From Armatimonadota bacterium (GTDB taxonomy: Bacteria > Armatimonadota > Fimbriimonadia > Fimbriimonadales > Fimbriimonadaceae), in assembly GCA_020161505.1 (NCBI GenBank), contig JAIUNY010000003.1, positions 186,001 through 250,000 on the forward strand: 64,000 bases of DNA, written 5' to 3'. The position numbers and the translations under genes were made by a program. The stretch's first letter is position 1. Every line of letters starts with the position of its first letter. Positions 1-64,000 of the stretch are shown here, piece by piece. The notes below the pieces were generated by a model. That model saw nothing but the letters and a program-made list of their open reading frames with translations, was not told the origin of the DNA and searched no databases.

Positions 1-198
1 CTTACGCGCGCGGGTAATCGGGGTATTGCCGTAGGTGCGCAGATACTGACGCAGAACTTCCGGCGACCAACGCCACTCGCCCTGCATTGTCACCGAGAGC
101 TGAGCCAAGTCGGCTCCGTACGACTTGACGGTGTTGAGCGATCGCCGCGTTGCTGTGTGGTCGAGGAACTTCTGAATGGCCTCGTCCAGGTTCGGCAT
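1..198 (-). CDS. Tyrosine recombinase N-terminal domain (XerC/XerD-like), cut by the window edge
   Basis: Sixty-six codons are visible from an ATG at 198, and the frame is open to base 1. The peptide begins MPNLDEAIQKFLDH and continues with a T-x-x-S-Y-x-x-D-L pattern, typical of the N-terminal SAM-like core-binding domain of XerC/XerD recombinases, which resolve chromosome dimers. The catalytic R-K-H-R-H-Y domain would lie outside the window, so chromosomal Xer or mobile integrase cannot be decided. It starts 4 nt after the fabF stop on the same strand and is probably co-transcribed with the fab genes. Confidence 0.6.
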   Translation of the reverse strand, partial: MPNLDEAIQKFLDHTATRRSLNTVKSYGADLAQLSVTMQGEWRWSPEVLRQYLRTYGNTPITRARK

Positions 199-202
199 CC
201 GT

Positions 203-1459
203 CTACTCCGTGATTCGCCGGAACGCCAATGTACCGTTGTGACCGCCGAATCCAAAGGAGTTCGTCATCGCGACGTCGATCTGAGCTTTGCGCGCCTCGT
301 TCGGCACATAGTCCAGGTCGCACTCCGGATCGGGAGTCGAATAGTTGATCGTCGGCGGCATGATCTGATCGCGCATCGCAAGAAGGCAAATGACCGATTC
401 GATCGCCCCGGCCGCCCCCAAACAGTGCCCGATACTCGACTTGGTGCTGCTCACGGGGGTGGAATGTGCTTCCTCACCAAAGGCCCGCTTGATCGCCATC
501 GTCTCGAACTTGTCGTTGTACGGAGTCGAGGTGCCGTGGGCGTTCACGTAGTCGATATCCTTCGGAGTGAGCCCGCCTGACTTGAGACACTTCAACATCG
601 AGCGATAAGCACCATCTCCATTCGGAGCGGGCATCGTGATGTGGTGAGCGTCGCCGCTCATGCCGTAGCCAATCACTTCACCGTAGATCTTGGCTCCGCG
701 AGCCTTGGCAAACTCGTAATCTTCGAGCACCAAAACGCCCGCGCCTTCACCCAGGATAAAACCGTCGCGTGTGGCATCAAACGGACGACTGGCTGTGGCA
801 CCAGCCTCGTTTTTCGTGGTCATCGCGCGCGCTGCGCAGAATCCCGCCATCCCAATCGGGTTGATCGAAGCCTCGGTTCCGCCCGCAATCATCGCAATGG
901 CATCGCCTCGCTTGATGATGTGATACGCATCGCCAATCGAGTGAACACCGGTGGCACAAGCCGTGACGACGCACGTATTCGGCCCTTTGAACCCATAGCG
1001 AATCGAGGTGTATCCGCTCGCCATGTCCGGGATCATGTAGGGCACAAGGAACGGGGAAACCCGATCCGGGCCCTCACGCCACAGCTTTTGAGTCTGCTCG
1101 GTCATGGTGTTCAGCCCTCCAATGCCCGACCCGATCAAGCAACCAACCTCATACTTGAGGTCTTCATCGTCCATCGGGAAATTGGCATCATCGAGAGCCA
1201 TCTGGGAAGCCGCCACCGCGAACGCCATAAAGCGATCAATCCGGCGAGCTTCCTTTTTGTCCACATAGACACTGGCGTCGAAGTCTTTGACCTCAGCGGC
1301 AATCTTCGTGGGATACTCGGTCGTGTCCATCAAGGTCACGGAACCGATGCCACTCTCGCCCGCGAGCATGCGCGGCCAGAACTCATCTACTGAAAGACCA
1401 AGAGGGGTGACGGCTCCAAGACCCGTCACCACCACTCGACCCGAAGGCTGAAACGACAT
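203..1459 (-). CDS. fabF: 3-oxoacyl-[acyl-carrier-protein] synthase II
   Basis: A 418-residue condensing enzyme of type II fatty-acid synthesis. It elongates acyl-ACP with malonyl-ACP by decarboxylative Claisen condensation in the cytoplasm. The Cys-His-His triad is visible: nucleophile C168 in VVTACATG, H308 in NAHGTSTPYND and H345 in SSIGHCLGAAGA. Length and N-terminus (RVVVTGLGAVTPLG) fit FabF rather than FabH. It lies 21 nt after acpP in the order fabD-fabG-acpP-fabF, a common fatty-acid operon arrangement. Confidence 0.97.
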   Translation of the reverse strand: MSFQPSGRVVVTGLGAVTPLGLSVDEFWPRMLAGESGIGSVTLMDTTEYPTKIAAEVKDFDASVYVDKKEARRIDRFMAFAVAASQMALDDANFPMDDEDLKYEVGCLIGSGIGGLNTMTEQTQKLWREGPDRVSPFLVPYMIPDMASGYTSIRYGFKGPNTCVVTACATGVHSIGDAYHIIKRGDAIAMIAGGTEASINPIGMAGFCAARAMTTKNEAGATASRPFDATRDGFILGEGAGVLVLEDYEFAKARGAKIYGEVIGYGMSGDAHHITMPAPNGDGAYRSMLKCLKSGGLTPKDIDYVNAHGTSTPYNDKFETMAIKRAFGEEAHSTPVSSTKSSIGHCLGAAGAIESVICLLAMRDQIMPPTINYSTPDPECDLDYVPNEARKAQIDVAMTNSFGFGGHNGTLAFRRITE

Positions 1460-1480
1460 GATTTTTCGAGAGATGAAAGC

Positions 1481-1717
1481 TTAGTTCTTGCTTTCGATGT
1501 AGGTGACCGCGTCGCCCACAGTCTTCATGTTCGCGACATCATCATCGGGGATCTCCACGCCGAACTCTTCTTCCAGCGCCATGACCAATTCCACAACATC
1601 GAGCGAGTCGGCGCCAAGGTCTTCCTGGAAGCTCTTGTCCATTTCGACTTCGGTCTCGGTCACGCCGAGCTCTTCACAGGTCACCTTGCGGACACGCTCA
1701 AAAACGGTTGCTGACAT
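1481..1717 (-). CDS. acpP: Acyl carrier protein
   Basis: A 78-residue acidic protein that carries growing acyl chains on 4'-phosphopantetheine. The attachment serine is S38 in the motif [10 protein letters not shown]. The C-terminal half ([12 protein letters not shown]) is canonical ACP. The start has a good AGGAAGG ribosome-binding site upstream. A TAATAT element (on the minus strand, about 1766-1771) in the 129-nt gap to fabG could give acpP its own promoter, as expected for a highly expressed ACP. It sits between fabG and fabF. Confidence 0.97.
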
Positions 1718-1846
1718 ATTTCGTCTTACCTTCCTAACTTGGGAGACTCAGAGAGCCCCCGCGCTATATTACTCTCAAACTTGCCAGGTGGATGCACAGG
1801 CTTTTCCAGTCCTAAGCCAACTGTCTCAGGACTCTCCCCCGAAAAC

Positions 1847-2587
1847 TCAGAGGAAAAGGCCGCCATCCACTTCCAGGCACTGCCCGGTGATGAACCCAGA
1901 TTCCGGCGCAGCAAGGAACAGAACCGCCGCCGCAATATCCTCCGGCTTGCCCAATCGACCCGCCGGGGCATCCGCGATGGCGCGTGCCTTGAAGTCCTCG
2001 CTGAGGTCGTGGGTCATGTCGGTCTCAATGAACCCCGGAGCGATCGCGTTGCACGTAATTCCCCGGCTTCCGAGCTCCTTGGCCACCGACTTCGTGAGTC
2101 CAAGCAAACCAGCTTTGCTCGCTGAATAATTGACCTGCCCCGCCGAACCGTGGACGCCGACGACACTGCTGATGTTGACAATTCGACCGGTTCGAGCCTT
2201 CATCATGCCTTTCATCACAGCCTTGGTGGTGAGGTAGGCGCCCTTCAGGTTCACATCGATCACCCGATCCCAATCCTCGTCTTTCATCCGCATCATCAAG
2301 GTGTCGCGGGTGAGACCAGCGTTGTTGACGAGCACTCCCACCGTGCCCAAATCGCCTTCGATCTGGGCGAAAACTTCGGCTACTGCTGCTGAGTCGCTGA
2401 CATCCAGACCATACGGCTTGGCTTCGCCGCCCGCCGCGACAATCGCATCGACGGTGCCTTGTGCGTTTTCGACTTTCGTCGCCACGCAGGCAACCTTGGC
2501 CCCTTCGGCCGCGAAAGCCAGGGCAATCGAACGCCCAATCCCTCGGCTTGCGCCGGTCACCACGACGGTTGTTCCGCTAAATCTCAT
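1847..2587 (-). CDS. fabG: 3-oxoacyl-[acyl-carrier-protein] reductase
   Basis: A 246-residue short-chain dehydrogenase that reduces 3-oxoacyl-ACP with NADPH. The cofactor-binding TGASRGIG motif is at residues 11-18, NNAG at 88-91, and the catalytic Ser (140/141)-Tyr154-Lys158 set is in NISS and YSASK. The C-terminus ITGQCLEVDGG is family-typical. Its ATG overlaps the fabD stop codon as ATGA at 2584-2587, so translation is probably coupled. Confidence 0.97.
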   Translation of the reverse strand: MRFSGTTVVVTGASRGIGRSIALAFAAEGAKVACVATKVENAQGTVDAIVAAGGEAKPYGLDVSDSAAVAEVFAQIEGDLGTVGVLVNNAGLTRDTLMMRMKDEDWDRVIDVNLKGAYLTTKAVMKGMMKARTGRIVNISSVVGVHGSAGQVNYSASKAGLLGLTKSVAKELGSRGITCNAIAPGFIETDMTHDLSEDFKARAIADAPAGRLGKPEDIAAAVLFLAAPESGFITGQCLEVDGGLFL

Positions 2588-3519
2588 GCCATTTGCTCCT
2601 TCAGCTTGCTCACTGTCTCACTCAGAGTTGCCGTATCGAGAACGCGCAACCCGGTTTTTTCCTTGTCAATTCGTCGCACCAGCCCGGTGAGAACCTCACC
2701 GCTCCCGCACTCCACAAACGTCGTCACGCCATCCGCGATCATCTGCTGGACGCTTTCCGTCCAGCGCACGGGGGATTCGAGTTGCTGCTGCAGAAGCTTT
2801 GCCCAGTCATCGCCGGGACGCGTGGTGACATTGCTGTAAACCGGGATTTCCGAAGCACCAAACCGGGCCTTCGCGAGATCCACGGCCATTTCCTCGGCAC
2901 TTGATTTCATCAACGGGCTGTGGAAGGCTCCACTTACCGGGAGGGGAAGAACTCGCTTGGCTCCGCGCTCACCCGCGAGCACACTCGCCGCTTGCACCGC
3001 GTCACGGTCGCCGCTGATCACCAGTTGGCCGGGGCAGTTGTCGTTGGCAATCACCACGTCGCCATCAAATGTGGCGGAATCCAGAATGTGCTGGAGCTCC
3101 TCCGCTGTCAAACCAAGGACTGCCGACATCGCCCCAGGCCGATCCGCGCCAGCTCGGGCCATGATCTCCCCGCGCTTGCGCACCAGGCGGGCCCCTTCTT
3201 CAATCGAAATCTTTCCCGCCGCCGCGAGAGCCGCATACTCGCCGACACTATGACCTGCCATCGCGACAGGCTGAAGCTCCGGCATCGCCGCATCGAGGGC
3301 AAGATAAGCGGCGAGTCCACATGTGTATAGGGCAATCTGCGTGTTCTGAGTCTGGCGCAGGGTCTCTTCGTCGCTTGTGAAGCAGAGGCTCGCCACGTTG
3401 ATCCCCGTCGCTTGCTGAACCTGATCAAACACCTGACGCGCAAACGAATCGTTGTGATAGAGATCTTCGCCCATCCCGGGTCTCTGCGACCCCTGGCCCG
3501 GAAACACGATGGCAACCAT
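2584..3519 (-). CDS. fabD: Malonyl-CoA:ACP transacylase
   Basis: A 311-residue enzyme that moves malonyl from CoA to ACP. The start at 3519 was chosen because [12 protein letters not shown] is the conserved FabD N-terminus; the longer open frame upstream is not conserved-looking and runs into the queF promoter region. The catalytic serine is S91 in GHSVGEY and the histidine H200 in GAFHSPL. The start is preceded by TAACTT (3528-3533, minus strand) with only 8 nt between, suggesting a leaderless transcript beginning at or next to the ATG. It is the first gene of the fab operon. Confidence 0.95.
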
Positions 3520-3602
3520 TGCCCGCAAAGTTACCCGGACTTGTGGGGCCTCCGCTGGGGGAGTCCCCGCGAGGCCAGCGGGTTCTCGGTACCCTTGGCG
3601 GC
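3520..3602. promoter_or_regulatory. Divergent promoter region between fabD and queF
   Basis: This 83-nt gap holds two outward-facing -10-like hexamers next to the start codons: TAACTT for fabD at 3528-3533 on the minus strand (8 nt before ATG) and TACCCT for queF at 3590-3595 on the plus strand (7 nt before ATG). Neither gene has a clear Shine-Dalgarno sequence. Leaderless initiation of both genes is inferred from this spacing. Confidence 0.5.
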
Positions 3603-3971
3603 ATGAGTCAGACGAACGACAGCAAGGCGATCCTGGAGACCTTCCCCAACCCCGCACCGCACCGGAACTATGTGATCGCCCACTCCTGCCCTGAGTTCAC
3701 CAGCGTCTGCCCCAAAACCGGCCTCCCCGACTTCGCCACCATCGAGCTGGAATACATCCCCGATGCCACCTGCATCGAGCTAAAGTCGCTCAAGTACTAC
3801 TACCACAGCTTCCGCGATCAGGGGATTTTCTATGAGGCGGTCACGAATCGTCTGCTCGATGAGCTGAGCGGTGTCTGCTCCCCACGTTGGATGCGCGTCA
3901 CAGGTAAGTTCGCGGTTCGAGGCGGCATCAGCAGCGTGATCCTCGCCGAAACCGGCCCGAAACCTGTCTAA
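3603..3971 (+). CDS. queF: NADPH-dependent 7-cyano-7-deazaguanine reductase
   Basis: A 122-residue member of the short, unimodular QueF class. It reduces preQ0 to preQ1 in queuosine biosynthesis. The nucleophilic cysteine is C36 in [10 protein letters not shown], which also carries the conserved Asp (D43). The QueF-specific motif is [16 protein letters not shown] (residues 59-74). The start at 3603 was chosen over the longer open frame because MSQTNDSK gives the expected family length and sits 7 nt after TACCCT. Confidence 0.95.
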
Positions 3972-4022
3972 GCCTGGCTTCGGGCCGGCTCAATCACGGG
4001 CACGGAGCCTCGCTCCAACAGG

Positions 4023-4137
4023 GTGCCCCGATCCCTTCAGGGTCGGGCGCGGAAGATTTTTTGCTGAACCCGTGACGACCTGGAGTTGGTTCGGTCGCTG
4101 ATGAGCCCAAATCCCGACCCTGAAGGGATCGGGGCAC
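4023..4137. repeat. Inverted pair of a 25-bp hairpin repeat
   Basis: A 25-bp element at 4023-4047 recurs as a perfect inverted copy at 4113-4137, with 65 bp between. Each copy folds on itself: arms CCCGA(t)CCC and GGGTCGGG around a TTCA loop. A near-identical copy lies at 11210-11233 behind nadA. The pair occupies the intergenic space between queF and the DUF433 gene and could act as a transcript end or a REP-like sequence. Confidence 0.75.
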
Positions 4138-4142
4138 ACCGC

Positions 4143-4382
4143 TCAAGAACACGATGTATCGAGGCCGCGTTGTGGGGTCTCGCCTGGCACGCGCAAGACT
4201 TCAGCAATGAACTCCATCGGGACGCTCGGGTAGTCCTCGGAGAAATCTTCGATACTGTCTCCTGCCTGGACGTATTCAAGCAGGAGCCGAACGGGCACTC
4301 GGGTGCCAAGGAAACAAAGTTCTCCGTGCATGATCTCAGGATCAGCGAGCAGAACATGTTCTAAATCAGCCCGAGTGCTCAT
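4143..4382 (-). CDS. DUF433 domain protein, antitoxin-like
   Basis: A 79-residue protein with DUF433-type features: a central GELCFLGTRVPV segment, then a helical region with SIEDFSEDYPSV. DUF433 proteins are often antitoxins paired with a downstream PIN-like toxin (DUF5615). No partner ORF follows here; the hairpin repeat pair begins 6 nt after the stop, so this looks solitary. The ATG lies 6 nt after TATCAT (4389-4394, minus strand), suggesting leaderless expression. Family recognition is good; function is inferred. Confidence 0.75.
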   Translation of the reverse strand: MSTRADLEHVLLADPEIMHGELCFLGTRVPVRLLLEYVQAGDSIEDFSEDYPSVPMEFIAEVLRVPGETPQRGLDTSCS

Positions 4383-4418
4383 ACCAATATGATACGCCAG
4401 GGATCGAGGTCAGACCAA

Positions 4419-6998
4419 CTACCGCACCACGATCTCCAGCCACATCGACGGGTTTCCTGGATCGGTGGCGAAACGGAGCCGACCGTTCTCGAACGTTGCC
4501 GACAACGCCGCCCGACGGGTGCCATCCGGATTCAGAGGAAAAACCTTCCGCGCCCCGTCCACGCTGAGTTGAGCGGTCAGGGGAACGAACTCTGCATGCA
4601 CCGGTCCGCGGCCCCACTGGTCACGCACCGAATTCCGCTCCGCATTCCACTGCATCCCCACATTCTCGACGCGAGCACCGAGGGTCAGGAGCATTCGCTT
4701 ACTTGACTTCAGAGGTTGCCCGTCCAAAGGAGTTAAGGTCATTGCCGCAAACCCTTCGGAGCCCGTGCGACCGAAGAGGAAACGATGCCCTTCCGCCGCC
4801 ACCGCCTGATCTCCGACAAATCCATTGATCATCACCGCCTTCGGCCCAGAGCCGACGAGAATCTGCCGACCGGCATGCCCCGAGACAACGAAGTTCTTGG
4901 AGGCCATGCCCTCGGTCCGCAGTGAAGTTCCCGAAGCAGTGCCGACCTTCATCCCAATGCGGAACTCCAGCGGCGACCGGGCCTGACCGTAGGTCTCCCA
5001 CATCTGCGTCTGAGTGGTCGCCATCTCCCAGGCTTTCGGCGGAACGGTCAGAACCTGAGACCCGCTGGCTGCCGGAAACGCTCCTGCACGGAACATCAGC
5101 GCCGTCGCCGGGAAGAACGCCGCTTTTGCCGGGTTCTTGCTCACGTCAAAATAGTTGTCATACCGCGAGTTATCCGCTCGCGACCCCGTGTCATCCCACG
5201 CAAAGGTGTAGATGATGTCCCAGTCTTGAAACGCCGCGAACGAGCCGTAAATCGGCATCATTTCCACCTGGAAATCGCTCGGAGCCGGGTGATTGTACTC
5301 GCTCACGCTGTACGGTTTGTCAGCCAGGCGACAGGCCGTGAGAGAGTTGAATTCGCCCCACTTCCCGCGCATTTCGTTGACCATTGCCTTGCGATCCACT
5401 CGGTAGTCCGTCGGACTCCAATCCGCACCGAGGAATGTGGGGTGATTCCAGTAGGCGTGGTTGTCGGCAAATTCCATCGCCGATTCCCGAGTTGGCCCCG
5501 TCATGCCTCCCCAGAAGATTTGGGTGTCGATGATATTCGTCTCCTTAAACCCGAGCGTGTCGCGGAGATAGGCGCGCATTTCGTTGGAGTAGGCAGACTC
5601 GGTATCGACGATGAACTGCGACCAGTCACGGAAACGCTGGCTTGCGCTCGGCGCGGGGAATTCAATGTTTCCGGCTTCGGCTGATTCCCCCTCCTCCAGA
5701 CCAATCGAGACGGTTCCCTCGCGCAGACTCACATCGGCAAATTCAACCTTGCCCCGGGTCGCGCCAAGCACAAAGCTGATCCGCCCAGTTCCAGGCTTGT
5801 TGCCCAGTGCTTTGAAGCTGATTTCATGCTTCTTCCATTCGGTCGTCGCCTGTACGCTGGAACTCAGGCCGAGATTGCTCCAGTCTGGAACGCCGAGCCG
5901 GGCGTCCACGTTGAACGCCAGCACCCGATCCGCTTTCACCCGGAAGCTCAGGGTGTAGTTCTTGCCATTCTCAAAGGTCACCCCCGCCAAATGCGCTTGA
6001 ACATGCCAATCCGGCCCTGGGTTTGAAACGACCGTGGCCACGAATCCGACGGGTGTATCACCGCCGCTTCCGGGCAATGCCTGGAACGTCACGTTGCCGT
6101 TGCTTTGATTCTCGTGAGTCCACACCGAATTCGAGGTGAACTGATTTTTGCCCGTGAGATTGCGTGAAGTCGGCCACGCTTCACGGAGCTTGGCGTTGCT
6201 GCCATACCGCTTGACCAGCCACTTGTTCCAGAGCCCCTTCATCTCGCCTCGGAAGGGCTCCGGCCACGCCGTCACACCCGCACCGGGAGCCTCCCCAGGC
6301 CAACCCGCAAGAGAGTTCTCGTTGTTGATCTCGATCACCATGACCGCAGGGTCATCCTTGTACTTGATCCCGGTGTAGGGGTTCACCCGGTCGAGGAGAT
6401 CCTTGGCGTATTGCTTTTGGATCTCAATCATCCGGCGATTGACCTTATCGACCTTCTTCTGGAAGTTTGGAATCTGCCTGACGGATTCGGGGAAACCGAG
6501 CTCCGGAACCATCTCGCGCGACGTTTGGAGATTCAAGTTCGTGTAGATGCCCTGCTTCTTCAGAGCCGCAACAAAGTAGTCCAGCTTGTCGACCATCTTG
6601 GGATCGATCTCGACGTGGAGCCGACCTTGCTTCCAGATCGTTCCGAACTCTGTATCCCAGCCGTTGTTCAGGTGGTGGAATCGCACGATGTTGATCCCCA
6701 GCTTCGCCATACGCGCCGCGATCTTGTCGGCATCGGCCTTCTCAGGAAACGCGGCACGAGTACCCACGTTGGTGCCGAAAAACTTGATCCGTTCGCCGGT
6801 GCCGCTGAGCACAAATTGGGGGCCCTTCGCCACAACACGACCATGCTTCCCGGCAGGCTTATGGTTCAGGAACGAAACATCTGCCGCCGACCCATTCGGG
6901 GCAGAATCCCAGGGCATCACGAAGGGGAAAAATCCCGGCATCGAGGCTCCTACCTGCGTCGTGGACAAGAAAACAGCACAAAGCGCGGAAGTCAACAT
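4419..6998 (-). CDS. Secreted glycoside hydrolase, clan GH-A type, with inserted carbohydrate-binding-like module
   Basis: An 859-residue exported enzyme with an N-terminal hydrophobic signal (about residues 1-19). The N-terminal part (KFFGTNVGTRAAFP, then GINIVRFHHL) resembles cellulase-family TIM barrels. EINNEN puts a likely acid/base at E227, and SEYNHP gives a candidate nucleophile at E577. Between them, about residues 300-440 look like a beta-sandwich carbohydrate-binding module (TFENGKNYTLSFRVKA, then VEFADVSLRE). The C-terminal quarter is beta-rich. The substrate cannot be told from sequence. It is divergent from dxs. Confidence 0.8.
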   Translation of the reverse strand: MLTSALCAVFLSTTQVGASMPGFFPFVMPWDSAPNGSAADVSFLNHKPAGKHGRVVAKGPQFVLSGTGERIKFFGTNVGTRAAFPEKADADKIAARMAKLGINIVRFHHLNNGWDTEFGTIWKQGRLHVEIDPKMVDKLDYFVAALKKQGIYTNLNLQTSREMVPELGFPESVRQIPNFQKKVDKVNRRMIEIQKQYAKDLLDRVNPYTGIKYKDDPAVMVIEINNENSLAGWPGEAPGAGVTAWPEPFRGEMKGLWNKWLVKRYGSNAKLREAWPTSRNLTGKNQFTSNSVWTHENQSNGNVTFQALPGSGGDTPVGFVATVVSNPGPDWHVQAHLAGVTFENGKNYTLSFRVKADRVLAFNVDARLGVPDWSNLGLSSSVQATTEWKKHEISFKALGNKPGTGRISFVLGATRGKVEFADVSLREGTVSIGLEEGESAEAGNIEFPAPSASQRFRDWSQFIVDTESAYSNEMRAYLRDTLGFKETNIIDTQIFWGGMTGPTRESAMEFADNHAYWNHPTFLGADWSPTDYRVDRKAMVNEMRGKWGEFNSLTACRLADKPYSVSEYNHPAPSDFQVEMMPIYGSFAAFQDWDIIYTFAWDDTGSRADNSRYDNYFDVSKNPAKAAFFPATALMFRAGAFPAASGSQVLTVPPKAWEMATTQTQMWETYGQARSPLEFRIGMKVGTASGTSLRTEGMASKNFVVSGHAGRQILVGSGPKAVMINGFVGDQAVAAEGHRFLFGRTGSEGFAAMTLTPLDGQPLKSSKRMLLTLGARVENVGMQWNAERNSVRDQWGRGPVHAEFVPLTAQLSVDGARKVFPLNPDGTRRAALSATFENGRLRFATDPGNPSMWLEIVVR

Positions 6999-7155
6999 CG
7001 GATTCTCACTGGTGAGACCAGGCTCTCAACATCTAGTCTAAACGTTTCGACTTTCCACATTCCACCCTTTCCGCGCAGTTTTTCGTCTATCTTTTCAAGC
7101 AAGCAGTCCCGAACCGAGGAACGCTTCCTCGCGTAAGGGTTGTTAGGTGGATTCA

Positions 7156-9078
7156 ATGGACTCGGCGTACCCTATCCTTTCGCAGATCATCCAACCCAGC
7201 GAGCTCCACAAGCTCACTGAGAAAGAACTGACCGAACTTGCCCGAGACGTGCGCCAAGCCATCCTCGACAAAGTCTCCCAAACGGGAGGACATTTCAGCT
7301 CCAATCTCGGCACGGTCGAGCTCACCGTGGCGATGTACGCCGCCTACCATACGCCTCCGGACAAGATCATCTGGGACACCGGACATCAGGCGTATCCCCA
7401 CAAGCTGCTCACCGGACGACTTCCCCGATTCGATACCCTCCGCAAGCACAAGGGTCTGAGCGGATTCCTGAAACGCGACGAGCATGAACTCGACTACTTC
7501 GGGGCTGGTCACGCAGGCACCGCGATCAGCGCGGCCCTCGGATTCGCCGCCGCCCGCGACCAACTCGGCACCAAGGAGAAGGTCGTCGCCGTCACAGGAG
7601 ACGCCGCGATCTGCGCGGGAATGAGCTGGGAAGCGTTGAACCACGCCGGAGACCTCGGCACAGATATCCATGTCGTTCTCAATGACAACCGGATGTCCAT
7701 TGCCCCGAACGTTGGGGCTCTCACGAAATACTTCACCCGCCTCCGATCTCGTCCCCAAGTTCAGGGGATGGCGCAAATGGCGAAGAGCCTCGTCGAACGC
7801 GTCGGCGGCCCCGCGCACCGGATCGCGGCAGGTCTTCGCCACGGCGTGACCCACTACTTTGCCCCGGAGCAGACCGGGACGATCTTCGAAGAGATCGGAT
7901 TCGAATACATCGGCCCCGTCGATGGACACGACCTTCCCCTGCTTCTGGAGATCTTCCGCAACATGCGTGAAGTCAACTATCCCGTGTTTGTCCATGCCAT
8001 CACGGTGAAGGGCAAGGGCTATGAGGTCGCCGAGGAAAACGCGACGAAGTGGCATGGCGTGGTGCCGTTTGATCTGCAAAAGTGCGAGCTCCCCTCCAAA
8101 GCTGCCGCGACCACCTACACCTCCGTCTTCGGAGAAGCGATGATTGAACTGGCCAAGGAAGATCCCAAGGTCATCGCGATCACCGCCGCCATGCCAGATG
8201 GCACCGGGCTGACGGGCTTTGCCCAAGAGCTTCCGAAACAATACTACGACGTCGGCATCGCCGAACAGCATGGAGTGACTTTCGCCGCGGGCCTTGCGGC
8301 AGGAGGCCTCAAGCCCTTCTGCGCGATCTACTCCACCTTCCTCCAACGCGGATACGACCAAGTCCTCCACGATGTGTGCATCCAGAACCTCCCGGTTCGA
8401 TTCGCGATGGATCGTGCCGGTCTGGTGGGCGACGATGGTCCGACGCACCACGGCACCTTTGATATCAGCTTCCTGACCCATATCCCCAACATGACTCTCT
8501 GCGCGCCACGGGATGCGACGGAGCTTCGCTCCATGCTCGCCTGGATGGCCAGCTATGACAAAGGCCCGAGCGCAATCCGCTATCCCCGAGGCAACTCGCC
8601 CGAGAACCTCCCCGAATCCCGCACCCCGATCGAACTCGGAAAGTGCGAAGTGCTCGGCATTCCCGGCGTCCCGCGCGGAGATGAGAAACAGATCGATGCC
8701 GTCATCGTTGCGGTCGGGTCGATGGTCACCGAGGCCTGGGAAGCCGCCCAGCAACTCCACGACGAAGGAGTTCACATCCTCGTCATCAACGCCCGCTGGT
8801 GCAAGCCGATTGATGTCGATGGGATTTCGGCCTGGATGAAGCCCTCTCGTCCCCTCGTCATTATCGAAGAAAACGTGCGAATCGGAGGATTTGGACAGCA
8901 ACTCGTTGATGGCCTCGCCGAACGGAATCTCCTTCCCCGTGCGCACAAGCTCCTGACCCTTCCTGATGGATGGGTCGAACATGGCACCCAGCCCGTCATT
9001 CGCGCGGGCGTGGGGTTGACCGCAGATTCGCTCGTCCAGGCGATCAAAGGGCTCCGATCTGGGAAAGGAATCGCCTAA
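7156..9078 (+). CDS. dxs: 1-deoxy-D-xylulose-5-phosphate synthase
   Basis: A thiamine-diphosphate enzyme of about 640 residues that condenses pyruvate and glyceraldehyde-3-phosphate, the entry step of the MEP isoprenoid pathway. Visible features: the histidine motif GHQAYPHK, YFGAGHAGTAISAALG, the ThDP motif region TGDAAICAG (GDA instead of the usual GDG), NDNRMSIAP, then the transketolase pyrimidine domain with the catalytic glutamate in IAEQHGVTFAAG and the C-terminal domain. The ATG at 7156 follows AGGTGG by 5 nt; a GTG at 7147 in the same frame is a possible alternative start. Confidence 0.95.
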   Translation: MDSAYPILSQIIQPSELHKLTEKELTELARDVRQAILDKVSQTGGHFSSNLGTVELTVAMYAAYHTPPDKIIWDTGHQAYPHKLLTGRLPRFDTLRKHKGLSGFLKRDEHELDYFGAGHAGTAISAALGFAAARDQLGTKEKVVAVTGDAAICAGMSWEALNHAGDLGTDIHVVLNDNRMSIAPNVGALTKYFTRLRSRPQVQGMAQMAKSLVERVGGPAHRIAAGLRHGVTHYFAPEQTGTIFEEIGFEYIGPVDGHDLPLLLEIFRNMREVNYPVFVHAITVKGKGYEVAEENATKWHGVVPFDLQKCELPSKAAATTYTSVFGEAMIELAKEDPKVIAITAAMPDGTGLTGFAQELPKQYYDVGIAEQHGVTFAAGLAAGGLKPFCAIYSTFLQRGYDQVLHDVCIQNLPVRFAMDRAGLVGDDGPTHHGTFDISFLTHIPNMTLCAPRDATELRSMLAWMASYDKGPSAIRYPRGNSPENLPESRTPIELGKCEVLGIPGVPRGDEKQIDAVIVAVGSMVTEAWEAAQQLHDEGVHILVINARWCKPIDVDGISAWMKPSRPLVIIEENVRIGGFGQQLVDGLAERNLLPRAHKLLTLPDGWVEHGTQPVIRAGVGLTADSLVQAIKGLRSGKGIA

Positions 9079-9130
9079 GAATCACCGGAAGCCGTGCATT
9101 TTCCTGGCATGACGTGCGTAAACTAGCCTC

Positions 9131-9502
9131 ATGCAGTCGCCCACCGCTCCGAATCGGTCTCTGATCCTCGGGATCCTCGCCGGTCTTGCCACGCCGTTCA
9201 TCGCCTGGCTTGCGGTGAATGCGGTCAAGTTCACGGGACTCGGCGCGGCGTTGCCTCACGATGGATGGCTCGTGATGATGTCGGCGATCGCTGGACTGAA
9301 GGTGCGACGCGCAGGCTTTGTCGCAACCGGATTCATCGCCGGAGCCATCTGGGCGTTCATGGATAGCCGACTCTTCAATGTCTCTCTCCTCGGCGAGTTG
9401 TTTGAGGCAACAACGCTCTCGTTCGCTGGGCTTGCGCTCGGACTAGGAATCGCGCTGATGCTGGAACGCCGTTCTTCTGCCGAGTCAGCGCGGACGCTGT
9501 AA
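9131..9502 (+). CDS. Small multi-pass membrane protein of unknown function
   Basis: A 123-residue protein with three to four hydrophobic segments, for example LILGILAGLATPFIAWLAV near the N-terminus, VATGFIAGAIWAF in the middle and FAGLALGLGIALML near the end. No family was recognised. TAAACT at 9119-9124 lies 6 nt before the ATG, so it probably has its own leaderless promoter although it follows dxs by 52 nt. Its last 18 bases overlap the convergent gene at 9485. Confidence 0.65.
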   Translation: MQSPTAPNRSLILGILAGLATPFIAWLAVNAVKFTGLGAALPHDGWLVMMSAIAGLKVRRAGFVATGFIAGAIWAFMDSRLFNVSLLGELFEATTLSFAGLALGLGIALMLERRSSAESARTL

Positions 9503-9865
9503 GGAGTTTGGGTTTTCGCCTGCCCGAAGGCCCATCATTGCGCCTTCATGGTCGGCGGCAAGGCACTCGAAGAGATTCCTCACCGACTGGCCCAACCGAT
9601 CACTTTTGTGTCCCTCGAATTCAATCAGTTGCACGAGGTGACGGGCTAAGTCGAGCATGTGCTCACGCATCACCATCGTTTCAGCCACTGATGGTTCGTA
9701 GTCGTGATCGAAGTACGGCAGCATTTCGCTGACCAGAAAATGCGCTTGCTCCAAGCTCTCCGAGTCCTGCTCAAGAGGCACGACTTGGCTCAGGCGACTC
9801 ACGATCCGATTCGAGAGCGTCGCCGCGTGATGGAGATTAAGGGTGGTGTTGTAATGTGGCGTCAT
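9485..9865 (-). CDS. Hypothetical cytoplasmic protein
   Basis: A 126-residue, mostly helical protein with no signal peptide or membrane segment. It is rich in His, Glu and Leu (MLPYFDHDYEPSVAETMVMREHMLDLARHLVQLIEFEGH), which might suggest a metal-binding helical bundle, but no family is recognised. It overlaps the convergent membrane-protein gene by 18 bp and diverges from nadA across a 176-nt intergenic region holding a palindrome. Confidence 0.6.
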   Translation of the reverse strand: MTPHYNTTLNLHHAATLSNRIVSRLSQVVPLEQDSESLEQAHFLVSEMLPYFDHDYEPSVAETMVMREHMLDLARHLVQLIEFEGHKSDRLGQSVRNLFECLAADHEGAMMGLRAGENPNSLQRPR

Positions 9866-9899
9866 CGTCGTCGCCTCGCTTGGAGATATACGTCACGAA

Positions 9900-9918
9900 T
9901 GATTAATTGTGTTAATCA
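9900..9918. promoter_or_regulatory. Perfect 7-bp-arm palindrome upstream of nadA (candidate operator)
   Basis: TGATTAA-N5-TTAATCA is a perfect inverted repeat in an AT-rich patch between the divergent gene starting at 9865 and nadA. Arm length and spacing suit a dimeric helix-turn-helix regulator. NAD-synthesis genes are often under dedicated repressors in other bacteria (NadR, NiaR, NrtR, NadQ); which factor acts here, if any, cannot be told. Confidence 0.5.
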
Positions 9919-10026
9919 GTTCCACCTATTGTATTGTTTTTTGCCCAAAATTGTAGCGGAAAGGACACGAACCGTTTCGACTTTTTGAAGGGACAGGACG
10001 ACGCAAGGACGCGGGCCGAGCGACCG

Positions 10027-10032
10027 TATAAT
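10027..10032 (+). promoter_or_regulatory. nadA -10 element
   Basis: A perfect TATAAT ends 9 nt before the nadA ATG at 10042. With normal -10 to start-site spacing, transcription would begin within a few bases of the ATG, giving a leaderless or nearly leaderless mRNA. No convincing -35 is visible. Confidence 0.6.
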
Positions 10033-10041
10033 AGAGTTGGG

Positions 10042-11190
10042 ATGTATCAACCTCCATTGCCCGAGGAGTACTCGTCCGCCACCGAAGCGGAACTCCATGA
10101 CCGAATCACCTCAGCCCGAAAAGCCCTCGGCTCCCGGCTCGTGATCCTCGGGCATCACTACCAGAGGGACGAGATCATTGCCCACGCCGACTATCGCGGG
10201 GACAGCTACAAGCTCGCCAAAGACGCCAACAAGCACCCGGAGGCTGAGTTCATCGTGTTCTGCGGCGTTCACTTCATGGCCGAATCCGCCGACATCCTGA
10301 CCGGCGATCACCAAAAGGTCATCCTCCCCAACCTCGCCGCCGGATGCTCCATGGCCGATATGGCGAATCTCTTCCAGGTTCGATCCTGCTGGAAGCAGCT
10401 CTCGGAGGTCTTGGGTGACATCGAGCTCGACCGAGCCGGAGACCAGCCGAAGATCGTCCCCGTGACCTACATCAATTCCGCCGCGAACCTCAAGGGTTTT
10501 GTCGGCGAGCACGGAGGAACTGTCTGCACGAGTACCAACGCTGCTGCGGCTCTCGATTGGGCGTTCTCGCTTGCCCCTGAAGGTCGCCAAGATAAGGTTC
10601 TCTTCTTCCCAGATCAACACCTCGGGCGCAACACGGGAGTCAAAATGGGCTTCGATCCCGACACTGAGATGGCCCTCTGGGATCCGTTCAAGCCGCTGGG
10701 CGGCAACTCGGTCGAGAAGCTTCAAGCCGCGCGATTCATTCTGTGGAAGGGACATTGCAGTGTCCATAAGCGCTTCTCCGTCGAGCAAATTGAGAAGGCG
10801 CGCGCCGAGTATCCCGGCATCAACGTCCTCGTCCACCCCGAGTGCGAGCTCGATGTGGTTCTCGCCAGTGACTTCAACGGAAGCACCGAGTACATCCTCA
10901 AAATGGTGGAGGATGCCCCCGCCGGCTCCAGCTGGGCGATCGGGACGGAAGTGAACTTGGTGAATCGTCTTGCCAAGGAGCACACCGACAAGACCATCAT
11001 CTGCCTTGACCCTCAAATCTGCCCGTGCGCGACGATGTACCGCATCCACCCCAGCTTCCTCTGCTGGGTGCTCGAGCGGCTGGTCGCGGGAGAAGTGGTC
11101 AACCAGATCCAGGTTCCCGAGAAGACCGCTCATTGGGCGAGAGTCGCGCTCTCCCGAATGCTTGAGATTGGCGTTAAACCCCGCGATTGA
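10042..11190 (+). CDS. nadA: Quinolinate synthase A
   Basis: A 382-residue 4Fe-4S enzyme that condenses iminoaspartate with dihydroxyacetone phosphate to quinolinate in de novo NAD synthesis. Family motifs: ILGHHYQRDEI, GCSMADMA (C102), the VHPECELDVV segment and a C-terminal ICPCATMYRI motif; these hold the expected cluster cysteines. The start at 10042 (MYQPPLPEEY) was chosen over an upstream in-frame extension because TATAAT lies just ahead of it. nadB and nadC are not in the window. Confidence 0.95.
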   Translation: MYQPPLPEEYSSATEAELHDRITSARKALGSRLVILGHHYQRDEIIAHADYRGDSYKLAKDANKHPEAEFIVFCGVHFMAESADILTGDHQKVILPNLAAGCSMADMANLFQVRSCWKQLSEVLGDIELDRAGDQPKIVPVTYINSAANLKGFVGEHGGTVCTSTNAAAALDWAFSLAPEGRQDKVLFFPDQHLGRNTGVKMGFDPDTEMALWDPFKPLGGNSVEKLQAARFILWKGHCSVHKRFSVEQIEKARAEYPGINVLVHPECELDVVLASDFNGSTEYILKMVEDAPAGSSWAIGTEVNLVNRLAKEHTDKTIICLDPQICPCATMYRIHPSFLCWVLERLVAGEVVNQIQVPEKTAHWARVALSRMLEIGVKPRD

Positions 11191-11209
11191 GCGACCCTGA
11201 AGAGCTGGG

Positions 11210-11233
11210 GTGCCCCGACCCTTCAGGGTCGGG
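11210..11233 (+). repeat. Third copy of the dispersed hairpin repeat
   Basis: This 24-bp copy differs from those at 4023 and 4113 by loss of one base. It folds as CCCGACCC-TTCA-GGGTCGGG, a perfect 8-bp stem with a 4-nt loop. It lies 19 nt after the nadA stop and might end the nadA transcript, although no clear T tract follows. Confidence 0.7.
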
Positions 11234-11313
11234 AAATGGGTCATCAAGCCAAACTTAAAGGCTCCGGTCTGCGGAACTGGAGAGGTTACTGAGGAGCCAG
11301 GTAACCTCTTTCT

Positions 11314-12198
11314 ATGCTCCATGCCCCTCTGACCAGCCCGGGACAGATCCTCCGCGACCGGTGGAAGAATGGAATCGTGGTCATGCCGGGAGCCTTCAGC
11401 GCCCTGACTGCGCTCGCGGCCACCAAGCAGGGAGCTCAGGCCGTCTACCTCAGCGGCGGAGCAATCACCAACAATGTCACGGGTCTACCGGATATCGCGG
11501 TAATCACCCCCGAAGAAATGGCGCGAACTGCGGCCAATGCCTGCTCCGTCGCCCCGGTGCCCATCCTTTGCGATGCCGACACAGGGTTCGGCGAAGTTTG
11601 GAACACCGCCCGCACGGTCATCGAGATGGAACGCGCCGGGCTGGCGGGAATCCACCTCGAAGACCAGGTGTCTCCCAAACGATGTGGCCACCTGGATGGC
11701 AAAGATGTCATCCCTCGTGCCCAAATGGAGGCCAAAATCCGGGCTGCCGTCGCCCATAAGCGCGATTCCAGCTTTGTCGTCATGGCCCGAACCGATGCCC
11801 GCGGCGTCGAGGGGATGCCTGCGGCCATCGACCGAGCCAAGGCTTACATGCAAGCGGGAGCCGATGCGATCTTCCCCGAAGGGCTGTTGAGCGAGCAAGA
11901 GTTTGCCGAGTTCCGGGAAGCCCTCCCGGGCGTCCCGCTTCTCGCCAACATGACCGAGTTCGGCAAAACCCCGCTCATCTCTGCGCAGCAGTTTGAGAAC
12001 CTCGGCTACCAGATGGTGATCTTCCCCGTCACGGCCCTGCGCGTGATGCTCAAGGCGGTCGAGGAGTTTTACCGCGATCTCCTCGAAACAGGCACTCAGG
12101 CCGGATGGATGGACAAGATGCGCACGCGCCATGAGCTCTATTCCACCATCGATTATCCGCAGTTTCCTGAACGCGAAGCCGAGTGGAGCCGAGAATAA
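11314..12198 (+). CDS. prpB: Methylisocitrate lyase, ICL/PEP-mutase superfamily
   Basis: A 294-residue TIM-barrel lyase that likely cleaves 2-methylisocitrate to succinate and pyruvate in the methylcitrate cycle of propionate catabolism. The catalytic cysteine lies in the PKRCGHLDGK motif, and the metal-binding region is in DADTGFGEVWN. A citrate-synthase-family gene follows, supporting a propionate role. TAACCT at 11302-11307 is 6 nt before the ATG, suggesting leaderless expression. Other PEP-mutase-family lyases are possible but less likely. Confidence 0.88.
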   Translation: MLHAPLTSPGQILRDRWKNGIVVMPGAFSALTALAATKQGAQAVYLSGGAITNNVTGLPDIAVITPEEMARTAANACSVAPVPILCDADTGFGEVWNTARTVIEMERAGLAGIHLEDQVSPKRCGHLDGKDVIPRAQMEAKIRAAVAHKRDSSFVVMARTDARGVEGMPAAIDRAKAYMQAGADAIFPEGLLSEQEFAEFREALPGVPLLANMTEFGKTPLISAQQFENLGYQMVIFPVTALRVMLKAVEEFYRDLLETGTQAGWMDKMRTRHELYSTIDYPQFPEREAEWSRE

Positions 12199-12368
12199 AC
12201 CCCGGTCCCGAGGGCACGGACGCCACCTGACCCGATAGGTAAACTCCGCGCATCGTTGGACTCTGAGTGTCCCGCCCTGCCGGAAACCCCAAGGCCGCAC
12301 GGCCCCGTTTGCCGCAATCTGGACGAAGACAAAGAAGTCACATCGTAGTACAGAGCGAGAATCGAACG

Positions 12369-13511
12369 ATGAGCGCAACCACTTACCCGAATTACAGCCC
12401 CGGCCTTGAGGGAATCGTCGCCGGCATTACCAAGATCTCCAAGATCACCGTCGAAACCAGTCGATTGGAGTATCGCGGTTACAACGTCCACGACCTCGCA
12501 GAAAAGGGATCTTTCGAGGAAACCGCCTTCCTGCTTCTTCGCGGTCACCTGCCGTCTCAAGAAGAGCTCGACACTTTCAAAGCGACCCTCGAAGCTGAAC
12601 GCGAAGTTCCGCCGCAGGTCATCGAAGCCCTCCGACAGTGCGCCCCGGGCACGCACCCGATGGACATGCTGAAGGTGGGTTACGCCACCCTCGCAGGCTA
12701 CGATGCCGATTACGCCGAAGATGCTCTCGACCACGGTGCCAATATCCGCAAGGCCATCCGCATCGTGGCCAAGGCTCCGCGCATCGTGACCGCGGCCTAC
12801 CACATCGCCAACGGTCGCGAGCCCATCGCCCCGAAGGCTGGCCTGAGCACCGCCGCCAACTTCCTCTACATGCTTCACGGCAAGGAAGAAGATGCTTTCA
12901 CCGTGAAGGTGATGGACGCTTCGCTCACGCTTTACGCGGAGCACACGTTCAACGCCTCGACCTTCGCCTGCCGAGTCACCGTCGCGACGCTCAGCGACAT
13001 CTACAGCGGAATCGTCAGCGGAATCGGCACCCTCAAGGGCCCCCTCCACGGTGGCGCGAACGAGGAAGCCATGCGCATGCTGCTCGAAGTTGATACGCCG
13101 GAGAAGGCTGAAGACTGGATCCGCACCGCGCTGGCCAACAAGTCTAAGATCATGGGCTTCGGTCACCGCGAGTACAAGGTGGGCGACAGCCGCGCCATCT
13201 ACCTGACCCAAGTCGCCAAGGAGATCGGCCGGCGCAAGGGCAACACCCGATGGGGCGACATTGCCGACATCATGGAAAAGGTGATGCTCGAAGAAAAGAG
13301 CATCTACCCGAACGTGGACTTCCCGGCAGCCTACGCGTACTATCTGCTCGATATCCCCATCGAGCTCTACACCCCGATCTTCGTGATGGCCCGCGTGAGC
13401 GGATGGAGCAGCCACGCTATCGAGCAGCTGGCCCACAACCGACTCATCCGACCGACCTGCATCTACGAAGGCCCCGAAGGTCTGGACTATCCGGAAATCG
13501 GTAGCCGCTGA
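12369..13511 (+). CDS. Citrate / 2-methylcitrate synthase
   Basis: A 380-residue citrate-synthase-family enzyme. Key motifs are GPLHGGANEEAM (catalytic His), the GFGHREYKVGDSRA region (second His) and a C-terminal arginine region. The start at 12369 gives MSATTYPNYSPGLEGIVAG, the usual short N-terminus; an upstream extension from 12267 has low-complexity sequence and is rejected. Position 170 nt after prpB suggests 2-methylcitrate synthase (prpC), but with no other copy visible it could also be the TCA-cycle enzyme gltA. A strong terminator follows. Confidence 0.9.
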   Translation: MSATTYPNYSPGLEGIVAGITKISKITVETSRLEYRGYNVHDLAEKGSFEETAFLLLRGHLPSQEELDTFKATLEAEREVPPQVIEALRQCAPGTHPMDMLKVGYATLAGYDADYAEDALDHGANIRKAIRIVAKAPRIVTAAYHIANGREPIAPKAGLSTAANFLYMLHGKEEDAFTVKVMDASLTLYAEHTFNASTFACRVTVATLSDIYSGIVSGIGTLKGPLHGGANEEAMRMLLEVDTPEKAEDWIRTALANKSKIMGFGHREYKVGDSRAIYLTQVAKEIGRRKGNTRWGDIADIMEKVMLEEKSIYPNVDFPAAYAYYLLDIPIELYTPIFVMARVSGWSSHAIEQLAHNRLIRPTCIYEGPEGLDYPEIGSR

Positions 13512-13533
13512 GGTTCGTCGGTCCTCGCTCTCC

Positions 13534-13565
13534 AGCCCCTGGGTCAAGTGACCTGGGGGCTTTTT
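13534..13565 (+). terminator. Rho-independent terminator after the citrate synthase gene
   Basis: A 13-bp stem, with two G-T wobbles, runs from AGCCCCTGGGTCA to TGACCTGGGGGCT and is followed directly by TTTTT. It lies 22 nt after the stop codon. Confidence 0.9.
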
Positions 13566-13709
13566 GCATGTTGGGAGCCAATTTCCGACACAGACGACGG
13601 AAGTGTCCGAATTTTCCTCTCAGCAGAACCGGCAATCGGCGACCAGCGTCATAAAGGCAAGTTGTGGCGCAAAAATTGCACTCACAATGACAACTAAATC
13701 GGAGTTCTT

Positions 13710-14123
13710 ATGCGGTTCTTTTTATTTGCTCTCATTCCCCTCACCCTTCTTCTGGGTCTGGTAGGCGGTTGCGGTGGCCTGCAAACCAAAACAACTGCCG
13801 ATGCCTCGGTGGCGCTGCAAGGGGCAACCGGCGACATCGTCACGCTGGCTCTCACCCGAAATGGCGAGTCGATCTTGACCTCCACGAACATCTGCCACAG
13901 CATCAGCGTTCAACCCTGGTGCAGTGCCCTCAACACTGGCTCGGAGCAACGGATCAACTTCACGATGGATCAGATTCACAACCCGGTGAAGGTCTGGGCC
14001 ACCAACAAGTCGTCGGTGGATCGCACTGTCACGGTTCGCGTGACGATCGCGGGCAGTGAGCGACTCAACCGCACCGTTTCGATCCCGGCGGGCATGAGCC
14101 TCGAAGTCGCCTCCATGTCGTGA
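13710..14123 (+). CDS. Lipoprotein of unknown function
   Basis: A 137-residue exported lipoprotein. The N-terminal hydrophobic stretch ends in a lipobox, LVGGCGG, so the mature protein starts at a lipidated cysteine near residue 21. The mature part is beta-strand-like (TVTVRVTIAGSERLNRTVSIPAG) and has two further cysteines. No family was recognised. A GGAG ribosome-binding site precedes the ATG. It is transcribed as a single gene between two terminators. Confidence 0.7.
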   Translation: MRFFLFALIPLTLLLGLVGGCGGLQTKTTADASVALQGATGDIVTLALTRNGESILTSTNICHSISVQPWCSALNTGSEQRINFTMDQIHNPVKVWATNKSSVDRTVTVRVTIAGSERLNRTVSIPAGMSLEVASMS

Positions 14124-14136
14124 ATCCGTGATCCAG

Positions 14137-14177
14137 GCCCAGGCATGTCCCGAGAGCCTTTGGGATGATGCCTGGGC
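14137..14177 (+). terminator. Terminator abutting the next gene's promoter
   Basis: A perfect 10-bp inverted repeat (GCCCAGGCAT at 14137-14146, ATGCCTGGGC at 14168-14177) is followed by TTCTTCT. The next gene's TATAAT begins at 14184, only 6 nt beyond the hairpin, so the terminator arm lies within the -35/-10 spacer region of that promoter. Confidence 0.7.
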
Positions 14178-14183
14178 TTCTTC

Positions 14184-14189
14184 TATAAT
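14184..14189 (+). promoter_or_regulatory. -10 element of the cyclophilin cluster
   Basis: A perfect TATAAT lies 6 nt before the ATG at 14196. A TTGGGA at 14160-14165 could be the -35 with 18-nt spacing. The spacing implies a leaderless mRNA. Confidence 0.65.
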
Positions 14190-14195
14190 CACCCC

Positions 14196-14906
14196 ATGAA
14201 GCTGATTCACCCCGCGTTTCTTGCCGGGATCATCGCCCTTCTCCTCGGACTGGCTGGATGCGTCACCCAACCCGAAGCCGAAGCCCCTCCGACTCCGCTC
14301 GAATCGGGTGAACCCGCCGACCCGACACCCGCCAAACCCGAGGAGCCGAAGGCGGAAGCCAATCTTCCCGAAGCACCCAAGGATGGCGACGAAGTCGCGG
14401 TTCTTGAGACCGAGAAGGGCAAGATCATCGTGATGTTCTATCCCGAAGTCGCCCCCAAGCACGTGGAGAACTTCAAGAGCCTGGTGAAGGAAGGCTTCTA
14501 CGACGGCACACGATTCCACCGCTGCATCCCTGGATTCATGATTCAAGGCGGCGACCCGAAGAGTAAGGATCTCTCGCTTTCCGCCGAATGGGGAACTGGC
14601 GGAAAGATGAATCCAGATGGATCAGAACGCAATGTGGATTTTGAAGGCGGCAACCTGCTCAAGCACACCCGAGGTGTGCTCTCCGCCGCTCGAAGCTCGG
14701 ATCCGAACTCGGCCAGCAGCCAGTTCTTCCTGATGCACCAAGCCTATCCGAGCCTGGATGGTGAGTATTCCGCCTTCGGCAAGATCGTTTCTGGCATCGA
14801 AATCGTGGACGAGATCGTGCAGACGGGAGCCCAAAATGAGAAAGTGCCATCCGACAAGGCGGTGGTGCTGAAGAAGGCAACCCTTGCCAAGTGGCCGGTG
14901 AAGTGA
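14196..14906 (+). CDS. Cyclophilin-type peptidyl-prolyl isomerase, lipoprotein
   Basis: A 236-residue protein with a signal peptide and lipobox (LLLGLAGCVTQ), then a Pro/Glu-rich linker to about residue 65 and a cyclophilin domain. The catalytic segment is FHRCIPGFMIQGGDP with its Arg, followed by SSQFFLMH. It should catalyse proline cis-trans isomerisation on exported proteins, anchored to a membrane. It is the first of three tandem cyclophilin genes. Confidence 0.93.
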   Translation: MKLIHPAFLAGIIALLLGLAGCVTQPEAEAPPTPLESGEPADPTPAKPEEPKAEANLPEAPKDGDEVAVLETEKGKIIVMFYPEVAPKHVENFKSLVKEGFYDGTRFHRCIPGFMIQGGDPKSKDLSLSAEWGTGGKMNPDGSERNVDFEGGNLLKHTRGVLSAARSSDPNSASSQFFLMHQAYPSLDGEYSAFGKIVSGIEIVDEIVQTGAQNEKVPSDKAVVLKKATLAKWPVK

Positions 14907-15547
14907 TGATTCCTGGACTTCTCTCCCTCGCGGCGATTGCCCCGAACCCCACACCCTTGCAGAACGCCCTGATCAAAGTGAGCTTTGATCAGGACGCCAT
15001 TGCCCCCGAGAAAGGAGACAAGGTCGCCGTCCTTACGACGACCGAGGGCAAAATCGTCGTGATGTTCTTCCCGCAAGTCGCCCCCAATCACGTCAAAAAC
15101 TTCCAGGAACTGGCGGGGAAATCGTTCTACAACGGAACCCGTTTCCACCGCTGTATCCCAGGATTCATGATCCAGGGCGGAGACCCGAACAGTGCCGACC
15201 TTGCTCGGAGCAACTTCTGGGGAACCGGCGGCCCGATGGATTCCGAGGGTAAGCGAGTCGGCGTGAACGCCGAGTTCAGCGAGCTCAAACACAACCGAGG
15301 CATTCTCAGCATGGCGCGGGCGCAAGATCCGAACTCGGCGGGGAGCCAGTTCTTCATCATGCACGCGAACGCTCCGTTCCTGGATGGCAAATACAGTGCC
15401 TTCGGAAAGGTCATCGAAGGCCTCGATGTCGTCGACAAGATCGTGAAAACCGGGCCAACCAGCCAGCAAGCCAACGGTCTCGTGCCCCCCGAAAAGGCCA
15501 TCGTTCTCCAAACGGTCGAGATCAAAACTTGGCCTCTTTCCCAATAA
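14906..15547 (+). CDS. Cyclophilin-type peptidyl-prolyl isomerase
   Basis: A 213-residue cyclophilin. The ATG at 14906 overlaps the previous stop codon (TGATG), so the two genes are translationally coupled; an in-frame GTG 15 nt upstream is less likely. The N-terminus MIPGLLSLAAIAP is weakly hydrophobic and may be a short signal peptide. The catalytic core FHRCIPGFMIQGGDP and SQFFIMH are present. It closely resembles its upstream neighbour, consistent with tandem duplication. Confidence 0.92.
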   Translation: MIPGLLSLAAIAPNPTPLQNALIKVSFDQDAIAPEKGDKVAVLTTTEGKIVVMFFPQVAPNHVKNFQELAGKSFYNGTRFHRCIPGFMIQGGDPNSADLARSNFWGTGGPMDSEGKRVGVNAEFSELKHNRGILSMARAQDPNSAGSQFFIMHANAPFLDGKYSAFGKVIEGLDVVDKIVKTGPTSQQANGLVPPEKAIVLQTVEIKTWPLSQ

Positions 15548-15556
15548 CCAACTACT

Positions 15557-16111
15557 ATGAGTCAACTTTCTAGCACCGCCGCTCCCGGAGCGACCGCACC
15601 GAACGAGGGCGATCAGGTCGTCCTGATCAACACGAACCACGGCCGCATTGTCGTGAAGTTCTTTGATGACAAGGCACCGCAACACGCTGCCGCTTTCCGT
15701 AAGCTCGCAAGCGAGGGCTACTACGATGGCATTCGGTTCCACCGGGTGATTCCTGGCTTCATGATTCAGGGCGGCGACCCGAACAGCAAGACCATGCCGC
15801 GAGAAATGCACGGCACGGGCGGTCCGGGATACACCCTTCCTGCTGAGTTCAACGACGTGCCCCACACCCCAGGAATCCTGAGCGCGGCGCGCACCAGCGA
15901 TCCGAACTCGGCCGGCAGCCAGTTCTTCCTGATGCACAAAACGGCTCCTCACCTCGACCGACAGTATTCGGTCTTTGGTCAAGTGATCGAGGGGATGGAT
16001 GTGGTGGAGACCATCGTCAACTTGAAGCGCGACCATCGTGACAATCCGCTGGAAGAAAATCCCGCGGTCATGGAATCGGTGACGGTGGCCACGTGGCCAC
16101 TTGGCGAATAA
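15557..16111 (+). CDS. Cyclophilin-type peptidyl-prolyl isomerase, cytoplasmic
   Basis: A 184-residue cyclophilin without a signal peptide, so probably cytoplasmic. The core FHRVIPGFMIQGGDP and SQFFLMHK motifs are intact. It lies 9 nt after the second cyclophilin and ends the tandem set; a bidirectional terminator follows. The three copies may serve different compartments. Confidence 0.93.
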   Translation: MSQLSSTAAPGATAPNEGDQVVLINTNHGRIVVKFFDDKAPQHAAAFRKLASEGYYDGIRFHRVIPGFMIQGGDPNSKTMPREMHGTGGPGYTLPAEFNDVPHTPGILSAARTSDPNSAGSQFFLMHKTAPHLDRQYSVFGQVIEGMDVVETIVNLKRDHRDNPLEENPAVMESVTVATWPLGE

Positions 16112-16137
16112 TTCGCCACGATCCCACGAAAAATTCA

Positions 16138-16163
16138 GCCCCGAGTTCGTTGGAACTCGGGGC
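16138..16163. terminator. Bidirectional terminator between convergent genes
   Basis: A perfect 11-bp stem, GCCCCGAGTTC / GAACTCGGGGC with loop GTTG, is followed by TTCTCT on the plus strand and preceded by AAAAATT. It separates the cyclophilin set from the convergent DUF1854 gene. Confidence 0.85.
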
Positions 16164-16186
16164 TTCTCTGTCTCGGCTCGGTGGTC

Positions 16187-16654
16187 TCAGACCGTCACGT
16201 TGAGAATCTTCTGGCTGCGCTCGTCCAGGGCATCCACGTCCGGAATTTCAAACCGATTGCCATCCACATCGATCACGAGCAGATAGTTCTCCCGCAACCA
16301 CTGGGCGTTTTCCTGCAGCGACTGGGTGACGAACTCCTTCTCCCCGCGATCCGTCACGACATGCCAGTACGTGGATCCGAACTCGGTTTTTGCGCTCAGA
16401 ATCCGGTGGATTCGGCCGTTGAGATACCGCTTGTGAAGCTCGGCCTGAACCATCTGCCACATCTCCGGCGAGAACTCCTCCGCCGGATTCGTGACCATCA
16501 GAATCTCGCGATCCTTCCCGTCCACGAGGGCCAGGAACCGGTCGGGATACCGCAGAGGCGACGCCCAGATCGGCTTGACCTCCAGGTAGCACTGATCCTT
16601 ATATTCCAGCCGAAGCCGCCCTTCTGGGGCGAAAAAGAGGCGGCAAAATTCCAT
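16187..16654 (-). CDS. DUF1854 family protein
   Basis: A 155-residue protein resembling DUF1854 (LVDGKDREILMVTNPAEEFSPEMWQMVQAELHKRYLNGRI, then YWHVVTDRGEKEFVTQ). DUF1854 genes commonly sit beside an ABC exporter with a zinc-ribbon N-terminus, a pair linked in annotation (from memory) with cyanophycin metabolism. The matching ABC gene is at 18158-20338, but three unrelated small genes separate them. TATCGT at 16662-16667 (minus) is 7 nt before the ATG, so it has its own leaderless promoter. Confidence 0.8.
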   Translation of the reverse strand: MEFCRLFFAPEGRLRLEYKDQCYLEVKPIWASPLRYPDRFLALVDGKDREILMVTNPAEEFSPEMWQMVQAELHKRYLNGRIHRILSAKTEFGSTYWHVVTDRGEKEFVTQSLQENAQWLRENYLLVIDVDGNRFEIPDVDALDERSQKILNVTV

Positions 16655-16687
16655 ACATCTGACGATAGCACGGATTCTTCGGTGAGT

Positions 16688-17284
16688 CTAGTTCTGAGGA
16701 TCAAGAACCTGCATCCTCTGTCCCCAGGGCACCGGGGCAACATGAAGGTCAAAGAACAGGGTTCTGATTCGGCCCGTCGCGAAATTGATGTCATCGTGAA
16801 ACGGCAGATGCTCGATCATGAGCGCTGTCTTCGACGAATCCGGAGCTGAGGTGAGCGTGCTGAACTTCTCCTCGATGTTTCTTCCATTGTAACTGTAGCT
16901 TGAGCCAGTACGCTTGTGGAAATTGTTCGAGCAATCTCGGGAGCCTGATGAAATGTCGTAATAGCAGTCAGCGGGGCAACGCAGAACCCGGGATGAGACG
17001 CCATAACTCTTAAGCCTTTCCGTCCACTCTGCCACCGGTGGGTCAGCCGCAGATTGACTTCGTGGCATCAGGAAATCTCCGTTATCACCTGCATACAGGG
17101 TCGTCCCCAAGCCGATCTGCCGTAGGTTACTCATACAAGTTGTGACTTGTGCGGCAGCCTTTGCTCGTGCTAACACTGGAAAAAGAATTGCAGATAGCAA
17201 GGCAACTATTCCAATGACGACCAGTAATTCCGTCACGGTAAAAGCGCGCTGCTCACTGACGTTCCGAAACGTTGGGATCCTCAT
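16688..17284 (-). CDS. Type IV prepilin-like / pseudopilin protein
   Basis: A 198-residue protein with a class III signal: a short basic leader, then RAFTVTELLVVIGIVALLSAILFPV with the conserved glutamate at mature position 5, to be cut by prepilin peptidase before Phe. The variable C-terminus has six cysteines (for example RCPADCYYD). The start MRIPTFRNV at 17284 was chosen since the long upstream extension reads through the neighbouring gene. It overlaps the upstream gene by 32 bp. Base composition is lower in GC than the flanking genes. Confidence 0.8.
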   Translation of the reverse strand: MRIPTFRNVSEQRAFTVTELLVVIGIVALLSAILFPVLARAKAAAQVTTCMSNLRQIGLGTTLYAGDNGDFLMPRSQSAADPPVAEWTERLKSYGVSSRVLRCPADCYYDISSGSRDCSNNFHKRTGSSYSYNGRNIEEKFSTLTSAPDSSKTALMIEHLPFHDDINFATGRIRTLFFDLHVAPVPWGQRMQVLDPQN

Positions 17285-17822
17285 ACAATCTTCTTTCTGG
17301 CTTAGCATCGGAGAGAACAAGTTCGTATCCTTTCCGCAAGTATTCGTCCGATTCATCTTTCCAAGACAGCCCAATTCGTTTGCCTTCTGCGGGGTCGTTG
17401 TAGAAGAAGAGTAGCTTGAGGCAACCAAAACGGGTCGTGGAATCCTCTGCGCGGGAGGACGCCAGACTCTTGAGCAACTCAGTAGCCTCATCGTAGTCTG
17501 CGGCTTCCTCGCGAGGATAGGACAGAAGCCCACAGAACCGAAGCTTTCCAAGGCTGTCCAGCGTTGCCAAAAGCCGCATTAAATCGCTGTGTTCGGCATG
17601 CGTCATGCGCCTACCTTCGCGAGAGATGGCACGATCCAAGCGGCTCATCCGAGCATACACCTTTGGCTCCAGCTTGTAGATTTTTGACGCCCTTTCCTCG
17701 TTTGGAGTCGGAAGCGTACTCCGATACCAGGCACCGAAGACAAGCCCCAGTGCACCACCAAGAACGACGATCGCCGCGACAGCGATCAAGGGGTTCTTCT
17801 TCCGTGCCGTCTCTCGCTTCAT
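17253..17822 (-). CDS. Single-pass membrane protein of unknown function
   Basis: A protein of about 189 residues with one N-terminal transmembrane helix (NPLIAVAAIVVLGGALGLVFGAWY) after a basic MKRETARKK, and a helical, charged soluble domain (SRLDRAISREGRRMTHAEHSDLMRLLATLDSLGKL). The domain may be TPR-like, but that is a guess. The ATG at 17822 is 8 nt after a GAGG Shine-Dalgarno; a GTG at 17831 is possible. It belongs to the three-gene insert between the DUF1854 and ABC genes. Confidence 0.65.
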   Translation of the reverse strand: MKRETARKKNPLIAVAAIVVLGGALGLVFGAWYRSTLPTPNEERASKIYKLEPKVYARMSRLDRAISREGRRMTHAEHSDLMRLLATLDSLGKLRFCGLLSYPREEAADYDEATELLKSLASSRAEDSTTRFGCLKLLFFYNDPAEGKRIGLSWKDESDEYLRKGYELVLSDAKPERRLYEDPNVSERQ

Positions 17823-17846
17823 ATCTAACACCTCAGATCGAACACC

Positions 17847-18086
17847 TCAGCAAGCTGCTAGGCAGTTCGCGTGTTGCCGAAGATCCCAAATGTTAATTCC
17901 TGAACAGTAGGCGTCGCACGCTTCTCTGCAGCAGGCAGTGGTATTGCAGGCGGCACAAGGCCCGCCCTTCCGACCATCTGTGTAGGAGCAGCATCCTGGA
18001 AAAGCCGCGACTGCTCCGGCTGGCGCGGCGATGACCATTGCGGACATCGCGGAGAACGAAATGGCGAGTGCAAGGATGTACTTCAT
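17847..18086 (-). CDS. Small secreted cysteine-rich protein
   Basis: A 79-residue precursor with a classical signal peptide (MKYILALAISFSAMSAMVIAAPAGA). The mature peptide of about 55 residues holds ten cysteines in the patterns GCC, PCAAC, ACC, EAC, YC, NC and AAC, consistent with a disulfide-knotted or metal-binding peptide. No family was recognised; a bacteriocin or matrix protein is possible but unsupported. TAGGCT lies 7 nt before the ATG, and a C9 tract (sense strand) sits 37-45 nt upstream. A TTG at 18089 is a less likely start. Confidence 0.65.
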   Translation of the reverse strand: MKYILALAISFSAMSAMVIAAPAGAVAAFPGCCSYTDGRKGGPCAACNTTACCREACDAYCSGINIWDLRQHANCLAAC

Positions 18087-18122
18087 CAATCCAAGCCTAA
18101 CAAAGAACTCCCGTAATTGTTA

Positions 18123-18131
18123 GGGGGGGGG
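18123..18131. repeat. G9 homopolymer tract (C9 on the sense strand of the cysteine-rich gene)
   Basis: Nine consecutive G on the plus strand lie between the 3' end of the ABC transporter gene and the cysteine-rich gene's promoter. Similar 10-nt tracts occur at 35982-35991 and 47005-47014, each next to an accessory module. Such tracts are prone to slippage. Confidence 0.8.
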
Positions 18132-18157
18132 TGATGTTGTGTTGATTAGCGCAAAAA

Positions 18158-20338
18158 TCAAACCATCCCCACGCCGATGATCTCGTTCACCGCGCTCTGT
18201 GTCTGCACCAGATCAAAGAAGTGACCCTTCTTGTCCATCAGCTCCTCATGCGTGCCCATTTCGACGATCTTTCCGCGATCAAGCACGATGAGTCGATCTG
18301 CGTTCCGCAGGGTGCTCAAGCGGTGGGCTATGGCAAAGGTGGTTCGACCTTGAACCAAACGCTGTAGGGCCTCTTGAATCTTGCGCTCGGTTTCCACGTC
18401 CACGCTCGAAGTCGCCTCGTCCAAGATGAGGATCTTCGGGTCGTGCAGAATCGCCCGGGCGATGCTGATCCGTTGCTTTTCACCACCGGAGAGTCGCGCG
18501 CCGCGCTCGCCCACCGTGGTGTCGTAGCCATCTGGCTTCGCGAGGATAAAGTCGTGAGCATTTGCCGCTTTAGCGGCCGCCATCACTTGCTCGAGGCTGG
18601 CGTCGGGGGCACCGTAGCGGATGTTGTCAGCAATCGTGCCGTGGAACAAGAAAGGCTCCTGGAGCACGATGCCGATCTGGTTGCGGTACGAGCGCAGATC
18701 CAAGTCGCGGTAATCAACGCCGTCAATCAGGATCTGTCCCTGGTCGGGCTCATAGAACCGGCTGACGAGGTTGATGGTCGTCGACTTCCCTGCTCCCGAG
18801 TGACCCACCAGACCAATCATCTCGCCCGCCTTCGCGGTGAAGCTCACGCCATTGATAACCGGATTCGACTTGTCGTAGCCGAAGCGAACATCGCGGAACT
18901 CAACATCACCCACCATCGGGCGATCTATGCCGCCGACAAAAGCCGGTTCCGGCTTCATGTCCATGATCTCAAAGATCCGCTCGGCACCCGCCATGGCGCG
19001 GCTGAACCAGTTGTTCACGCTCGCAAACCACTGCAGCGGCCCGTAGATCATGCCGAGATAGGCGTTGATCATGTAGAACTGACCGAATCTCAGATCGCCA
19101 CGGAAGAGCATCGCGCCACCGACCGTCCAGTGAATGACCGTTCCCATGCTCACGCAGAGGGTCATCAGGCCAAACGCGGTGTGCCACGTTTGATCCGCCC
19201 GGGTGTGGGCGTTGCGCAGCTCTTCACTCCGCCTAAGGAACTTCTCGTACTCTGAGTCTTCCTTTGCGAACGCCTTCACCACCCGGATTCCCATGAGGCT
19301 CTCATTGAGGTGCATGTGAACTCGGGCCATCTTCTGACTGACCCGGAAGAAGAGGTTGCTGATCGGCTTCCACGCCTTCACGCTGATGAGGGCGACCAGA
19401 GGAATCGGGAGCAAAATGCAGATGGCGAGGAACCAGTTGATGCTGAAAATCAGGATCGCGACGGCGAGCAGCATCATCCCGTTGATGACCAAGAACGGCA
19501 AGCCATCGACAAGGAAGAACCAGACACGGTCGGTGTCTTGCGTCACCCGGCTGGCGATCGCTCCCACGGGCTTCTTGTCGAAGTAGTTCAGGGTCAGAAA
19601 CTCGATACTTCGATACGTGGTCGTCCGCAGATCACTTGCGAGGCGGGCACCCAGGTAGGTCATCAAACGCCCATTGAACACCTGCAATCCTGCGGCAATC
19701 ACCAAAACCAACGCCCACAGAGAAACGAACTGGAACAGGAATCCCGGATCGCGGACGCCTTCGTTGAATCCATCCAGGATGCGCCCTTGCAAAGCGGGCG
19801 GAACCAGAGCGACCAACGTGGCGCAGCTTGCCGTGCCCAGCAAAAGGAATCCCTTGGACCGATACGGCTTGATGAACCGGGCCAAGCGGAGCATCGTCTT
19901 GCCCCGATTGATGCAGTTCGGGCAAACACCGTCCTTCTCGGGAAGCAAGCGACCGCACTTGTCGCAGCGCGTCTTTTCGTGCTTGAGATTAATCTCAAGG
20001 GCCTGGCCCTTGGCGAGTTGCTCGATCCCTCGAGCCGCTTCGCTGAACTCCTGGGCATGGGTCATGGAGTAGCTGACCGCCATGATCGCCTCGCCGGACT
20101 TCATCTCGATCAGCAGGCGTCCGCCGCTGACCAGCGGGTCATTCTTGGCAGTTTTGATGTCGGCAATCGGCACTTGGAGCAGGGTTGTGCCTGCCTGATC
20201 CAAAACCTTGACGTCCGACGAAGTGACCTCAAGGACGCGCTTGCCAAAGCCACCGTCCTCGGCGAAATCTGATTCAAGGCGAACCAACGGCCCGTCACGG
20301 GTCGGTTCTGCCTCAGCGATACCATTGCTCTGAGACAT
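18158..20338 (-). CDS. ABC exporter (fused permease and ATPase) with N-terminal zinc ribbon
   Basis: A 726-residue half-transporter. Residues 1-115 form a small beta-rich domain; C125-x2-C128-x10-C139-x2-C142 make a zinc ribbon; then come six transmembrane helices (about 150-440) and an ATPase domain with Walker A GHSGAGKST, signature LSGGEKQR and Walker B LILDEATSS. This is the form usually paired with DUF1854 proteins, one of which is at 16187. The start MSQSNG at 20338 avoids a non-conserved extension into the upstream gene. Substrate unknown. It is 26 nt after the dehydratase gene, so probably co-transcribed. Confidence 0.9.
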   Translation of the reverse strand: MSQSNGIAEAEPTRDGPLVRLESDFAEDGGFGKRVLEVTSSDVKVLDQAGTTLLQVPIADIKTAKNDPLVSGGRLLIEMKSGEAIMAVSYSMTHAQEFSEAARGIEQLAKGQALEINLKHEKTRCDKCGRLLPEKDGVCPNCINRGKTMLRLARFIKPYRSKGFLLLGTASCATLVALVPPALQGRILDGFNEGVRDPGFLFQFVSLWALVLVIAAGLQVFNGRLMTYLGARLASDLRTTTYRSIEFLTLNYFDKKPVGAIASRVTQDTDRVWFFLVDGLPFLVINGMMLLAVAILIFSINWFLAICILLPIPLVALISVKAWKPISNLFFRVSQKMARVHMHLNESLMGIRVVKAFAKEDSEYEKFLRRSEELRNAHTRADQTWHTAFGLMTLCVSMGTVIHWTVGGAMLFRGDLRFGQFYMINAYLGMIYGPLQWFASVNNWFSRAMAGAERIFEIMDMKPEPAFVGGIDRPMVGDVEFRDVRFGYDKSNPVINGVSFTAKAGEMIGLVGHSGAGKSTTINLVSRFYEPDQGQILIDGVDYRDLDLRSYRNQIGIVLQEPFLFHGTIADNIRYGAPDASLEQVMAAAKAANAHDFILAKPDGYDTTVGERGARLSGGEKQRISIARAILHDPKILILDEATSSVDVETERKIQEALQRLVQGRTTFAIAHRLSTLRNADRLIVLDRGKIVEMGTHEELMDKKGHFFDLVQTQSAVNEIIGVGMV

Positions 20339-20364
20339 AAGAAAAAGGAAAAGGGGTCTTCTCG

Positions 20365-22281
20365 TTACCCTACCGGATCGGAGGGGGAAAGATGCACCGG
20401 GGGTGAGTTCTTTGCCCAAGCAAGATCCATCAGCGAGGCCCGAGCGGTTTCGGCGTCGCCCTGATCACACAGGGTCTGGAGCTGGTCAAGTCTCGCGATC
20501 AGCCACTCCCACGAGACGGGTTTCTCATTGGCGACCACCCGAATCTTAGGATGGGCACAGGTCTTCAATTCTTCCGCAGCATAGGCCAGCTCCTCATGGA
20601 GCTTCTCGCCCGGACGAATGCCAGTGAACTTGATTTCAATATCATCGCCTGGGACCAGTCCGTGGAGGTGGATCATTTCCTTCGCCAGTTCGATGATTTT
20701 GATGGGTTGACCCATGTCCAAAATGAAAATCTCACCGCGATCCCCAATCGCGCCAGCATGAAGAATCAAGCGGCTGGCTTCCGGGATCGTCATAAAGAAG
20801 CGCGTCATCTCCGGGTGGGTGATCGTGATCGGTCCGCCCTTGGCGATCTGCTTCTTCAGAATGGGGACCAGGCTTCCTCGGCTTCCGAGGACGTTGCCGA
20901 ATCGCACGGCGCTGAATCCGGTTTCGTATCGGGTAGCCATCGAGCCGATGATCATCTCCGCGACGCGCTTGCTCGCGCCCATCACGTTGCTCGGGTTCAC
21001 CGCTTTGTCGGTGCTGACCAGAATCATCTTCTTGACCCCATGACGCACCGACTCCTCGGCGACGGCCAAGGTGCCAAAGATGTTGTTCCGGATTGCCTCG
21101 ATCGGAACTTCCTCCATCAGAGGGACATGCTTGTGAGCCGCCGCGTGATAGACGATGCTTGGCTTGTACTTATCGAACACCCGCGCAAGAGAAGCCCGAT
21201 CTTTCACGTCGCAAACAATCGCCCGACTTCCCGCATAGCCAGCCTGCCGGAGCTCCTGATCGATTTCAAAAATGCTGTTCTCGCCTTTGCCGAGCAAGAT
21301 CACCGCTGCGGGCTGGTGGCGAACGACTTGCCGCGCGAGCTCGGAGCCGATTGATCCTCCCCCACCCGTGATCATCACGGTCTCTCCGCTGAGATACCCT
21401 TGGGCGACCTCGACCTCTTCCTTCACCGCTTCTCGACGAAGAAGATCTTCGACTCGGAACTCGCGCATGTGAGGAAGCATCTGGTGCTTGCCATCGAGCA
21501 TGTCTTCAAAGGAAGGGAGGGTTCGCAGAGTCGCCCGAGTGGATTGGCTGATCTCGAAAATCCGCCGCATCTGCTCCCCGCTTGCACTGGGGATGGCGAT
21601 CATGACCTCATCCACGCCGATCCGCTGCACGAGTTCGGGGATGTCAATCACCCGCCCGAGAACGGGAAATCCGTTGATTGTCTGGCCTTGCTTGGCCGGA
21701 TCATCATCAACAAAGCCAACCACGCGCCCGAGTTTGTTGTGGTGGCGCGCCAATTCACGGCAGACCAATTCGCCCGCATCGCCTGCGCCAACGATGAGTA
21801 CGGTGCGTGCCTTGGCATCCTGTCCCGCGACCCGGCGGAACAAGGAGGGGAACTGTCGAAACTTGATGGCGAGCCGCACGCCTCCCCAGAGGGAAATAAA
21901 GAACATCGAGAACAGAGCCGCATATCCCAGGGGATGAACGGGCGCGCTCAAGGTAGGGAGGGCATACTCCAATCCGAGCAACGCCGCTGCGATCACCGTG
22001 GAAGCAAAGGCAACGTTCGGAAAATCGAGTAACCCGACATAACGGGCACTCACTCGGTAAACCCGTCGAGCGACCAGAACGATGCCTCCGAGCAGATTCA
22101 CCACGGCATAGGCACCGAGGACATTGGGCATGCTGGTGGGTGCAGGGAGCACGCCGAGGGCAAAGTGAGTGAGCAGGAGAGCAATGTTCAGGAGGGCAAG
22201 ATCAAGGATCACGCGTCGGATGACCACTCGCCAAACCGCCACGGGACGCCGTAGTTCTACGACCGCTCTTACTTCGCTCAT
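20365..22281 (-). CDS. NDP-sugar 4,6-dehydratase/epimerase, membrane type (PglF/WbpM/CapD family)
   Basis: A 638-residue polysaccharide-biosynthesis enzyme. Four N-terminal transmembrane helices (about 20-140) are followed by a first Rossmann domain (GAGDAG 165-170) and a second, catalytic SDR domain (TGGGGS 305-310, STDKAVNPSNVMGASKR). The Tyr-x-x-x-Lys tyrosine is replaced by Met in MGASK, as in WbpM-type UDP-GlcNAc inverting 4,6-dehydratases. It probably makes a deoxy-amino sugar precursor for the divergent exopolysaccharide operon. The start at 22281 has a GAGG site 5 nt upstream. Confidence 0.9.
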   Translation of the reverse strand: MSEVRAVVELRRPVAVWRVVIRRVILDLALLNIALLLTHFALGVLPAPTSMPNVLGAYAVVNLLGGIVLVARRVYRVSARYVGLLDFPNVAFASTVIAAALLGLEYALPTLSAPVHPLGYAALFSMFFISLWGGVRLAIKFRQFPSLFRRVAGQDAKARTVLIVGAGDAGELVCRELARHHNKLGRVVGFVDDDPAKQGQTINGFPVLGRVIDIPELVQRIGVDEVMIAIPSASGEQMRRIFEISQSTRATLRTLPSFEDMLDGKHQMLPHMREFRVEDLLRREAVKEEVEVAQGYLSGETVMITGGGGSIGSELARQVVRHQPAAVILLGKGENSIFEIDQELRQAGYAGSRAIVCDVKDRASLARVFDKYKPSIVYHAAAHKHVPLMEEVPIEAIRNNIFGTLAVAEESVRHGVKKMILVSTDKAVNPSNVMGASKRVAEMIIGSMATRYETGFSAVRFGNVLGSRGSLVPILKKQIAKGGPITITHPEMTRFFMTIPEASRLILHAGAIGDRGEIFILDMGQPIKIIELAKEMIHLHGLVPGDDIEIKFTGIRPGEKLHEELAYAAEELKTCAHPKIRVVANEKPVSWEWLIARLDQLQTLCDQGDAETARASLMDLAWAKNSPPVHLSPSDPVG

Positions 22282-22418
22282 GTTGTCCTCTATGCAGGCC
22301 AAACCCGCTCCACTGCACCTGAAATCCGGGACTACCGGGAACTGGGCGAGTTTACCTTTCACACCATAGACTCCCTGGTACGTCGGGGAGTTCAGCCTTT
22401 CCCGGTAAACTCATCAGG
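22282..22418. promoter_or_regulatory. Divergent promoter region of the exopolysaccharide locus
   Basis: GAGTTTACC (22348-22356) and GGTAAACTC (22404-22412) form a 9-bp inverted repeat, so the same TAAACT hexamer faces outward on both strands. On the plus strand it lies 7 nt before the export-protein ATG at 22419 (leaderless). On the minus strand it would give the dehydratase gene a leader of about 60 nt. The repeat might also serve as a shared operator. Confidence 0.5.
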
Positions 22419-23825
22419 ATGCGTCGTTCCCTTGCTTTGGCGAGCTTGGCCCTGCTTGTTGCCCCGGCCGCGATGGCCCAGCAAAGTGCCACGACGGAGG
22501 CGGTTCGGTTGGCGCCCGGCGACGTGATTCGCGTTGAGATCCTCTCCGTACAAGATCCAACCGCCTACGCGATTCAAGATGACGGCGCGATTTCCGGGTC
22601 GCTTTTCGGTCGGGTCGTCGTCTCCGGCCTCACCATCGCCGAGGCCGAGCGCCGAATCAAGCTGAGCGCTGAGAAGTACGTTCAAAAGCCGATCATCTTC
22701 GTCACTCTGGTTCAGCGCAAGGAAACTTTTGTCACGGTTGTCGGAATCAAAAACGGCAGCGCCCGAATTCCTTGGTCCAAAACTCTCGATCTGCGCGCGG
22801 TGATCTCCGTGAGCGAGTCGCCGGAGTCGGTCGAGAAATTGGAGGCCCGCGTGTTTCGCGGAGGCATTGAGGTCACGAAGGTCAACGTCGCCGACCTCCT
22901 GAAGGGCAATCCGCTGGCGTCCAATCCGAGCTTGGAAGCGGATGATGTGGTGACGATCACTCCCGTGCCGATGATCCGCATTTGGGTCATGAGTCGTTTT
23001 GGAAATCCAGGCGAAAAGCTCATGGTCGAGGGGACTCGGTTGAACGAAGTGGTTGCCGCGAGCGGCGGCCCCCTCCTGAATCCACCAGGACTCCTCAACA
23101 CCTCCGACCCCGACTATCTCGCCCAGACAAAGATCCGCGTCACTCGCGGTGGGCAGACCTTCGATTTCGCACCGAGTGATCTCGACCAGATGAACCGGTT
23201 TGTGATGCAAGCGGGGGACACGGTGAGCCTGTCCTCACCCGAGTTGATGCAGGTCAGCATCGCGGGCTATGTCGTGGAATCGGGAGTTCAAACCGTGTTG
23301 GAAGGCACCGACGTGCTCGATGTCATCGTCGCCGCACGCGGCCCGAACATCCTCGGAACGCTTGAAAACGTGCTCGTCTTGAGAGGCACGGCGGCCTACA
23401 GCGTGAACCTCGTAGATCGGTACCGAGGCAATCCGGGAGACCGCTTCACTCTTCAAAATGGTGACCTGGTCATTGTCCAAGAAAATCGGCGCGAAGTGAC
23501 CGTGCTCGGGGACATCCGCAAGCCAGGCAAATTCCTGATCAAGGATGGCGAGCCAGTGCGGCTCGCCGACGCACTCGCCCAAGCGGAAGGCCTCCAAACA
23601 AATGGCACGCTTCGCCGAATCATGATCGCCCGCCGAGGTGAGGGGAACAAGATTCAAGTCATCGAGGTCAACCTAGACGAGTTCTTGAAGGGCGGGCTCG
23701 CTGGCTCCAACCCTGAACTCCAGCCCGGAGACTTTGTCCTCTTTAGTCAATCCCGAGGGATCACCGCCGATACCTTTATCCGTCTCTTGCCTGTCGCCGT
23801 TCTTCTGCGGAGCTTTGGTGGCTAA
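22419..23825 (+). CDS. Polysaccharide export protein with SLBB domains (Wza-like)
   Basis: A 468-residue exported protein. It has a signal peptide (LALLVAPAAMAQ) and a polysaccharide-export domain beginning VRLAPGDVIRVEI, followed by several SLBB-type repeats (VSIAGYVVESGVQTVLEGTDVLDVI; VTVLGDIRKPGKFLIKDGEPVRLADAL). No lipobox is seen, unlike E. coli Wza. It likely forms the outer part of an exopolysaccharide export channel. It is first in a six-gene operon, 3 nt ahead of the chain-length gene. Confidence 0.9.
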   Translation: MRRSLALASLALLVAPAAMAQQSATTEAVRLAPGDVIRVEILSVQDPTAYAIQDDGAISGSLFGRVVVSGLTIAEAERRIKLSAEKYVQKPIIFVTLVQRKETFVTVVGIKNGSARIPWSKTLDLRAVISVSESPESVEKLEARVFRGGIEVTKVNVADLLKGNPLASNPSLEADDVVTITPVPMIRIWVMSRFGNPGEKLMVEGTRLNEVVAASGGPLLNPPGLLNTSDPDYLAQTKIRVTRGGQTFDFAPSDLDQMNRFVMQAGDTVSLSSPELMQVSIAGYVVESGVQTVLEGTDVLDVIVAARGPNILGTLENVLVLRGTAAYSVNLVDRYRGNPGDRFTLQNGDLVIVQENRREVTVLGDIRKPGKFLIKDGEPVRLADALAQAEGLQTNGTLRRIMIARRGEGNKIQVIEVNLDEFLKGGLAGSNPELQPGDFVLFSQSRGITADTFIRLLPVAVLLRSFGG

Positions 23826-23828
23826 TCC

Positions 23829-25127
23829 ATGAGCGAGGAGACCCCCATGAATCCCGTACCGAATTCTCCGATGATCGATCCCGATCTGCAGTTTGTCAAA
23901 GAACGACTCGGGGGCAACCGGAAGCTGATCGCGGTGATTGTTGCGGTTGGCGTCGTCGGTGCGGGGCTTTACACCTTGCTTGTTCCGCCTGAATACGAGG
24001 CGCGGACGAGCATCATCCTCCCTGCCGGAGCAGAATCGAGCGCAGCCATGGGGTTGGCCGCCCAGTTTGGTCTGGCCGGAGGAAGCGGGAGCTCGGGCTC
24101 GCTCGCGATGTTTGGGGCGATCCTCGACAGCGAACGCATGCTGAACACCCTGGTTGAAAGTAGCAAGATTGAAAAGAAGAAGCTGCGAGAACAACGATCT
24201 GTCAACCGGAACGATCAGAGCAACTTGATCGAGATCAAGTTCCGCGACAAGAATCCCGACACCGCCATCAGCTTGGCCAATCAGTCGCTGGACGCCCTCA
24301 GAAAGTTCACGAGCGAACTCAGCTTGCCGAGCAAAAGCCAACGAGCTGAGATGCTGAAAGAGAAGATTGACGAAGGCACACAGCGCCTTCGGGAGCTCGA
24401 ACTCCGGTTTGAGAAGTTTGCTCGCGAATCCAAGAGTATCCCCAGCGGGGCGGGTGGGGAGAAGTCGGAAGTCAATATCTTCACTCAACGGGCCCAACTG
24501 TCGGCCCTCAAGCGAGAGGTTCAAAAGCTGGATGCCAGCGAGTCGGCGGCGCGTAAGTCCTTGCAGAATCTTTCGGGTGAGCAGGGGGCCGCACCGAGCG
24601 ATATTCCCCAGCTCCAACAGACTTACGAAGAACTCCGAAAAGTCGAACGCGAGCTCGTCACCCTCAAGGCGACGTACACCAAGGAATATCCCCTTGTTCA
24701 GCAGAACGAGAAGCGCGCACAAGCTCTCCGGGAGCAACTGAGAACCGAGGCGCGCAAGTATGCCGAGAGCTACAATCAAGGCCTCGTCCGTGACGTCAAC
24801 GAGCTCAGAGTCGCCAAGCAAACGCTGAAAAATCAGATTCGCGAACTGGAGATTATCGTCGAAGTCGCACCCGAAGAAACCACCGAATTCGAGCGGCTCC
24901 GCCGCGAGATGAAGGTCGTCGAAACCCTTCTGCTTGAACTCACGGTGAAATATGAGCAAGCCGCGATGGACGAAGCAACCGACCCGAATCGGTGGGAGGT
25001 GCTTGATGAACCACAGCTCGCGGACAAGCCGGTGAACAAAAGATTTGGACTCTCCCTCGGGATTGGATTTGCCGCGAGCCTGTTTGTCGCCCTCGTGGCC
25101 GCACTCTCCATCAAGCCGAAGGCCTGA
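23829..25127 (+). CDS. Chain-length determinant / polysaccharide co-polymerase (Wzz-type)
   Basis: A 432-residue inner-membrane protein with two transmembrane helices (LIAVIVAVGVVGAGLYTLLV near residue 45 and SLGIGFAASLFVALVAALSI at the C-terminus) enclosing a long periplasmic coiled coil (about 160-350). No Walker motif or tyrosine-rich tail is present, so it lacks a fused BY-kinase. It should control polysaccharide length and bridge polymerase to exporter. Operon gene 2. Confidence 0.88.
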   Translation: MSEETPMNPVPNSPMIDPDLQFVKERLGGNRKLIAVIVAVGVVGAGLYTLLVPPEYEARTSIILPAGAESSAAMGLAAQFGLAGGSGSSGSLAMFGAILDSERMLNTLVESSKIEKKKLREQRSVNRNDQSNLIEIKFRDKNPDTAISLANQSLDALRKFTSELSLPSKSQRAEMLKEKIDEGTQRLRELELRFEKFARESKSIPSGAGGEKSEVNIFTQRAQLSALKREVQKLDASESAARKSLQNLSGEQGAAPSDIPQLQQTYEELRKVERELVTLKATYTKEYPLVQQNEKRAQALREQLRTEARKYAESYNQGLVRDVNELRVAKQTLKNQIRELEIIVEVAPEETTEFERLRREMKVVETLLLELTVKYEQAAMDEATDPNRWEVLDEPQLADKPVNKRFGLSLGIGFAASLFVALVAALSIKPKA

Positions 25128-25135
25128 GGATCATC

Positions 25136-26341
25136 ATGGGCGCGCTCTTTGCTCGGCTGCGAGGCTCTGGCCACATGGGGCCGCTTCTGGCCTCGGCGGC
25201 GGGAGTCGCCCTGGGGCTCATTCGAGAAGTTCTCATCATCGGGCAGCTGGGACTCACTGCTGCGAATGACCAACTCCAAATCTATCTCACCACCATCTAT
25301 GTGATCAGTCTGCTGAATGAAGCGGTGCGGCTGGGATCAATAAATCTCCTCCAAAAGCGAAGTCTCGGCAAAACTTCCCTTTCCATCCTCCCTCTCGGTC
25401 TGATCTATGCCTTGGTTGCGAGCGGTTTCGTGTATGTCCTCATGCGACCGGCGAGCGATCTGCTGATGCTGGGGGCCATGGTCAGCGGCTGGCTGAACAT
25501 GGTGATGATCCTCCTTGTCACCCAAAGGCAGCGGAGCGGGCGATTCTGGGCGGCGCATCTCATCAACTTGCTCCCCAACCTGGTGCTGCTTCCGGGCGTG
25601 ATCGCGGTCTGGATGCTCAAGCTCGCGGAGCCAGTGCCGGTCTTGGCGAGCCTTTACTTCCTTCTTCCCGTGATCCAGATCGCCCTCCTTTTGTCGGTCA
25701 AGCCAGGCGAAACCACGGAGACCCCGGTTGCCGAAACCACAACAGATCGAGGCGTCTTCGTGGCTCATGGGGTCGGGGCGCTTGGCGGGCTCCTGTTCCA
25801 GGGTGTCCTCCGATCAACCGGCTTGAGCACCGGTGAAGGCGTGCTTGCCCTACTGAGTATCTCGATCCGTATGTACGATTCCATCCGGTTCATCCTGGTC
25901 GATACCATCATCGGACGGCAGCTGGCCTCATGGAAGCAGGCGAACAACCTGGATCAGGCGCAGCGCTGGATCGGAAAGATGATCGTGCCCCAACTCATCG
26001 TGGCGGGACTCGCCCTGGTGGCCACCCTGCTCTTTGGACATCAAGAAGGCCTCCGAGCGTGGACAGCCCTGGGGGTTCTGGTGGCCAGCGTCGGCGCCTT
26101 TGGTGTACGCATGGTCTACTACATGGTCAACACCCAGGCGGTCTCGCTCAAGTTGGTGTGGCAGTATGGCCTTCAGGATCTCGGAGTCGCCGCGATCTTG
26201 GGCTTAGCAAGTCTGACCGGGGCTCTGTGGCCCGCGATGCTGATCTGGGTTTGGTACATCGCCAAGCCCATCGCACAACTGATGACCGTACGCAAGAACC
26301 TCGTCGGCTTGGTCTCAGGAACTCAGGAGGCACGGGCTTGA
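25136..26341 (+). CDS. Lipid-linked oligosaccharide flippase-like protein (MurJ/MVF-like)
   Basis: A 401-residue polytopic membrane protein with about eleven hydrophobic segments. The N-terminus (MGPLLASAAGVALGLIREVLIIGQLGLTAANDQLQIYL) resembles the MVF/MurJ and Wzx exporter superfamily. It is shorter than typical MurJ, which has 14 helices. Its place between chain-length and epimerase genes suggests it flips the exopolysaccharide repeat unit rather than peptidoglycan precursor. A GAGG site precedes the ATG. Confidence 0.75.
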   Translation: MGALFARLRGSGHMGPLLASAAGVALGLIREVLIIGQLGLTAANDQLQIYLTTIYVISLLNEAVRLGSINLLQKRSLGKTSLSILPLGLIYALVASGFVYVLMRPASDLLMLGAMVSGWLNMVMILLVTQRQRSGRFWAAHLINLLPNLVLLPGVIAVWMLKLAEPVPVLASLYFLLPVIQIALLLSVKPGETTETPVAETTTDRGVFVAHGVGALGGLLFQGVLRSTGLSTGEGVLALLSISIRMYDSIRFILVDTIIGRQLASWKQANNLDQAQRWIGKMIVPQLIVAGLALVATLLFGHQEGLRAWTALGVLVASVGAFGVRMVYYMVNTQAVSLKLVWQYGLQDLGVAAILGLASLTGALWPAMLIWVWYIAKPIAQLMTVRKNLVGLVSGTQEARA

Positions 26342-27324
26342 AGGCGATTCGGCGGTTCGCCAAGATTGCCTACGCCTACACGCTGGGGCGAACCTCGGCT
26401 CAGCCCAGCACGGCAGATTTTTGGTATCGGCAAGCCTATGCCCGCGTGACTGACGAAGCCTCTCTGGCTCGGTATCGGGCCGGCGGATCCCCCTGGCCGG
26501 AGTACCTCTTCGACCAGACGGTGAAGCTCGGCTATCGCATGGTCGGTGAGGATGGCGTGCCGATCCTTTGCTACGGCCCCCCGATTGGGGATCAGGTCAA
26601 TCCAGAAGCCGCGTTCCAGTACATTCTGGGGCTGGCCGATCAGGCACGAACAACCGGAAGCGAAGCAGACCGAGCCAGGTTCCTGACCGCAACCGATGCC
26701 ATGCTCGCCACCCAAACTCCCGAGGGCGGGTATCCCTATCACTTCGACTACTTCGATTGCAAGAGTGGCTGGACATCTGCTCTCGCTCAAGCGAGAGGGG
26801 TTTCCGTGATGCTCCGCGCCTGGAAAGCCACCGGAGACGACAAGTATCTGGATTCCGCCCAGCGTGCGATTGCCCTCTTTGACGTGCCGGTATCGGAAGG
26901 TGGCTACCTCGCGATTTTCGAGCCAGAGCAGTGCCCCTTCTTTGAGGAATATCCGGAGATGAACTCCGTGGTGATGAATGGATTCCTCAGTACCGCGTTT
27001 GGACTCTGGGAACTCGCGGAATGGGCGAACGACGAGAAGGCCGCGCGCCTCCTGGAGCTCGCGCTAGATAGCCTTGAGAAGATGCTGCCGCACTTCGTTC
27101 ACGATGGCTGGACGGTCTACGATCTTCGGCCCGGCGAGACCCGACCGAACCCCCACAGCGCGTTCTATCACGTGATGGTGGTGGAATACATGAAGGTCTT
27201 GAGCGTGATCGCTCCGCGGCCCGCGTTCTCCAAGATTCTCGCCGAGTGGCAGGCGATGGACACCCGGGCCAACCGCATCAAAGCCACCTTCCGGAAGATC
27301 CTCTTCAAGGTGGCGGTTCGATGA
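26338..27324 (+). CDS. D-glucuronyl C5-epimerase C-terminal-like protein
   Basis: A 328-residue protein similar to the catalytic (alpha/alpha)-barrel part of D-glucuronyl C5-epimerase: WPEYLFDQTVKLGYRMVG, TPEGGYPYHFDYFD, EYPEMNSVVMNGFLSTAFGLWEL and the NPHSAFYHVMVVEYMKVL region. Such enzymes convert glucuronic to iduronic acid within a polymer. It starts with TTG at 26338, overlapping the previous stop codon, with a perfect AGGAGG 7 nt upstream. No ATG gives a sensible start. It implies a uronic-acid-containing exopolysaccharide. Confidence 0.75.
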   Translation: MKAIRRFAKIAYAYTLGRTSAQPSTADFWYRQAYARVTDEASLARYRAGGSPWPEYLFDQTVKLGYRMVGEDGVPILCYGPPIGDQVNPEAAFQYILGLADQARTTGSEADRARFLTATDAMLATQTPEGGYPYHFDYFDCKSGWTSALAQARGVSVMLRAWKATGDDKYLDSAQRAIALFDVPVSEGGYLAIFEPEQCPFFEEYPEMNSVVMNGFLSTAFGLWELAEWANDEKAARLLELALDSLEKMLPHFVHDGWTVYDLRPGETRPNPHSAFYHVMVVEYMKVLSVIAPRPAFSKILAEWQAMDTRANRIKATFRKILFKVAVR

Positions 27325-28601
27325 GTATCTCCACCGTGACATCCCATCCCTGGGCGAAAGTGAAAGCCAAGCTGCCGAGCGGCACACGATGGGAGATCGT
27401 TCTGGCTTCAATCCTGGGCATTCTCGTGCTCGTGGCCTTCCCGGCACCCAAAGGAGTCGGGGCCGCCGAGGTGCTAATGGCCCTCGTCGCGTTCGTGCTC
27501 TTTCTGCACTTCTTGCTCATCCGGCAGAACTTTGCCCGGGCATCTGGGCTAGCTCGTCCCGTCGGCTGGGCGCTTTTTGCCCACGTCGCAGGATGGATGA
27601 TCACCGCCGCCGTGGGAGTCACACAGGGGGTTGACACCATGGGGATCGTGAGGAGCCTGCTCCCGCAAATCCTGTTTGCCCCGGTGGCGCTCGTCGGATT
27701 GAGCCTCTCCGGCCCCGTCGAGGGCCGCAGCTTGGGCCGAATCTTGGCGGGAATCGGGGTTTTCCACGCGCTCTACCTGGTCGGGCTCGGAATCTTTGCC
27801 TATTCGGGAGCCGGGAGCGCGAGCGACCTGGTGATCAGCCGGATCACTTTTATCGATCCTCGAACGACGATGCCCTTGTTCCTGGCTCTGGCGCCGTTCG
27901 GTCTCGCGGCGGTGGCCACGGGTCGGCTCCGGGCCAAGCTCTGGGGCCTTGCCGCGATTCTGCTTTGCCTCGCCGGTGCTCTTGTCACCCAGACACGAGC
28001 GCAGATCCTCGCGGTGGTTGCTGGCGTCTTGCTCTTCGGGATCGTCTATGTCGCCTCGCGACCGACGCCAACCGTGCTTGTCACGACGCTCGTCATCATC
28101 GGTCTCGGAATGGCTACGATCGCCGCTGTGCCTCCCCTGCGCAACCTCGCGATGGCGGTGCTGGAACGCCAACAGAAAGTCGGCGACAATGCGCGTCTCG
28201 ACAACGAGTGGCTCCCGGCGCTGACCCAGTGGGAGATGCGGGGCACCCCTGCTGTCATCGGCGGGATTGGTCTGGGCGTGCCCATCAAGGATTTTAGTGG
28301 TGAGGAGAAAACCTACATCCACAACCAGACGATCTACTTCCTTGTGTATGGAGGTCTGGTTGGATTTGTGCTCATCATGAGCCTCTACGCGGCTACGTTT
28401 TTCACGCTCCTCGTTCGGTACATCCGGAAGCGAGAGATCCTGGATCTTGCCGCCGCGAGCACCCTGGTTTCGTTGTGGCTCTACGCCCAGTTTTTTGCCG
28501 TTCACAAGCTGTTTAGCTTTACTTTGATGCTGTTCGTTCTTGTCGCGATTGCCCTCCGGGGCAATGCTCGGCCTGATTCCCCTCCTTTGGATGCTTCATG
28601 A
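27321..28601 (+). CDS. O-antigen polymerase/ligase-like membrane protein (Wzy-type)
   Basis: A 426-residue integral membrane protein with 10-12 helices. A large extracytoplasmic loop before the last helices contains WEMRGTPAVIGGIGLGVPIKDF and TYIHNQTIYFLVYGGLVG, the usual O-antigen ligase/polymerase motif region (H-N-x-x and GxGxG-like patterns). It probably polymerises the exopolysaccharide repeat units. Its ATG overlaps the previous stop as ATGA. Confidence 0.8.
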   Translation: MSISTVTSHPWAKVKAKLPSGTRWEIVLASILGILVLVAFPAPKGVGAAEVLMALVAFVLFLHFLLIRQNFARASGLARPVGWALFAHVAGWMITAAVGVTQGVDTMGIVRSLLPQILFAPVALVGLSLSGPVEGRSLGRILAGIGVFHALYLVGLGIFAYSGAGSASDLVISRITFIDPRTTMPLFLALAPFGLAAVATGRLRAKLWGLAAILLCLAGALVTQTRAQILAVVAGVLLFGIVYVASRPTPTVLVTTLVIIGLGMATIAAVPPLRNLAMAVLERQQKVGDNARLDNEWLPALTQWEMRGTPAVIGGIGLGVPIKDFSGEEKTYIHNQTIYFLVYGGLVGFVLIMSLYAATFFTLLVRYIRKREILDLAAASTLVSLWLYAQFFAVHKLFSFTLMLFVLVAIALRGNARPDSPPLDAS

Positions 28602-29809
28602 AGATTTGGATGTTCAACCACTACGCGATCACCCCGGAACAAGCCGGAGGGACGCGTCATTTTAGCCTTGCTCAGCGACTGATTGAGCGTGGACATCAGC
28701 CGGTGATCATCGCGAGCAACTACGATCACTTCAACGGAAAGGATCGGCACCCCGGGGCCACCGGCCCGGTGAAGGAAGACGTCCAAGGTGTGCCCTTTGT
28801 GTGGATTCCGACCCGCAGCTACACGGGGAACGGCAAGGGGCGCGCTCTCAACATGCTCGATTTCACCCGGGGGTTTCGCGGTCTCAGCGGGTTGAATCTC
28901 GAAAAGCCGGATGTGATCTTTGGATCCACACCGCACCTCTTTACGCCTTACGCCGCCCAAAGACTCGCCCGGAAAATGCATGTGCCGTTCGTGCTGGAAA
29001 TCCGTGATGTTTGGCCTCAAACTCTGGTCGATCTCGGTAACTTTTCAGAAAAGAGCTTCATGATCCGGGTGCTCGCGTGGATGGAGAAGCGGCTCTATCG
29101 AACGGCGGATCAGATCATCAGCCTGCTTCCGGGAGCAGGGGATCATTGCGCGGCTCTGGGGGCTCCGCGCGATCGACTGCACTGGATTCCCAACGGGATC
29201 GATCTGAAGTTCTCTCCATCTGACCTGCCTCAACGGCCCGAAGATGGGCAGTTCATTGCGATGTTTGCCGGAGCCCACGGCCTTGCCAACGGGCTCGACA
29301 CCGTGCTCGACGCCGCGAAAATCACCGGCTCGGCTCCAGTCAAGTTCCGCCTGATGGGCGATGGATCTGAGAAGCCTCGGCTGCTGCAGCGGGCGAAAGA
29401 CGAAGGAATCTCAAACGTTGAGTTCCTCGATTCTGTGCCCAAGAAGGAGGTCTATGCCCAGCTCGCTCAGGCCGACGCCTACATCATGCTGCTGAAAGCG
29501 AGTGAAGTTTTTCGGTGGGGCGTGAGTCCGAACAAGCTGTTCGATTACATGGCTTGCGGGCGTCCGATCGTATTCGCCGTGAGTTCGTCCAACTCACCTG
29601 TCGAATCTGCGGGATGCGGCCTGCGTATCCCTGCCGATGACCCCGAGGCCCTCGCTGAAGCCTGTCGAACCCTTGCCGCATCCTCCAGAGATGAGCGGCT
29701 GACCATGGGGGCAAAGGGGCGAGCGTACGTCGAAGCGAATCACAGCTTCGAAGTGCTCACGGATCGCCTTGAAGAAGCCCTCGCCAAGGCGATCCAGAAC
29801 AAGCGTTAG
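28598..29809 (+). CDS. Glycosyltransferase family 4 (WbuB-like)
   Basis: A 403-residue GT-B glycosyltransferase. The N-terminal half begins MKIWMFNHYAITPEQAGGTRHF, as in WbuB-type L-fucosamine transferases. The C-terminal half has the nucleotide-sugar region MFAGAHGLANGLDTVLDAA and GVSPNKLFDYMACGRPIVFA. It would add one sugar to the repeat unit at the membrane. Its ATG overlaps the previous stop (ATGA); its last 4 bp overlap the convergent peptidase gene. Confidence 0.88.
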   Translation: MKIWMFNHYAITPEQAGGTRHFSLAQRLIERGHQPVIIASNYDHFNGKDRHPGATGPVKEDVQGVPFVWIPTRSYTGNGKGRALNMLDFTRGFRGLSGLNLEKPDVIFGSTPHLFTPYAAQRLARKMHVPFVLEIRDVWPQTLVDLGNFSEKSFMIRVLAWMEKRLYRTADQIISLLPGAGDHCAALGAPRDRLHWIPNGIDLKFSPSDLPQRPEDGQFIAMFAGAHGLANGLDTVLDAAKITGSAPVKFRLMGDGSEKPRLLQRAKDEGISNVEFLDSVPKKEVYAQLAQADAYIMLLKASEVFRWGVSPNKLFDYMACGRPIVFAVSSSNSPVESAGCGLRIPADDPEALAEACRTLAASSRDERLTMGAKGRAYVEANHSFEVLTDRLEEALAKAIQNKR

Positions 29810-32304
29810 CGACGCGGCTCGACGCCGTGCAAGTGTCGAACGAGGAAGTCGTAAAGCTTCCGGCGCCCATAGGGATGCCCGACCGCGCCGTGCCCGACAT
29901 TCGGGATCGTGACAAAGTCGAAGTCCTTGTCAGCGGCAATCAGAGCATCAACCACTTGGTAGGTCGACGCGGGATCGACGTTGGTGTCCACTTCGCCGAG
30001 CAGAAGAAGCAACTTTCCGGTGAGGTTCTTCGCCAGCGTCCGGCCGGACTGAGCCTCGTAGTGAGGGCCGATGGGATAGCCCATCCATTGCTCGTTCCAC
30101 CAGATTTTGTCCATCCGGTTGTCGTAGCATCCGCAGTCGGCAACCCCGACTTTGTAGAAGTCTCCGTGGAGGAGCAGGGCGTGGAGCGTGTTTTGTCCAC
30201 CCGCTGACGTACCGTAAATCCCCACGCGGCTGAGATCCATTTGCGGGATGATCTTCGCGGCCTCTTGAATCCAAATCTTGCGATCCGGGAACCCAGCATC
30301 GGCGATGTTCTGCCAAGCCACATCGTGGAAGGCTTTGCTCCGCTGACTTGTGCCCATACCGTCGATCCGCACCGTGATGAACCCGAGTTCGGCCACTTGC
30401 ATGGCCCCGGAGTTCGTGTGCCAATCCTTGGGGACATGGGCGCTGTGGGGGCCCGCGTAGATATCCTCGACGACCGGGTACTTCTTGTTCCGATCGAAAT
30501 TCGTCGGTACGTGGATGATTCCCCAGATATTGGTGACGCCATCGCGAGCCTTGGCCACGAATCGCTTCGGCATCTGGAATCCGGCTTGGATCAACTCTGA
30601 GGCATCTGCCCGCTCCACCTGAATCATGAACTTGCCATCGCTGAGGCGGCGAACCTCGTGCACAGGAGGAAGATCAACGCGGGAGTAGGTAGCAAGAGCG
30701 TACTTCCCGCTCGGCGAAAGTGAGATGCGGTGGTTGCCGTCGGCCTCGGTGAGCCTGGTGAAACCAGATCCATCGAAGTTCACGCGGCAGTAGTGAAGAT
30801 GATAAGGATCTTGGGTGTCGTCCAGCCCGCTGGCGTAGAACCAAATCTGACGCTTGGCTTCATCCACACGATCAATCCGGCGCACCACCCATTCGCCCGA
30901 AGTGATCGCGTTCTTCACCTTGCCCGTTGCGATGTCGTAAAGATACAAGTGGCACCAGCCGGAGCGCTCGCTCTGCCAGATCGCCTCCTTGCCGCCATTC
31001 ACCACCTGATAGAACGACTTTTGCGTCCAGTCGATGAAGGTCTTGGCGGTTTCCTCGATGACGGTCCGGGTTTGGTTCGTGGCGGCGTTGAACTCGATGA
31101 CTCGCATCCACTGATGCCCGCGGCCATTCGCGCGGAACGTGAATCGGTCCTTGTCCAGCCACTGCTCGTAGCCAAGATCGAAATGGCCCTCGTAGCTGGA
31201 ATCGGGAACCTTGGTGACCTTCCCCGTTTGCCGGTCGAAGATGCACACCACGTGCTGGGCAACTCGGTCGCCTGGCTTGAGATACTGCGTTGTCTGAAGT
31301 CGGGGCTGGAACTGGTCGCGCGGAGTCGTGAAGACAATGTTCAGCGGTCTGCGCTCCTCAGGAACCACTTGGTAGAACATCGCTCGTTGACCATCGGGTG
31401 ACCAGATCACCGGGCCTTGGTAGCGATTTTCTGCCGTGCCATCGGTGGTGAGGGGTTCCGGACTGCCGGTGCCTCGGATCAGAGCGGCTTGCTGATTCCG
31501 GAAGACCACACGCACTTGACCATCGGGCGACGTGCCTGGCTCGACTCGCGGAGGTGCCTGGTACGGAACCCGCTTGCCATCGAGGTACGCAGTGCCACCG
31601 TCGAGTGACGGTTTGTAGACCGCCAGTGCCTCGCCTGCCACCGTCGTGACCACCCAATAGTGCGATTCCCACGTGTCGATTCCCCACTGCTCGCCGGGAG
31701 TGATTTCCTTGTATTCGCGCTTGGTTCCATCATCCATCAGCCACCAGATCTTGAGGTTGGTGGTGCTCTGATTGACGAATCGAATGGTGGCTCGCTCTCC
31801 TCCGCCGCCGCTGCTGGGGACTTCTTCGGGGGCGAAGGCCTTCAGGCCGTCGTTTTGGCTCGCACCGCCCGTCGTCACTTTGTAGGTGGCGAGGTCTATG
31901 GTTTTGGTGCCCTCAAATCGGATCGTGATCTTCTTCCGATCCGGGCTCATCGTCACTCGATCGAACGGAAGTCGGCTGGGGTTGACCTCCTTTCCGGTTG
32001 CTTTTTTGAGGGCGTCGGCGACTCTGGAGTGATCGAAAGCCTCCGATTTCACTCCCTTAACGGCATCGACCAGCCAGAACCATTTCTCGCCGCCCGGCTT
32101 CGCTTCTTGGTAGGTAAAGGCATCCTGCCCCTCGATCCACGCCGGGCGAATGGTCTCGTTGAGCACTTTCCCCGCGAACCGCTCGCGGAATCCGTAGGCG
32201 TTGGCGTAGTCCTTCGCTGTCCCCTGGGCGAGTGCCGAGTTGGCGATCAGCAAGATCGTGGCGAGCGAGATGAGTCGAACCGAATGCCGGAGCATGCCCG
32301 GCAT
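29806..32304 (-). CDS. Secreted S9-family (dipeptidyl-peptidase IV-like) serine peptidase
   Basis: An 832-residue exported peptidase. A signal peptide (ISLATILLIANSALAQ) is followed by a beta-propeller DPPIV N-domain (about 90-560) and an alpha/beta-hydrolase domain. The nucleophile motif is GTSAGG, where S9B members more often have GWSYGG. The Asp lies near LLLGEVDTNVDP and the His in VGHGAVGHPYG. It likely releases dipeptides from exported peptides. It is convergent with the glycosyltransferase gene (4-bp overlap). Confidence 0.88.
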   Translation of the reverse strand: MPGMLRHSVRLISLATILLIANSALAQGTAKDYANAYGFRERFAGKVLNETIRPAWIEGQDAFTYQEAKPGGEKWFWLVDAVKGVKSEAFDHSRVADALKKATGKEVNPSRLPFDRVTMSPDRKKITIRFEGTKTIDLATYKVTTGGASQNDGLKAFAPEEVPSSGGGGERATIRFVNQSTTNLKIWWLMDDGTKREYKEITPGEQWGIDTWESHYWVVTTVAGEALAVYKPSLDGGTAYLDGKRVPYQAPPRVEPGTSPDGQVRVVFRNQQAALIRGTGSPEPLTTDGTAENRYQGPVIWSPDGQRAMFYQVVPEERRPLNIVFTTPRDQFQPRLQTTQYLKPGDRVAQHVVCIFDRQTGKVTKVPDSSYEGHFDLGYEQWLDKDRFTFRANGRGHQWMRVIEFNAATNQTRTVIEETAKTFIDWTQKSFYQVVNGGKEAIWQSERSGWCHLYLYDIATGKVKNAITSGEWVVRRIDRVDEAKRQIWFYASGLDDTQDPYHLHYCRVNFDGSGFTRLTEADGNHRISLSPSGKYALATYSRVDLPPVHEVRRLSDGKFMIQVERADASELIQAGFQMPKRFVAKARDGVTNIWGIIHVPTNFDRNKKYPVVEDIYAGPHSAHVPKDWHTNSGAMQVAELGFITVRIDGMGTSQRSKAFHDVAWQNIADAGFPDRKIWIQEAAKIIPQMDLSRVGIYGTSAGGQNTLHALLLHGDFYKVGVADCGCYDNRMDKIWWNEQWMGYPIGPHYEAQSGRTLAKNLTGKLLLLLGEVDTNVDPASTYQVVDALIAADKDFDFVTIPNVGHGAVGHPYGRRKLYDFLVRHLHGVEPRR

Positions 32305-32339
32305 TACACCCGATTACCAGTGTGCGGTTGCCGATTCCG

Positions 32340-33005
32340 TTAAGGTCTGTCTGACGGTTGCTTCGGCCGTAGATTCCACGCTCTGCGTTGTCTGTAGAGT
32401 TCCGGCGCGGCTTCTTCAAACTTCTTCAGTATGGAAAGGGATTGCTCCGCTTTTTCTGCGTAAGCTCCGTTCAAGGCGACTCTGTAGTACTCTTCCGATT
32501 CTGCAGGCACACCCCAGCGATTGATCGCCTCTGCGGCGAGCCAGGCTAGTTCAGGGTGGTCCGGGAGGGTGTCTGATGCGGCCCGACGGTGGGCCGTTGC
32601 AAGGGCAACCTTATAAGATTCCATGTAAAGCTCATAGAGGGCAATGTGAGCTCGGGCACGTAGACCAGCAACCGTGGACTCATCGGGGAGTTGCTCATAG
32701 CCAATAGCGAGGTTTCTTCCACGCAGATACGCGGCCTGCGAGTATTAACTGTCTTCTGCCAAAGCACCCGAGCTTAAGAGGGCGAGCCACAGTTTCGCCT
32801 GGACGCCTCTCTCGTACTCGCCGTGAAGTTTTGGAATCTGCCGCAGTTTAGCAAGAGCCGAGTGATTCTCACCCACGGCCAGGTCTATGTCAGCAAGTGC
32901 CTCAAGTACGGACGATTCAGCCTTCAGCCCGTTGCCCGCGAAGTACGCGAGGAGTTCCTCGCCAAGTTCGCGTCCGTTATTCCACTCACCCTGCTCCACG
33001 GTCAT
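32340..33005 (-). pseudogene. TPR-like helical protein interrupted by a nonsense codon
   Basis: Two short open segments (33005-32745 and 32624-32340) lie in one frame. The sequence between them is also open apart from one TAA at 32745-32747: ALAEDS-stop-YSQAAYLRGRNLAIGYEQ, continuing to MESYKVALATAHRR. Read through, it is a 221-residue helical repeat protein resembling TPRs (GEYERGVQAKLWLALLSSG; HPELAWLAAEAINRWG). A CAA-to-TAA change would explain it. The ATG overlaps the upstream lipoprotein stop (ATGA). Confidence 0.7.
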
Positions 33006-33238
33006 CCAGAGTTCCTTTCGAAGAGGCTCGGCTCCTTGTCAAGGGCCTCGATTCTGAGTTGTTCCGCCGTCTTGGGTTGAGGTTTGGCCGGAGAATGCAT
33101 GCCGCGATCAGGGATGTGATCATAACTCGTCTTAGCACCGTTTTGCAATTCAACGGTACAACCGGTGAGCAATATCAATAAAAATCCGAACAGTACTTTT
33201 TCTAGGTTGTTTGATTCGTGAGGAGATCGATTGAACAT
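33002..33238 (-). CDS. Small lipoprotein of unknown function
   Basis: A 78-residue protein with a hydrophobic N-terminal stretch ending in a lipobox (LLILLTGCTVEL; cysteine near residue 27). The remaining 50 residues are hydrophilic and proline-rich. An AGGA site precedes the ATG. It sits 12 nt after a frameshifted secreted-protein gene and overlaps the following broken TPR gene by 4 bp. The module is visibly lower in GC than its neighbours. Confidence 0.6.
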   Translation of the reverse strand: MFNRSPHESNNLEKVLFGFLLILLTGCTVELQNGAKTSYDHIPDRGMHSPAKPQPKTAEQLRIEALDKEPSLFERNSG

Positions 33239-33250
33239 AATGCTGTCCTC

Positions 33251-34785
33251 CTAAGGAAAGAACTCAGTGTGCCAAATGAAATCGCTCCATTGAGGCTGCA
33301 TCTGATGTAATCCTGCTGACCAGGCGCCCGCTCCAGCGTTTGTCAGAACGTAATTACTGCTATGAGCATCGTATGATGCCGTGCCACGCCAGTACCAATC
33401 CAATCGGCGCAAGACTACCTGGTACGAGTTGCCAACGGATGTAGGTGGCGGAACATACATCGTGTACGTTCGAAAATCCTCGTCAATGATCACTTGCTGG
33501 AACCCCTCGACGCCATTTTGTGGTGAATCCGCCGCGAAGTAGAGATACCCATCAGTTGCCCACCATGGTTGAGGCTCGCCAGACCAACCTGGGTACGGCA
33601 AGAGTCCATCAAGCACCCACTCCTGAAAATGACCACAATTTTGCCATAGGTTGCCGAAGGTAAGCCTTCTTCTACCAGGCCTTATCAGTTGGACGTACGC
33701 CCAGCTACCGCCGTATCCTGCAACTTTCTGAGACCAAAAGATTTCAGATTCTCTTGATCCGAAATTAGCTCCACCTAGTCGAATAGTCCTGTCAAGATTT
33801 GAAAAGCCCATTTGAGTCGTTCCAATTGGCTCGGCGATCTCTCGAACTTCTGGAGTCTCGACACCCAGCGGTGCAGATACAAGTGCACTCAGGCCATATT
33901 CTTCAAATTCTACTTCACATGAAACCGTTACAAGACCGGGCAAGAGGAAAGCACAAGTCAGCGAGTTATTCCCCACTGTCCATCCATTGCTGATTTGCGC
34001 GCTTTCTCGTGACATCGTGTAGCTACGAAACGCATCACCGTTCGAAACAGTCCATCCAGACGCAATCAGTCCGGTATCGATACTCTCCACATACACCCTC
34101 GCACGAATTTGTTGACCAATAATACATGAGATGTTTAGCCACGATCCCTCAAAAACCATTTTCAGTCGCAAAGCCTGCGCCGAGTAACTAACCCCGGCAG
34201 TCGCTGCAAGCAAACCGAGCGGGGATTGATTCTTCACCGTTGCCTCTGCCGAAGGACTGGCAGACACACTGAACTGCGTACCTGGGTTCTCCATTGCTTG
34301 GACACGCTCGCCAATGCTTGAACCTCCATCAATATTTTGCGTGATCGGGCTACCCAATCCGTTTGAGCAGCTTCCAGAATCACCGGCCCATTGGGCAATT
34401 GCGCGCTCCCGGATCAGGATCACCGCTGGCGGAAGTTCAAGATCCCCGATGTATGAAGGCGTCCAAGTGAACGTCGCGGTGATTTGCCCGCTGCAGCTAA
34501 CCGAGCCAGGGCCGACTGGGCCGCTGAGTGGGGGTGGGAAATAGTCCGAGGAGACACCTGAGCCGCTCCGGCCGGGATTAAACAGTGCTCCGTTCGCGTA
34601 CGGCTTCGTCCAAGTAGCTCCACTCGGTCCCGTGGGCCCCCGCCACTGTATGTCACCTCGTAGTGACCGGCGAGGACAACGATAGGAGCAAGGGCAAGCA
34701 GCATGACGAAGAGGAGGCGAAAAGATTCTCCAGTGCTACTCAGGTTCAGCGGACGCTGGCGCCCAATGTTTTTCTCCGTCCTCAT
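33251..34785 (-). pseudogene. Large secreted beta-rich protein with a single-base frameshift
   Basis: From the ATG at 34785 the frame gives a signal peptide (FRLLFVMLLALAPIVVLAG) then HYEVTYSGGG. At 34637-34641 (C5 on the plus strand) the reading moves to the frame that continues PTGPSGATWTKPYANG and runs openly to 33251. One added base in the G tract restores a 511-residue protein. It is beta-rich with tryptophan-rich segments; no family was recognised. TATAGT at 34793-34798 (minus) lies 7 nt before the ATG. Either a real frameshift or a sequencing error is possible. Confidence 0.7.
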
Positions 34786-34930
34786 ACGAACTACTATAGG
34801 CGAACATCGATGAAAGTGCAAGGGAAATATCTGACGGTTTTCCGGGAACCGATTTTTCCCCGATCTTTCTTCCCTTTCCGGCCCCGGCTCTGCCGAATCC
34901 CGCGAACCTGCCGAGTAGAATAGGGCATCT

Positions 34931-35518
34931 ATGCCGAAGAAAGTCGAGACTCTGGTGCTGCATGACAGCTCCACGCCGGTGTTTGGCGACATTCAGAAGG
35001 GAGGGAGCGTGGTCGTCACCAGCTCCGGAACCCTGTTGGATATCGTCAACCAAGCGCGTGCCCACGCGCTCTGGCCTCTGACCTTTGGACTTGCGTGCTG
35101 CGCCATCGAAATGATGTCCACGGTTGCTAGCCGCTTTGACCTCGCTCGATTCGGTTCCGAAGCCTTCCGAGCCACCCCTCGACAAGCCGACGTGATGATC
35201 ATCGCGGGACGCCTGAGTAAGAAGATGGCCCCGGTTCTGCGGCAGATCTACGACCAAATGCCCGAGCCCAAGTGGGTGATCTCCATGGGGGCTTGCGCGA
35301 GTTCGGGCGGTGTTTACAATAACTACGCCATCGTTCAAGGAGCCGACCAGGTGGTTCCGGTTGATGTCTACGTCCCGGGTTGTCCGCCGTCGCCGGATGC
35401 CTTGATGTACGGCATCATCAAGTTGCAAAACAAGATCAAGCAGCAGTCGATGAAATCCACCCGCCAGCTCAAGATTCTTGAAGTCATCCCCAGCCAGCAA
35501 GAGAAGGTGAACGCGTGA
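34931..35518 (+). CDS. nuoB: NADH-quinone oxidoreductase subunit B
   Basis: A 195-residue complex I subunit that holds the terminal cluster N2, which passes electrons to quinone. The four ligand cysteines are visible in [17 protein letters not shown] and [15 protein letters not shown] at 34916-34921 is 9 nt before the ATG (leaderless). It is followed by nuoI with a 4-bp overlap; the other twelve subunits are not in the window, so complex I genes are scattered. Confidence 0.95.
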
Positions 35519-35964
35519 GCTTTGAAGTCATCAATGATGTCGCCAAGCCGATTATCTCGGGATTTGGCATCACCTGGAAGCGTTTGAAGCGCGAAAAGGT
35601 GACGGTTCAGTATCCCGAAGAGCGACGCGAGCAGTTCGCCCGCACTCGCTGGCGCCACGTTCTCACCCGCTACGACAACGGTCTAGAGCGCTGCATTGGA
35701 TGCAGTCTTTGTGCCGGGGCATGCCCGGCGCGGTGCATTTATGTGCAAGCCGCCGAGAACACCGACGAAGAGCGCTATTCTCCAGGCGAGCGATACAGCG
35801 AGCGGTACGAAATCAACATGCTCCGCTGTATCTTCTGCGGATATTGCCAAGAAGCCTGCCCGACCGGGGCGATTGTTCTCCGGAAGGACTTTGAACTCGC
35901 GAACTACGATCGCGGGGACTTTGTCTACACCAAGGAAATGCTCCTCGAACCGATTCGTCGGTGA
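35515..35964 (+). CDS. nuoI: NADH-quinone oxidoreductase subunit I
   Basis: A 149-residue ferredoxin-like complex I subunit with two 4Fe-4S motifs, [15 protein letters not shown] and [14 protein letters not shown], for clusters N6a and N6b. It starts with GTG at 35515 overlapping the nuoB stop (GTGA), implying translational coupling. A lower-GC accessory module begins immediately downstream at the C10 tract. Confidence 0.95.
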
Positions 35965-35981
35965 GCACCCGGGGACTTTAG

Positions 35982-35991
35982 CCCCCCCCCC
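35982..35991. repeat. C10 homopolymer tract
   Basis: Ten consecutive C lie 18 nt after the nuoI stop and 44 nt before the next ATG, on the sense strand of the downstream secreted-protein gene. It marks the nuoI/accessory-module boundary and would be slippage-prone. Confidence 0.8.
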
Positions 35992-36035
35992 GAATATTAG
36001 CTGATGGCAGACCAAAAGTCCCGTACAATGGAGGT

Positions 36036-36440
36036 ATGAAAGATGCGCTCCTTTCTGCAGTTCTTGCACTCGGTGCAACTACTCTTAGCACTCACTTAAA
36101 TCTTCTGTCGCTCGATCCAGTAGATGTGAGCCATGCCGCATCGAAGCAGGCGACTGGGCCAGCACCTATACCCGCCTGCCTCGCCGATTACGATGGGTGT
36201 GACCCGAGTGCGACTATTGAGCGAGAAATGAACTCCTGGACGCCGTCGTACTGTCACGTCTATCTGCTTCAAGACTTCACGCAGTACGAATATACTTGTC
36301 AGAGATACCAGTGCCTGAACGGTCACTACTATGAGATGAAGAATTTTGTGCAAGTAGGTTGTAACTGGGGCCCGTCATGGGGGACACCTCCTAGCTGTCC
36401 AAATAATTCTTGTTCGCCTATTCCGATCACTGGACCTTGA
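36036..36440 (+). CDS. Secreted cysteine-containing protein of unknown function
   Basis: A 134-residue protein with a short signal-like N-terminus (LLSAVLALGATTLSTHL). The mature part has eight cysteines (ACLADYDGCD, SYCHVYLL, YTCQRYQCLNG, VGCNW, SCPNNSCS) and many aromatic residues, suggesting a disulfide-stabilised extracellular protein. No family was recognised. TACAAT at 36024-36029 is 6 nt before the ATG, and a GGAGG also fits as ribosome-binding site. First gene of a three-gene module. Confidence 0.6.
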   Translation: MKDALLSAVLALGATTLSTHLNLLSLDPVDVSHAASKQATGPAPIPACLADYDGCDPSATIEREMNSWTPSYCHVYLLQDFTQYEYTCQRYQCLNGHYYEMKNFVQVGCNWGPSWGTPPSCPNNSCSPIPITGP

Positions 36441-36447
36441 GCCCTCA

Positions 36448-37050
36448 ATGCGCACCTGCTTTAGGACTGGCTCGGCCTTCACGATCATCGAACTGATCGT
36501 GGTCGCTACAGTTGTGTTGATTATTGTCGGCTTGTTAAACTCCGTCCTTGGCACCTCGAAACGAGATGCTCTCATCACGGACGACATCTCTAAGTTGAGG
36601 CAGATTGGTTTGGCTGCGAGCATCTATGAGAGTGACTTTGATGGATCCCATCCGCTAAGTACCCAGCCCTTGCTATCGAACGGAAGAATTGAAGGTCATC
36701 TAGTTCAATCAGCTCTCGATCCAACAAGGGAGGGATGGCTCAACTTAATTGTTTTGTCGATGTCAAAGACAAATCCTAACTTCGCCCGTCGGTTGCCAGC
36801 TACTCGTGTTTCCTTTACCGGTACAGGTGACCTCTTTAGGGGGAAAATGCGCAGTGAAGTGCAGTCCTCACCCGGCGCAGGATGGCTGATAGCATTTTCA
36901 ACCAATAGGAGCGCAAATGTTGGCATGCCCGAGGAAATGCTCGAGGGGCCCTTTTTAAGATTGACTTTTGAGGGTGCGGTTGTGAGGCGGAAATCTGCCG
37001 AGCGGAACAGAGAGCTCGTATACATTGATTTATTCAGGGATCCATTATAG
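36448..37050 (+). CDS. Type IV prepilin-like / pseudopilin protein
   Basis: A 200-residue protein with a class III prepilin signal, SAFTIIELIVVATVVLIIVGLL, including the Glu-5 equivalent; cleavage expected before Phe. The next segment DDISKLRQIGLAASIYESDFDGSHPL matches the pseudopilin-like pattern of other prepilin proteins in this window. The C-terminal 130 residues are not recognised. It lies 7 nt after the secreted cysteine-containing gene and 2 nt before the membrane-protein gene. Confidence 0.75.
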   Translation: MRTCFRTGSAFTIIELIVVATVVLIIVGLLNSVLGTSKRDALITDDISKLRQIGLAASIYESDFDGSHPLSTQPLLSNGRIEGHLVQSALDPTREGWLNLIVLSMSKTNPNFARRLPATRVSFTGTGDLFRGKMRSEVQSSPGAGWLIAFSTNRSANVGMPEEMLEGPFLRLTFEGAVVRRKSAERNRELVYIDLFRDPL

Positions 37051-37052
37051 AT

Positions 37053-37499
37053 ATGGAGCGGTACCAAAGTACGAGCAGTGTCAGTAGGTCGGTCAAGCTA
37101 TACTCCTGGCTTGCTTCTTGGCTTGTAGTCTCGATTGTTTTGGGTGCTTTGGGCACATGGCAGTCTGATGACTACGCACTGGGTTCCAATATTTCCAGGT
37201 GGACGGCTCTCGCATTTGTCCTGTTGCCCGTCACGTATTTATCCACTAGTCTCTACGTCCGCGGACGCGGTGTTTTCGTCCCGTTCGCCTGGTCCTTCCT
37301 TGCATTTGCATCCGCTCTGATACGCTTTCTCGCTCATCTCAGCTCGTATTCAACGCAGTATCTAGCTCAGTATCTTTTTATCCCGGCGGTCGTCTTTTTT
37401 CTCGTAGGCTTGCTCTATGTAGCTTTGCTCCACATCATAGTAGCTCTGTTTAATAGTAAGAGTGACAAGGGAATCGCCAGGCGCACGTCAGCGGACTGA
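37053..37499 (+). CDS. Four-helix membrane protein of unknown function
   Basis: A 148-residue protein with four predicted transmembrane segments (SWLASWLVVSIVLGALGTW; ALAFVLLPVTYLSTSLYV; FAWSFLAFASALIRFLA; FIPAVVFFLVGLLYVALLHIIVAL). No family was recognised. It ends the lower-GC module and overlaps the convergent peroxiredoxin gene by 12 bp. Confidence 0.6.
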   Translation: MERYQSTSSVSRSVKLYSWLASWLVVSIVLGALGTWQSDDYALGSNISRWTALAFVLLPVTYLSTSLYVRGRGVFVPFAWSFLAFASALIRFLAHLSSYSTQYLAQYLFIPAVVFFLVGLLYVALLHIIVALFNSKSDKGIARRTSAD

Positions 37500-37937
37500 A
37501 CCCAAAACCTCCGCCGCATGACCGGCGGGTTTGACTTTATTCCAGACTCCCTCGACCTTGCCATCGGCACCCACGAGGAAGGTGGTGCGCTCGACGCCCA
37601 TGTACTTCTTGCCGTACATCGACTTCTCCACCCACACACCCAGAGGCTCAAGTAGCGCCTTGTCTTCATCGGCGAGCAGCGTGTACTCCAAGCCATGCTT
37701 GGTAGCGAACTTCTTGTGAGACTTCACCGGATCCGGGCTGATGCCGATGATCGGGGTGTCGCCGAAGTCGGGAGCAGATGCTTGGAACTCACAGGCTTCC
37801 ACGGTGCAGCCGCTGGTGTCGTCTTTGGGATAGCAGAAGACCACGAACGACTTCCCGGCAAAGTCGGCATTCGACCAGACTTTGCCATCTTGATCTGGCA
37901 ACGAAAACGACGGAAACGCATCACCCACATTCAACAT
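37488..37937 (-). CDS. bcp: Thioredoxin-dependent peroxiredoxin (BCP/PrxQ type)
   Basis: A 149-residue thiol peroxidase that reduces hydrogen peroxide and organic hydroperoxides. The peroxidatic cysteine is C44 in DTSGCTVEACEF, with the resolving cysteine C49 five residues on, as in alpha-type BCP. The start has a GGGAG site. It is convergent with the membrane-protein gene of the accessory module. Confidence 0.93.
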   Translation of the reverse strand: MLNVGDAFPSFSLPDQDGKVWSNADFAGKSFVVFCYPKDDTSGCTVEACEFQASAPDFGDTPIIGISPDPVKSHKKFATKHGLEYTLLADEDKALLEPLGVWVEKSMYGKKYMGVERTTFLVGADGKVEGVWNKVKPAGHAAEVLGSVR

Positions 37938-38042
37938 AACTCCCTGTACTACGGAGGCCCGCCGCGCATGATTTCCGATTCAATCAGGATTAGGTCACAG
38001 GGGCGTCGAAACGATTCTCGGCCTAGGTAACCTCGCGCCATC

Positions 38043-38936
38043 ATGTCGAGGGAACAGCATCAAGACATTCGTATCGGAACGCTTGCCGGAATGGCCAATG
38101 CGCTCAGCTATCTGCCCCAGATTCTTCCGTACGGATTCGAGAGTTTTGAGCTCACTACCTGGGCAAGACTCCCCGAAGGACTCGACCTTGCCGACCACGG
38201 CAAGAACGTTCAGGATCTCCTCGGCGATCATGCCATCATCAGCAGCGTCGGCATCTATGGCAACCCTCTGCAAGAGGAAGCCACGGCGACGGACTGGGAA
38301 ACCCTCATTCGATCGGCCAAGTTCTTTGGTTGCAACGTGGTCTGCGGCTTCGCCGGTGCGCTTGAAGATCGACCGGTGGATGAATCCATGCCGAAGTTCA
38401 AGGAAGTGTGGGGGCATCTGGCCAAAGTGGCCGAGGAAGAGGGCGTGAGGATCGCCTTCGAAAACTGCGATATGGGAGGCACCTGGCAGCGTCCCGCGTG
38501 GAACATCGCCCACTCGCCGGTTGCTTGGGAGATGATGTTCAACGAAGTCCCGAGTGAAGCTCTTGGTCTGGAGTGGGAGCCATGCCACCAAATGGTGAGT
38601 TTGGTCTCGCCGCTGCCTCAACTCAAGAAGTGGGTGAATCGGGTGTACCACGTGCATGGCAAAGACGCGAGCATCGAATGGGATGTCTTACGCAGCGAAG
38701 GTCTGCGGAGCGGAAAGCAGTTTGTCTGGCACCGCACACCGGGCTTCGGCGATACCAACTGGACGGACATCATCACGATTTTGCGCATGAACGGTTGGCG
38801 CGGCGCGATTGATATCGAAGGCTGGCACGATCCTGTCTATCGCGACGACCTTGAAATGACCGGCCAAGTGCACGGCCTCAACTATTTGAAGGCTTGTCGC
38901 GGCGGAGCGTATGTTCCCAGCCCGGCGGAGAGATAG
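38043..38936 (+). CDS. Sugar phosphate isomerase/epimerase-like TIM barrel protein
   Basis: A 297-residue xylose-isomerase-like/AP-endonuclease-2 family TIM barrel. Metal-ligand-type segments are visible: VRIAFENCDMGG, LGLEWEPCHQM, VYHVHGKDASIEWD and GAIDIEGWHDP. The substrate is unknown; the following gluconolactonase-like gene suggests sugar catabolism. TAACCT at 38028-38033 is 9 nt before the ATG. Confidence 0.85.
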   Translation: MSREQHQDIRIGTLAGMANALSYLPQILPYGFESFELTTWARLPEGLDLADHGKNVQDLLGDHAIISSVGIYGNPLQEEATATDWETLIRSAKFFGCNVVCGFAGALEDRPVDESMPKFKEVWGHLAKVAEEEGVRIAFENCDMGGTWQRPAWNIAHSPVAWEMMFNEVPSEALGLEWEPCHQMVSLVSPLPQLKKWVNRVYHVHGKDASIEWDVLRSEGLRSGKQFVWHRTPGFGDTNWTDIITILRMNGWRGAIDIEGWHDPVYRDDLEMTGQVHGLNYLKACRGGAYVPSPAER

Positions 38937-38945
38937 ACTGACACC

Positions 38946-39815
38946 ATGATCGCGGCCCTTCTTTCCACTTTTCTCATGAGCACATCCGAGTCATTCGTCG
39001 CCCCAGGTGCAGATATCGAACAGATTCCTGGCACCTATCGATTCACCGAAGGCCCGGTGTGGACCAAGCGGAATACCTTGATCTTCAGCGACATCCCGGC
39101 GAACAAGCTCTATGAGCTTGATGGAAAGGAGGTCTCGGTCTACCGCGATCCGAGCCATAACGCCAACGGCCACACGATTGATCACGAGGGCAATCTCTAC
39201 ACCTGCGAACACGGAAGCCGAACCGTCACCGTGACTCTGAAGGACGGCACGGTGAAGACCATTGCGGACTCCTACGATGGCAAGAAGCTGAACAGCCCCA
39301 ACGACATCGCGATTCATCCAGAAGGTTGGGTTTTCTTCACCGACCCTAGCTACGGGATTCGTACAGAACAGCAGGAGCAAGCAGCTCGCTATGTGTTCTG
39401 GCTTGATCCGGCGACGTTGAAGCCTGAGGTGTTCGCCACGGGCCGTGCTCAACCAAATGGTTTGGTCTTCTCTCTCGATGGGTCGAAGCTCTACTTGGCG
39501 GATTCGGAAGCAGGTGGAATCGAGGTGTACCCGGCTGGTCTCACCAAAGGGGCTCAGCCGATTGCCAAGTGGGAAGCTCCCGGCCCGGATGGATTGCGAC
39601 TCGACACCGCAGGCAACGTCTGGGCGGCCTGCGGCGATGGCGTGCGCGTCTATTCCCCCGCAGGAGAGTTGTTAGAAACCATCAAGTTCCCGCAGCAACC
39701 GGCCAATCTTTGCTTCGGCGAGGATGGCAAGACGCTCTTTGTCACGGCTCGCACCGGGGTCTACAAAGTGCGTCTGCGTATCAGGGGCATCATGCCGGGA
39801 TTTCCGCGCGACTAG
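38946..39815 (+). CDS. SMP-30/gluconolactonase-family lactonase
   Basis: A 289-residue six-bladed beta-propeller with an N-terminal signal-like stretch (AALLSTFLMSTSES). Family motifs are EGPVWTKRNTLIFSDI, GNLYTCEHGSRTVT, LNSPNDIAIHPEGWVFFTDPSYG and ARAQPNGLVFSLDGSKLYLADSE, which contain the usual metal ligands (Glu, Asn, Asp). It would hydrolyse a sugar lactone. TAGACT at 38934-38939 (6 nt before the ATG) begins at the previous gene's TAG stop codon, so it may have its own start site. It overlaps the convergent gene by 4 bp. Confidence 0.88.
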   Translation: MIAALLSTFLMSTSESFVAPGADIEQIPGTYRFTEGPVWTKRNTLIFSDIPANKLYELDGKEVSVYRDPSHNANGHTIDHEGNLYTCEHGSRTVTVTLKDGTVKTIADSYDGKKLNSPNDIAIHPEGWVFFTDPSYGIRTEQQEQAARYVFWLDPATLKPEVFATGRAQPNGLVFSLDGSKLYLADSEAGGIEVYPAGLTKGAQPIAKWEAPGPDGLRLDTAGNVWAACGDGVRVYSPAGELLETIKFPQQPANLCFGEDGKTLFVTARTGVYKVRLRIRGIMPGFPRD

Positions 39816-40807
39816 CTTGGCGGCGGCACGGGCGGCGGGCCGCTCGGTCGAGGGGGTTCGTCGCCCGGATCCGGGGTCGAGGGCGACTCGAACGGGGACG
39901 GGAAGGGATTCTGAGCTTCTGGAGCCGGTGGCCCTCCGTAGCCCGGCATCGATGTGCCGTATTGGCGTGGATAGGGCGTCGCGAAGGTCTGCGATCCTCC
40001 CCCAATGCGGATCTCCGCAAGGTCGCGATAGAGCACTCCCGTCGCCACCAGCGTGACGGGCAGGGCGAAGAGGTACGGAAGACAGCACATGAGGTAGCCC
40101 ACCATCATGAGCAGACCACCAGCGAGGAGCCAGAGCATCATTTGGCCTTGGCACCGGCTTGTCAATTCCCAACTTCGCTTGATCGCGTCAAGCGGCGAAT
40201 AGTCCTCGTAAACAACGGCGGCGGAAGCAAGCCAGAGTCTGCCCGTGATGTAAAGCATGGCAACACCTGCGAAGATGCCCCCGCAAACCATGCCGCCGAT
40301 GGCGCCGCCAATTGCTGCGCCCGCAGCTTCCGAATTTCCTTGTTGGAGTGCGGCAGCGCCGATGATTGGCCCCATGAAGAGCACTGCAAAAACAGCGATG
40401 ATCGGCACCGTGGCGAGAGCGGTGAGAACCCCGACTCCCAGCAACTTCCCAAACTTGTTGAGGGCGCGAAAACCTTGACCAACTTCGACTTGCTCTCCCG
40501 ACATCGCATGGTAGCCCATCTGCAGAACGCCTCCGTACATCACGTAGTTCAAGCCCATCTGCAACAACCATGAGATCACAGCTGAGCCAATAAACAACCC
40601 GATTGACGCTGCACTGTCTCCGGACATCAGCACGGTATTGATGAACTGGCCACCCATGCTCACGCCAAACTGAACCACTAGGGCGACCAATGCGAACGCG
40701 ACAAAGTGCGTCCAGTTCTTTGCTGTGAGGTCAAAGCCTTCGGTGAAAGCGTTCCAATCAAATCTCCCTCGAGGTGGAGTGGTCATTCCCGGTGCGACGT
40801 ATCCCAT
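39812..40807 (-). CDS. Multi-pass membrane protein, paralogue 1
   Basis: A 331-residue protein. A soluble N-terminus with FTEGFDLTAKNWTHFVAF leads into about six transmembrane segments, and the proline-rich C-terminal tail (PPAPEAQNPFPSPFESPSTPDPGDEPP) is cytoplasmic or disordered. A GGAG site lies 4 nt before the ATG. The downstream-facing sibling gene at 40860 shares the F-x-G-(F/I)-(D/E)LTAKNW-x-x-FVA motif and layout, indicating tandem duplication. The helical part resembles DUF975/GPDP-anchor-like membrane domains; function unknown. Confidence 0.75.
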   Translation of the reverse strand: MGYVAPGMTTPPRGRFDWNAFTEGFDLTAKNWTHFVAFALVALVVQFGVSMGGQFINTVLMSGDSAASIGLFIGSAVISWLLQMGLNYVMYGGVLQMGYHAMSGEQVEVGQGFRALNKFGKLLGVGVLTALATVPIIAVFAVLFMGPIIGAAALQQGNSEAAGAAIGGAIGGMVCGGIFAGVAMLYITGRLWLASAAVVYEDYSPLDAIKRSWELTSRCQGQMMLWLLAGGLLMMVGYLMCCLPYLFALPVTLVATGVLYRDLAEIRIGGGSQTFATPYPRQYGTSMPGYGGPPAPEAQNPFPSPFESPSTPDPGDEPPRPSGPPPVPPPS

Positions 40808-40859
40808 AGAGCTCCGGTCCGACTATACACCAGCGAGTGCCCAGATGTCGCAACCAGGA

Positions 40860-41855
40860 TCACGGATTCCCGTTGCTCGGAGGGATCTGCTGCCCAGGCA
40901 GAGGAGCCTGGTTCGGCAAAATGATTGGGTTCAGAGGCCTCCGAGTCCCAGGTGAAGTCGGCCCGGGCGGTGTCGGGCCAGGAGGCATCGGTGCCCCAGC
41001 CGCCCTCGGGTAGGGCGATGCCTGATGCTGCATTCCCCCGAGCCAGAGTCCGCTCAGGTCACGGTAGAGCACGGTCTCCGCGACAATGACCGCCGGGATG
41101 ACAAAGAAGATGAGCAGGAAGCACAAGCACCCCGCCAAGCCCGCCAGCAACTGAATGACCGTCAGCCAGAGCATGATGCGCCAGTGGCAACTTGCGGAGA
41201 GTTGCCAGGCGCGTCGCATCGCATCCACAGGGGCCATTCCCTCCAGCACCACCGCAGGCCGGGCGAGCATGAAACGCCCGGTTAGATAGAGCGTGATTGT
41301 CCCCAGAACCAAGAAAGCCACCGAGTATCCACCAATCCTCCCGAGCGCTTGCTGTTCCATGTTCCCGCTGCGGGCCAGGGCGACGAAATCGAAAAGCCCC
41401 ACGCCCAAAAGCACATGGTTGAGAACTGTAATCGGGATGAAGAGGATCGAAATGAGGATGCTGACGCCCAGCAAGCGCCATGTCCAGCCCAGGCCAGAAA
41501 ACCCCACCTCAACCGAGACCGGTTCGTTGGAGATGGCGTTGCGAGCCATCGTGTAGCCGCCCGCCATGAAGGCGGCAGCGGTGGTGTAGAACACAAAGTT
41601 GTCGGGAACGAAGAGGAGAATGTCCGTGATCAACTCGGGGACTTCGTCCGGGAAAACACGCCGGATCCCCGTAGTCACCGCCATCCAGATGAAGTCGAGG
41701 ACACAGGCGATGACCCCGGCGAGAACCGTGTACGCCACAAACAGCGGCCAATTTTTTGCCGTCAGTTCGATCCCCTCAAAGATCGACTGTAGATCATGTC
41801 GACCGCGGGGCGGTCGCGAATATCCCGTGCCTGGAAACCCCATTTTCCCCGTCAA
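40860..41855 (-). CDS. Multi-pass membrane protein, paralogue 2
   Basis: A 331-residue paralogue of the previous gene: N-terminal FEGIELTAKNWPLFVAYTVLAG, about six transmembrane helices and a proline-rich tail (PGPTPPGPTSPGTRRPLNP). The first codon is either TTG at 41855 or the ATG at 41843. It lies just beyond the gyrA terminator in the same direction. Its high similarity in layout to its neighbour suggests the pair forms a complex or arose recently by duplication. Function unknown. Confidence 0.75.
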   Translation of the reverse strand: MTGKMGFPGTGYSRPPRGRHDLQSIFEGIELTAKNWPLFVAYTVLAGVIACVLDFIWMAVTTGIRRVFPDEVPELITDILLFVPDNFVFYTTAAAFMAGGYTMARNAISNEPVSVEVGFSGLGWTWRLLGVSILISILFIPITVLNHVLLGVGLFDFVALARSGNMEQQALGRIGGYSVAFLVLGTITLYLTGRFMLARPAVVLEGMAPVDAMRRAWQLSASCHWRIMLWLTVIQLLAGLAGCLCFLLIFFVIPAVIVAETVLYRDLSGLWLGGMQHQASPYPRAAGAPMPPGPTPPGPTSPGTRRPLNPIILPNQAPLPGQQIPPSNGNP

Positions 41856-41875
41856 CAGGATACTTGCCCGAGCTT

Positions 41876-41911
41876 CAAAAAGATGCGGCGGAGCAAGGTG
41901 CTCCGCCGCAT
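41876..41911 (-). terminator. Rho-independent terminator after gyrA
   Basis: On the minus strand, ATGCGGCGGAGC pairs perfectly with GCTCCGCCGCAT (41883-41894 and 41900-41911, loop of 5) and is followed by CTTTTT. It lies 22 nt after the gyrA stop. Confidence 0.9.
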
Positions 41912-41933
41912 TCGGTCGCGATTGGCCGACGAC

Positions 41934-44432
41934 TTACTCTTCGTCGGTCAGCACCGGTTGTTCGATGCCGTCCTCATCTTCCTCGAACTCGGGATTGTCA
42001 CCTTCGTCCGGTGCATGAACAAGTCGCGCGATTGAGGCAACGGTGTCGCCATCTTTGAGGTTGATGAGCTTCACGCCCTGGGCCACACGCTTGACGAGCC
42101 GGATATCCTTGATCTTGATGCGGATGCCCTGGCCTCCGTTCGTCAAAACCACGAGCTTATCTTGCTCTTCCACGACCTCGGCACTCACGATCTTGCCCGT
42201 TTTGTCGGTGCAATTCATGGTGAGGATGCCCGATCCGCCCCGGGTTTGGCCGCGATACTCGCTGAGTTCCGTGACCTTTCCGTAGCCGTTCTCACCCACC
42301 ACGAGGAGACGGTGCTCATTCTTGGCAATGTCCGCGCCGACGATGTAATCGCCTTCTTTCAGCTTCATTGCCCGAACGCCACCAGCGGCCCGTGAGCGGC
42401 TCGTCGCATCGGTCTCCTTAAACCGGATCGACATGCCGTTGTGGGTGACAATGATGATATCGTTGTTCCCTGCGCTCGTGAGAACCCAGCCCAACTTATC
42501 ACCTTCCTCAATATCAAAGGCGCGCAGACCGTTGCTTCGCAGATTGCTAAAGCTGTCCATCGGGGTGCGCTTGATTTCACCGTACTTGGTGATCATCGTC
42601 AGGAAGCCCTCGCCACGGATGTCCTTGACGCTGACCGTTGCGGTGACGCCTTCATCGCTCTCAATCGCGATGTAGTTAATCACGGGCATTCCTCGGCTGT
42701 AGCGGCTCGACTCGGGGATGTCGTAGGCGCGGAGCTTATAGACCCGACCACGATCAGTGAAGAAGAGAATGAAGTGGTGCGTGTTCACCTGGAAGAGGTG
42801 AGCCGGCTCATCGTCCTGCTTCATCACGTTCTTCATGCCCTTGCCGCCGCGCTTTTGCTGACGGTAGGCATCGACGCTGATCCGCTTGATGTATCCATCG
42901 CGGCTGATGCTGACGATGGCTTCTTCTTCCGGAATCAGGTCTTCTTCGCTGAAGTCGCCCGCCTCCCGAGCAATGATCTTGGTGCGGCGCTCGTCGCCAT
43001 GCTTGTCGCGCATCGCGATGATTTCGCTCTTCATGATCGAAAGCATGCGTTGCTCGTCGGTCAGGATGTGCATCAGGTCTTGCACGCGGAGCAGGGCCTT
43101 CTTGTAGTCCGTTTCCAGCTCGGCTTGATCAAGCTGAGTGAGACGTCGGAGCTGCATGGCGAGAACCGACCGTGCCTGCGCCGGGCTCATCCCGAAGTCT
43201 TCAATCAGTCGCATCATCGCCGCGTTTTGATCCACCGAAGCGCGGATGGCGGCAATGATTTCATCGAGGAATCGACGGGCGATTTGGAAGCCTTCGAGGG
43301 TGTGCACTCGCTCGAGTTCGCGAAGGATTTCGAATCGAGTGCGACGGCGGATGATGTTCTTGCGGTGCCGGATGTACTCATCCAGCAGCACGAGGAGCGG
43401 GCTGACCCGGGGTGCGCCATCCACGAGGCTGAGCATCGTGCAGCCAAAAGTGGTGCGAAGCGGGGTGTGCTTCAGCAGATAGTTCAGAGCCTTGTTCGGG
43501 TTGACATCGCGGCGAAGTTCGACTTCGATCCGCATGCCCCGCTTGTCCGAGTAGTCCTGGACGTCGGTGATGCCATCAAATTTTTTGAGCTTGGCCAAGG
43601 TAGCGATGTTCTTCACCAGGTTCGTCTTGTTCACCTGGTACGGAAGCTCGGTGATGACGATTTTGCTCTTGCCCATGTCGGTGGGTTCGATCATCGTTTT
43701 GGCTTGCATCACCACGCTGCCGCGACCCGTTTCGTAGGCATCCTTGATGCCTTTCTTGCCCATGATGAGGCCGTAGGTCGGGAAGTCGGGGCCCGGGAGA
43801 TGCTCCATGATCTCCTCGAGCGTGCACTCCGTGTTATCAAGGCGGAAGAGAATCGCGTTGCAGACCTCAGTGAGGTTGTGCGGAGGCATGGACGTGGCCA
43901 TACCAACCGCGATGCCTTGCGATCCATTGCAGAGCAGGTTGGGGAACTTACCCGGCAAGAACATCGGCTCTTGCTTCTCGTTCGAGTAGTTCATCATCCA
44001 GTCGACGGAATCCTTTTCCAGGTCTTCCATCAACTCCATCGCGATCGGTGCCAGTCGGCACTCGGTGTATCGCATGGCGGCCGGAGGATCGCCGTCGATG
44101 GATCCGTAGTTCCCTTGTCCCGTGATGAGCGGATAGCGGAGGGTGAAGTTTTGCGCCATCCGCACGAGGGTCGGATAGATGACCTGCTCGCCGTGCGGGT
44201 GATATTCGCCGCTGGTCATGCCGCAGACCTTGGCGCACTTTTGGTAGCCGCCATCCGGCGTGATATTCATCTCCCGCATCGCGTACAGAATCCGGCGTTG
44301 AACCGGCTTCATGCCATCGCGCACGTCGGGGAGTGCCCGCGAGATGATGACGGACATCGCGTAGTTCACATAACTACGCGCGAGCTCTTCATCGAGAGCT
44401 ACGGTTGGGATTTCTCGTTCCTGATCAGGCAC
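41934..44432 (-). CDS. gyrA: DNA gyrase subunit A
   Basis: An 832-residue DNA-cleaving subunit of gyrase, which introduces negative supercoils. Catalytic Tyr122 follows Arg121 in AAMRYTECR. The GyrA-box-like motif QKRGGKGM in the C-terminal beta-pinwheel supports gyrase rather than topoisomerase IV. The QRDR reads HPHGEQVIYPT in E. coli numbering 78-88: Ser83 is Gln and Asp87 is Pro. It ends in an acidic tail (DEGDNPEFEEDEDG). The start is GTG at 44432 with an AAGGAAC site. gyrB is not in the window. Confidence 0.96.
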   Translation of the reverse strand: MPDQEREIPTVALDEELARSYVNYAMSVIISRALPDVRDGMKPVQRRILYAMREMNITPDGGYQKCAKVCGMTSGEYHPHGEQVIYPTLVRMAQNFTLRYPLITGQGNYGSIDGDPPAAMRYTECRLAPIAMELMEDLEKDSVDWMMNYSNEKQEPMFLPGKFPNLLCNGSQGIAVGMATSMPPHNLTEVCNAILFRLDNTECTLEEIMEHLPGPDFPTYGLIMGKKGIKDAYETGRGSVVMQAKTMIEPTDMGKSKIVITELPYQVNKTNLVKNIATLAKLKKFDGITDVQDYSDKRGMRIEVELRRDVNPNKALNYLLKHTPLRTTFGCTMLSLVDGAPRVSPLLVLLDEYIRHRKNIIRRRTRFEILRELERVHTLEGFQIARRFLDEIIAAIRASVDQNAAMMRLIEDFGMSPAQARSVLAMQLRRLTQLDQAELETDYKKALLRVQDLMHILTDEQRMLSIMKSEIIAMRDKHGDERRTKIIAREAGDFSEEDLIPEEEAIVSISRDGYIKRISVDAYRQQKRGGKGMKNVMKQDDEPAHLFQVNTHHFILFFTDRGRVYKLRAYDIPESSRYSRGMPVINYIAIESDEGVTATVSVKDIRGEGFLTMITKYGEIKRTPMDSFSNLRSNGLRAFDIEEGDKLGWVLTSAGNNDIIIVTHNGMSIRFKETDATSRSRAAGGVRAMKLKEGDYIVGADIAKNEHRLLVVGENGYGKVTELSEYRGQTRGGSGILTMNCTDKTGKIVSAEVVEEQDKLVVLTNGGQGIRIKIKDIRLVKRVAQGVKLINLKDGDTVASIARLVHAPDEGDNPEFEEDEDGIEQPVLTDEE

Positions 44433-44542
44433 TGTTCCTTCCAGACGAACCGCCTCGGCGCGGAGACGCAGAGGCGGTCATTTATGCCCCAGATTCTACC
44501 TGGTTTGGGGCGGCTCTAGCGGGATCGTTCAGGTTCAAATTT

Positions 44543-44577
44543 AGAAATCCCCAGGCTCAAAAGCACTGGGGATTTCT
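44543..44577 (-). terminator. Hairpin terminator after the PEP-CTERM gene
   Basis: A perfect 12-bp inverted repeat (AGAAATCCCCAG and CTGGGGATTTCT) with an 11-nt loop lies 22 nt after the PEP-CTERM gene's stop. The minus-strand downstream sequence is AT-rich (AAATTTG) but has no clean T run. Confidence 0.65.
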
Positions 44578-44598
44578 GAGGTTCGCTGAAGAGCGAAC

Positions 44599-45273
44599 TT
44601 AGGCCTTGCGGCGTCGGGCAGCGAGGGCTGCTGCACCAGCAAGGAGGATCATCGTGGCCGGTTCCGGCACGACGTCTGCATCAAGAGTGATGTTGTCGGT
44701 TCGGAAGTTGGCCGAAGCGGAGGTGGCTCCGTTGAACGTCCAGCGGATCGCCACGTTGGCTTGACCGTCGAGTGCGGTCGGCAGAGCGAGGGTGACCAGG
44801 CTGGCCGGATCGCCATAGCCCACCGTGTTGGCATTGAAGTTCGCCACGATGGAGTTCCAGCTGGAGCCGCCGTCGATGGAGTAGTCAATGTCAACGTCGT
44901 TGAAGCCGGTGCCGCTGCGGCGGGTGGCTTGTCGCAGAACCTGGTTCGAGAGCAGGCTGGCGTTGTAGTTGAGAGTCAGGGTGCCGTTGTTTCCGTTGGT
45001 TCCCACAACCGCGAGGTCGAACGTTGCGCCATTGCCTTGGTCGTTGTTGGTCGTCCCGGTGAAGCTGAAGTAAGAGCCATTCACGGAACTGCCGGTGATC
45101 GGGAAGGTCGGGGCGTTGAACGACGTGCTCAGCGCGCCGCTGACCGTGTTCGTGCTGGCGGTGAACAGGGCGGCAGCCGAGGACTGGTCGTTGAAACCGT
45201 AGTGAAGAACGAGCGTGGCTTGGGCCGACGCACCAACGAGCGCGACCGCTCCGAGGGCAAGGAATCGATTCAT
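44599..45273 (-). CDS. PEP-CTERM sorting-domain secreted protein
   Basis: A 224-residue exported protein. It has a signal peptide (LALGAVALVGASAQA), a beta-rich body of low charge and a C-terminal PEP-CTERM signal: VPEPATM, a hydrophobic helix, then ARRRKA. Such proteins are processed by exosortase and delivered to the surface or matrix. The start at 45273 (MNRFLALG) has a GAGAGG site and avoids an 8-residue extension. No exosortase gene is in the window. Confidence 0.9.
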   Translation of the reverse strand: MNRFLALGAVALVGASAQATLVLHYGFNDQSSAAALFTASTNTVSGALSTSFNAPTFPITGSSVNGSYFSFTGTTNNDQGNGATFDLAVVGTNGNNGTLTLNYNASLLSNQVLRQATRRSGTGFNDVDIDYSIDGGSSWNSIVANFNANTVGYGDPASLVTLALPTALDGQANVAIRWTFNGATSASANFRTDNITLDADVVPEPATMILLAGAAALAARRRKA

Positions 45274-45401
45274 AGTAAGCAACCTCTCCGAAGCCACACG
45301 GCTCCGACGTTCTCTATGTTAACGGATTGCAACGGCCCGCCGCTCAGAATTCCGGGTCCTCCCGTGCCAACCGGGCCCCTCGGCACGAAGAACCAGAAAA
45401 A

Positions 45402-45434
45402 ATACGAGGGCCGGATGGATCGCTCCATCCGGCC
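45402..45434 (-). terminator. Rho-independent terminator of the three-gene secreted module
   Basis: GGCCGGATGGA (45409-45419) and TCCATCCGGCC (45424-45434) form a perfect 11-bp stem. On the minus strand it is followed by CTCGTATTTTTT. It lies 25 nt after the gene ending at 45460. Confidence 0.85.
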
Positions 45435-45459
45435 GTTTCGCTTTCTCTTCCGTAAATGG

Positions 45460-46500
45460 TCACTTTCCAGGAGGAGCAGTAAGCCAAGACTGCCCCATAT
45501 CCGTTCGGAATCCCCAGTTCTGACCACTCGTCGGATCCTGCCCTTCGACCCTGACATACGGACGGGTCTTCGACTTCTTCAAAGTCGGGCCGCTCTCAGC
45601 CCACAATTCAGCCTCCTGCTGGCTGGAAAACCCGAGTTCCTTGTAGTTGTCCTTTACCCGGCGAACCATCTCGTCTTTGAGCTCTTTTGGCCACCCATTT
45701 GACGAACCATTCATTGGCATCATTGCCAGCAGTCGAGCTGACTCACTGTTTGCCCATGTCAAGAAGTTGAGATAGGCCTCGCGCATCTTTACCCGTTGCA
45801 CTTCACGGATCTCGCCTACCTGTTTGGCGATCTCACTGTAGATCATATCAAGCCGATGTTCGCTCGTGATGTCGACAACGCTCAGGCACATCGGAAGCAT
45901 CCTATATCCGCTCCCCTCAAAGGGCGACTTCGCTCTGCGATCCGGCCCCACCGGAAGATAACTTTCGTCAGCCTGTTCATCTGCGACTTCGCTGACGCGA
46001 TCTGGTTCTTGCCGGTCACCTGATTGCCCGGAGATAGCAACATCAACCGACTTACCATTTAGTTCAAGGGTGACCGTCAGAGTTGAGGAAATCACCGCAT
46101 TAAAGTCTGGTGAGCGAGTCAGGCGATCCCCGCGGAGCCCTGCCGATTCGCTCACAAATCGCTTAAGTTCATTCAAGAGTGCTGGATCACTATTCTTATC
46201 GATCTTGAGGTCGGTCTCTCGCGCCAGCTTCTCATGTAGTTTAGCCAGCTCCTTCATCTTGTAGAGCGGGAGGTATTCCTCTGAGACTAACGCTTTCCAA
46301 CCTTTCCCACGGATAAGGTGCCAACTTTCCCCGTCGCCTTTAGATTGAAACTCCTGTGGCGATAGCCCATGAAAAGCATGGAACTCAGTGTCAATCACGG
46401 GTCTTAGACCCACGACTACCCGGAGTTCCCCAGATCCGTCATTGAGACGGATCTGGGGGTTCGTTTGCATGAGAAATGCCGTAATGAGCGTACCGATCAC
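45460..46500 (-). CDS. Secreted protein of unknown function, paralogue of the gene at 47193
   Basis: A 346-residue protein with a short hydrophobic N-terminus (IGTLITAFLMQ). The GTG at 46500 overlaps the previous stop as GTGA and is preferred to a GTG at 46515. It shares with the 47193 product the segment W-(K/Q)-A-(L/I)-VSE-(E/D)-YL-x-L-x-KMK and a C-terminal FR-x-(D/S)T...W-L/A-x-P pattern, so they are paralogues. The middle is helical and charged. No known family was recognised. Confidence 0.65.
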   Translation of the reverse strand: MIGTLITAFLMQTNPQIRLNDGSGELRVVVGLRPVIDTEFHAFHGLSPQEFQSKGDGESWHLIRGKGWKALVSEEYLPLYKMKELAKLHEKLARETDLKIDKNSDPALLNELKRFVSESAGLRGDRLTRSPDFNAVISSTLTVTLELNGKSVDVAISGQSGDRQEPDRVSEVADEQADESYLPVGPDRRAKSPFEGSGYRMLPMCLSVVDITSEHRLDMIYSEIAKQVGEIREVQRVKMREAYLNFLTWANSESARLLAMMPMNGSSNGWPKELKDEMVRRVKDNYKELGFSSQQEAELWAESGPTLKKSKTRPYVRVEGQDPTSGQNWGFRTDMGQSWLTAPPGK

Positions 46501-46991
46501 TCGGTTAAACTCCACTTGATGTAGTCAAGTTTAGGATTGACTGGCCAAACGCGTTGCCTGTATACCGAAAACGGCGGATCCACTTGGTTGTTAAAAGTCC
46601 AGGCGTCAGACTCGGTCTTTTCGGCATAGGTGAGGATAACCTGACCATACTCGCCAGGATTAAGCCACACTTCTGTGTACTGTGCTGGGTTTCCGAACCC
46701 GTTGGGGTAAGGGTTGCGTCCTGGCCCGGGCGGAACAGGGACTAACTTCGTTCCCAAAGTCCCCAAACCTACTGTCCAGGTCGGTGGATACTCCATCGCA
46801 GATCCGGACACAGTATCATTCAGTGTCGAGTAGGTGATGTAGGGCAGTCTCCAGGTACAAGGCCCCATTCCAGCTGGACCGATCGGCGTCGTGACATTCT
46901 CGGATGTTACCGACGGAAAACCTGGAGGTCTCGTCCAGTCGGACGTAGGCATCGAAAGAGCGACAAGTGTGAGTAAGAGATATGTCCCCAT
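46497..46991 (-). CDS. Secreted protein with a G-tract promoter
   Basis: A 164-residue exported protein: the signal peptide MGTYLLLTLVALSMPTSDW is followed by a Pro/Gly/Tyr-rich, beta-like mature region (VTTPIGPAGMGPCTWRLPYITYSTLND). Its end, NPKLDYIKWSLTE, faintly resembles the end of the frameshifted protein at 33251 (PQWSDFIWHTEFFP), perhaps a shared family. The start at 46991 lies 7 nt after TAGCGT. It sits between two paralogous genes and overlaps the next by GTGA. Confidence 0.6.
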   Translation of the reverse strand: MGTYLLLTLVALSMPTSDWTRPPGFPSVTSENVTTPIGPAGMGPCTWRLPYITYSTLNDTVSGSAMEYPPTWTVGLGTLGTKLVPVPPGPGRNPYPNGFGNPAQYTEVWLNPGEYGQVILTYAEKTESDAWTFNNQVDPPFSVYRQRVWPVNPKLDYIKWSLTE

Positions 46992-46998
46992 GACTAAA

Positions 46999-47029
46999 AC
47001 GCTACCCCCCCCCCGATGTTGACAGTCAA
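46999..47029 (-). promoter_or_regulatory. Promoter with a G10 tract in the -35/-10 spacer (possible phase-variable switch)
   Basis: On the minus strand, TTGACT (47024-47029) and TAGCGT (46999-47004) are separated by 19 nt, of which the ten adjacent to the -10 are all G (47005-47014). The ATG follows 7 nt after the -10. Slippage in the tract would change the spacer; loss of two G gives the optimal 17. Confidence 0.6.
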
Positions 47030-47137
47030 TATGTGCAGGAATGTATGCGCAATTTAATACGTATTGTTTCGTGCAGTTTCGCGTGGCCCTTTGCAACCTG
47101 GCACGGGAGCATTCTGGATCGGAAAGTCCAACAAGTC

Positions 47138-47174
47138 ATGGAGTACCGGAGGCGTCCTCAATCCGGTACTCCAT
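47138..47174 (-). terminator. Perfect 13-bp hairpin downstream of the gene at 47193
   Basis: ATGGAGTACCGGA (47138-47150) and TCCGGTACTCCAT (47162-47174) pair perfectly around an 11-nt loop, 18 nt after the stop. No T run follows, so termination is uncertain; an mRNA-stabilising or attenuating role is possible. Confidence 0.55.
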
Positions 47175-47192
47175 TCACCGATTTGGCCAGAT

Positions 47193-48224
47193 TCAGTAGA
47201 GTCGTTGCGCGGCGGGCAGGGCCCAGAGTTGGCTCATCATCACCGACATGCCCGAATTTGCGCCCGTGCTCCATCGGAAGTTACAGTCCAGATGTTCGAT
47301 CGGATAAACCGCAACGATCTCTGGGTCTGCATTGATGAACTCGGTGACGGTTTGGGTCGGGAACCGCTCAAGAAGCCCAGGGATTCCCGTCAAGTGCGAA
47401 CGCAACAATCCCTTGGACCGCGCGTCCAGTTCCGACACGCGCTTCGCCGCCCTCATCTTTGCCCGATCTTGGCGACCCGATTCAGAGAGCCACTCCAAGT
47501 ATGGGCTGTAAGCTGCCCCACACTCTTGAATCTGAATCTCTCGCGCTGTTTTCACTTGCGCAAAGAGTTCAACGAGATCTTGATCGGGCACCACGCTTGT
47601 GCCTTCTGCCGAGTAGACATGAAACTCTGGGGGCGAGTACGTGTTTGTCATCAGTAGGGAGCCGCCGCCTTCAGGGAGCCGAGCGACATTCGGGAAGGTG
47701 TCGAGAGCGGTGTATGGATCGAGATCTGGTTCCGGGCGTTGGTTTGGCAACGTCACCCTGACCGTCACGTCACCAAGCTTCAGAACGATTGCGGTCTGGT
47801 GAGTGAGTCGTACGGCAAAGCCAGGAGCCTCAGTGTGGTTCAGAAATGACTCGCCGAGGGATCGAACAAAGAAGTCCTTCATCTCACTCATCACAAAAGG
47901 AGAACTTTTCGAGTCAACCACCCGCCGATTTTCCGCCCGAGCTTGACGATAGAACTCAGCAAATCGCTTCATTTTGTGAAGAGCAAGGTAGTCCTCGCTG
48001 ACAATGGCTTGCCAAGTCGCCCCCTTGAAGTGATGAAAGCGTTTGCCATCAGCAAGGAGCGCAAATGAGTAGTCGTCGCGCTTCTGATACATAAATGTAT
48101 CCTGAGCCGACCAAGTCTGCGTCGTGACAACGAATTGCCGAAGAGCGGGACGCGGTGCAGGAGTTTGAGCCAGACACAAGCTGGATGCGCTCATCAGGGC
48201 AAGCGCGGAGTATGCGAATTTCAC
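47193..48224 (-). CDS. Secreted protein of unknown function, paralogue of the gene at 45460
   Basis: A 343-residue protein with a signal peptide (FAYSALALMSASSLCLAQ). The GTG at 48224 is preceded by GAGGGGAAT and is preferred over an extension to 48251. The segment WQAIVSEDYLALHKMKRFAEFY matches WKALVSEEYLPLYKMKELAKLH in the 45460 product. The central part is predicted mixed alpha/beta. No known family was recognised. First gene of the module; a hairpin separates it from the next gene, which has its own promoter. Confidence 0.65.
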   Translation of the reverse strand: MKFAYSALALMSASSLCLAQTPAPRPALRQFVVTTQTWSAQDTFMYQKRDDYSFALLADGKRFHHFKGATWQAIVSEDYLALHKMKRFAEFYRQARAENRRVVDSKSSPFVMSEMKDFFVRSLGESFLNHTEAPGFAVRLTHQTAIVLKLGDVTVRVTLPNQRPEPDLDPYTALDTFPNVARLPEGGGSLLMTNTYSPPEFHVYSAEGTSVVPDQDLVELFAQVKTAREIQIQECGAAYSPYLEWLSESGRQDRAKMRAAKRVSELDARSKGLLRSHLTGIPGLLERFPTQTVTEFINADPEIVAVYPIEHLDCNFRWSTGANSGMSVMMSQLWALPAAQRLY

Positions 48225-48454
48225 AGTGATTCCCCTCGACCACCCACCCACCAGCAGCGGATGCGTCGCAGTAAAGAGCTAACCCTGATTTCTGCCCGAA
48301 ATCGGAGTTATCTCCGGTAAATCGGACGTTTATCCAACGGCGTGGTTACGACAAAACAAAATAGCTCTTCTGGCAACCAACAGTTCCGCCGAAAACGTCC
48401 GATAATCAGAGAGACAGTGCCCTCGCACAAACACGAGGGGCTCGGACGAGGGAC

Positions 48455-49201
48455 ATGATAAAGCTGAGGGCTTTTACGCTGATTGAGTTGCTGGTCGTGA
48501 TCGCGATTATCGCCGTCTTGGCGGCGCTCGTTTTCCCGGTATTCCTCACCGCCAAGGCAGCGGTTCATCAAATGGGCGTCGGTCGGGTGATGGGTCAAAA
48601 CTACACGGCCACCACCCTCTACATGTCCGATCACGACGATACATTCCCTCTCGCGATGTACCACGATGGTCTGCGTACCGTGGCCTGGTTTGGATCGCAG
48701 ATCGAAGCGAATGAGTTTGACCCCAACCAAGGGCTCATTGCCCCCTACCGAAAGGGCAAGCTCCCGAAGGATCCCTCGCTGGTGGCTCAACCTTACTTCG
48801 GAGATCCCACCGGAATCGGCTACAACTGGGGCGTCATCGGCTCAGATATGCACATCTCCGGGGACTACAGCGACTTCCCCAACTGCTCCGGCGCGGCGGC
48901 TCCTGGTCAGATTGAAAATCCGAGTCGGACAGCCGTCTTCGCCACCACCGCCTACTATTCCGTCCCCTGGCGCGATGGCGATGGGCAAAAGTATGAGTTC
49001 GCCTTCTTCGATCCCATGGAAACCTGGAATGGGGTTCCGAACCTCGATTTCCGCCACATGGGACAGGTGAAAATGGACAATGCCAAAGAGGAAGTCACCT
49101 CCACCGGGCATGCTCTGATCCTGTTTGCCGATGGGAATCTCAAGGTCGCCAAAGAGGCTCAACTGAAATCCGAGTGGTTTTGGCGACAAACTACGCCATA
49201 A
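48455..49201 (+). CDS. Prepilin-type N-terminal cleavage/methylation domain protein
   Basis: A 248-residue pseudopilin-like protein. The class III signal [26 protein letters not shown] is followed by VMGQNYTATTLYMSDHDDTFPLAMY, the usual pattern of this expanded family. The C-terminal region is beta-rich and ends with ALILFADGNLKVAKE. It may be a surface filament component or a protein displayed via the type IV pilus/type II secretion assembly route. A GAGGGAC site precedes the ATG. The upstream 203 nt hold a 10-bp inverted repeat (48322-48331 and 48393-48402). Confidence 0.85.
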   Translation: MIKLRAFTLIELLVVIAIIAVLAALVFPVFLTAKAAVHQMGVGRVMGQNYTATTLYMSDHDDTFPLAMYHDGLRTVAWFGSQIEANEFDPNQGLIAPYRKGKLPKDPSLVAQPYFGDPTGIGYNWGVIGSDMHISGDYSDFPNCSGAAAPGQIENPSRTAVFATTAYYSVPWRDGDGQKYEFAFFDPMETWNGVPNLDFRHMGQVKMDNAKEEVTSTGHALILFADGNLKVAKEAQLKSEWFWRQTTP

Positions 49202-49248
49202 CTTTGCCGCATTTCTGCGATTTCTCTCGTCGGAAAAGATAACACCCG

Positions 49249-49551
49249 ATGAGCACGGAACCGGAGACCACCTCGACCGCCCCTGAATCCATCGACGTCT
49301 ATCAGGTCACGGCGATCCTGATCGAACAAATGGCCTCGATCGCCTGGCAAAAGCTCGGCCTTCAGCCCGACCCCATCGCAGGCAAAGTCATCAAAGATCT
49401 GGGCCAAGCCAAAGTCGCGATTGATATTGTCGGGGAGCTGAGCCAGCACCTCATTCCCCAACTCGACGGCTCGGATGCCCGGCGCATCCAAAATCTCGTC
49501 TCAGACCTCAAAATCAACTTTGTTCAAAAATCAGCGGAGGCCTCCTCATGA
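49249..49551 (+). CDS. DUF1844 domain protein
   Basis: A 100-residue protein resembling DUF1844: IDVYQVTAILIEQMASIAWQKLGL, then GKVIKDLGQAKVAIDIVGEL and a C-terminal helix. These small cytoplasmic proteins are widespread in Armatimonadota-like, Acidobacterial and Deltaproteobacterial genomes and have no known function. It starts a three-gene run in which each next ATG overlaps the previous stop. Confidence 0.8.
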   Translation: MSTEPETTSTAPESIDVYQVTAILIEQMASIAWQKLGLQPDPIAGKVIKDLGQAKVAIDIVGELSQHLIPQLDGSDARRIQNLVSDLKINFVQKSAEASS

Positions 49552-49919
49552 CCCCTCTGCTCACCACGGAACGCCAGAACACCTTTCTGAATCACTTTTC
49601 CGAACTGGCCGACGTAGTCGAAGACGCTTGTCGCTACGGCATCTCGCCCGGCTTGGAAACGCGATATGCCGGCGTCCGGGCGTGGATGCTGACGAACTAT
49701 CGCGGATTCAAGCAAGGCCTGACTCCGTACCTGCCGCAGGCCGTCCGGAAGGGCAATCTCAGTTGGGAGGCTCCCCGTGATTCGGTCGAATCCCTGTTCC
49801 ACTCACCAACCTTGGATGAACTGTGCCGACGCTCTCAAGTTTCGCTTGGACAAACCCTCTCTCAGACCCGCCATGCGGTTCAGGAGTGTTTTGAAAAGAG
49901 CGGTACTCTCCAGGCATGA
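49548..49919 (+). CDS. Hypothetical helical protein
   Basis: A 123-residue soluble, helical protein (NHFSELADVVEDACRYGISPGLETRYAGVRAWMLTNYRGFKQGL). No signal, membrane segment or recognised family. Its ATG overlaps the DUF1844 stop (ATGA) and its stop overlaps the GNAT start, so it is probably translated with them. Confidence 0.65.
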   Translation: MTPLLTTERQNTFLNHFSELADVVEDACRYGISPGLETRYAGVRAWMLTNYRGFKQGLTPYLPQAVRKGNLSWEAPRDSVESLFHSPTLDELCRRSQVSLGQTLSQTRHAVQECFEKSGTLQA

Positions 49920-50878
49920 TCCTGAGAGCGTGGCACCCCGATGATGTCGTCGCCAGCGCGGGGTTGTGGAACCAACTCGGCCCCTCCAAATACGCCATTT
50001 CGCCGGAGCTTCTGAAGGCCAAAACCTTCGATCACCCCACCTTCTCTCCGGAGGCATCATTCGCCATCGAGGACGCAGGAGAGATTCAGGGCTTCATCGC
50101 CATCAAGTCGAGCCCGGTTCCTGGTCTCTACTTGGGAGCTGATTTTCCACGGGTCCACCTCAACTCATTGGCGTTCCGATCCGCAGAGGCCGGCGCGCTC
50201 CTGATGGATGCCGCGAAGCAGGCGGTCTCTGGTCGAGGCGCGATCCTTTTCGGTCAAGACAGCGGCCACTTCTTCCCTGGCGTGCCCGAAGAAGCCACCC
50301 ACCTGATGAGCTTTCTGGAGTCGCAAGGATTTCTTCGCGAAGGAGAATATCCCGCCCACGATCTTGAACACGATTTGGCCGAATACGCGCCACCACGGGG
50401 TTCGCTCGATCCACTGGATCAAGCCGGAGTGCGGCTCCTGCGGTGCACCCCGAATGACGAAGAAGCCCTCGAAGAGTTTCTCATCCGAGAATTCCCTGGA
50501 CGCTGGCACTACGACACGGTGATCCACAAGTGCCGTCATCAGGACGAGCATGGGGATGTTTTTGCCCTCTATGTAGGAGATTCTGTCGAAGGATTCGCCT
50601 ACACCCAGAGCTGGGAAACCACGAAGGAGCCGGTCGCAGGATGCGTGTGGGCCCAGGATTTGGGCGAAAACTGGGGAGGTCTCGGCCCGATTGGTGTCTC
50701 CCAGCGCGTACGAGGCAAGAAATTCGGCGGAGCCGTGCTGGCTGGCGCCCTCGACGAACTTCGGAAAGCCGGGGTGCGCAGGTGCATCATCGACTGGACG
50801 TCGCTCGTGGATTTCTACAACAAATACGGCTTCCAAGTGAACCGTCGGTACTGGACGTATCGACACCCCGGCACCTAG
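49916..50878 (+). CDS. GNAT-family N-acetyltransferase, probably two GNAT domains
   Basis: A 320-residue protein. The C-terminal half has the acetyl-CoA-binding pattern GPIGVSQRVRGKKFGGAVLAGALDELRKAGVRRC and a terminal FYNKYGFQVNRRYWTYR, typical of GNAT. The N-terminal half starts MILRAWHPDDVVASAGLWNQLGP and has a weaker GNAT-like fold. It would transfer acetyl from acetyl-CoA to an unknown amine. It may be transcribed from TACTCT (49904-49909) as well as with the operon. Confidence 0.85.
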   Translation: MILRAWHPDDVVASAGLWNQLGPSKYAISPELLKAKTFDHPTFSPEASFAIEDAGEIQGFIAIKSSPVPGLYLGADFPRVHLNSLAFRSAEAGALLMDAAKQAVSGRGAILFGQDSGHFFPGVPEEATHLMSFLESQGFLREGEYPAHDLEHDLAEYAPPRGSLDPLDQAGVRLLRCTPNDEEALEEFLIREFPGRWHYDTVIHKCRHQDEHGDVFALYVGDSVEGFAYTQSWETTKEPVAGCVWAQDLGENWGGLGPIGVSQRVRGKKFGGAVLAGALDELRKAGVRRCIIDWTSLVDFYNKYGFQVNRRYWTYRHPGT

Positions 50879-50941
50879 TTCGACAAAATCCCCGCCCGAA
50901 TACCAGCACGCAAGGTTGCCGATTCACGGAAAACCTCAGAT

Positions 50942-51769
50942 ATGCGAGGGATGCAGGTAGCAATGGGCATGGCGATGCTGACAATCGTCGGCGGAGTCGC
51001 AAGTTTTCCGGTGATCGCCAAAGGCGCACCGCAAATCGCCGCGATGGGAATGGCGTCGGGTACCGCCGCCAAACTAGCAGGCGATCAGACCACGGGTCTC
51101 AAGAAGGCCACCGAGGGCGCAAAGTCGGTGAAGTCTCTGGGAGACAAGCGAGCGAAGGAGGCCAATGAACTGATGGCTGACGCTCCGAAGTCTGCTGGCG
51201 GAGCTCAAGCTCTGCACGGCAAGGTTTTCCAACCCGGCGAAATCATCGCCGCCTTTGGCGCGAATCCAACGAAAGCCGCGAAGGATCTCGTTGGAGTGCC
51301 GGTGCAGGTCAACGGCGTCGTGCTGGAGCAAAAGGATCGTGGCGACCACGTGATGGTCATGCTCGGCCCCGAGGGAGGAGATTCCAGCGCCCCGATTTTT
51401 GCGTTCCGCATGCCCAAGGGTACGGCACCGTTTGAGCCAGGCAAGCCGATCACTTTGGAGGGCACGTTTGTGTTCCGCACCAAGGTCGATGGAATGGCGA
51501 ATGAAATCTATCTCGTCGAGAGCACGGGAGCGCAAGGCCCCGCTGCCGCAGCGGCCCCCGAAGAGCCGAAGGTGCCCTTCGATGGCTGGCGATACGTCGG
51601 TTCCGTGCAAACCAAAGAGGGCTCGACGGGAGTCTTCACCCGGGATGGCGAGACGATTTACGCACAGAACGGGGATATCTTGAGTGACGGCGTGAAGGTC
51701 TTCGGCATCAAGGCGGGCGAGGCGACCTTCGTCATTGACGGCGAGAAATCGGTCGTCACCCCCTGGTAA
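50942..51769 (+). CDS. Exported protein with possible OB-fold domain
   Basis: A 275-residue protein with an N-terminal hydrophobic stretch (AMGMAMLTIVGGVASFPVIA). Residues about 95-190 (GEIIAAFGANPTKAAKDLVGVPVQVNGVVLEQ, HVMVMLG, GKPITLEGTFVF) resemble an OB-fold of the tRNA_anti-like type. The C-terminal region (DGWRYVGSVQTKEGSTGVFTRDGETIYAQNGD) resembles the small beta domain seen in PilP-like proteins. Role uncertain; a type IV pilus link is only a guess. A strong terminator follows. Confidence 0.65.
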   Translation: MRGMQVAMGMAMLTIVGGVASFPVIAKGAPQIAAMGMASGTAAKLAGDQTTGLKKATEGAKSVKSLGDKRAKEANELMADAPKSAGGAQALHGKVFQPGEIIAAFGANPTKAAKDLVGVPVQVNGVVLEQKDRGDHVMVMLGPEGGDSSAPIFAFRMPKGTAPFEPGKPITLEGTFVFRTKVDGMANEIYLVESTGAQGPAAAAAPEEPKVPFDGWRYVGSVQTKEGSTGVFTRDGETIYAQNGDILSDGVKVFGIKAGEATFVIDGEKSVVTPW

Positions 51770-51803
51770 ACGCTTTTTTCCTGCGTGTTCTCCAAAAAGC
51801 TCA

Positions 51804-51828
51804 ACGGGTCAGCTCGACGCTGGCCCGT
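51804..51828 (+). terminator. Rho-independent terminator
   Basis: ACGGGTCAGC and GCTGGCCCGT form a 10-bp stem (one G-T wobble) around TCGAC, followed by TTGCTTGT. It lies 34 nt after the gene ending at 51769. Confidence 0.75.
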
Positions 51829-51919
51829 TTGCTTGTATCTGCCCCCATCTGTCGCGCTGGCCCGATTCTTGCGTCGGCCACCCCGGGGGGCAATGCGCCC
51901 TCTCTCTGCGGAGACTTTT

Positions 51920-52702
51920 ATGAACATGCGATACATTCTCTCTCTTGGTGGACTCTCGGTTCTCCTGGTCGCTCAAGCTTCAGCGACTACCTGGTCGTTC
52001 GACCTCCAACCGAAGGCAAACCAACCGGGCTACGGATACAGCGCCGCCGGTGGCAGCGTCAACCGAATCCAGAGCACCTTCAACACCAGCACCCAACGGT
52101 TCCGCTACGAAGTCAACATGGGCAATTCCGATAAGGGGACGCTTCCCGACGGATTCTGGCTCGCCATGAACGACGGCCCCAATCCGAAGGGGATCCCCAA
52201 CGAACTTGCAATCATGTACTTCGATACAGGCGTCACCAACGACGGTAAGGCCAAGCTCACCACGTATGCCTACAACGGTCAGAACGGCAACTCTTCGTAC
52301 TTCGATGGTAAGCCCGACGCTGGCACCCAAGCTCCGGACAAGATTCTCAGCTCGCTGACGAATACCAGCTGGATCAATGAACTGACCGTCCGCAACGAGG
52401 CCAACGGCACCAGAACGATGGTGATCGACATCAACGCCGCTCTGGTGAACGCGCACAAGCCCAAGTACGGCGATTCCTCTCAGTGGGAAGGGGTCCAGTT
52501 CGACAACAAGGTCGGCATCTGGTTCCACCAAGTTGACGGTCTCAGCGCAAGCTACGGAAACGATGGATTCCTCACCAACTTCTCCTTCAGCTCGCAGGGC
52601 TGGGTCGATGGTGAAAACCTCAATGCCGTGCCCGAACCGGCCACGATGACGATCCTTGCTCTCGCGGCAATGGCTCGTCGACGCAAGAAGCAACAAGCCT
52701 AA
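51920..52702 (+). CDS. PEP-CTERM secreted protein, paralogue 1 of 3
   Basis: A 260-residue exported protein with a signal peptide (YILSLGGLSVLLVAQASA), a beta-rich body and the C-terminal signal VPEPATMTILALAAMARRRK. The body shares FWLAMNDGPNPKG, DKILSSL and VGIWF motifs with the next two genes. Each of the first two genes in the trio ends at its own terminator. The start has a GGAG site. Function unknown; likely exosortase-sorted surface or matrix protein. Confidence 0.9.
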   Translation: MNMRYILSLGGLSVLLVAQASATTWSFDLQPKANQPGYGYSAAGGSVNRIQSTFNTSTQRFRYEVNMGNSDKGTLPDGFWLAMNDGPNPKGIPNELAIMYFDTGVTNDGKAKLTTYAYNGQNGNSSYFDGKPDAGTQAPDKILSSLTNTSWINELTVRNEANGTRTMVIDINAALVNAHKPKYGDSSQWEGVQFDNKVGIWFHQVDGLSASYGNDGFLTNFSFSSQGWVDGENLNAVPEPATMTILALAAMARRRKKQQA

Positions 52703-52730
52703 GCAGTTCACCGCTCTTCGCGGAATCGAA

Positions 52731-52764
52731 ATCGGCCCCTGCAGTCCGCAGGGGCCGATTTTTT
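52731..52764 (+). terminator. Rho-independent terminator
   Basis: ATCGGCCCCTGC and GCAGGGGCCGAT form a perfect 12-bp stem with loop AGTCC, followed by TTTTT. Confidence 0.93.
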
Positions 52765-52935
52765 GTGGCCTCTCACCCCCTCCCAAACCGGACAAATCGT
52801 CCATGCCATCCGGCTTAGGTGACAACCAAACCTGTTTTGATTACCTGGGGCCAATCCGGCTTGCGTCTTGCTCGGAATCTGCTCGACTGATCGGAGTTCC
52901 ACACTCACCGCTCCACCAGTCGAGGTTACAACTCA

Positions 52936-53715
52936 ATGAAATCCACATATCTGTTCTCAACCGTAGCCCTTGCGTCGGTCCTCGCCGCTGGAGCCAGCGC
53001 AACGACCTTCACCTTCGACTGGAAGGCCGGAGATCGCGGCAATGTCATGAACGACGCGGGCAAGCTCATGTCGATCAAGAGCAGCTTCGACACGAAGACC
53101 GACGTGCTGAAGTATCAGTTCACCGTCGCCGCCGAAAAGAACGACCCGAAAAACGAAATCAACGGCTTCTATCTCGCCCTCAACAATGGCCCGGATCCAT
53201 CTGGTCGATCGGGCGAAATGGCCGTGCTCTACTTCGATGCTTCCAAGTCGGGAAGCCCGATTCTCACCACCTACGCCTACAACGGCACCAGTGCCAAGAA
53301 GTCGTGGGAAGATGGCGACAACGCCAGCGGCAACCAATCCCCCGACAAGATCCTCAGTTCGATCAAGGACAAGAGCTGGGTCAACAGCACGATCTTCCGC
53401 ACCAACGCCGATGGATCGCGCACCCTTGGCTTCGACATCGACGCAACCAAGCTCAACCTGCACAAACCCAAGTACCCGACTGCTGGTGCGACATGGGACG
53501 GACTCGAGTTTGGAAACAAGGTCGGGATCTGGTTCGCCGGATTCGAAGACGGGCGCTTTAGCTACGGCAATGACGGGTTCCTCTCCGGGCTTAGCTACGG
53601 AGATCGCTCCGGCCTGGATGCCAACAACCTCCAGGCCGTTCCGGAACCCGCAACGATGTCGATCCTGGCCCTGGCGGCCGCGATTCGACGCCGCAAGAAT
53701 CGCAAGACCGCCTGA
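52936..53715 (+). CDS. PEP-CTERM secreted protein, paralogue 2 of 3
   Basis: A 259-residue paralogue: signal peptide (FSTVALASVLAAGASA), a body with FYLALNNGPDPSG, DKILSSIKDKSWVNS and VGIWFAG motifs, and the C-terminal VPEPATMSILALAAAIRRRKN signal. A GAGG site precedes the ATG. It lies in its own transcription unit between two terminators. Confidence 0.9.
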   Translation: MKSTYLFSTVALASVLAAGASATTFTFDWKAGDRGNVMNDAGKLMSIKSSFDTKTDVLKYQFTVAAEKNDPKNEINGFYLALNNGPDPSGRSGEMAVLYFDASKSGSPILTTYAYNGTSAKKSWEDGDNASGNQSPDKILSSIKDKSWVNSTIFRTNADGSRTLGFDIDATKLNLHKPKYPTAGATWDGLEFGNKVGIWFAGFEDGRFSYGNDGFLSGLSYGDRSGLDANNLQAVPEPATMSILALAAAIRRRKNRKTA

Positions 53716-53736
53716 TCAGCGGGATCATCAATCCTC

Positions 53737-53763
53737 AGAGGCGGCCTTCGGGCCGCCTCTTTC
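53737..53763 (+). terminator. Rho-independent terminator with UUCG loop
   Basis: AGAGGCGGCC-TTCG-GGCCGCCTCT, a perfect 10-bp stem with a stable UUCG tetraloop, is followed by TTT. Confidence 0.92.
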
Positions 53764-53897
53764 AGACTCATCGAGAGGTTCTGATGCCCAAAACCTCACA
53801 CATTTTTTCAGCTTTTCCCGAAATTGGCTCGAACTTTGCTCGGCAACAACTCGGAACTTTCTGCCGCTTTCCGAGTGGCAGAGAGGGAGATGATTAA

Positions 53898-54665
53898 ATG
53901 AACTTGAAAGTTACTGTTCTCTCTTTCGCGGTTGTCGCTGCTGGCGCCGCCAACGCAACCACCTGGGTCTATGACTGGCGACCGGGCGATCCGGGCATGG
54001 GCGGCAACGCTGGCGCGGTTCGAGCGATCGACAGCACCTTCAACTCCCAAACGAACCGCCTGACCTACTCCGTGACCATGGAAAAGGAAGCTGGGCAGTC
54101 TTCGAGCCAAGTCAACGGCTTCTATCTCGCCATGAACGACGGTCCGAACCCGAAGGGTAAGACCGGCGAACTCGCTTTCCTCTACTTTGACGCCACCAAT
54201 GCTCACGACCTCAAGCTCACGGCTTACGGATATCGTGGCGACGGCAACAACTCCTGGCAAGACGGATCCACCGCCTCCGGTACCCAAAACCCGGACAAGA
54301 TCCTCACCTCGGTGAAGGACAAGACGTGGGTCAACAGCCTGGCGTTCAAGACGAACACCGATGGAAGCCGAACCCTCAGCTTCGACATCAATGCCAGCCG
54401 CATCAACAACCGCACTCCGCTCTACCCGAGCGCAGGCGTGACGTGGGACGGTATCGAGTACGACAGCAAGGTCGGCATCTGGTTCGGCGCGCTCAAGGGC
54501 GTTCACTCCAGCTACGGCACCGATGGCTACCTCTCGAACTTCGGCTTCAGCAACATCACCTGGGTCGACACCACGAACCAGCAAGCCGTTCCTGAGCCGG
54601 CAACCATGACGATCCTGGGACTGATCGCGGCAGCGCGAGCCCGAAAGCGCAAGAAGTCGGCCTAA
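53898..54665 (+). CDS. PEP-CTERM secreted protein, paralogue 3 of 3
   Basis: A 255-residue paralogue: signal peptide (VLSFAVVAAGAANA), a body with FYLAMNDGPNPKG, DKILTSVKDKTWVNS and VGIWFGA, and the C-terminal VPEPATMTILGLIAAARARK signal. A GGGAG site is 8 nt before the ATG. It closes the tandem trio; the convergent serine hydrolase follows across a 108-nt gap holding a two-stem structure. Confidence 0.9.
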   Translation: MNLKVTVLSFAVVAAGAANATTWVYDWRPGDPGMGGNAGAVRAIDSTFNSQTNRLTYSVTMEKEAGQSSSQVNGFYLAMNDGPNPKGKTGELAFLYFDATNAHDLKLTAYGYRGDGNNSWQDGSTASGTQNPDKILTSVKDKTWVNSLAFKTNTDGSRTLSFDINASRINNRTPLYPSAGVTWDGIEYDSKVGIWFGALKGVHSSYGTDGYLSNFGFSNITWVDTTNQQAVPEPATMTILGLIAAARARKRKKSA

Positions 54666-54712
54666 GCCGAACGCTTCTTGGGCTGGAAGGCATTTCAGAC
54701 CCACTCACAACC

Positions 54713-54762
54713 GCGCGGCTTCCGAGGTCTTGGTCAGAGTGACCAGGATCGAGGGGCCGCGC
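54713..54762. terminator. Two-stem structure between convergent genes
   Basis: Outer arms GCGCGGC (54713-54719) and GCCGCGC (54756-54762) enclose an inner stem CTTGGTCA/TGACCAGG (54729-54747). Its position between convergent stops suggests transcription termination in both directions, but there is no T tract. Confidence 0.4.
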
Positions 54763-54773
54763 AATTCGTTGCC

Positions 54774-55838
54774 TTACTCTTTCTCCGCGAGGCGTTTCAG
54801 GATGTCAGCCTCCCAGTTGCCCTCGCCCTCGCTATCGCTTGTACGGAACATGATGAAGGTGATTCCTGTTGTGAGATTGCGGGAGAACAGGCTGGTGAAT
54901 CCCCACGTGCCGCCGGTATGGCGGAGCGTCTTCTGCCCGTTCGTGTTGCCCACATTCCAGCCGCCGCCGTAGCCCGATTCTGCGCTAAAAACGGGCATCC
55001 ACTGCCGGGCGAGAACATTCTTATCAAGCTTGTCTTGTTTCCGTAGCCCGCGCTCGTAGGCCAGCATGTCGTCCATCGACATCAGAATGCCGCCGCTTCC
55101 ATGGAAAACCAGCGGCCGGAGCGGCATCTGATTCGTGTACCGCTTCTCCGACTCACTCCAACGATAGGCATCTGCCCGATGAGGAATCACCTCGTCTGCC
55201 CGGTAATAGCGCGCGGTGGTCATGCCAAGCGGATCGAAAATCTGACGCTTCACCGCTCCGGGAAGACCTCCTTCCTCCAACTGCCCGACAATGAGCCCAA
55301 GCACCGAGTATCCATGGTTGTTGTACCGATACGTTTCCCCAGGATTCTCCATGAGAGGGGCCTCGCCGAGCATTTTCAGATACTGGGCCGGGGTGTAGTT
55401 CCCGGTAAAAGCAAACCCTTCCGGATCCCCGATTCCGCTGCGATGGCCCATTAAGTCCTTGATCGTGATCGCTTGCCACTTCTCCGGCAGTCCCGGGAAG
55501 AACCTGGTCACCGGGTCAACCATTTGGAGCTTTCCGCTCTGCACCAAGGAGAGCGCGGCATAGGCGCAAAACTGCTTCGAGAGCGATGCAATCCGGAACA
55601 CGGATTTGCGGGTGAACGGCGTCTCCGTTTCAAGATTCGCGAGACCATAGCTCCGTACCTCTTCGCGGCCATCCGGATAGATCACGGCGAAGCAAGCCCC
55701 GGGGACATGGTCTCTTTCCATCCGCGCTTTCACGTAGTCATCAACCGCATCTGCACGGGCCGAACAGGGGCCAGCAAGGGCACCGAGGGAACAGATCAGG
55801 CAGATTGCCGTCCAAGTGCTTTGGGAGAACCGCGTCAT
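54774..55838 (-). CDS. Exported serine hydrolase, class C beta-lactamase family
   Basis: A 354-residue penicillin-binding-protein-like hydrolase. A signal peptide ([18 protein letters not shown]) precedes the fold; the catalytic S-x-x-K is S85-K88 in [10 protein letters not shown]-x-N appears as YRYNNHGYS, and the third motif as HTGG. Such proteins are esterases or D-alanyl-peptidases more often than true beta-lactamases. The start at 55838 (MTRFSQ) is 6 nt after TATTAT and avoids a 40-residue extension through the divergent gene. Confidence 0.88.
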
Positions 55839-55856
55839 CGGTTCATAATAGCGAAA
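55839..55856. promoter_or_regulatory. 18-nt divergent promoter with overlapping -10 elements
   Basis: Only 18 nt separate the divergent starts at 55838 and 55857. TATTAT (55845-55850, minus) and CATAAT (55844-55849, plus) occupy almost the same bases, 6 and 7 nt from their respective ATGs. Both transcripts would be leaderless and each -35 must lie inside the opposite gene. Confidence 0.5.
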
Positions 55857-56765
55857 ATGCCTGGTGCCTTGTCTCGTGCCTTTACCCTGATTGAGCTCCT
55901 GGTTGTGATTGCCATCATTGCCATTCTCGCTGCAATCTTGTTTCCTGTGTTCGCTCAAGCCAAAGCTGCCGCCAAGAAAACGGCGAGTCTCAGCAACCTA
56001 AAACAGCTCGGTACTTCGGTGCAGATCTATCTGAGCGATTACGACGACACCTTCCCTCTCGCCTACGTGCCAGGCGATTCACGGGGATACAACGCCGACC
56101 GATTGGTTCCGACTCCTGCCTGGTTTACCGGAGGAACGCCGTACCAAATGAACTCGCAGGCCGTGTTTTGGAGCAATAGCACCCAGCCTTACGTCAAGAA
56201 TCTGGACATGCTGCGCGACCCGAACGCAACCACCGTCGAGGCCACTCAGGCCATCTATGCATCGGTCGCTCCGCCGAGCACCATCACGGCCGCTCCCAGC
56301 TACACCTTCAATGGCTTGCTGAATGGCTACAATGCCACCGCCGTTGGGGCGGTCAGCGAGCTCCCAGTATTTTGGAATGGACGCGGACGCGCGGCTCTTC
56401 GCGGCTGGGGATACGCCAGCCCCTATATGCTGTGCCCGGATATCAACGCAGCTTGCCGCTACGTTCCCGCGAGCCCGACTTGCGCGAGCACTATCAATGG
56501 TCAGGAAAGCGGTCTGAGTAAGAACTCGAGAGGTACGGGATGGGATGTCCACAACCGGGGCATGATCTACTCCTATGCCGATAGTTCAGCCAAGTGGCGA
56601 CGGAACGGCGTGTTCTCGAACGGAGTCACCGATCCCCGCACGGATCCATTCAGCAACTACCAAGGCACGGTGGAACCGACCCTCGAGTGGTACGACCAGT
56701 GGGGTTGCCACGCTTACCTCTTCCGACCTGACCGGGAGGCGTTCGATGCGGCTGCTGCTTTCTAG
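55857..56765 (+). CDS. Prepilin-type N-terminal cleavage/methylation domain protein
   Basis: A 302-residue pseudopilin-like protein: leader MPGALSR, then [38 protein letters not shown], followed by [24 protein letters not shown], the common pattern of the family. The large C-terminal domain contains four cysteines and is beta-rich. The start at 55857 was chosen since upstream sequence belongs to the divergent hydrolase. It overlaps the following lipoprotein gene by 20 bp. Confidence 0.87.
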
Positions 56766-56934
56766 CCTTGCCCTGTGTTGCCTGCTCGCGGGATGCTCCG
56801 GGGGTTCCGAGCCAGATCCCTACGCAGGCAAGCCGAAGCCCGAAACCACGGTCAATGAAATTCAGAAAGAAAAGAATCCCGACGGGCGGTCGGGATCGTC
56901 TTCATCCTCAACCGACCTGCCCGTCGGAGAGTAA
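56746..56934 (+). CDS. Small lipoprotein
   Basis: A 62-residue lipoprotein: [20 protein letters not shown] has a clear lipobox (LLAGC). The mature part is short, Pro/Ser/Lys-rich and probably disordered. GGGAGG lies 6 nt before the ATG, within the end of the prepilin gene. Its 3' end overlaps the convergent yraN gene by 73 bp. Confidence 0.7.
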
Positions 56935-57281
56935 TCGCGATCAAGGGCTCCTGGTAAGTGCCGGAGCCCTTTTTCGTCGATCGCGATGAGATCAAGCCGA
57001 ACCGGGGAAGTTTCCAGTTCATTATCAGACAGATACTTCTCTACCGATTTTCGGAATCGATCAAGCTTCCCTGCCGTGATCGTCTCTTCTGGCGAGACAA
57101 GCGTGCCGGAGCGTGCGCGGACCTCGACAAAGACAATCGTCTCCCCATCCAAAGCAACGAGATCGATCTCGGCGTGCTGACCGTGCCAACGGCGCGTGAT
57201 GAGGGTGTAGCCGATCCCCGAGAGGTAGCTCGCCGCCCGATCCTCCGCCTCCCTACCTAGCTCTTTGCGCGAATCTGCCAT
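56862..57281 (-). CDS. YraN/UPF0102 family nuclease-like protein
   Basis: A 139-residue protein of the UPF0102 family: GREAEDRAASYLSGIGYTLITRRWHGQHAEIDLVALDGETIVFVEVRAR, with the Asp and Glu-x-x motif of a Holliday-junction-resolvase-like fold. It commonly neighbours rnhB, as here (10 nt after it). The start at 57281 (MADSRKELG) has a GAGG site. The C-terminal 24 codons run antisense to the small lipoprotein gene. Confidence 0.9.
   Translation of the reverse strand: MADSRKELGREAEDRAASYLSGIGYTLITRRWHGQHAEIDLVALDGETIVFVEVRARSGTLVSPEETITAGKLDRFRKSVEKYLSDNELETSPVRLDLIAIDEKGLRHLPGALDRDYSPTGRSVEDEDDPDRPSGFFSF
56944..56974 (+). terminator. Rho-independent terminator inside the 3' part of yraN
   Basis: AGGGCTCC and GGAGCCCT form an 8-bp stem with an 11-nt loop, followed by TTTTT, 10 nt after the lipoprotein stop. 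It lies within the convergent yraN coding sequence. Confidence 0.75.
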
Positions 57282-57291
57282 GGGTTCGGCC

Positions 57292-57894
57292 TCAGAAAAG
57301 CTCAAACTTCGGCTGATTGACCATCGACTTGATCGGCTCGAAGCTTCGCCGGTGGATAGGGCAGGGGCCGAGGCGGGTGAGGGCTTCGAGATGAACAGGC
57401 GTGTGATATCCGTAGTGATCCGCGAATCCATAACCGGGATAGCGCGCATCCGCTTCGATCATCAATCGATCCCGCGTGACTTTGGCAAGAACGGATGCAG
57501 CCGCTATTGCCGCATCCTTCGAATCGCCTTTGACCAGAGTCTTGCATGGCACCGGAGGGTTGATGGGCAGCTGATTCCCGTCGATGCGAGCGGATTCTGG
57601 GAGAGTTGGGAGTTCGCGAAGAGCCTGACTCATTCCCAGCAGGGTTGCCAGCAAGATGTTTAGGCGATCGATTTCTTCGTGACCAATGATGACGATGCTG
57701 TATTCGGCACCCTCAATGATCCGCTGAAAATGATGGTCGCGTTGTTCGTGGGTGAGCTTTTTTGAGTCGTTCAGGCCCGTAGCTTCGAATCCCTCTGGCA
57801 GGCAAACCGCCGCCACCACCAGCGGCCCCGCCACCGGCCCGCGACCGGCCTCGTCTACTCCCGCAATGCGCGGCGAGAATGGGAGAGTTTTCAC
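57292..57894 (-). CDS. rnhB: Ribonuclease HII
   Basis: A 200-residue enzyme that cleaves RNA in RNA-DNA hybrids and excises single ribonucleotides. The acidic motif is AGVDEAGRGPVAGP; also seen are LNDSKKL, GDSKDAAIAAASVLAKVTRD and DARYPGYGFADHYGY. The GTG at 57894 gives VKTLPFSPRIAGVDE and the usual length; a longer frame from 57993 would cross the divergent gene's start. It is followed by yraN. Confidence 0.92.
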   Translation of the reverse strand: MKTLPFSPRIAGVDEAGRGPVAGPLVVAAVCLPEGFEATGLNDSKKLTHEQRDHHFQRIIEGAEYSIVIIGHEEIDRLNILLATLLGMSQALRELPTLPESARIDGNQLPINPPVPCKTLVKGDSKDAAIAAASVLAKVTRDRLMIEADARYPGYGFADHYGYHTPVHLEALTRLGPCPIHRRSFEPIKSMVNQPKFELF

Positions 57895-57965
57895 AAGAAA
57901 GGAAAATTTCGAAACGATTCGACGAATCCACCCCACCCTGCCGTGGCTGCTGGTAGATTTAAAAT

Positions 57966-59057
57966 ATGATACCGCTCCTGATGGCTTTCGCAAACGATTC
58001 GACGTCCAGCGTGCCGCCCGCCAGGCTCGCGGCTCTTCAAACGGGGATCAATTTGAGTCACTGGTATGCCCAGACCATGGAAGATTACGGAGACAAACAC
58101 CTCACCACCTACTTCCAAGAATCCGATCGCCAGTTAATCAAAAAAATCGGCTTCAAGCATGTGCGATACACCCTGAATCCGGCCGCCCTTAACGGATCCA
58201 ACGCGCCCAGCGACGCCATCCGCCCCGAACGGCTTAAGATGTTTGGCGACCAGGTGGACGCCTTTGTCAAAGCCGGGATCGCCGTGATTGTCGACATCCA
58301 CCCTGACGACTCCTTCAAAGAAGCTCTTCGTGACGACCCTCGCATGGTAGCGGCCTTTGAGGGATTCTGGAGCAAGCTCGCCACCGAAATGGCGAAGCGA
58401 GACCCCAACAAGGTGTTCCTCGAAGTGCTGAATGAGCCCGCCGTGATGAAAGGCGATAAGTGGCGCGGCATCGAATCCCGACTGGTTGGAGCGATCCGGA
58501 AGGCCGCGCCAAAGCACACGATCATCGTGAATCCAGGCGGGGAATGGAGCAGCATCGACCGCCTGGTCGAGGGCGAGCCCTACGCCGACAAAAACCTGAT
58601 CTACACCTTCCACTGCTACGACCCGTTTGTCTTCACCCACCAAGGAGCTGAGTGGGGCTGGGATAAATCCCGGTTCATGAAGCAGGTTCCCTACCCCTCC
58701 TCCCCGGAAGCCGTTGAGCCTCTGCTCGGCACCATTCAGGATCAAGATGCCATGTGGGCAGTGAAAAACTACGGCGGCGAAAACTGGGATTTCGCGAAGA
58801 TGAAAGCGCGGCTGAAGCTCGCCGCTGACTGGGGGGCGAAGCACAAAGTTCCGGTCTACTGCGGCGAATTCGGCGCGTACGCCACGTTTTCTCCGCGGGA
58901 ATCGCGGCTCACCTGGATCCGCGATACCACCCGTGCCATGCGCGAACTCGGCATCGGATGGGCGATGTGGGACTATGCCGGAGGCTTTGCCGTCGCGGTT
59001 GGAGAGCGCGGGAAACGCACCGCCGATGCTGACGTCGTGAAAGCTCTCGGGCTCTGA
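57966..59057 (+). CDS. Glycoside hydrolase family 5-like cellulase/mannanase
   Basis: A 363-residue GH5-type TIM barrel. The acid/base is E157 in EVLNEPAV and the nucleophile E301 in YCGEFGAY; other GH5 landmarks are INLSHWYAQ, HVRYTLNP, VDIHPDD and FHCYDPFVFTHQ. The N-terminus MIPLLMAFAN is too short for a clear signal peptide, so location is uncertain. TAGATT at 57954-57959 is 6 nt before the ATG (leaderless). Confidence 0.9.
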   Translation: MIPLLMAFANDSTSSVPPARLAALQTGINLSHWYAQTMEDYGDKHLTTYFQESDRQLIKKIGFKHVRYTLNPAALNGSNAPSDAIRPERLKMFGDQVDAFVKAGIAVIVDIHPDDSFKEALRDDPRMVAAFEGFWSKLATEMAKRDPNKVFLEVLNEPAVMKGDKWRGIESRLVGAIRKAAPKHTIIVNPGGEWSSIDRLVEGEPYADKNLIYTFHCYDPFVFTHQGAEWGWDKSRFMKQVPYPSSPEAVEPLLGTIQDQDAMWAVKNYGGENWDFAKMKARLKLAADWGAKHKVPVYCGEFGAYATFSPRESRLTWIRDTTRAMRELGIGWAMWDYAGGFAVAVGERGKRTADADVVKALGL

Positions 59058-59136
59058 GAGACCTATCTTTGGGGGCGACCGGTGCGCGGTCCTGCGAACT
59101 CTCGCCCCATTCTCGGATACAATAGTGAGTCCGGGC

Positions 59137-59213
59137 GGCGGTTGTAGCTCAGTGGTTAGAGTGCCTGACTGTGACTCAGGATGTCGGGGGTTCAAGTCCC
59201 CTCAGCCGCCCCA
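59137..59213 (+). tRNA. tRNA-His (GTG anticodon)
   Basis: A full cloverleaf is readable: encoded G-1 at 59137, acceptor GCGGTTG paired with CAGCCGC, D-arm GTAGCTCAG, anticodon stem CCTGA/TCAGG with loop CTGTGAC (anticodon GTG), T-arm GGGGG-TTCAAGT-CCCCT. C73 opposite G-1 and CCA (59211-59213) are encoded. A TACAAT at 59118-59123 may be its -10. Confidence 0.95.
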
Positions 59214-59228
59214 TTCTCTTTTTCCTTC

Positions 59229-59606
59229 TCAGCTCCGGGGTTCAGTGTGCGTCCGGAGCCACGTTTCGAGATCCTCGAACGTGAAGGTACCGGATTCATA
59301 GAGGGAATCCACAAATAAGATCACTTCGTCTGGCTCGGCTTTGAGGTTCAGTCCATTGATCGCCAAGAAGGTGACCATGACAGCAAAAGCTGTGCGCTTG
59401 TTTCCATCAAAGAACGGATGATTCTGGGCAAGGCTCTCCCAGACGGCGGCTCCTTCCTGAATGAGATCTTCGTGATAGCGTGACTGCGCACGGGCCAATG
59501 CTGATTGAAGCAACCCCGAATCTCTGACCCCGGGAAGCCCGCCCTAGCGACGGATTAATTCCCCGTGAATGAATAAAACCTGGGACTCGGAAAGATATCG
59601 AATCAC
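59229..59606 (-). pseudogene. doc: Doc/Fic-type toxin gene interrupted by a nonsense codon
   Basis: Starting with the GTG at 59606, which overlaps the antitoxin stop (GTGA), the frame reads VIRYLSESQVLFIHGELIRR, then TAG (59544-59546), then GGLPGVRDSGLLQSALARAQ and on to a complete Fic core with HPFFDGNKRTA. Read through, it is 125 residues, the usual Doc length. The catalytic histidine is retained, but the first 20 residues are cut off. Doc adenylyl/phosphate-transfers to EF-Tu in known systems. The toxin is probably dead unless translation restarts. Confidence 0.8.
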
Positions 59607-59815
59607 TTGGCGAAGTGCTCGTAGACGGCATCGTACTTGGCCAAGCTGGCCGAAAAAGCTGCGGCCACTTCTTCATCGCCCGGCTGTAGCTGACCTGACT
59701 CAACCGTACGGCTCAAAGACGACCTAAAAAACTCATTCAGGTCGATATTCAACCCGCGAGCTGCCTCCAGCAGAGCCGAATCGATCTCGAACGTTACCGT
59801 TTCCTTCAATGCCAT
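59603..59815 (-). CDS. Antitoxin of the Doc-type toxin-antitoxin pair (CcdA/Phd-like)
   Basis: A 70-residue protein, MALKETVTFEIDSALLEAARGLNIDLNEFFRSSL, with a ribbon-helix-helix-like N-terminus followed by an extended C-terminus that could mask the toxin. It resembles CcdA-type antitoxins. The start at 59815 is preceded by AAGGA. It lies directly upstream of the broken toxin gene with a GTGA overlap. Confidence 0.75.
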   Translation of the reverse strand: MALKETVTFEIDSALLEAARGLNIDLNEFFRSSLSRTVESGQLQPGDEEVAAAFSASLAKYDAVYEHFAK

Positions 59816-59867
59816 TTCCTTGCCCCTACCGTCCCTTTGACGCCCAAACTCCGGCCCGGGTTGCGGG

Positions 59868-60605
59868 CTAGCGTCGGACAACTTGAGCGGTTCCCTTGCC
59901 CCGAACCCAGCCTTTCTCGGTCTTCAGATTCAGCACGAACGGAATCTGACCGCCCTTCTCCGGGCCGAAATTCAGCCGCGCTTCGATCTCATCGTTGACC
60001 ATCTCCACGTCGCCGCCGAGGGAGAGGTGGACGCCATAGACCCCTCGGCCAACCCCTCCATCATGAGGATAGGCCTGCGCCCGATGCTCGTCGGTGCCGA
60101 ACTTGGTGGGCCGCCAATCAATGCTGAGATTGCTCAAAGGCACCCCAAAATCTGTCGCGAAAATGATGAGCATCGAACCCGTGTTGTCGAAGGTGTCGGT
60201 GCCCTGAATGAGCTCAAAGTGATACTTTTGCGCTTTGTCAGTCGTTCCGTTGTTCGTGACTGTATCCGGGTTCTTAAACGCCAGAATCTCCGCGTGATTC
60301 GGCCGGAACCCCTGCCCGAGAATCTGCCCCAGCAGGTCACTGCCTTCAGAAGACGGTGCTGAATCAAGCGGGGCAGGAGGGGGCAACTCCTGGCGCGGTG
60401 GACGCACGGAGCCCTTTGCCTGCGCAGGAACCCGCTTCGACGGCGACGATTGATAGTCCCCCGCCCGAGGCCGGCTTGATGACTTCTCAGGGGAAGGCTT
60501 TGCCTTGGGCTCCGGGGCAACCGGTGCTGGCTGGCTGCACCCAATCACCAACAAAGCAGCGAGAGTTCCGAGCCCAAATGCGTAAGGCAGTGCGCGCTGA
60601 TTCAT
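59868..60605 (-). CDS. Lipoprotein of unknown function
   Basis: A 245-residue lipoprotein: GTLAALLVIGCSQPAP gives a lipobox near residue 23. A long Pro/Ser/Lys-rich linker (to about 100) precedes a beta-rich domain (YHFELIQGTDTFDNTGSMLIIFATDFGVPLSNLSIDW). No family was recognised. It follows the M48 protease gene by 36 nt on the same strand and may be co-transcribed with it. Confidence 0.7.
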   Translation of the reverse strand: MNQRALPYAFGLGTLAALLVIGCSQPAPVAPEPKAKPSPEKSSSRPRAGDYQSSPSKRVPAQAKGSVRPPRQELPPPAPLDSAPSSEGSDLLGQILGQGFRPNHAEILAFKNPDTVTNNGTTDKAQKYHFELIQGTDTFDNTGSMLIIFATDFGVPLSNLSIDWRPTKFGTDEHRAQAYPHDGGVGRGVYGVHLSLGGDVEMVNDEIEARLNFGPEKGGQIPFVLNLKTEKGWVRGKGTAQVVRR

Positions 60606-60641
60606 ATCAGAATCATCGGCTTTCGCCCGTAGAAGTTACAG

Positions 60642-61466
60642 CTACGGCTTCAATCCTTCCGGCAAGCCATCGGGGAACGAGGTCGCGATGGTTTCCTTGA
60701 TCCGCTCGATACGGTTGCCCGGATTTGGGTGGGTGCTCATAAACTCGGGGCGATTCCCTCCGCCGCTTGCCTCTTCCAAAATCTTCATCACCCCGATAAG
60801 AGCCCGGGGATCGTAGCCGGACTCCACCATCAGACGCACTCCCCATTCATCCGATTCCAGCTCATCTTCGCGGCCGTACCTCATGTTCACCACCTGACCA
60901 ACCGCTTGGGCAACCATGCCCGCTGTGGCGCTATCGCTCGCCAGAACCGCCGCCGTGGTGAGTCCTTGGGTGAGTTGCTGCTTGGCCATGTGCTCCGCGC
61001 TGTGGCGCTCGATCACGTGGCCGATTTCGTGGCCAAGAACTCCGGCGAGCTGCCCTTCGGTCTGGAGCCGCTCCAGCAGGGCCCTGGTGATGAATATCTG
61101 CCCACCGGGGAGGGCGAAGGCATTCACCGTTTTCCGATCCGCCAGCAAGTGGAACTCGAATTCATACGGGGCGCTCTTGGCGGTGGAGTTGCGGACAATG
61201 AACTCGCCCATGCTCGCCACCATGGCGGCATCGGGGCCACTGACGGCGCCGCCGAACTGACGCGCCATCTCGGGCGCCGCTTGCAGGCCCATGGCAATTT
61301 CTTGGTCGGTGGTCATGGCCACCCGCTGCGACTCACCCGTCACGGGGTTGGTTTGCGAGCTGCCGAGGTAGCTGAAAATCGCAAACCCCGCCACAATCAG
61401 AGCCATCATGCACCCGCCGCCATTCTTCCGGCGGCGAGGCATATCCGCATAATCCGGCCGCGCCAT
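60642..61466 (-). CDS. M48-family zinc metalloprotease
   Basis: A 274-residue protease with one N-terminal transmembrane or signal segment (GGCMMALIVAGFAIFSYLG). The zinc motif is HEIGHVIERHSAEH and the third ligand lies in REDELESDEWG. It belongs to the BepA/LoiP-like group that degrades misfolded envelope proteins. TACAAT at 61473-61478 (minus) is 6 nt before the ATG (leaderless). Confidence 0.92.
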   Translation of the reverse strand: MARPDYADMPRRRKNGGGCMMALIVAGFAIFSYLGSSQTNPVTGESQRVAMTTDQEIAMGLQAAPEMARQFGGAVSGPDAAMVASMGEFIVRNSTAKSAPYEFEFHLLADRKTVNAFALPGGQIFITRALLERLQTEGQLAGVLGHEIGHVIERHSAEHMAKQQLTQGLTTAAVLASDSATAGMVAQAVGQVVNMRYGREDELESDEWGVRLMVESGYDPRALIGVMKILEEASGGGNRPEFMSTHPNPGNRIERIKETIATSFPDGLPEGLKP

Positions 61467-61496
61467 GCGCCCATTGTAAACAACCCAGCCGTGATC

Positions 61497-61775
61497 TCAC
61501 AAGGTGACGAGTGTTTCTTTTCGTTGCGGCTGGAACGGTCTTCCTTGTACGCTCTGCGCGGCATTCGTCTGAGTATCGAAGCTCTTGAGGCCGCCGTGGT
61601 ACGCCGTCTTCACCCCCGCCCGGTTCTCGCCCGAAGGTGTAAAGCTTGCCGAACCATCGTTTAAGACCGGAGAAGTCACCCCAATCCCCGCCCGCCTAAA
61701 CGTCCGTGACCCCGTAGACTCCATCATCTCCACACGGGTATCCAGACCATTGTAAGTCATCGAATTTGTCGTCAT
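61497..61775 (-). pseudogene. Orphan RHS fragment
   Basis: A 92-residue remnant: MTYNGLDTRVEMMESTGSRTFRRAG is RHS-repeat-like, and GVKTAYHGGLKSFDTQTNAAQ nearly repeats the N-terminus of the RHS gene at 62188-63144. It then diverges into an unrelated 17-residue tail instead of the RHS core. About 60 bp of DNA is shared between 61561-61640 and 63095-63170 with few changes. It is probably a leftover of recombination in an RHS array. Confidence 0.65.
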
Positions 61776-61816
61776 GTTAACTCGTCTACGGGGCATCCTA
61801 GTAGCGGGAATTGACC

Positions 61817-62191
61817 TCAGTCATCAAAAGCTGGTGAGTTGACGGAACCCGGTGAGAGGTGCCCCCGTCCAGTCCACCTAAGAGTTGGCGGGCCAAGATC
61901 ACTGAGCTGGCGCGGGTCTGAAATCAAGCTCCCGATCCTGACCGCCTGGTTGCACAAGTCGATGTCGAACTCTTCGCCATTAATCCCGTCTCTACCGTAG
62001 CCCATGAGGCATATAAAGGTTGCAGGTATCAGCGCCAGTCCCTCTGGTGAACCGCCGATGACCTTGAAGCAGTAGACACATGCTCCAGAGTGCAGTGTAA
62101 ACACCCCGATGTAGCCAAGCACTAACCATTGATGTAGTTCTTCCAAGTCAAGCACTCGCTTGGTAAAGAAAACTTCCTGATCGTCACTCAT
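61817..62191 (-). CDS. Putative immunity protein for the adjacent RHS toxin
   Basis: A 124-residue soluble protein, MSDDQEVFFTKRVLDLEELHQW, with a hydrophobic centre (LGYIGVFTLHSGACVYCFKVIGG) and no recognised family. The ATG at 62191 overlaps the upstream RHS gene's stop as ATGA. Position and size match immunity proteins of polymorphic toxin systems. Function is inferred from context only. Confidence 0.6.
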   Translation of the reverse strand: MSDDQEVFFTKRVLDLEELHQWLVLGYIGVFTLHSGACVYCFKVIGGSPEGLALIPATFICLMGYGRDGINGEEFDIDLCNQAVRIGSLISDPRQLSDLGPPTLRWTGRGHLSPGSVNSPAFDD

Positions 62192-63144
62192 TGATCTTTT
62201 AACCACCTTTGTCTAAATATGTTCGGATCGACTGAAACAGTCCAGGGTAGGTAGACAGTACCTCGAGAGCCCCTACCGCTGGTGTCAACAATCTCCAACT
62301 CGAACCTCCCGTTGTTTAGCGGTGTCCCGTCGTAGTCTTTTGAGGGCCAAACTCTCCACCGCGTGCCGAAATCCTCTCCTCTAACATAGCCTCCTGACAC
62401 CTGGTTGCCCGCATTCCCATCCGTGTACATACCGTAATCGTAGTAGAAGTTGGGATTGAAACGAGGATCTTCGAATGCCCACCAGCGCCCCTTACTGCCC
62501 CCGACGCGCCAAACCGGAATCAGACCAGGCGGCGGCGGACCGCCTCGCCACGGGGTGGACTGTGCTCCAGTCCCAGTTCCAGTGCTCGTCGTGGCACCGA
62601 CCCCGGAGTTACCAGAGTCCGCTTGTTGGAGTCCGGACGGATGAGCACCGGCGCCAGCACCTGAAGGTGCCGTAATTGTTGTCGAATAGTGCTGGATCGC
62701 AAGGTAGATGAGGACACCAACAACCACAACTCCGACGACTGCTCCGAGGGTCGCGAGCCCAAGGAGTCCCAATCCTTTCATGATCACGGCGGCAGAGATC
62801 ATGCCGCCCCCGACCAGCGCAGCGGAAGACAAGCCCGCCGAGTCTGCAAAGGTGACCGGGTTGCTGTCGCAATACACGTACCAGTTCCGACCATCCTTGA
62901 TCGGATCCCTCGTGAGGAAACGACCCGTGCTCGAATCGTAGTACCGATGCCCCAGCAACCTCAGACCAGTATCGGGATCTTCTTGGTAGCCATACGGGCC
63001 GCCGTAGGCGAATCTGCCTTTCCAAACGCCAGAGCTTGAGATTTGGTTCCCGAAGGCATCGGTGAGCCGTTGACCCACCACAGCCTGAGCCGAGTTTGTC
63101 TGGGTATCGAAGCTCTTGAGACCGCCGTGGCACGCCGTCTTCAC
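62188..63144 (-). CDS. Truncated RHS core with variable C-terminal toxin candidate
   Basis: A 318-residue protein that starts within an RHS element. The hallmark RHS-associated core is at residues 31-90: YGYQEDPDTGLRLLGHRYYD, then GRFLTRDPI and WYVYCDSNPVTFADSAGL. A hydrophobic segment (about 100-150) and a Gly/Thr linker lead to an unrecognised C-terminal domain (about 205-318), the usual position of an RHS toxin tip. The frame is open 5' of the GTG at 63144 back to a TGA near 63186, with no good start, so it is probably a displaced (orphan) cassette lacking the RHS shell. Confidence 0.7.
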   Translation of the reverse strand: MKTACHGGLKSFDTQTNSAQAVVGQRLTDAFGNQISSSGVWKGRFAYGGPYGYQEDPDTGLRLLGHRYYDSSTGRFLTRDPIKDGRNWYVYCDSNPVTFADSAGLSSAALVGGGMISAAVIMKGLGLLGLATLGAVVGVVVVGVLIYLAIQHYSTTITAPSGAGAGAHPSGLQQADSGNSGVGATTSTGTGTGAQSTPWRGGPPPPGLIPVWRVGGSKGRWWAFEDPRFNPNFYYDYGMYTDGNAGNQVSGGYVRGEDFGTRWRVWPSKDYDGTPLNNGRFELEIVDTSGRGSRGTVYLPWTVSVDPNIFRQRWLKDQ

Positions 63145-63290
63145 TCCCGCCCAGTTCTTCTCACTCCTTTCTCCCAGCCTAAATCACGCTACACGATGCA
63201 AACCGACTCTTCTTGAAGTTTTTTCAAGAAAGGCAATGAGCTAAGGCTATTCAATAACACAACGCGGAGTAACGGATCGGAGAAGGATCC

Positions 63291-63752
63291 TCAGGCACGG
63301 CGGCCCTGAACCTCACATACTGAGGGATCGATGACGATTGACGATATAGACTCTCCAGAAAACCGGATTTCTAAGCATCCTAGTAAGATCCTTTCGTCAT
63401 TTGTAGCAACATCCGCATGCTGGAAAGCTATTTGACGGTCAATTGTCCAGCCACCATTCAGAGACATCGCACTACTTACCTGAAGCAACACTGGATCGCA
63501 AAGTAAACAACGATCAACCAATGTTCCTTTTGCCCAGGATGGAGGGAATTTCATGGGAATACAGTCAAAGGAGGTCAGTATTCCATTAGTGACACCGACT
63601 TCCATGAAAAAACCAAGGCAATCGATAAGCTTAATTGAGGTATAGCCCCCACAGGCGTGTCCGTTCAGAATCGACAGCTGATAGGTACCTCTTGAGAAAG
63701 ACTCAAGATAGCCGTGCGCTTCTGTATCAAGATTTGGATAGCAAGTCTTCAT
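63291..63752 (-). CDS. Putative immunity protein of the edge RHS/toxin cassette
   Basis: A 153-residue soluble protein, MKTCYPNLDTEAHGYLESFSRGTYQLSILNGHACGGYTSIKL, beta-rich with many cysteines; no family recognised. Its ATG at 63752 overlaps the upstream toxin stop as ATGA, the same arrangement as 62188/62191. Its AT-rich composition is typical of recently acquired toxin-immunity cassettes. Confidence 0.6.
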   Translation of the reverse strand: MKTCYPNLDTEAHGYLESFSRGTYQLSILNGHACGGYTSIKLIDCLGFFMEVGVTNGILTSFDCIPMKFPPSWAKGTLVDRCLLCDPVLLQVSSAMSLNGGWTIDRQIAFQHADVATNDERILLGCLEIRFSGESISSIVIDPSVCEVQGRRA

Positions 63753-64000
63753 CTTCCATTGGTCCAAGGGAACCAGTCCTTCATTTCCTTTAAGACATCC
63801 GACAGCTTCTTCTTCGTTCGTTTGGCACCCGCTTTTTTGATTTTTGCAACTTCCTTATCCATCTCTGTTTTATCTTTAAAGTTCAATATTGTTTTGATAT
63901 TTCCATCTCTATCACGAACAACCATGATTCCATCACGTCTGTTCAACGCGTAAATATTCCCATTCTCATCAATGTAAATCTCGCCATTCTGTAATGCATA
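63749..64000 (-). CDS. C-terminus of a probable polymorphic toxin, cut by the window edge
   Basis: The frame is open from base 64000 to a stop at 63749 (83 residues). It begins with repeat-like text (ENGNIYALNRRDGIMVVRDRDGNIKTILNF), followed by a lysine-rich helical end (KEVAKIKKAGAKRTKKKLSDVLKEMKDWFPWTNGR). With an immunity-like gene overlapping by ATGA and RHS fragments next door, this is probably the toxin tip of a full-length RHS or similar protein lying to the right. Confidence 0.55.
   Translation of the reverse strand, partial: YALQNGEIYIDENGNIYALNRRDGIMVVRDRDGNIKTILNFKDKTEMDKEVAKIKKAGAKRTKKKLSDVLKEMKDWFPWTNGR

Follow-up and report, generated by a model that had tools for sequence, protein, structure and literature searches.

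Phase variation through the promoter spacer is known from a few pathogens. In porA of Neisseria meningitidis the element concerned is a poly-G tract between the -10 and the -35, for which the account in PMC7864442, citing van der Ende 1995, gives 17 nt as the optimum spacing. In the leaderless genes of Actinobacteria and Deinococcus-Thermus the start codon is preceded, at a distance of approximately 12 nt, by a TANNNT motif (PMC3160421; PMC12340547). The site analyzed here lies at 46999-47029 of the window, i.e. the whole 64,000-nucleotide stretch of Armatimonadota DNA under study. It is quite probably a sigma-70-type promoter that varies in phase in the manner of porA, and is predicted from sequence comparisons to drive a cassette of two secreted-protein genes, A and B.

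All elements of the site read on the minus strand. The putative -35 hexamer, TTGACT (47024-47029), is repeated as TTGAC[A/T] at homologous sites, and is followed by nine spacer nucleotides outside the tract (GTCAACATC, 47023-47015) and then by a G10 homopolymer (GGGGGGGGGG, 47005-47014), which makes up the 3′ half of the spacer, adjoins the -10, and is placed alike in approximately 25 promoters of the bacterial family. The -10 hexamer, TAGCGT (46999-47004), is the most frequent -10 among the family's tract promoters, and seven nucleotides (TTTAGTC) separate it from the ATG of gene A (46991-46989). The first-pass annotation had placed TTGACT and TAGCGT 19 nt apart, with ten G beside the -10 and a gene start 7 nt further on, and this was exact on re-reading. 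TAGCGT is a poor match to the sigma-70 -10, which counts against a promoter, and a strict consensus promoter scan of 46999-47029 found none; Rfam gave no match. A palindrome that includes TTGACT, TTGACTGTCAA, was considered as an operator and rejected because other sites do not conserve it. There is no Shine-Dalgarno sequence before the ATG of gene A and the TANNNT ends 7 nt upstream, which is the leaderless TANNNT layout; from this layout the gene A mRNA is probably leaderless, with its start predicted accordingly. In the window, 5 of 46 long ORFs have TANNNT 6-7 nt before ATG against approximately 0.7 per position, a small excess.

Gene A (46497-46991, minus) encodes a 164-aa protein with a hydrophobic N-terminal signal, which bears out the annotation's claim that the regulated gene encodes a secreted protein. 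What that annotation overlooked is that A is the first gene of a two-gene unit. Gene B (45460-46500, minus; approximately 346 aa, also secreted) starts with GTG and overlaps the A stop by 4 nt, and its family is found behind tract-controlled A genes. Upstream of the promoter lies a paralogue of B (47193-48251, minus; 29% identity, E 3e-18) with neither an A gene nor a tract of its own, and between the two a strong 13-bp hairpin (47138-47174, minus; z -2.8, no U run) is possibly the transcription end of the paralogue. Pairs of a short exported A (approximately 150 aa) and an exported B (approximately 340 aa) start at tract promoters in many species; at some tract sites A is partnered instead with a type IV pilin-like protein. 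The B proteins, that of the window included, form one family by phmmer and profile search. The A family is very divergent and hypervariable, with the pattern W...GS...PPW...F..L...W...P...R.R.W; 11 other A proteins cluster clearly, and that of the window matches the A profile weakly (E 0.015 among 36 proteins) and agrees with the pattern at W, GS..PPW, and R.R.W.

A search of 85 genomes with the B profile gave 34 matches in 16 genomes. Reading of the window's own genome covered the stretches around tracts and B genes. At 15 of the 30 B loci read, A was preceded by a run of at least 8 G or C, although eight of these 15 had been used to build the profile and hence are not independent. Among B homologues outside the profile a tract of 8 or more was ahead of A at approximately 7 of approximately 20 loci, compared with approximately 0.2 expected from genome tract density. 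An orphan-protein search with gene A in 60 relatives returned only itself and one very weak match, the same kind of search in GTDB contigs returned none, and Pfam and PDB sequence searches with A and B produced nothing credible. AlphaFold models were poor (pLDDT 45 for A and 59.6 for B), and Foldseek with the B model, at that pLDDT of 59.6, gave no match at E < 0.1. A phage origin of B was rejected, as phage records held no match. Export, divergence, and the predicted switching together suggest that A and B are exposed at the cell surface or released, and that diversifying selection acts on them.

The same architecture was found before homologous secreted-protein cassettes in many species, and the annotation's reading of the site as a promoter is supported by this. 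A second site in the same genome, TTGACT-N8-G11-TAGCTT (C37:17421-17451), likewise has a 19-nt spacer and stands before an exported-protein gene. A third A/B cassette, at a contig end (C19:1-1430, L212), is preceded by a sense-strand C10 and by TATACT 7 nt before the ATG, and fits both profiles (A 4.5e-11, B 8.8e-8); it has the same design with C in place of G. Twenty-five distinct promoters of the family consist of TTGA[C/T], 4-11 nt, G8-G17, TANNNT, and then ATG, with spacers of 15-24 nt (median approximately 18) and, in 20 of 26 listed promoters, one of them a duplicate, 6-7 nt from -10 to ATG. As the tract grows the rest of the spacer shortens (r = -0.39, permutation p = 0.03, 25 full family promoters), as would be expected of a spacer kept close to the length at which it functions. 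Almost every gene downstream of a tract promoter encodes a short exported protein and is coupled to a second gene whose product is also exported.

In the 64-kb window a run of G8+ was not significant, with 8 overlapping matches versus 3.9 expected from a dinucleotide shuffle; because a single run is unremarkable by this measure, significance was sought instead from comparison across the genome and phylum. The whole genome (3.14 Mb) is depleted in G8+ runs, with 44 overlapping matches, and its tracts number 46 of exactly G7, 8 of G8, 1 of G9, and 8 of G10-G15. The tail is heavy, since extrapolation of the G7:G8 ratio predicts approximately 0.3 tracts of G10+ against the eight seen. Three of these eight precede A/B cassettes, namely the 46999-47029 site, C37:17427, and C19:1 at a contig end. 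Another three (C6:223341, C22:6781, and C29:52153) fall within genes for exported proteins, in the first codons or just past the part that encodes the signal peptide, and the remaining two are at 35982 in the window, approximately 44 nt upstream of an exported-protein gene, and at the contig end C24. Two of the eight genomes of the genus have no G9+ tract, which counts against the porA-type reading, and a spacer census of the window's own genome with strict TTGACA/TANAAT found one site, too few for use.

Across the phylum, a search of 291 Armatimonadota genomes for TTGACN{3,18}G8TANNNT gave 46 distinct sites, spread over 28 of the genomes, compared with a single match for the reversed control. 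The weaker TTGACN{3,18}G6TANNNT gave 24 matches versus 5 for the control in 85 genomes of the family, and TTGACN{5,14}G8 matched in 30 of 113 genomes of the order, above its reversed control; the narrower TAGCGT pattern, over all GTDB genomes, was otherwise spread across phyla at about chance level. The composite promoter layout is far from chance. Approximately half of the 46 sites lie outside the family of the window, where the -10 is often TATAAT or TACAAT and the median spacer is 16. There, three loci (L257, L259, and L262, in G281, G287, and G289) have TTGAC-N-G8/G10/G14-TATAAT or TACAAT before related genes, one of which is a confirmed DDE transposase (PF05598, PF01609), and this suggests that poly-G spacer promoters may also drive mobile elements. 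At L252-L255 (G271 and G272), poly-G spacer promoters are followed by a common leader (CTAC..ACGAGACAAGCCGCAACGTGAGTAGTTAC), a repeated regulatory region.

Tract length differs between species and between near-identical copies. Lengths across the family promoters run from 8 to 17. In one genome (G003) two tandem cassettes are almost identical in promoter and signal sequence, yet one has G9 and the other G17, for spacers of 16 and 24; in another (G179), where a pair of copies is 95.5% identical, one tract is a single base longer than the other (G9 versus G8). Phase variation by change of the spacer, as the first-pass annotation proposed, stands as the natural reading, the near-identical copies that differ in tract length being those of other genomes. 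All eight genomes of the genus encode MutS1 and MutS2, so that slippage may be infrequent and its rates modest; for the same reason we rejected the idea that the tracts stem from a lack of mismatch repair. Contig breaks at tracts were dropped as a sign of length heterogeneity because contigs of relatives end in long poly-G that is probably a product of sequencing or assembly. These runs measure 44-71 bases, some of them G67-G71, and those of G003 are at L091, L092, and L099.

Three other tracts in the genome of the window are candidate switches of a different kind. At C6:223341-223352 (L003:1501-1512) a G12 directly follows a signal peptide (..VHAQSG-G12), and this length puts the long frame behind it out of register, whereas a tract of 10 or 13 would bring it into register; the gene is a candidate for translational phase variation, apparently in the off state. 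A C10 at C22:6781-6790 (L022) lies in register in the first codons of an exported or membrane-anchored protein, and a C12 at C29:52153-52164 (L035) lies in the first codons of another such protein out of register with the ATG, and both may be further translational switches. Within the window, a sense-strand C10 at 35982-35991 is approximately 44 nt upstream of another secreted-protein gene, and a sense-strand C9 at 18123-18131, shortly upstream of a secreted-protein gene, adjoins TAACAAT directly.

In a porA-type promoter at 46999-47029, slipped-strand mispairing in replication would add or remove Gs in the tract, and the number of Gs would set the distance between -35 and -10, with 8 G giving 17 nt, 9 giving 18, 10 giving 19, and 11 giving 20. 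The change in spacing would raise or lower transcription of the translationally coupled, largely leaderless cassette of exported proteins, A and then B. With at least two further tract cassettes in the genome and many in relatives, the outcome could be a population whose cells form a mosaic in the surface or secreted proteins that they express. That the present 19-nt spacer is a weak state is plausible by analogy: under the porA rule of a 17-nt optimum, 19 nt would be sub-optimal and loss of two Gs would strengthen the promoter. For comparison, the medians of tract promoters are 18 in the family and 16 outside it.

An alternative explanation gives the tract a conserved role in regulation or structure, such as that of an operator, a G-rich protein-binding site, or a promoter-melting element, in which length matters little and there is no switch. 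The tract does adjoin the -10 at most sites, MutS is present, and in Treponema the poly-G that overlaps the -10 of tprL acts other than by spacing (PMC7864442). Against this, tract lengths vary from 8 to 17 while the flanks are otherwise conserved, spacer lengths compensate, and other long tracts of the same genome lie where the N-termini of secreted proteins are encoded, a position in which a shift of frame is the one sensible effect. We consider a conserved element of this kind unlikely.

Frame-shifting could itself be proposed for the site at 46999-47029, as translational phase variation in which the tract lies within an upstream-extended reading frame starting at TTG 47096 and slippage shifts that frame. 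The frame is indeed open from 47096 through the tract into A; however, the extended N-terminus is not signal-like and the ATG at 46991 begins a good signal sequence, and homologous sites have their ATG past the tract, with -35 and -10 boxes around the tract, so that this explanation is very improbable. Equally little credence is given to neutral slippage, by which an intergenic homopolymer varies with no selected role, or to an artefact of assembly. Homopolymers readily mutate and relatives do carry long, probably artefactual poly-G at contig ends, but neither would account for the orientation and position of the tract between TTGAC and TANNNT, at 46 versus 1 against the reversed control, or for repetition of the layout before members of a single gene family in many genomes that were assembled independently.

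A literature search joining phase variation with Armatimonadetes, Armatimonadota, or Fimbriimonas, which missed most subscription journals, found no report of the two together. The switching mechanism is already known; what appears to be new is its occurrence in this phylum, together with the cassettes and the scale, and the leaderless layout is unusual. There is perhaps an even chance that Armatimonadota carry an unreported, phylum-wide set of poly-G spacer promoters that in Fimbriimonadaceae drive hypervariable secreted cassettes, mosaic within a population, for example in evasion of phages or predators or in kin recognition. Repeated occurrence of the same design in a poorly cultured environmental phylum, before an exported family with no known relatives, points to selection for stochastic surface variation beyond the pathogens. 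The natural series of spacer lengths would allow tests of how spacing sets the strength of a leaderless promoter, and the tract cassettes provide a handle on what secreted proteins of the A/B type face.

Compared with porA, the Armatimonadota site shares a poly-G tract in the spacer between -35 and -10 and a surface or secreted protein as target. In porA changes in tract length alter the spacing, whereas at 46999-47029 switching is predicted. Unlike porA, the Armatimonadota tract adjoins the -10, a gap of 6-7 nt separates -10 and ATG in a probably leaderless layout, the host is environmental, the controlled genes are a coupled pair of undescribed secreted proteins, and there are many sites per clade. 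The likeness to tprE, tprG, tprJ, and tprL of Treponema pallidum is in a length-variable poly-G near the promoter of a surface-protein gene, but in tprL the poly-G extends into the -10, where it is unable to alter the spacing (PMC7864442), while the tract at 46999-47029 is cleanly within the spacer. Leaderless genes of Actinobacteria and Deinococcus-Thermus similarly have TANNNT next to the start codon; for these no homopolymer has been described, and to that layout the Armatimonadota promoter adds a -35 and a G-tract spacer.
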